Positions 1 through 16,600 of a stretch of 16,600 nt of DNA are shown piece by piece. The stretch lies in assembly GCA_021286885.1 (NCBI GenBank), contig JAJTBM010000024.1:1-16600 (forward strand), in the 5' to 3' direction. Source of the DNA: Rhodocyclales bacterium. Lineage in GTDB: Bacteria; Pseudomonadota; Gammaproteobacteria; Burkholderiales; Rhodocyclaceae. Within the stretch, counting starts at the first letter, position 1, and the number at the start of each line of letters is the position of its first letter. The translations under genes and the position numbers were made by a program. The notes beneath the pieces were generated by a model. That model made no database searches. It saw only the letters and a program-made list of their open reading frames with translations, and was not told where the DNA came from.

Positions 1-266
1 CCTCCGTCCGGGTGTGTGGCTGTCCAGACAACGGTAATTCCACCGAGGTATTCATCCTCATCACACCCACCGAGCCGGTTGAGATTTATTTGGGCTCCGG
101 GAGCTTGTACGTAGCCGTATAGTTGGTGCTTGTAGGGGCTGAAGTTACACACTTCATGTCCTCGTCCTTGCTGTTGAACGTAGGCTCCGCCACCGCTGAT
201 TTGATCTTGAGCATTCAGCCCTTGATATTGCTCCATCCATCCGATGTTGCAGAAAAGTATGCGCAT
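1..266 (-). CDS. Unrecognised protein, N-terminal 88 residues (cut by window edge)
   Basis: An open frame runs from an ATG at 266 off the left edge with no stop. It begins MRILFCNIGWMEQYQG, continues with a glycine-rich GGGAYV segment near residue 26, then EVCNFSPYKHQLYGYVQ around residues 38-54, and a GITVVWTATHP strand near residue 76. The globular, beta-rich pattern with many aromatic residues and the sensible composition argue for a real gene. A conserved family of uncharacterised bacterial proteins opens this way, and I have a weak memory of it near restriction or HNH-type genes; that association is not shown here. No strong Shine-Dalgarno is visible, but a good sigma-70 promoter lies upstream. 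The gene is less GC-rich than norQ beside it and sits where norD would often be, which suggests a later insertion. Function unknown. An alternative start is the ATG at residue 11. Confidence 0.7.
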   Translation of the reverse strand, partial: MRILFCNIGWMEQYQGLNAQDQISGGGAYVQQQGRGHEVCNFSPYKHQLYGYVQAPGAQINLNRLGGCDEDEYLGGITVVWTATHPDG

Positions 267-315
267 GGGTTTGGCTCTGAAAATGAAATGTATTGGGCGC
301 AGGCGCCGATATGCT

Positions 316-344
316 ATTCCATGCGTGTAGGGACGTGCTGTCAA
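316..344 (-). promoter_or_regulatory. Sigma-70 promoter for the left-edge gene
   Basis: On the minus strand, a perfect -35 TTGACA (339-344) is followed by a 17-base spacer and the -10 TGGAAT (316-321, 4 of 6). The predicted start of transcription near 309 leaves a leader of about 40 bases before the ATG at 266. This separates the left-edge gene from the norEFQ transcript. Seen in sequence; activity is inferred. Confidence 0.55.
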
Positions 345-368
345 CGCCCTTGGGTGCTTCGGTTGTGT

Positions 369-1160
369 TTACCGCCCAAACGTCGCCTGCACCACCTCCA
401 GCAGGGCTTCGGTTACGTCCACGTCGTCGGTGAGGCTTTCCACCAGGGCGGAGCGGCAGGCTTCGACGGGGTCGAGGCCGACCTTGACCAGCTTGGCGGC
501 ATAGACCAGCAGGCGGGTGGAGGCGACTTCTTCCAGATCCACATCCTTGAGGCTGCGCAGGCGTTGAGCGATGGACACCAGCTGGCGGGCGAGGAGGGGG
601 GCGCAGCCGGTTTCGCCGATCAGAATGCTTTCTTCCCGGGCGGCGGCCGGGAAGTCGAAGCGCAGGCTGATGAAGCGCTGGCGAGTGGAGGGCTTGAGGC
701 CCTTCAGGAAGTTCTGATAGCCGGGGTTGTAGGACATCACCAGCATGAAGTTGTCGGGCGCGTGGAGCAGTTCGCCGGTGCGCTCGATGGGGAGCTGGCG
801 CCGGTCGTCGGCCAGGGGGTGAATCACCACCGTGGTGTCGCGCCGGGCTTCCACCACCTCATCCAGATAGCAGATCCCGCCTTCCCGCACCGCTCGGGTA
901 AGGGGGCCGTCGCACCAGACCGTTTGCCCGTCGCCCAGCAGGTGGCGGCCCACCAGATCGGCGGCGGTCAGGTCGTCGTGGCAGGCCACGGTGTACAGGG
1001 GCAGCCCCAGGCGGGCGGCCATGTGGGCGACGAAACGGGTCTTGCCGACCCCCGTGGGGCCCTTGATGAGCAGGGGCAGGCGGTTGCGCCAGGCCTGTTC
1101 GAACACTTCGATTTCGTTGCCGGCGGCCTGGTAGAAGGGGAGGGCGAGGGGGGCGTTCAT
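369..1160 (-). CDS. norQ: NorQ, MoxR-type AAA+ ATPase for nitric oxide reductase maturation
   Basis: The 263-residue protein matches the NorQ/CbbQ branch of MoxR AAA+ ATPases in length and motifs: Walker A GPTGVGKT (34-41), Walker B ICYLDE (96-101), a sensor-1 segment VMSYNPGYQN (141-150), and the C-terminal CbbQ helical region with a conserved STRLLVYAAKL stretch. Family knowledge: NorQ acts in the cytoplasm with the von Willebrand-domain protein NorD to remodel the NorCB complex so that its non-haem iron is inserted. The ATG at 1160 overlaps the norF stop as ATGA, so the two are translationally coupled. The frame ends at 369 and no norD follows; instead there is a separate gene with its own promoter. 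NorQ rather than CbbQ is chosen from the norE and norF neighbours. Confidence 0.9.
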   Translation of the reverse strand: MNAPLALPFYQAAGNEIEVFEQAWRNRLPLLIKGPTGVGKTRFVAHMAARLGLPLYTVACHDDLTAADLVGRHLLGDGQTVWCDGPLTRAVREGGICYLDEVVEARRDTTVVIHPLADDRRQLPIERTGELLHAPDNFMLVMSYNPGYQNFLKGLKPSTRQRFISLRFDFPAAAREESILIGETGCAPLLARQLVSIAQRLRSLKDVDLEEVASTRLLVYAAKLVKVGLDPVEACRSALVESLTDDVDVTEALLEVVQATFGR

Positions 1161-1441
1161 GAGGATGAGATCCTGTAAGCAAGGGCGATCACGAGGGCCT
1201 GGAGCACCAGCCAGCCCAGCACCAGACGGCGCCAGAGCGGGGCGGTGCGCCGCAGGCCCATGAAATCCAGCACAATCAGCCGCCCCTTGAACAGGGCGAG
1301 GCCCAGGAGCAGGGCCATGATGGCCCGGCCGCCCAGCCCTTGTTCGCCCACCCCGAGGGTGATGAGGGTGGCGAGGGCGAGCAGGACGGCGCTGCGGTTG
1401 AGGCGCGGGATGGCAGGGGTGAGCTTGGTGTTGGCGGACAT
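1157..1441 (-). CDS. norF: NorF-like small membrane protein (cytochrome oxidase subunit IV type)
   Basis: A 94-residue hydrophobic protein with about three membrane segments (roughly 17-31, 36-60 and 72-90). It carries the KGRLIVLDFMGLRR stretch (52-65) seen in prokaryotic subunit IV/NorF-like proteins. In denitrifiers such proteins are encoded with norE beside the nitric oxide reductase genes and support full NO reduction, probably by stabilising or assembling the membrane complex; the exact role is not settled. It begins 10 bases after norE ends and its stop overlaps the norQ start (ATGA), so norE-norF-norQ reads as one operon. The symbol rests on size, hydrophobic pattern and context. Confidence 0.8.
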   Translation of the reverse strand: MSANTKLTPAIPRLNRSAVLLALATLITLGVGEQGLGGRAIMALLLGLALFKGRLIVLDFMGLRRTAPLWRRLVLGWLVLQALVIALAYRISSS

Positions 1442-1451
1442 GGGGGCGGCC

Positions 1452-2045
1452 TCAGTGCATCACATACACCAGCGGAAACAGCACGATCCACACCAGATCC
1501 ACCATATGCCAGTAGGCGGCGCCGCTTTCGAGCCCGTTGAGCCCATGGCTGCGCGTGGGCCCATACACGCCGGCCCGGGTCTGCCAGGCCAGGATGGCCA
1601 GCACCACCAGCCCAAGCAGCACATGCATGAAGTGGAAGAAGGTGAGGGACAGGTAAAACATGTAGAAGGTGTTGGTGGACAGGTTGATCCCGGCGCTGAA
1701 GGCGGCCAGGTATTCGCTGCCCTTGACCAGCACGAAGCCCGCCCCGCACGCCAGGGCGCCCAGCAGCCAGCGAAAGCCGGTGGGGCTGCGATCCCGCTCC
1801 ACGGCCTCCACCGCCCGGGCCACGCACCAGCTCCCGCCGATCAGCAGCAGGGTGTTGAGGGCGCCGGTGTGGCGGTCCAGGGTCTGCTGCATGGCGTCGA
1901 ACAGGGCCACATGGCGCGCCCGGGTGAAGGCGTAGGCCGCGAAGAACACGCCAAAGGCGAGCAGTTCGGCCAGGATGAAAATCCAGACCGCCAGATCGCC
2001 CGGGGGGGCGGTGTTGTGGGGGGAGGTGTGGGCCGGGGTGTCCAT
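1452..2045 (-). CDS. norE: NorE, cytochrome c oxidase subunit III-like protein
   Basis: A 197-residue membrane protein of the haem-copper oxidase subunit III family with about five transmembrane segments (about 19-40, 62-80, 91-110, 126-153 and 176-196). Diagnostic stretches are KGSEY (108-112), YLSLTFFHFMHVLLG (131-145) and the ending ESGAAYWHMVDLVWIVLFP. It is shorter than a true seven-helix aa3 subunit III, as expected of NorE. With norF and norQ next in the operon, the role is accessory to NO reductase rather than to oxygen respiration. It is first in the transcript and divergent from the GGDEF gene. The start at 2045 gives the usual short polar N-terminus; no clear Shine-Dalgarno precedes it. 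A small subunit III of another oxidase is the alternative. Confidence 0.85.
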   Translation of the reverse strand: MDTPAHTSPHNTAPPGDLAVWIFILAELLAFGVFFAAYAFTRARHVALFDAMQQTLDRHTGALNTLLLIGGSWCVARAVEAVERDRSPTGFRWLLGALACGAGFVLVKGSEYLAAFSAGINLSTNTFYMFYLSLTFFHFMHVLLGLVVLAILAWQTRAGVYGPTRSHGLNGLESGAAYWHMVDLVWIVLFPLVYVMH

Positions 2046-2080
2046 GGGCGCCAGTCTGGTGGTTTGAGCGGTGGTTTTCC

Positions 2081-2121
2081 TTGATCTGCCCCAAGGGCGC
2101 CGGAAGGCTCAAGTTTTGCCA
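2081..2121 (-). promoter_or_regulatory. Possible FNR/DNR-type box and weak -24/-12 element before norE
   Basis: TTGATCTGCCCCAA (2081-2094) fits the TTG-N8-CAA core of FNR/DNR/NNR boxes, with a good left half and a poor right half, centred 42 bases from the norE ATG. Slightly upstream on the minus strand, 2106-2121 reads TGGCAAAACTTGAGCC, which has GG and GC at sigma-54 spacing but a poor -12 half. NO reductase genes are known to be controlled by either DNR/NNR or NorR with sigma-54, so both were looked for. Neither match is strong. Confidence 0.25.
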
Positions 2122-2171
2122 TGCGTGGGCGTTACTCAATGCTTGATGAGTGGTATTCGGGGCACAGAGCA

Positions 2172-3110
2172 ATGCGTATTCTGCTGGTGGACGATTCCAG
2201 GGCCGTGGCTGCGGTATTGGGCGCACGCCTGAATGCCATTGGCCATGAAGTGGTGCTGGCAGAAAACGGCTTGGTAGCGCTGGATGTATTCCGTCAGAGC
2301 ACTCCGGATCTGGTGCTGATGGACATGGAAATGCCGGTCATGGACGGCTTTGCAGCAGTCCAGCACATCCGCAAACTGGAAGCTGAGCGGGCTGGCGCCT
2401 GGACGCCCATCATTTTTCTCACGGGTTCGGAGCGTTCTGAACATCTGGTGACGGCCATCGATGCGGGGGCTGATGCCTTCATCCCCAAAATGGCCCCGCC
2501 GGCCGTCCTGGCGGCCAAGATGAAGGCCATGGCTCGCATTGCCGCCCTGCGCGCCGAACTGACCCAAGCCAATCTCAAGCTCGAAGCCCTGGCCAATCAG
2601 GACGGGCTCACGGGATTGTTCAATCGCCGCTACCTGGATCTGCGCCTGGAGCACATCTGGAACGAGGCCCTGCGCCGGGGCGATAGCCTGGGCTTTTTGA
2701 TGCTGGATGTGGATTGCTTCAAAAAATACAACGACCGCTATGGCCATTTGGCGGGCGATGATTGCCTGCGGGCCGTGGCGACGGCCATGGCGGTGGTGGT
2801 GGACCGCTTGCAGGTGGGACGGGTGATTCAGTCCGGTTTTGCGGCCCGCTACGGGGGCGAAGAGTTTGCGGTGGTGCTGCCTTTGGTTTCATGCGCCGAA
2901 TTAACCCAGGTGGCTGATGCCTTGCTGGCGGCGGTGCGTGGTATGGCCATGATCCATGAGGGTAACAGTGGTTGGGGCGTCGTTACTTTGTCCTTGGGCG
3001 CGGCATGGCTGCCCCGGGCGGAGGGCGATTTGCCGGCCTTCATCCGTCAGGCGGATGCCCGTTTGTATCGCGCCAAGCAAAAAGGGCGCAATCGGGGAGA
3101 GCTGGAGTAG
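2172..3110 (+). CDS. Response regulator with REC and GGDEF domains (diguanylate cyclase)
   Basis: A 312-residue protein when started at the ATG at 2172, which places MRILLVDDS at the N-terminus as is normal for a receiver domain. In-frame ATGs at 2121 and 2139 would add non-conserved residues. The REC domain (1-120) has the acidic pair D7-D8, phospho-acceptor D51 (LVLMDMEMP), T84 and K106. A short helical linker (about 122-142) leads to a GGDEF domain (about 143-312) with DGLTGLFNRRYLD, the LDVDCFKKYND metal and GTP segment, and an intact GGEEF active site (228-232). It should make c-di-GMP from two GTP when phosphorylated. The RxxD inhibitory site expected just before the active loop is absent (IQSG instead). 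No histidine kinase is adjacent. It is divergent from norE and convergent with the next gene. Confidence 0.92.
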   Translation: MRILLVDDSRAVAAVLGARLNAIGHEVVLAENGLVALDVFRQSTPDLVLMDMEMPVMDGFAAVQHIRKLEAERAGAWTPIIFLTGSERSEHLVTAIDAGADAFIPKMAPPAVLAAKMKAMARIAALRAELTQANLKLEALANQDGLTGLFNRRYLDLRLEHIWNEALRRGDSLGFLMLDVDCFKKYNDRYGHLAGDDCLRAVATAMAVVVDRLQVGRVIQSGFAARYGGEEFAVVLPLVSCAELTQVADALLAAVRGMAMIHEGNSGWGVVTLSLGAAWLPRAEGDLPAFIRQADARLYRAKQKGRNRGELE

Positions 3111-3129
3111 AGAGGGGCCGTTTCGAGGC

Positions 3130-3618
3130 TCAATAAATTCCGGGAATGAATTTCCTGACCCGCTGCCGATAGGCCCCGTAGGCCGGGTAACGGGTAATGA
3201 GCCAGCTTTCCTCCCGCCGGGCCTTCAGATCAAAGAAGGCCAGCAGCACCAGCGCCCAGCAGATCCCCAGCCAGCCCTGGCGCCAGCAGCCCAGGCCCAG
3301 GGCCATCAGCACCAGGCCGGTGTAGATGGGGTGACGCATCCAGCGAAACGGGCCATCTTCGATCAGCGGTGCGCCTTCTCGAGGGTGAGGCAGGGGCGAA
3401 AGGTGGCGCCCCAGTCGCCAAGCCGCCATGCAAACCAGGGTCAGCCCCGCCTGTAGCAAAACGGCGGCGAGCACCTGGCTCCAGGCCTCGTTCAGGGGCC
3501 AGGCGGGCAGCCCGTCCATCCGGGCGGGCCCCAGCCCGACCAAACCAAATAAAGCCACCTGAAGGGCCACATACCATTCGCCTTTGGCGCCGCGCAGGCG
3601 CCGGACGGATTTTTTCAT
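3130..3618 (-). CDS. Isoprenylcysteine carboxyl methyltransferase-like membrane protein
   Basis: A 162-residue integral membrane protein. The C-terminal half carries the signature of the ICMT/PEMT family: GPFRWMRHPIYTG (89-101), an EE pair (136-137), and YPAYGAYRQRVRKFIP (144-159), which in this family form the S-adenosylmethionine and substrate pocket. Hydrophobic helices lie about 18-32, 47-66, 97-110 and 114-131. Bacterial members are mostly uncharacterised methyltransferases of small or lipid-like substrates; true prenylcysteine is not expected here, so the substrate is unknown. It lies alone, ending 19 bases from the convergent GGDEF gene and starting about 70 bases beyond the end of the DUF642-like gene. 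A TAAAAT element (3652-3657, minus strand) could serve as its -10. Confidence 0.8.
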   Translation of the reverse strand: MKKSVRRLRGAKGEWYVALQVALFGLVGLGPARMDGLPAWPLNEAWSQVLAAVLLQAGLTLVCMAAWRLGRHLSPLPHPREGAPLIEDGPFRWMRHPIYTGLVLMALGLGCWRQGWLGICWALVLLAFFDLKARREESWLITRYPAYGAYRQRVRKFIPGIY

Positions 3619-3689
3619 CTTGCCCGAAATCCCTACAACCGCAAGAAGCGTATTTTAGGATCAATCGGGCTTGATGCCACCTGGAAACT

Positions 3690-4340
3690 TTATTTTTTAC
3701 GGCGCCGCATCCAGGCCATGCCCAGCAGGCCAGAGAGGGCAAGCCCCGCAATGCCCGGCTCGGGGACTTGGGTGGGCGTGCCGCCTGCGGTGACAATCAC
3801 ATTGTCGAGGCCGACGCCCGCTCTATTGGTGGAGGGGTCTTGGGATACAGAGAAGGACAGGGATGTCAGGGCGTCGGTGGCCATAAAGCTAAAGGTCTTG
3901 GTTTCCCAGTCGGAGTATTTTCCAGGGTCCAGCATGTTAACAAAGGTTGTGAATTTTATATTGTTCACCCATACGTCAAGCACGACATTGGTGCCCGTGA
4001 CTGAAAAGGCACCCAGGGCGAATTGAACCGTATAGGTATTGCCGATGGTCGTTGAAAAGTTGTCGGATTTGATTCCGCCTCTGCCGTAATATCCGCTCAA
4101 ATCAAGTAGTTGAGAGCCTTCGGAAGAGGAGACGCCGCCGTAGAAATTTGTATGTACTTGAGTGATCGTTTCGTTGATTACAGTCCAGCCTGGCATGTAG
4201 GTGCTTCCTGCTGGGAGATAGAGTTCGCTAACTGGACGCTCTTCAAACCCCCCGTTGCGAATAAGATTTGCAGAAGCTGCGCCGGCAATAAGTTGAGAAA
4301 TAAGAAGGGCGGCGATTTTGAAAGTGGTGCTGGTGCGCAT
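3690..4340 (-). CDS. PEP-CTERM protein with a DUF642/choice-of-anchor-like domain
   Basis: A 216-residue secreted protein. It has an N-terminal signal peptide (cleavage likely after AASA, residue 24) and a beta-sandwich domain opening NLIRNGGFEE, with GWTV (51-54), QLLDLSG (77-83), a NTYTVQFALG strand (101-110) and GVGLDNVIV (176-183), the layout of DUF642 and choice-of-anchor C proteins. It closes with a PEP-CTERM tail: VPEP (192-195), a hydrophobic helix and the basic end MRRRKK. Such proteins are exported and their tail is cut by an exosortase (none in this window), often for release into an exopolysaccharide matrix. A good Shine-Dalgarno (GGAG, 6 bases before the ATG) supports the start at 4340. 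It is not a homologue of the three PEP-CTERM copies at 11392-14126 beyond the sorting tail, and no -24/-12 promoter was found upstream. It appears to be monocistronic. Confidence 0.9.
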   Translation of the reverse strand: MRTSTTFKIAALLISQLIAGAASANLIRNGGFEERPVSELYLPAGSTYMPGWTVINETITQVHTNFYGGVSSSEGSQLLDLSGYYGRGGIKSDNFSTTIGNTYTVQFALGAFSVTGTNVVLDVWVNNIKFTTFVNMLDPGKYSDWETKTFSFMATDALTSLSFSVSQDPSTNRAGVGLDNVIVTAGGTPTQVPEPGIAGLALSGLLGMAWMRRRKK

Positions 4341-4541
4341 TTGATTCTCCGTGCAGTGGTGTTGTGTGAATCGGCGGGAGAATCATTTCATTCAAATGGA
4401 ATAAGATTCGTGAAATATTTAACGAATTTTAACGATAAATTGGCGAGGTGTATTTGGTGTTTTTAAAAGGATTAAAATTTTATTGGCATAAGAATCTGAA
4501 TTGAATGAAATAAATTTTGTGGCTGGGTTTTATAAAAAAAC
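4341..4541. other. AT-rich intergenic stretch before the DUF642-like gene
   Basis: About 200 bases much richer in A and T than the surroundings, probably holding the promoter for the gene starting at 4340 on the minus strand. No strong sigma-70 pair or -24/-12 element stood out, and no credible reading frame is present. Confidence 0.4.
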
Positions 4542-4568
4542 AAAAAGCCTGCTTATTTGCAGGCTTTT
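4542..4568 (-). terminator. Rho-independent terminator after the 104-residue gene
   Basis: A perfect hairpin, AAAAGCCTGC / GCAGGCTTTT with a six-base TTATTT loop, is flanked by A and T runs. On the minus strand it ends in a long U-rich tail, just beyond the stop at 4596. It could also act in the other direction. Confidence 0.9.
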
Positions 4569-4595
4569 AAATTGAAAACAAATGTCAAATAGATT

Positions 4596-4910
4596 TTATC
4601 CAACCACAAACCCCGGCACGTCAATTCTGATGCTCGGTCGATCCAGCACGCGGGCTACGCAGCGCACAAACTGGTGGGCCCAGTCGCTGCCTTGGGCAAA
4701 GCGGTTTTCGCCGCCGTATTTGGCTACGTTGAGGATCACGTCCAGGATCAGCACCTTGCCCACCGGATTGCTGGGGGTGCATTCCAGTTCGTCGAATTCT
4801 TCGTGCAGCCATTCCCGGGCTTCCTCGTCGCCCAGAGATTGGAGCTCGTCGGCATGGACATGAAACTCGTACTCCCGGCCCGCGTGGAAGATGATGCAGA
4901 GGTGGTGCAT
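4596..4910 (-). CDS. Unrecognised 104-residue cytoplasmic protein
   Basis: The frame continues upstream to 5078, but the ATG at 4910 is chosen because GGAG lies 8 bases before it and because the longer versions would overlap the divergent ampG start. The product begins MHHLCIIFHAGREYEFHV, has an acidic middle (residues about 22-40, rich in E and D), then a hydrophobic strand GKVLILDVILNVA and the ending RPSIRIDVPGFVVG. There is no signal peptide or membrane segment. I do not recognise the family. The gene has its own strong terminator and is divergent from ampG, so it is likely monocistronic. The acidic helix followed by alternating strands suggests a small compact alpha/beta protein; no function is proposed. 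Confidence 0.75.
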   Translation of the reverse strand: MHHLCIIFHAGREYEFHVHADELQSLGDEEAREWLHEEFDELECTPSNPVGKVLILDVILNVAKYGGENRFAQGSDWAHQFVRCVARVLDRPSIRIDVPGFVVG

Positions 4911-4962
4911 GGCGTGTCTCCGTATGGTTTTGTGGTGCGGGGATTTTTCGTGGCGGGCGGGG

Positions 4963-4990
4963 CTGCAAGCAAGTAACCGATTGTTATCAT
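4963..4990 (+). promoter_or_regulatory. Candidate promoter for ampG
   Basis: TATCAT (4985-4990, 5 of 6 to the -10 consensus) lies 16 bases after CTGCAA (4963-4968, a poor -35). The predicted start near 4997 would give a leader of about 20 bases. Weak -35; inferred. Confidence 0.35.
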
Positions 4991-5019
4991 GCCGCTCTTG
5001 CTTTAGTTGGATCGAACCG

Positions 5020-6291
5020 ATGGCTGAATTTTCCTGGGCGGCCTTGGCCAACCGGCGGATGCTGGTGTGCGTGCTCACCGGCTTTTCCTCCGGCCTGCCC
5101 CTTTACCTGCTGCTCAACCTGGTGCCCGCGTGGCTGAGCACCGAGGGCTTGTCGCTCAAGGCGATTGGTGCCTTTGCGCTGATCCAGTTTCCCTACACCT
5201 GGAAGTTCCTGTGGTCGCCCCTGCTGGATCGCTACGCCCTGCCCCTGCTGGGCCGGCGCCGGGGCTGGATGGCCCTGACCCAGTTTCTGCTGCTGGGGGC
5301 GATTGCCTGGGTGGGCACCCTGTCGCCCACCAATCAGTTGGGACTGGTGCTCACCGCCACGGCACTCATCGCGTTTCTGTCGGCCACCCAGGATATCGTG
5401 CTGGATGCCTACCGGCGCGAGCTGCTGCCCGAGATCGAGCTGGGCCTGGGCAATGCACTCCACGTGAATGCCTACAAGCTGGCCGGGCTGGTGCCGGGCT
5501 CCCTCTCGCTGGTGCTGGCGGATCATCTGCCCTGGCCCCAGGTGTTTCTGATCACCGCCCTGTTCATGGCGCCGGGCCTGCTGATGAGCCTCAAAGTGGC
5601 TGAGCCCCGGGCCTCGGGCAGCCAACCGCGCACGCTGCGGGAGGCGGTGGTGGAGCCTTTCCACGAATTTTTCACCCGCCACGGGCTGCGTTCGGCGCTG
5701 CTGGTGCTGCTCTTCATTTTTCTCTACAAGCTGGGGGATTCGTTGTGCACGGCCCTGGCGACGCCGTTTTATCTGGCCATGGGCTTCACCAAGACCGAGA
5801 TTGGCCTGGTCGCCAAAAATGCGGGTCTGTGGCCCAGCGTCATCGGTGGCTTGGTGGGCGGGGTGTGGATGGTTCGGCTGGGGATCAACCGGGCCCTGTG
5901 GGTGTTCGGGGTGGTCCAGTGGTTGGCCATTTTCGGGTTTGCGTGGCTCGCCTGGCTGGGCCCTGCGCCGGCCGATGCGAGCCGGCTCGGGGTGCTGGCC
6001 GGGGTGATCGGGCTGGAAGCTCTGGGGGTGGGCCTGGGGACCACCGCGTTTGTGGCCTATATGGCGCGTACCACCCACCCGGCGTATACGGCGACCCAGC
6101 TGGCGCTGTTTACCAGCCTGATGGCGGTGCCGCGCACCTTCATCAATGCCTCGGCGGGCTGGCTGGTGGAGGATCTGGGCTGGCTGGATTTCTTCCTGCT
6201 GTGCGGGGTGCTGGCGATTCCCGGGATGCTGCTACTGGCCTGGGTGGCCCCCTGGCATGAGCCCGCTGCCGAGCCGCCCCGGGCCGGGTAA
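5020..6291 (+). CDS. ampG: AmpG-type MFS permease (muropeptide recycling)
   Basis: A 423-residue inner-membrane transporter with about 12 hydrophobic segments, the usual size for non-enterobacterial AmpG. Family stretches include NRRMLVCVLTGFSSGLPLYL near the N-terminus, the QFPYTWKFLWSPLLDRY loop, SATQDIVLDAYRRELL in the first half, and the GFTKTEIGLVAKNAGLW stretch after the central loop. AmpG imports anhydro-muropeptides (GlcNAc-anhMurNAc peptides) from the periplasm for cell-wall recycling and indirectly governs AmpC induction where that exists. The start at 5020 (MAEFSW) puts the first helix at the right distance; the longer frame from 4891 would run into the neighbouring gene. The Shine-Dalgarno is weak. 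No ampC, ampD or nagZ is adjacent. It ends 12 bases before a terminator. Confidence 0.9.
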   Translation: MAEFSWAALANRRMLVCVLTGFSSGLPLYLLLNLVPAWLSTEGLSLKAIGAFALIQFPYTWKFLWSPLLDRYALPLLGRRRGWMALTQFLLLGAIAWVGTLSPTNQLGLVLTATALIAFLSATQDIVLDAYRRELLPEIELGLGNALHVNAYKLAGLVPGSLSLVLADHLPWPQVFLITALFMAPGLLMSLKVAEPRASGSQPRTLREAVVEPFHEFFTRHGLRSALLVLLFIFLYKLGDSLCTALATPFYLAMGFTKTEIGLVAKNAGLWPSVIGGLVGGVWMVRLGINRALWVFGVVQWLAIFGFAWLAWLGPAPADASRLGVLAGVIGLEALGVGLGTTAFVAYMARTTHPAYTATQLALFTSLMAVPRTFINASAGWLVEDLGWLDFFLLCGVLAIPGMLLLAWVAPWHEPAAEPPRAG

Positions 6292-6303
6292 AATGGCGTC
6301 CGT

Positions 6304-6330
6304 GCCGGGCGCTGCCCGGCTTTTTGTTTT
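6304..6330 (+). terminator. Rho-independent terminator after ampG
   Basis: Perfect seven-base stem GCCGGGC / GCCCGGC with a GCT loop, followed by TTTTTGTTTT. It separates ampG from the glycosylase gene that starts 18 bases later, so the latter probably depends on read-through or on a promoter not seen here. Confidence 0.9.
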
Positions 6331-6348
6331 CTTGCCCGAGATTTGCTC

Positions 6349-7068
6349 ATGAATACCGCCCTTGAACTGGAACGCGCCGCCCTGGCCCTGTCGGCCGAGC
6401 TGGCCGGGATGCCCTTTGCCCCGCCGGTGTCCCACGTCTACAACCCGCTGGAGTACGCCTGGGCGCCCCACGCGGCCTATCTCCAGCGCTTTGGCCAGGG
6501 GCCCAAAAAAGTGGTGTTTGTGGGGATGAACCCGGGCCCCTTCGGGATGGTGCAGATCGGGGTGCCCTTTGGTGAAGTGGCCGCCGTGCGCGACTGGATG
6601 GGGATTGTGGCCCCGGTGCAGCGCCCGGCCAGCGAGAATCCGAAGCGCCCCATCGAGGGTTTTGAGTGCACCCGCTCCGAGGTGAGTGGACGCCGCCTGT
6701 GGGGCCTGTTTGCCCAGCGCTTCGGGACGGCGGAGGCCTTCTTTGCCGAGCACTTTGTGGCCAATTACTGCCCCCTGGCCTTCTTTGATGCGGGCCGCAA
6801 CCTGACCCCGGACAAGCTGCCGGCCGCCGAGCAGGGCCCGCTCCTGGCGGCCTGCGACCGCCACCTGCGGCGCCTGGTGGAAGTGCTGGAGCCGGAATGG
6901 GTGATCGGGGTGGGCGCCTGGGCCGAAGGCCGGGCCAAGATCGCGCTGGCCGGGATGCCGGTGCGCTTCGGGCGGGTGCTGCACCCCAGCCCGGCCCGCC
7001 CGGCGGCCAACCGGGGCTGGGCCGAGGCCGCCACTGCCCAGCTCCAGGCCCTGGGCATCTGGGCCTGA
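6349..7068 (+). CDS. SMUG1-family uracil-DNA glycosylase
   Basis: A 239-residue enzyme with the whole SMUG1 motif set: GMNPGPFGM (59-67), which holds the catalytic Asn (N61); GVPFGEV followed by RDWMGI (71-86); NPKRPIEGFEC (97-107); EVSGRRLWG (111-119); CPLAFF (141-146); GRNLTP (149-154); and the C-terminal HPSP (212-215) with catalytic His 212. SMUG1 removes uracil and oxidised pyrimidines such as 5-hydroxymethyluracil from DNA, starting base-excision repair. The ATG at 6349 is used; a TTG two codons earlier is possible. This family is best known from animals and has a scattered distribution in bacteria. The ampG terminator separates it from ampG. Confidence 0.92.
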   Translation: MNTALELERAALALSAELAGMPFAPPVSHVYNPLEYAWAPHAAYLQRFGQGPKKVVFVGMNPGPFGMVQIGVPFGEVAAVRDWMGIVAPVQRPASENPKRPIEGFECTRSEVSGRRLWGLFAQRFGTAEAFFAEHFVANYCPLAFFDAGRNLTPDKLPAAEQGPLLAACDRHLRRLVEVLEPEWVIGVGAWAEGRAKIALAGMPVRFGRVLHPSPARPAANRGWAEAATAQLQALGIWA

Positions 7069-7093
7069 GGCTGGGCCCGGGGGGCGTGGTTTA

Positions 7094-7129
7094 GTACGCC
7101 AACGGGTGCGCCAACTGGTGTGCCAACTT
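7094..7129. repeat. Three tandem imperfect 12-base repeats
   Basis: GTACGCCAACGG, GTGCGCCAACTG and GTGTGCCAACTT follow one another without gaps (7094-7105, 7106-7117, 7118-7129). They sit between two convergent genes and touch the stop codon of the DUF853 gene at 7128-7130. Read in the frame of that gene past its stop they would give repeats of four residues (VGTP, VGAP, VGVL). Confidence 0.8.
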
Positions 7130-8654
7130 AGCGCCGCCGCCGGCTGCCGCCGCTGTCCCCCAGAATCGAACCGAGCACGCCCCGCACGATTTCCCGCCCG
7201 AGGGCCGTGCCTACCGAGCGCACCACACTCCGGGCGGCGGCTTCGGCTAGCCCAGGCTGATGTCCGCCCCGGGGGCCGGTGCTGCCGAACAGAATTTCGC
7301 TCAAACTCCCCAGCAGCCCGCCGCTTTCCGGGGGCTGGCCCGCGCTGGCCTGGCCGGGGGCGGCATTGCTCTCGGGCGTGCCTTGCAGGCGTTCGTAGGC
7401 AGATTCCCGGTCGATGATGTGTTCGTAATGCCCGTAGATGGGCGAGCCCAGGATGCAGGTCTTGCGCTCGTCGGCACTGAGGGGGCCGAGGCGGGAGGCG
7501 GGCGGGACGATGCGTGCCCGCTCCACTACGCCGGGCCGCCCTTCTTCATCCAGAAAAGACACCAGCGCTTCGCCCACCGCCAGTTCGGTGATGACCGTAC
7601 GGGCATCAAACCTGGGATTGGCCCGCAGGGTGTCGGCGGCCGCCTGGACGGCTTTCTGATCCCGGGGCGTAAAGGCGCGCAGGGCGTGCTGAACCCGGTT
7701 GCCGAGCTGGCCCAGGATGGTGTCGGGGATGTCCAGGGGGTTCTGGCTCACGAAATACACCCCAACGCCCTTGGAGCGGATCAGGCGCACCACTTGTTCG
7801 ATCTTCTCCAGCAGGGCCTTGGGGGCATCCTTGAACAGCAGGTGGGCTTCGTCGAAGAAGAACACCAGGCGCGGCTTGTCCAGGTCGCCCACTTCGGGCA
7901 GGCGCTCGAACAGTTCGGCCAGCAGCCACAGCAGGAAGGTGGCGTAGAGCTGGGGCGTCTGGGCCAGGCGTTCGGCGGCCAGGATGTTGATCACGCCGTG
8001 CCCCTGGGGGTCGGTCTGGATCAGATCGTCGATGTCGAGCATGGGCTCGCCAAAGAACTGGTCGCCGCCCTGGGCCTCGATGCCCAGCAGGTTGCGCTGG
8101 ATGGCACCCACCGAGGCCGCCGAGATGTTGCCGTAGCGGGTGGTGAAATCTTTGGCGTTTTCGCCCACGTACTGGAGCACGGCGCGCAGGTCTTTCAGAT
8201 CCAGAATCAGCAGCCCGTGGTCGTCGGCCACCTTGAACACCAGTTGCAGCACCCCGGCTTGGGTGTCGTTCAGGTTGAGCAGCCGGGCCAGCAGCAGGGG
8301 CCCCATGTCAGAGACGGTGGCGCGCACCGGGTGGCCCAGTTCGCCGTGGATGTCCCAAAACACGGTGGTGTTGGCGCGGGGGGCGAGGGGCGGCAGGCCG
8401 AGGGCTTCCAGCTGGCGGGCCAGACGGGGCGAGGCGGTGCCTGCAGCCCCCAGGCCGGACAGGTCGCCCTTCACGTCGGCCATGAACACCGGTACACCGA
8501 TCCGGGCGAAGGCTTCGGCCATGGATTGCAGGGTCACGGTTTTGCCGGTGCCGGTGGCGCCGGTGATGAGTCCGTGGCGGTTGGCGCGGCCCGGAAGCAG
8601 CAGGCAGTCGGCATGGGCGCTACGGGCAATCAGAAGGGGCTCGGTCATGGGCAT
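7128..8654 (-). CDS. DUF853 / YjgR family HerA-like ATPase
   Basis: A 508-residue P-loop ATPase matching the YjgR/DUF853 family over its length: an N-terminal strand then GATGTGKT Walker A (32-39), [12 protein letters not shown] (57-68), [15 protein letters not shown] (97-111), the Walker [10 protein letters not shown] (263-271), and [32 protein letters not shown], which includes the arginine-finger region, in the second half. The C-terminal 70 residues are glycine-rich low-complexity sequence with a basic SRRRR end. The fold is the HerA/FtsK group of DNA-pumping ATPases, but the cellular role of this family is not established. Start at 8654, with ATG at 8648 equally possible. It is convergent with the glycosylase gene and divergent from phaZ; no nurA-like nuclease gene is adjacent, which argues against a HerA-NurA end-resection pair. 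Confidence 0.9.
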
Positions 8655-8754
8655 GCACTCGGCTGAAAACGCGAAGTACCGAGATTAGCCGGAAAACCCC
8701 CGGTGCGGCCAGACAGGGGACGCGGGAGCCTTGTGTGTCTAGGGTGATGTTTCA

Positions 8755-8784
8755 TTGTGCCGCGCAACAAAAGCCGCCTACACT
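8755..8784 (+). promoter_or_regulatory. Candidate promoter for the PHB depolymerase gene
   Basis: TTGTGC (8755-8760) and TACACT (8779-8784) are 18 bases apart, giving a leader of about 65 bases. A competing weak -24/-12 match, TGGTAGCGCTGTCGCA (8813-8828), would leave only about 15 bases before the start. Neither is strong. Confidence 0.3.
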
Positions 8785-8854
8785 GGTTCTGCTGCCTGCA
8801 TGAATGCCAAAGTGGTAGCGCTGTCGCAACGCCAAAAACATAGAGGAGCCTTGC

Positions 8855-10423
8855 ATGAAATCCGTACTGTCCGATTACCGCTGGCGTCACCGCCTGGCCG
8901 GTGCTGCCCTGGGCCTGTTGGCCCTGCCCGCCTTTGCCCTCGACACCACGCCGGGCACGCTGCCCGAGCTGGTGATTGACCTCTCTCAGACCACCGTGTC
9001 TGGTATTTCTTCCGGGGCCTTCATGGCGGTGCAGATGGGCGTGGCCCATTCGGCATCGGTGAAGGGCGTGGCGGCCACCGCCGGCGGCCCGTATTTCTGT
9101 GCGCTGCAAGACTCCCTGGGCGGTTCTGGGGTGAATCAGGCCATCAAGCGCTGCATGCAGGGGGATCCGAGCTACGGGATGACCCCCATCACCAGCCGGG
9201 ATATGGATCGGATGAAGGATTACACCCGCACCTGGAGCGACAAGGGGCTGATCGATTCGGTCAGCAACCTGGCCAATCAGGCGGTGTGGGTGTTCCACGG
9301 TTATAACGACGGCATCGTGAAGGCGCCCGTCTCCAATGCGCTGATCGACTGGTACCAGGGCTTCACTCCCGCCAGCCAGGTCTTCCATAAAGATGTGCTG
9401 AAGGCAGGCCACGCCCAGATTTCGTCCAGCTGCACGGCGGGGGACACCAGTTGCAACCCCTGCGCCCAGACCGGCAACAAGTTCATCAATGCCTGTCAGG
9501 ACCAGCCCGCCAGCAGCAGCGCCCTGTACGACGCAGCCGGCGCGGCGCTGGAAATGTTCTACGGCCCCCTGGCCGGTCGCACCGATACCGGCGCGCTCCA
9601 GGGCAAGCTGTATTCCTTCGAGCAGAAGGACTACATCCGCAAGCGTGACGGCACCAGCCCGGTGGAGCCGATAAAAATCTCCATGGGCAAGACCGGCTAC
9701 GTGTATGTGCCCCAGTCCTGCCAGGCGGGCGAGCCCTGCCGCCTGCACATCGCCTTCCACGGCTGCATGCAGAGCGCCACCAGCGTTGGCGAAAGCTTCG
9801 TGCGCGGCGCCGGCTTCAATGAATGGGCCGAGGCCAATCGGATGGTGGTGCTCTACCCCCAGACCACCACCTCCATTCCCAACATTCTGGGCAGCCAACC
9901 CTTGAACCCCATGGGCTGCTGGGATTGGTGGGGTTACAACGACCAGATGTACGACCCCTATCCGGGCGGCTACTACGCCCAGAAGCGGGGCGTGCAGATT
10001 GCCGCCGTGTGGCGCATGGCTGAAAAGCTGGCCGCCAAGGGCACTCCGGGGCAAGGCGTAGCTGCAGCGCTTACCCCCGTGCTGCGGGTGAGCGACCACA
10101 GCGCCACCCAGGCCGTGCTGAGCTGGACTCCGGTGGCCGGGGCCGCCCAATACCGGGTGCTGCGCGCCACCGGGAGCGATGCCCCGGTCCAGGTGGCCGA
10201 GCTGCCCGCCAGCCGCAGCTTTTATGTGGATGGGGGCCTGAGCCCGAGCACGGGCTATCGTTACAGCGTCAAGGCCCTGGCGAATGGGGCTGAAGTGGGC
10301 GTGTATGGCGAGGTGCCGGTGCAGACCGCCCCCGCTGCGCCCGCCTGCGATCCCTACTATTCCCTGGCCAAGAATCAGCCGGTGACCAAGGACGGGAAGC
10401 CGACCACCGTGACCTGCCCGTGA
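8855..10423 (+). CDS. phaZ: Secreted PHB depolymerase, catalytic domain type 2, with Fn3 domain
   Basis: A 522-residue exoenzyme. Signal peptide 1-28 (ALPAFA|LD). The catalytic domain (about 30-396) has the lipase box GISSG (50-54, nucleophile Ser52) near its N-terminus, Asp152 (HGYND), His186 (KAGHAQ) and an oxyanion-hole AFHGC with His302 placed after the lipase box, the order that defines type 2 depolymerases of short-chain-length polyhydroxyalkanoate. A fibronectin III-like domain follows (about 404-492). The usual C-terminal substrate-binding domain is missing or reduced to a 25-residue tail bounded by two cysteines (498 and 521). Expected role: hydrolysis of extracellular poly(3-hydroxybutyrate). 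A strong Shine-Dalgarno GAGGAG sits 6 bases before the ATG. Monocistronic, followed by a hairpin. Confidence 0.92.
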   Translation: MKSVLSDYRWRHRLAGAALGLLALPAFALDTTPGTLPELVIDLSQTTVSGISSGAFMAVQMGVAHSASVKGVAATAGGPYFCALQDSLGGSGVNQAIKRCMQGDPSYGMTPITSRDMDRMKDYTRTWSDKGLIDSVSNLANQAVWVFHGYNDGIVKAPVSNALIDWYQGFTPASQVFHKDVLKAGHAQISSSCTAGDTSCNPCAQTGNKFINACQDQPASSSALYDAAGAALEMFYGPLAGRTDTGALQGKLYSFEQKDYIRKRDGTSPVEPIKISMGKTGYVYVPQSCQAGEPCRLHIAFHGCMQSATSVGESFVRGAGFNEWAEANRMVVLYPQTTTSIPNILGSQPLNPMGCWDWWGYNDQMYDPYPGGYYAQKRGVQIAAVWRMAEKLAAKGTPGQGVAAALTPVLRVSDHSATQAVLSWTPVAGAAQYRVLRATGSDAPVQVAELPASRSFYVDGGLSPSTGYRYSVKALANGAEVGVYGEVPVQTAPAAPACDPYYSLAKNQPVTKDGKPTTVTCP

Positions 10424-10435
10424 TCTGATCCTGAG

Positions 10436-10456
10436 CCTTAAGGATGTTCCTTAAGG
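10436..10456 (+). terminator. Hairpin after the PHB depolymerase gene
   Basis: A perfect nine-base stem, CCTTAAGGA / TCCTTAAGG, with a TGT loop, 12 bases after the stop. It consists of two copies of the palindrome CCTTAAGG. There is no U run after it, so termination by the intrinsic route is uncertain; it may protect the 3' end instead. Confidence 0.55.
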
Positions 10457-10476
10457 GTCTCTGACTGTAAGCATGC

Positions 10477-10511
10477 GCCCATGGGCAGCCGTTCGGCCCA
10501 TGGGCTATAAT
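10477..10511 (+). promoter_or_regulatory. Twin GCCCATGGGC palindromes abutting a perfect -10 before yebC
   Basis: The 10-base palindrome GCCCATGGGC occurs at 10477-10486 and again at 10496-10505, 19 bases apart, and the second copy is followed directly by TATAAT (10506-10511). No recognisable -35 is present; the place where it should be falls within the first palindrome and the spacer. The layout is that of a regulated promoter with paired operator sites, or of a strong hairpin in read-through transcripts. The leader to the ATG at 10543 would be about 25 bases. Confidence 0.5.
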
Positions 10512-10542
10512 TTCCGGTTTCAGACTTCAGGTTACAGGCATC

Positions 10543-11271
10543 ATGGCGGGTCATTCCAAGTGGGCCAATATTCAGCATCGTAAGGGCCGTCAAGACGAAA
10601 AGCGCGGGCGCGTGTTCTCCCGGCTGGCCAAGGAAATCACCGTGGCAGCACGCATGGGCGGGGGCGACGCCGTCTTCAACCCGCGTCTGCGGCTGGCTGT
10701 CGACAAGGCCAAGGCGGTCAACATGCCCGCCGACAACATCGACCGGGCCGTCAAGAAGGGCACTGGCGAACTTGAGGGCGTGAGCTACGAAGAGTCCCGC
10801 TACGAAGGCTATGGCATCGGCGGCGCCGCCGTGATGGTGGATTGCCTCACCGACAACAAGACCCGTACCGTGGCCGATGTGCGTCATGCCTTCAACAAAT
10901 ACGGCGGCAACATGGGCACCGACGGCTGCGTGGCTTTCCAGTTCAAGCACTGCGGCCAGCTGCTGTTTGCGCCCGGCACCTCCGAAGACGCGCTGATGGA
11001 CGCTGCCCTTGAGGCCGGTGCCGAAGACGTGGTGACCCACGACGATGGCGCCATTGAAGTCATCACCGAGCCCTACGAGTTTTCCAACGTTCAGGAAGCG
11101 CTGCAAAAGGCAGGCTTCACCGCCGAATTCGGTGAAGTCACCATGAAGCCCCTCAACGAAACCGAACTCGTGGGCGAAGACGCCGTGCGCATGCAAAAGC
11201 TGCTCGACGCCATTGAATCCCTCGACGACGTGCAAGCGGTGTACACCTCTGCGGTGATGGCCGAGGGCTGA
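10543..11271 (+). CDS. yebC: YebC/PmpR family protein
   Basis: A 242-residue protein of the usual YebC length. It starts with the family hallmark [14 protein letters not shown] and continues with an FSRLAKEI helix, then [13 protein letters not shown] and [13 protein letters not shown], and in the last domain [12 protein letters not shown]. Members bind DNA as regulators (PmpR in Pseudomonas), and more recently described members and the mitochondrial relative TACO1 aid translation of proline-rich stretches; which applies here cannot be told from sequence. In many betaproteobacteria yebC is followed by ruvC; here a terminator follows and no ruv gene is present. AGG 5-7 bases before the ATG serves as a weak Shine-Dalgarno. 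Confidence 0.96.
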
Positions 11272-11305
11272 GCGCTCCAATCCATCACGCTGGCGTTCTG
11301 CCTGC

Positions 11306-11346
11306 AAAAAACGGCCACGGTTGTAAAACCGGTGGCCGTTTTTTTA
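11306..11346. terminator. Bidirectional terminator between yebC and the first PEP-CTERM copy
   Basis: ACGGCCAC-GGTT pairs with AACC-G-GTGGCCGT (one bulged G) around a short loop, flanked by an A run on the left and a T run on the right, so it can end transcripts from yebC (stop 11271) and from the convergent gene (stop 11392). Its stem sequence is related to the hairpins at 12445-12478 and 13416-13457. Confidence 0.9.
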
Positions 11347-11391
11347 TGCGCCTGCCGCCTGAAGGAGTCGGGCGTTAGACGTGTTGCGGTA

Positions 11392-12048
11392 TTACTTCTG
11401 TTGCTTGCGGCGGCGCAGGGCGCCCAGACCCACCAGGCCTGCGCTCAGCAGGGCGATCGAGGTGGGTTCGGGAACGCTGGCGCTCGGGGTGCTCCAGGAC
11501 ACGCCGAAGGCATCGATTGCCATGTCCCAGCCAGTGGCGCCGGTAATTTGCAGATCCAGGGTGCCACCTGCATTCAGCAGGGCGGGATCAACGTTGAAGG
11601 AGATGGTCTGGTTGGAGGTATTGGCCGGAATATCTGCGGTGAACAGGCTGGTGCCATTCAGGGTAAAGGAAACGTGGGTCGGGTTGCCATCGGAGCTGAC
11701 GATTTCAAAAAAGAAATTGGCCAGGGCATTGGTCGGAAGATTGAAAGACAGATTGCTCCAGGTCACGTCAACAATCGAGTTCTCGCCGGTGCCATTGGTG
11801 ATGTCCAGAATGCCGCTGCCGGCAGTCCCGGTCACTTCGGCGCTGCTGTTCACCGGTGTCATATCCGCGATCAGGTTGGAGGACAGGGTGCGGATAGCGC
11901 TGCTGCTGCTGATGGTGCCAAGGCTGGTGTTGGATACGCTCTGGGGATTGCTGTCGAAATCGTCGATGATGATGGTGCCGGTGGCGGCGTGGGTTTGGGC
12001 GGCAAACAGGCCGCAGGCAAGGCCGAGGGCGATGATGGAATTTTTCAT
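11392..12048 (-). CDS. PEP-CTERM protein, tandem paralogue 1
   Basis: A 218-residue secreted protein: signal peptide with cleavage near THA-A (residue 21), a single beta-rich domain, and a PEP-CTERM tail VPEP (192-195), hydrophobic helix and basic RRRKQQK end. The domain shares with its two downstream-numbered neighbours: IIDDF (27-31), IRTLS (52-56), LDITNG.GE (81-89), SDGNPT (119-124), IPANT (140-144), GGTLDLQITG (161-170) and GWDMAIDAFGVSW (173-185). I recognise the sorting tail but not the domain. Expected fate: export by Sec, then cleavage of the tail by an exosortase encoded elsewhere, with delivery to the cell surface or matrix. A near-consensus sigma-54 promoter lies 52-67 bases upstream. 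There are no cysteines in the mature protein. Confidence 0.92.
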   Translation of the reverse strand: MKNSIIALGLACGLFAAQTHAATGTIIIDDFDSNPQSVSNTSLGTISSSSAIRTLSSNLIADMTPVNSSAEVTGTAGSGILDITNGTGENSIVDVTWSNLSFNLPTNALANFFFEIVSSDGNPTHVSFTLNGTSLFTADIPANTSNQTISFNVDPALLNAGGTLDLQITGATGWDMAIDAFGVSWSTPSASVPEPTSIALLSAGLVGLGALRRRKQQK

Positions 12049-12067
12049 GGGAAAGTCTCGCTATGTG

Positions 12068-12085
12068 GTTGTTGAATTCAGCAAC
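12068..12085 (-). repeat. Inverted repeat in the leader of PEP-CTERM copy 1
   Basis: GTTGTTGAATTCAGCAAC reads as an 18-base near-perfect palindrome (one mismatched pair), centred on GAATTC, 20-37 bases before the start codon. It falls at the very 5' end of the transcript predicted from the -24/-12 promoter. Could be a 5' stabilising hairpin or a protein-binding site; compare 13176-13190. Confidence 0.6.
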
Positions 12086-12099
12086 TGGCGTTTCCTCAT

Positions 12100-12115
12100 A
12101 GCATTTGCCGTGCCA
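12100..12115 (-). promoter_or_regulatory. Sigma-54 (-24/-12) promoter of PEP-CTERM copy 1
   Basis: On the minus strand the site reads TGGCACGGCAAATGCT against the consensus TGGCACG-N4-TTGCW, with a single mismatch (A for the first T of the -12 TTGC). The GG and GC pairs are exactly ten bases apart. Transcription would begin near 12089, about 40 bases before the ATG at 12048. RpoN with the PrsK/PrsR system is known to drive a PEP-CTERM gene in Zoogloea, which makes this assignment reasonable. Confidence 0.8.
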
Positions 12116-12444
12116 TGTCAAAAAATCCAAATTAAATCATCGTGTTGAACGAAACAAAAATTTTCTATCTATTTGCAATGTGTAAAGTGTGCCGACACAA
12201 ATAAATTTTTATGCATTTCAGGATGTTTGTTTTGATTTTCAGAGTAAGTGTTTTGATAAACGGGAAATAAAATCCAATTTGAGTTTTTGCGGTCTGGGTT
12301 TGTTTGGGTGCCTGTGGCATTGTGCGCATCTGCATGGGTATAAATCGACGCTGTATATGGGCGTCGGCTAATTTAGGGGTGTTTTGGGGGCTCGGATCAG
12401 AGCTCTGAGTGGAAAATTTACCGACATGCCCGCTCTGCAAGCAA
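12116..12444. other. AT-rich spacer between PEP-CTERM copies 1 and 2
   Basis: About 330 bases between the sigma-54 promoter of copy 1 and the terminator of copy 2. It is much richer in A and T than the genes around it, and short frames here have no start signal or coding character. It contains a small hairpin, CGACGC / GCGTCG (12346-12366). It could hold activator binding sites for the sigma-54 promoter, which normally lie upstream by this distance, but no convincing repeated site was found. Confidence 0.4.
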
Positions 12445-12478
12445 AAACGGCCATCCGGTGGCGTGCCGGTGGCCGTCA
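12445..12478 (-). terminator. Terminator of PEP-CTERM copy 2
   Basis: On the minus strand ACGGCCACCGG pairs imperfectly with CCGGATGGCCGT and runs into TTTTTGC, 24 bases beyond the stop at 12502. The left 15 bases on the plus strand (AACGGCCATCCGGTG) are identical to those of the hairpin after copy 3. Confidence 0.85.
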
Positions 12479-12501
12479 GATTGAGTGATGAATGTGTGGT
12501 G

Positions 12502-13149
12502 TCAGGGGGTAGTGCGCTTGCGTCCGCGTGTGGCGCCCAGCCCTGCCAGGCCCAACCCGAGCAGTGCCACCGAGGTGGGTTCGGGGGTGCTATTGCTGGG
12601 TTCGCTCCAGGAGATCCCAATGGAGTCGAGTGCCAGATCCCAGCCCGCCTGCCCGGTAATGCTCAGTTCCAGCGTGCCACCGGAGCTCAGCAGGCTGCTG
12701 GCCACAGTGAAGGTCACATCCGCATCACTGGTGTTGGCAGGAATCGTGGTGGTGTAGATGGCGACGCCGTCCAGGGTGAAGGTCAAGCTGGTCGGATTGC
12801 CATCGGAGGCAATCACCGTGAACACAAAATTCACTTGGCTGATGTCGGTGGGAATGCTGAGCGCAGCCAGGCTCCAGGTCAGATCCACCACCGAAGTTTC
12901 GCCCACGCCGTTGGTGATATCTAAATAGCCGTTAGAGACGGTAGCCGCGCTTTGCACGGGGGGCAGGGTGGTGGTCAGAGTGCTGCTCAGGGTGCGAATG
13001 GCGTTGGTATCTGAAACAGTCACGTTTTTGGTGGAGGTGGTGATCGATTGATCACCGCTATTAAAGTCGTCGATAACGAAAGTCCCGGCGCAGGCGTGGC
13101 CTGCATACAGGCTTGCGCTAAGGGCGCAGGCAATGAGTGCGTTTTTCAT
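12502..13149 (-). CDS. PEP-CTERM protein, tandem paralogue 2
   Basis: A 215-residue secreted protein. The frame extends upstream to 13377, but the ATG at 13149 (MKNALIACALSASLYAGHACAG) gives a proper signal peptide that aligns with those of both paralogues, so it is used although no Shine-Dalgarno is visible. Domain landmarks: VIDDFNSGDQS (25-35), IRTLS (51-55), LDITNGVGE (76-84), SDGNPT (115-120), IPANT (136-140), GGTLELSITG (157-166) and GWDLALDSIGISW (169-181). The tail is TPEP (188-191), a glycine-rich hydrophobic helix and RGRKRTTP. Alignment by eye with copy 1 shows homology along the whole length. It lies between two terminators, so it needs its own promoter; no -24/-12 match with correct spacing was found. 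Confidence 0.92.
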   Translation of the reverse strand: MKNALIACALSASLYAGHACAGTFVIDDFNSGDQSITTSTKNVTVSDTNAIRTLSSTLTTTLPPVQSAATVSNGYLDITNGVGETSVVDLTWSLAALSIPTDISQVNFVFTVIASDGNPTSLTFTLDGVAIYTTTIPANTSDADVTFTVASSLLSSGGTLELSITGQAGWDLALDSIGISWSEPSNSTPEPTSVALLGLGLAGLGATRGRKRTTP

Positions 13150-13175
13150 GGTCGGCAGGAAATGGTTGAGATGAA

Positions 13176-13190
13176 GGAATTCAGAATTCC
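13176..13190 (-). repeat. Perfect 15-base inverted repeat in the leader of PEP-CTERM copy 2
   Basis: GGAATTCAGAATTCC is a perfect inverted repeat of seven bases with a one-base centre, 27-41 bases before the start codon at 13149. It shares GAATTCAG with the leader repeat of copy 1 at a similar distance from the start. An operator is more likely than an RNA hairpin, since the loop would be too tight without opening the inner pairs. Confidence 0.65.
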
Positions 13191-13415
13191 CGAGCCTGAA
13201 GCATAGCCTGCGATTGGGTGAAGATTTGAAATCGAATAAATGGGTTTTGAAATAGATTGAGCGGGTATTTTTGCGAACGTGCAAAGACGTGGCGGCCTGT
13301 GTGTGCTTGTGTAATGGTGTGTGGGTTGATGCCTTTCCCGGAATTACTGCCTCCCCTGATCGGAAGATAATGTGCATGAGGGCATGGCCTCATTGTTCCG
13401 GTGTATTGCAGAGAC
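13191..13415. other. Upstream spacer of PEP-CTERM copy 2
   Basis: About 225 bases that must contain the promoter for copy 2. The closest -24/-12 look-alike on the minus strand, GGCTATGCTTCAGGC (about 13194-13208), has 11 rather than 10 bases between GG and GC and lacks the TTGC half. No sigma-70 pair stood out. No coding potential seen apart from the upstream extension of the copy 2 frame. Confidence 0.35.
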
Positions 13416-13457
13416 GAAAATAATAACGGCCATCCGGTGCATGACCGATGGCCGTTA
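13416..13457 (-). terminator. Terminator of PEP-CTERM copy 3
   Basis: On the minus strand AACGGCCATC pairs perfectly with GATGGCCGTT, extended by GGT / ACC after a bulged G, and is followed by TATTATTTT. It begins 37 bases after the stop at 13494. The stem is closely related to those at 11306-11346 and 12445-12478. Confidence 0.88.
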
Positions 13458-13493
13458 TCTACGCCCTGGGCTTGAGGCCCGAGTGGAATGTGT

Positions 13494-14126
13494 TCAGCTT
13501 TTGCGCTTGCGCAGTGCCGCCAGCGTGGCCAGCCCCAGGGCTGCCAGGGTGGCGGAGGCCGGTTCGGGTACACTGGGGGTCGGATCAGTCCAGGAAATCC
13601 CGAAGGCGTCGATGGACATATCCCAGCCAGCGGCACCGGAAATCAGCAGCTCAAAGGTGCCGCCGCCGCTGATCAGGGCGGCAGAAATCGGAACGCTACT
13701 CACCAGCCCTTGGGCGTTGGCTGGAATCGCGGAGGTGAAGATCGTGCTGCTGTTGAGTTTGATGCTGACGTTGGTGGGGTTGCCGTCCGAGTCGAGAATC
13801 TCGAAGATGAAGCTCAGGTTGGTGATGTTTGCGGGCAGCGTGATGGGGGGCAGGTTCCAGAGCACGCTGACAACGGAGTTTTCACCCACCCCGTTCATGA
13901 TGTCCAGGTGATCGTTGGACACGATGGCTTCGCTGCGGATGGGTTGGGTCGCTGCGGTCAGGGTGGTGCTGAGGGTGCGGATGCCGTTATTGTCGCTGAC
14001 GGTGCTGCCCAGAATGGAGTTGCTCAGATTCTGGTCGCCGGTGTTGAAGTCGTCGATGATGAAGACGCCTGCTTGGGCAGTGCTCATGGCTCCGGCCAGG
14101 GCGCAACAGATGAGGGCTTTTTTCAT
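13494..14126 (-). CDS. PEP-CTERM protein, tandem paralogue 3
   Basis: A 210-residue secreted protein. The ATG at 14126 gives the signal peptide MKKALICCALAGAMSTAQAG (cleavage after residue 19); the frame is open further upstream without conserved residues. Shared landmarks: FIIDDFNTGDQN (22-33), IRTLS (49-53), LDIMNGVGE (74-82), SDGNPT (113-118), IPAN (134-137), GGTFELLISG (155-164) and GWDMSIDAFGISW (167-179). The tail is VPEP (186-189), an alanine-leucine helix and RKRKS. It is the most upstream copy in the direction of transcription, has a good sigma-54 promoter, and is divergent from the PilZ gene. The function of the domain is unknown; secretion and exosortase processing are expected from the tail. 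Confidence 0.92.
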   Translation of the reverse strand: MKKALICCALAGAMSTAQAGVFIIDDFNTGDQNLSNSILGSTVSDNNGIRTLSTTLTAATQPIRSEAIVSNDHLDIMNGVGENSVVSVLWNLPPITLPANITNLSFIFEILDSDGNPTNVSIKLNSSTIFTSAIPANAQGLVSSVPISAALISGGGTFELLISGAAGWDMSIDAFGISWTDPTPSVPEPASATLAALGLATLAALRKRKS

Positions 14127-14187
14127 GGAGAGGAATCCTGGGAAAAGTGGTGAGGCAGAATTTTTGACAAAATGCATAGATGACAAA

Positions 14188-14203
14188 AGCAAAATCTGCG
14201 CCG
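14188..14203 (-). promoter_or_regulatory. Sigma-54 (-24/-12) promoter of PEP-CTERM copy 3
   Basis: On the minus strand the site reads CGGCGCAGATTTTGCT. The -24 GG and -12 GC pairs are ten bases apart and the whole TTGCT half matches; the -24 half is CGGCGC against the consensus TGGCAC. Transcription would start near 14177, leaving a leader of about 50 bases before the ATG at 14126. Confidence 0.68.
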
Positions 14204-14386
14204 TTCTGGTAAATGCCTTTAGAATTAAATGGTTATTTTTGCGATGTCGCCTATTGTCGCCCGGTTTTGTAAAAAAAACCGACGTACATAAAAATGAAAT
14301 TGTGTTAAGTAATTGTTTTTAGTAAAATTTGTTTTCTTTGGATGTGCTTTAAAAGCAGCTATTCAATTAAAAGCCTGGGGGCTCTG
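14204..14386. other. AT-rich divergent region between PEP-CTERM copy 3 and the PilZ gene
   Basis: Richer in A and T than its surroundings. It contains a hairpin, CGGTTTT / AAAACCG (14262-14281), and would hold the activator sites for the sigma-54 promoter at 14188-14203 and the promoter for the PilZ gene. No clear sigma-70 pair was found for the latter. Confidence 0.4.
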
Positions 14387-14827
14387 ATGAGTGAAGAGAA
14401 TGCAGTGACGCATGGTGTGGATGTTTCTGAAGCCGAAATTGAACGGCGTAAGCATCAGCGTTTTGTTGCTCGTCGCTGGGGCGAGATCTGCTTTTGGATG
14501 AAGCTGCCGGGCCTGCGCCTGCCGGTGCATAACCTGTCTTTGGAGGGGTTTAGCGTGCCGTTGGCCCAGCCGCTGCCCGAGGGACAAAGGTTTGAATTCC
14601 ACCTGGAGATGGTGGGGGAGCGCGGCGAGGTGGTCGGCGAAGCCTGCCCGCGCAACTTCTTCAGTACGCCGGATGGCTGCGAACAGGGCTGCCGCATCGA
14701 GGCCCTTTCTGATGCAGACCGGGCGCTGCTGCGCACCTGGTTGATCCGGCACGTGATGGCCACCACCACGCTGCCCTTGAGTGAAGAAGAAGCCGAACAG
14801 ATCGTCTCCGGGCCTTCCATCATCTGA
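14387..14827 (+). CDS. PilZ-domain c-di-GMP receptor
   Basis: A 146-residue single-domain protein. The c-di-GMP contact motifs are both present: RxxxR (R21 and R25 in RRKHQR) and NLSLEG (49-54), the (D/N)xSxxG motif, followed by beta strands typical of the PilZ barrel. After the barrel (about 20-115) a helical tail runs to the acidic end LSEEEAEQIVSG. There is no signal peptide or membrane helix, so it is a cytoplasmic receptor. The ATG at 14387 is preceded by GGGGG five bases away. It is divergent from PEP-CTERM copy 3, and PilZ proteins commonly govern exopolysaccharide synthesis or motility, so a shared role in surface matrix is plausible but inferred. Its partner is unknown. Confidence 0.88.
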   Translation: MSEENAVTHGVDVSEAEIERRKHQRFVARRWGEICFWMKLPGLRLPVHNLSLEGFSVPLAQPLPEGQRFEFHLEMVGERGEVVGEACPRNFFSTPDGCEQGCRIEALSDADRALLRTWLIRHVMATTTLPLSEEEAEQIVSGPSII

Positions 14828-14839
14828 AAGTTTGCAGCG

Positions 14840-14857
14840 TGCGCCCCCCGGGGGTGC
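14840..14857 (+). terminator. Weak hairpin after the PilZ gene
   Basis: GCGCCCCCCGGGGGTGC folds into a seven to eight pair stem with a minimal loop, 13 bases after the stop, followed by TTAAAAT rather than a U run. Probable terminator, low strength. The TAAAAT (14859-14864) could also serve as a -10 for ybiT. Confidence 0.4.
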
Positions 14858-14918
14858 TTAAAATCTGCGCAGGTACTTGAAAGACATGATAAATTTCAGC
14901 CTGATCGCAGATACGTTC

Positions 14919-14982
14919 GCGGAAGCCCCTTAGGGCGGCTCCGCTGTCGCCGGCCCCGGGCCGGCGTTTTCGTTTCGTTTTC
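14919..14982 (+). promoter_or_regulatory. Two-hairpin leader before ybiT, second hairpin terminator-like
   Basis: The first hairpin (14919-14945) pairs GCGG-AGCC with GGCTCCGC around a bulged A. The second (14948-14966) is a GC-only stem, CGCCGGCC / GGCCGGCG, followed by TTTTCGTTTCGTTTT, a typical intrinsic terminator with a broken U run. It ends about 30 bases before the ybiT start codon. It may simply terminate PilZ transcripts, or act as an attenuator in the ybiT leader. Confidence 0.6.
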
Positions 14983-15012
14983 CCGGGATTCGGGACTCAA
15001 GGAATTCACGTC

Positions 15013-16600
15013 GTGCTCATCGCCAACAACATCACCATGCAGTTCGGGGCCAAGCCCCTGTTCGAAAACGTCTCCGTCAAGTTCGGCGACGGCAACCGCT
15101 ACGGCCTGATCGGCGCCAACGGGGCGGGCAAATCCACCTTCATGAAGATCCTGGCCGGGGTGCTGGAGCCTTCTGCGGGTAACGTGGCCCTCGATAGCGG
15201 CGAGCGCATGGCCTTCCTGCGCCAGGATCAGTTTGCCTACGAAGACGTGCGGGTGCTGGATGTGGTGATGATGGGCCACGCCGAGATGTGGGCCTGCATG
15301 CAGGAAAAGGACGCCATCTACGCCAATCCCGAGGCCACCGAAGACGACTACATGAAGGCCGCCGAACTCGAAGGCCACTTTGCCGAGTACGACGGCTACA
15401 CCGCCGAAGCCCGCGCCGGCGAGCTGCTGCTGGGGGTGGGCATTCCCACCGAAAAGCACGGCGGCCCCATGCGTGAAGTGGCGCCGGGCTGGAAGCTGCG
15501 GGTGCTGCTGGCCCAGGCCCTGTTCGCCAACCCCGACATCCTGCTGCTGGACGAACCGACCAACAACCTGGACATCAACACCATCCGCTGGCTCGAAGAA
15601 GTCCTGAACCAGCGCAACTCCACCATGATCCTGATCTCCCACGATCGCCACTTCCTGAACCAGGTGTGCACCCACATGGCGGATCTGGACTATGGCCGCA
15701 TCCAGGTGTGGCCGGGTACCTGGGACGACTACATCGAGGCCTCCACCCAGGCCCGCGAGCGTCAGGCTGCGGCCAACCAGAAGGCCAAGGAGCGGGTCCA
15801 GGAGCTGCAGGAGTTCGTGCGTCGCTTCAGCGCCAACAAGTCCAAGGCCCGTCAGGCCACCAGCCGCGCCAAGCTGATCGACAAGATCAAGATCGACGAA
15901 TTCAAGCCCTCCAGCCGTCAGTATCCGTGGATCCGGTTTGAATACGACGAGCGCGAGAAGCTGCACCGTCAGGCGGTTGAGATCGAAAACCTCACCTTCG
16001 GTTACGACCCGGCCAACCCCATCATCAAGAACTTCACCTTCACCGCTGATGCGGGTGACCGGATCGCCATCATCGGCGAAAACGGCATCGGCAAGACCAC
16101 CCTGCTCAAGCTGCTGGTGGGCGAAGCCCTGCGTGGTCTGGTGCCCCAGTTCGGTTCCATCAAGTGGGCCGAAAAGGCCAAGCTGGGCTACTACGCCCAG
16201 GATCACGCCGAAGACTTTGCCAGCGGCGAAAACCTCACCGACTGGATCAGCGGCTATGTGCGTGAAGGCGGTTACGAGGGTGACGATGCCGAAACCCTGA
16301 TCCGGGGCACCCTGGGCCGGCTGCTGTTCAAGGGCGACGACGTGAAAAAGTCTGTCAAGGTGATCTCCGGGGGCGAGCAGGGCCGCATGCTGTTCGGTAA
16401 GCTGATGCTCCAGCGCAAAAACGTGCTGCTCCTGGACGAACCCACCAACCACTTGGACATGGAATCCATCGAATCCCTGAACTCCGGCATTGCCGATTTC
16501 ACCGGCACCCTGTTCTTCGTGTCCCACGACCGGGAGTTCGTATCCTCCATCGCCACCCGCATCCTCGAAATCCGTGGCCCCGGCGACATCGTCGACTACC
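15013..16600 (+). CDS. ybiT: YbiT, ABC-F ATPase acting on the ribosome (cut by window edge)
   Basis: Open from a GTG at 15013 to the window end, 529 residues, close to the 530 of E. coli YbiT, so only the last few codons are missing. The GTG is chosen because [12 protein letters not shown] aligns with the YbiT N-terminus and AAGGA precedes it by 9 bases. First ATPase domain: Walker A GANGAGKS (34-41), the YbiT-type signature [12 protein letters not shown] in place of LSGGQ, Walker [12 protein letters not shown] (177-187), then ISHDRHFL. A charged linker with [17 protein letters not shown] follows. Second domain: GENGIGKT (355-362), ISGGEQ (451-456), [11 protein letters not shown] (472-482) and [15 protein letters not shown] proteins bind the ribosomal E site and adjust translation; there are no membrane segments, so it is not a transporter. 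Confidence 0.95.

Follow-up and report, generated by a model that had tools for sequence, protein, structure and literature searches.

Floc formation by Zoogloea in activated sludge depends on PEP-CTERM proteins. Excerpts of PMC9012009 report that Z. resiniphila cells without PrsK or PrsR are planktonic and release their exopolysaccharide (EPS), and that overexpression of PepA bypasses the need for both regulators. In Aquincola, RpoN1-dependent PepA moves EPS from the soluble to the bound state (Xia 2023, PMC9850573). Upstream regions of proteobacterial PEP-CTERM genes combine motif 1 (TTTACA-type), a spacer of 62.8 +/- 10.6 nt and a sigma-54 motif in 99 of 167 cases, the sigma-54 motif averaging 71 nt before the start (Haft 2006, PMC1569441). 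The PEP-CTERM system itself is already known. Among the matches listed in the PEP-CTERM literature, as titles and abstract openings and with subscription journals mostly beyond reach, we found no description of the locus architecture reported here.

We analysed one entire 16.6 kb contig (C503, hereafter the window) from a MAG-like draft assembly (3.44 Mb, 611 contigs, 80.5% complete), whose host we read as a Zoogloea. Our favoured reading, which we consider rather probable, is that the products of three of its genes are processed by exosortase A and belong to the surface or matrix of a floc-forming Zoogloea, that they carry an EPS-binding domain like a carbohydrate-binding module (CBM), and that the genes are housed in a domain-exchange slot.

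Three PEP-CTERM paralogs beside yebC

The features of the locus are as follows, in window coordinates.

10543..11271, + strand: yebC, conserved left flank; protein 88-92% identical at 20 other Zoogloea places
11306..11339, - strand: terminator-like hairpin of gene 1, also 3' of the convergent yebC; repeat family D5, flagged by the terminator scan on the + strand
11392..12048, - strand: gene 1, PEP-CTERM protein of 218 aa with CBM-like core; ATG start
12100..12115, - strand: sigma-54 -24/-12 site of gene 1, TGGCACGGCAAATGCT; 51 nt before the ATG, 11/12 consensus positions
12181..12197, - strand: PrsR-box (motif 1 type) of gene 1, TGTCGG-N5-TTTACA; 65 nt before the sigma-54 site
12410..12426, - strand: extra box-like site between the gene 2 hairpin and gene 1, one mismatch; from the box search
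12443..12476, - strand: terminator-like hairpin of gene 2; repeat family D5 only, unflagged by the terminator scan
12502..13149, - strand: gene 2, PEP-CTERM protein of 215 aa with CBM-like core; ATG start; copy used for the structure model
13422..13455, - strand: terminator-like hairpin of gene 3; repeat family D5 and terminator scan
13494..14126, - strand: gene 3, PEP-CTERM protein of 210 aa with CBM-like core; ATG start
14188..14203, - strand: sigma-54 -24/-12 site of gene 3, CGGCGCAGATTTTGCT; 61 nt before the ATG, 9/12 consensus positions
14268..14284, - strand: PrsR-box of gene 3, one mismatch; 64 nt before the sigma-54 site
14342..14827, + strand: PilZ-like gene (22.0 bits, cut-off 22.5), divergent from gene 3, right flank
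15013..16599, + strand: ABC-F type ATPase gene (named by reading), conserved right flank, leaving the contig end; 93-96% at 13 other loci

The preliminary description of this DNA had noted three adjacent paralogs on one strand, alike over their whole length. This was confirmed by end-to-end alignment, in which proteins 2 and 3 shared 53% and 49% identity with protein 1, the invariant columns including IDDF, IRTLS, LDI.NG.GE, SDGNPT, IPAN, GGT and GWD...D..G.SW. The likeness is not confined to signal peptide and tail: without their last 30 residues the proteins still matched each other by BLAST at 46-49% identity (E 1e-45 to 9e-58). Searching the assembly (80.5% complete) gave no further full copy.

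The intergenic stretches 5' of genes 1 and 2 are 453 and 344 nt long, and at least 215 nt separate the gene 3 start from the divergent PilZ-like gene, whose protein shows 39-52% identity at 14 other Zoogloea loci. A 34-nt hairpin is repeated 3' of each of the three genes with 65-79% identity. Since the terminator scan yielded no excess (3 sites, 3.4 expected) and did not flag the hairpin of gene 2, the terminator-like hairpins rest on this threefold repeat.

Upstream modules and the sorting system

Genes 1 and 3 both carry a PrsR/RpoN module (motif 1, about 63 nt, sigma-54 motif 2), with a spacing in agreement with the published value in the excerpts of PMC1569441, and in this they resemble the PrsR/RpoN regulon described there. 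Sites as good as that of gene 1 are expected 0.22 times per whole window on both strands. The gene 3 site is not significant alone and is backed by the box 64 nt away. Upstream of gene 2 we found neither the module nor any GG-N10-GC site scoring at least 7/12, which counts against the favoured reading and sets gene 2 apart from this promoter class. No sigma-70 promoter was found in 11250-14450 (1.8 expected).

The same module recurs in the family: with up to 3 box mismatches allowed, 12 of the 19 upstream regions that could be used have it, whereas shuffles predict 0.07. This count skipped 2 start-less pieces, left out L059 and the duplicate loci L062-L064, and entered the near-identical pairs L047/L048 and L049/L050 separately. 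Control ORFs carried the module in 21 of 398 cases, 19 of them from loci retrieved by tail match. Genome-wide, 13 box-like sites occur at no more than 1 mismatch; some of these are chance sites, because the pattern read backwards also gives 5.

All three proteins passed the PF07589 cut-off, confirming the PEP-CTERM tails that had been reported. TIGR02595 was passed by proteins 1 and 2 and failed by protein 3 (8.0 bits, cut-off 16), and a terminal helix was predicted in protein 2 at 191-211. Genome-wide, PF07589 detected 11 tails, of which the window holds four, and it missed an XDP1-type PEP-CTERM gene that precedes a PrsT-like TPR ORF (310.9 bits, cut-off 312.2; ORF cut by the retrieved stretch). 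The preliminary description had proposed looking for an exosortase and EPS genes in the same genome, and both are present. The exosortase scored 251 bits with TIGR02602 and 324 bits with the XrtA model TIGR03109 (cut-off 208), and lies on one contig with two XrtA glycosyltransferases and an XrtA amidotransferase. PrsK and PrsR adjoin each other (693 bits, cut-off 300, and 759 bits, cut-off 502.6), PrsK being cut at its N-terminus.

The window proteins are thus like known XrtA substrates, as excerpted from PMC1569441 and PMC9850573, in having a signal peptide and a PEP-CTERM tail, and like PrsK/PrsR/RpoN-controlled ones in forming separate units with long upstream regions in a genome that holds the system genes. 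Unlike known XrtA substrates, they are tandem paralogs, and unrelated mature domains share their one locus across the genus. By analogy with these substrates, PrsK/PrsR together with RpoN would switch on genes 1 and 3, the signal peptide would take the proteins across the inner membrane, and XrtA would remove the PEP-CTERM tail, so that the CBM-like beta-sandwich may end up in the exopolysaccharide matrix.

The CBM-like core and its relatives

The preliminary description regarded the core as a compact beta-rich domain that it could not assign. The first part stands, and a profile search agreed that no family model fits: of 20 trimmed cores compared with Pfam and NCBIfam, no family was matched by more than one, the best matches reaching E 0.0018 (BetaGal_ABD2, one member) and 0.033, with no Pfam CBM family among matches at E 1. 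The best CBM match of the core was CBM36 (E 0.077, not significant). The fold, by contrast, can be assigned on the predicted model of protein 2, in which the core forms a jelly-roll beta-sandwich of carbohydrate-binding-module type. By manual count, 41 of the 50 nearest matches listed for the modelled core are carbohydrate-binding or -active proteins, many being entries of the same modules, and Foldseek TM-scores were low (query-normalised 0.28-0.40). Identity of the window cores to the jelly-roll modules CBM6, CBM36, CBM4, CBM61 and CBM29 is just ~8-17%, and, unlike those modules, the window proteins have no attached enzyme.

Fold likeness to CBMs by itself demonstrates no function. In a PEP-CTERM-exported protein, however, a CBM-like domain would be a straightforward candidate for the EPS-holding part: within the matrix it most likely binds EPS chains, holding them to cells. 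CBM36 binds xylan via calcium. Ca2+ perhaps also plays a role in EPS binding here, a suggestion drawn from that background and the title of 1ux7; a literature search for the CBM36 calcium residues yielded nothing.

A full-length profile (A2) compared with 60 relatives gave mostly tail-only matches among those listed, and we therefore used a profile of the trimmed core (A3) for family counts. Zoogloea ramigera NBRC 15342 also has a gene of the family, according to a scan of named genomes. The domain is rare, being carried by 4 of 23 Zoogloea genomes, and so is no general floc factor. The family tree left out P0004 (another family), P0005, P0010, P0021, P0043 and P0049 and loci L012, L059 and L061-L064, and P0069 was lost as its core match was too short. 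A single clade of the three copies with the metagenome relatives (support 95/79) is not firm: grouping with the Z. ramigera copy was not rejected for gene 1 (p-AU 0.57), the values for genes 2 and 3 being 0.19 and 0.23. A divergent gene in G030 scored 71.7 bits with A2 and, within its locus, 28.2 bits (weak) with the core, and is unmatched by A3; a fragment in G008 scored 28.5 bits with A2, where A3 finds nothing. For a phage or viral origin, one scan of viral contigs gave no relative.

The yebC slot across Zoogloea

We located yebC in 20 of 23 Zoogloea genomes, all species representatives and several of them drafts, at 21 places (20 were retrieved outside the window; totals of 21 include it). 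At least one PEP-CTERM ORF lies on the downstream side of yebC at 20 of the 21 places; at the exception, G004, the contig ends 325 bases past yebC. With the window included, the PilZ-like gene comes next in 15 loci and ABC-F in 14. Neither falls inside the stretch in G016, G019, G020 and G021, and the stretch cuts the right flank in G004, G013 and, for ABC-F, G014. In G017 and G018 a second PEP-CTERM gene is placed between the PilZ-like gene and ABC-F. The preliminary description took PEP-CTERM genes to be usually scattered; this premise fails here, since the other Zoogloea genomes hold 1-3 such genes at the same slot, mostly of a different domain family.

The CBM-like core fills 4 slot loci, with three genes in the window and one each in G005, G009 and G012. 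Choice-of-anchor E (NF033208) occurs in 11: G003, G006, G008, G010 (two, in a genome with two yebC loci and 6% contamination), G011, G014, G015, G017, G018 and G022, with three genes in G011 and two each in G017 and G018; G013 has a fragment, by local profile only. A third kind, with no NCBIfam match at E 1e-7, fills 4 loci. Next to yebC in G006, G010b, G012 and G022 is a further PEP-CTERM-like gene whose altered tail motif escaped the slot tail filter; three ORFs that passed it were judged false and excluded (G018 2160, G012 1940, G016 6127). Choice-of-anchor E genes share slot, similar promoter module, signal peptide and tail with the window genes, yet the two cores differ: none of the three window proteins matched NF033208 (cut-off 23.8 bits) at E 10, hhalign gave a probability of 0.8%, and the nearest folds are different, each model having been set against other structures.

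Of 26 slot ORFs, 18 are preceded by the promoter module, and 13 of these show a spacer of exactly 63. The other 8 lack it: the four genes of the third kind (the start of one being doubtful), window gene 2, G011_1271, one start-less ORF and one cut ORF. Only loci with a PilZ-like flank entered the comparison of ends and cores, made on a selection of 15 genes in 18 pairs, and that of DNA breakpoints. In the eight cross-family pairs, identity is 60-85% for tails, 47-82% for signal peptides and 32-45% for the cores that they enclose (22-39% for shuffled cores). Between G012 and G010b, similar DNA enters the same second gene from both sides and breaks off inside the reading frame, 61 nt from the start of the ATG on one side and 87 nt short of the stop codon on the other. 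In G015 and G003, flanks and tail are 86, 86 and 99% alike around a 50% core. The window genes are 53-54% (signal), 60-67% (tail) and 41-42% (upstream) identical to a choice-of-anchor E slot gene.

These patterns suggest a domain-exchange slot that across the genus retains promoter, signal peptide, tail and terminator region, whereas the mature domain comes from unrelated families. Recombination in the conserved ends probably swaps domains, and tandem duplication would add copies. We infer the same origin for the window's own array; against exchange there, the breakpoints were observed in relatives, and the window ends have diverged. Nor is exchange frequent, because domain types cluster on the flank tree: 4 changes account for them, and 1 shuffle in 200 gave so low a number.

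Alternatively, the slot might have held an ancestral mixed PEP-CTERM array from which each lineage retained different members, with no domain exchange. Arrays of 2-3 genes at several loci, the choice-of-anchor E-like gene beside the CBM-like gene of G012 (from DNA similarity to G011_1271 and reading) and the CBM label, whose 3 changes on the flank tree could come from losses, all fit, and mixed arrays with loss could explain part of the slot pattern. As a full account it is quite unlikely, since gene-level loss would break outside genes, whereas the G012/G010b breaks are intragenic and the conserved ends of G015 and G003 surround a divergent core. Diversifying selection by phages, predators or rival strains on the exposed domain, with the slot as a surface-variation locus of no fixed biochemical role, would also suit the eight cross-family pairs and the finding that exposed domains of at least three unrelated kinds occupy a single slot within one genus. 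We regard this as rather unlikely in view of the clustering on the flank tree and of G005 and G009, whose cores are 97-100% identical despite lower flanks, a pattern that points to conservation or recent transfer there.

That the proteins build the matrix or a coat as structural subunits and bind no sugars, the jelly-roll being just a stable exported module, is somewhat improbable, given the predominance of carbohydrate-related proteins among the listed structural matches and a W-D...D motif that is invariant and aligned with CBM36, at a weak E-value. Neutral tandem duplication leaving redundant, functionless copies would suit gene 2 with its missing promoter module, but is very improbable: all three reading frames are intact, third codon positions diverge most among the copies (0.47-0.52 vs 0.29-0.40), and the copies have relatives of their own, in metagenome clusters for genes 1 (85%) and 2 (87%) and as P0009 and P0008 for gene 3 (path lengths 0.11 and 0.16). 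The preliminary description had ascribed the local duplication to selection for dosage or for variants; the differing domains of the slot favour variants rather than dosage, without proving either.

Beyond the favoured reading of EPS-binding proteins in a domain-exchange slot, we tentatively propose, as a possibility somewhat short of even, that Zoogloea uses the yebC slot as a locus dedicated to surface variation: a constant expression-secretion-anchor shell around an exposed domain exchanged by recombination, in which each lineage's own type of EPS lectin or recognition domain decides floc adhesion and tandem copies serve as stock for new combinations. A locus that stays in place, has similar ends and lets its exposed domains be exchanged forms a natural set of comparable designs, on which the question of which protein part carries specificity can be put directly to test. 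It also supplies a CBM-like domain family that has no model in the searched libraries, with exopolysaccharide as its likely ligand.

The floc protein PepA (NF033554) has its sorting tail in common with the window proteins and, in the literature excerpts, is likewise under PrsR/RpoN control in Zoogloea and Aquincola. Against the NF033554 cut-off of 80 bits the window proteins score 32.9, 15.0 and 9.6, and their trimmed cores are unmatched. Elsewhere in the genome, a PepA-like gene lies near this threshold, at 77.3 bits.

Slot-gene cores and tandem copies

In the slot between yebC and the PilZ-like and ABC-F genes, the exposed mature domain (core) is 97-100% identical between the Z. ramigera gene (G009, L148) and that of another Zoogloea (G005, L140), while identity of the flanks is mostly lower (87% upstream, 70% downstream). 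It looks from the sequences as if the core had been recently transferred. Genes of the CBM-like family also form a tandem pair in a Methylococcaceae MAG (L052, 127-807 and 835-1560). A second tandem pair was found in G542 (L061, 4120-5641), with an internal stop in one copy.

A fourth PEP-CTERM gene and promoter-box-like sites

Profile matches identified a fourth PEP-CTERM gene, of a type other than the array's:
window 3690-4340, - strand, PEP-CTERM gene

Its DUF642 match (35.8 bits) exceeded the Pfam cut-off of 27, and its choice-of-anchor C score (84 bits) was under the cut-off of 120. No sigma-54 site scoring at least 7/12 was present in its upstream 360 nt.

Away from the array, two sites resembled the PrsR-box with one mismatch:
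G000:C258:3422-3438 (L090), PrsR-box-like site
G000:C258:3661-3677 (L091), PrsR-box-like site

They are flanked by GGDEF/EAL-like and helicase-like ORFs, named by reading rather than by search; no PEP-CTERM ORF was seen within the L090 stretch.

c-di-GMP related genes

The window's single contig holds both:
2121-3110, + strand, response regulator-GGDEF protein
14342-14827, + strand, PilZ-like protein (22.0 bits; cut-off 22.5)

Genus-wide identity of the PilZ-like gene is only 39-52%, whereas its neighbours yebC and ABC-F are far more conserved.
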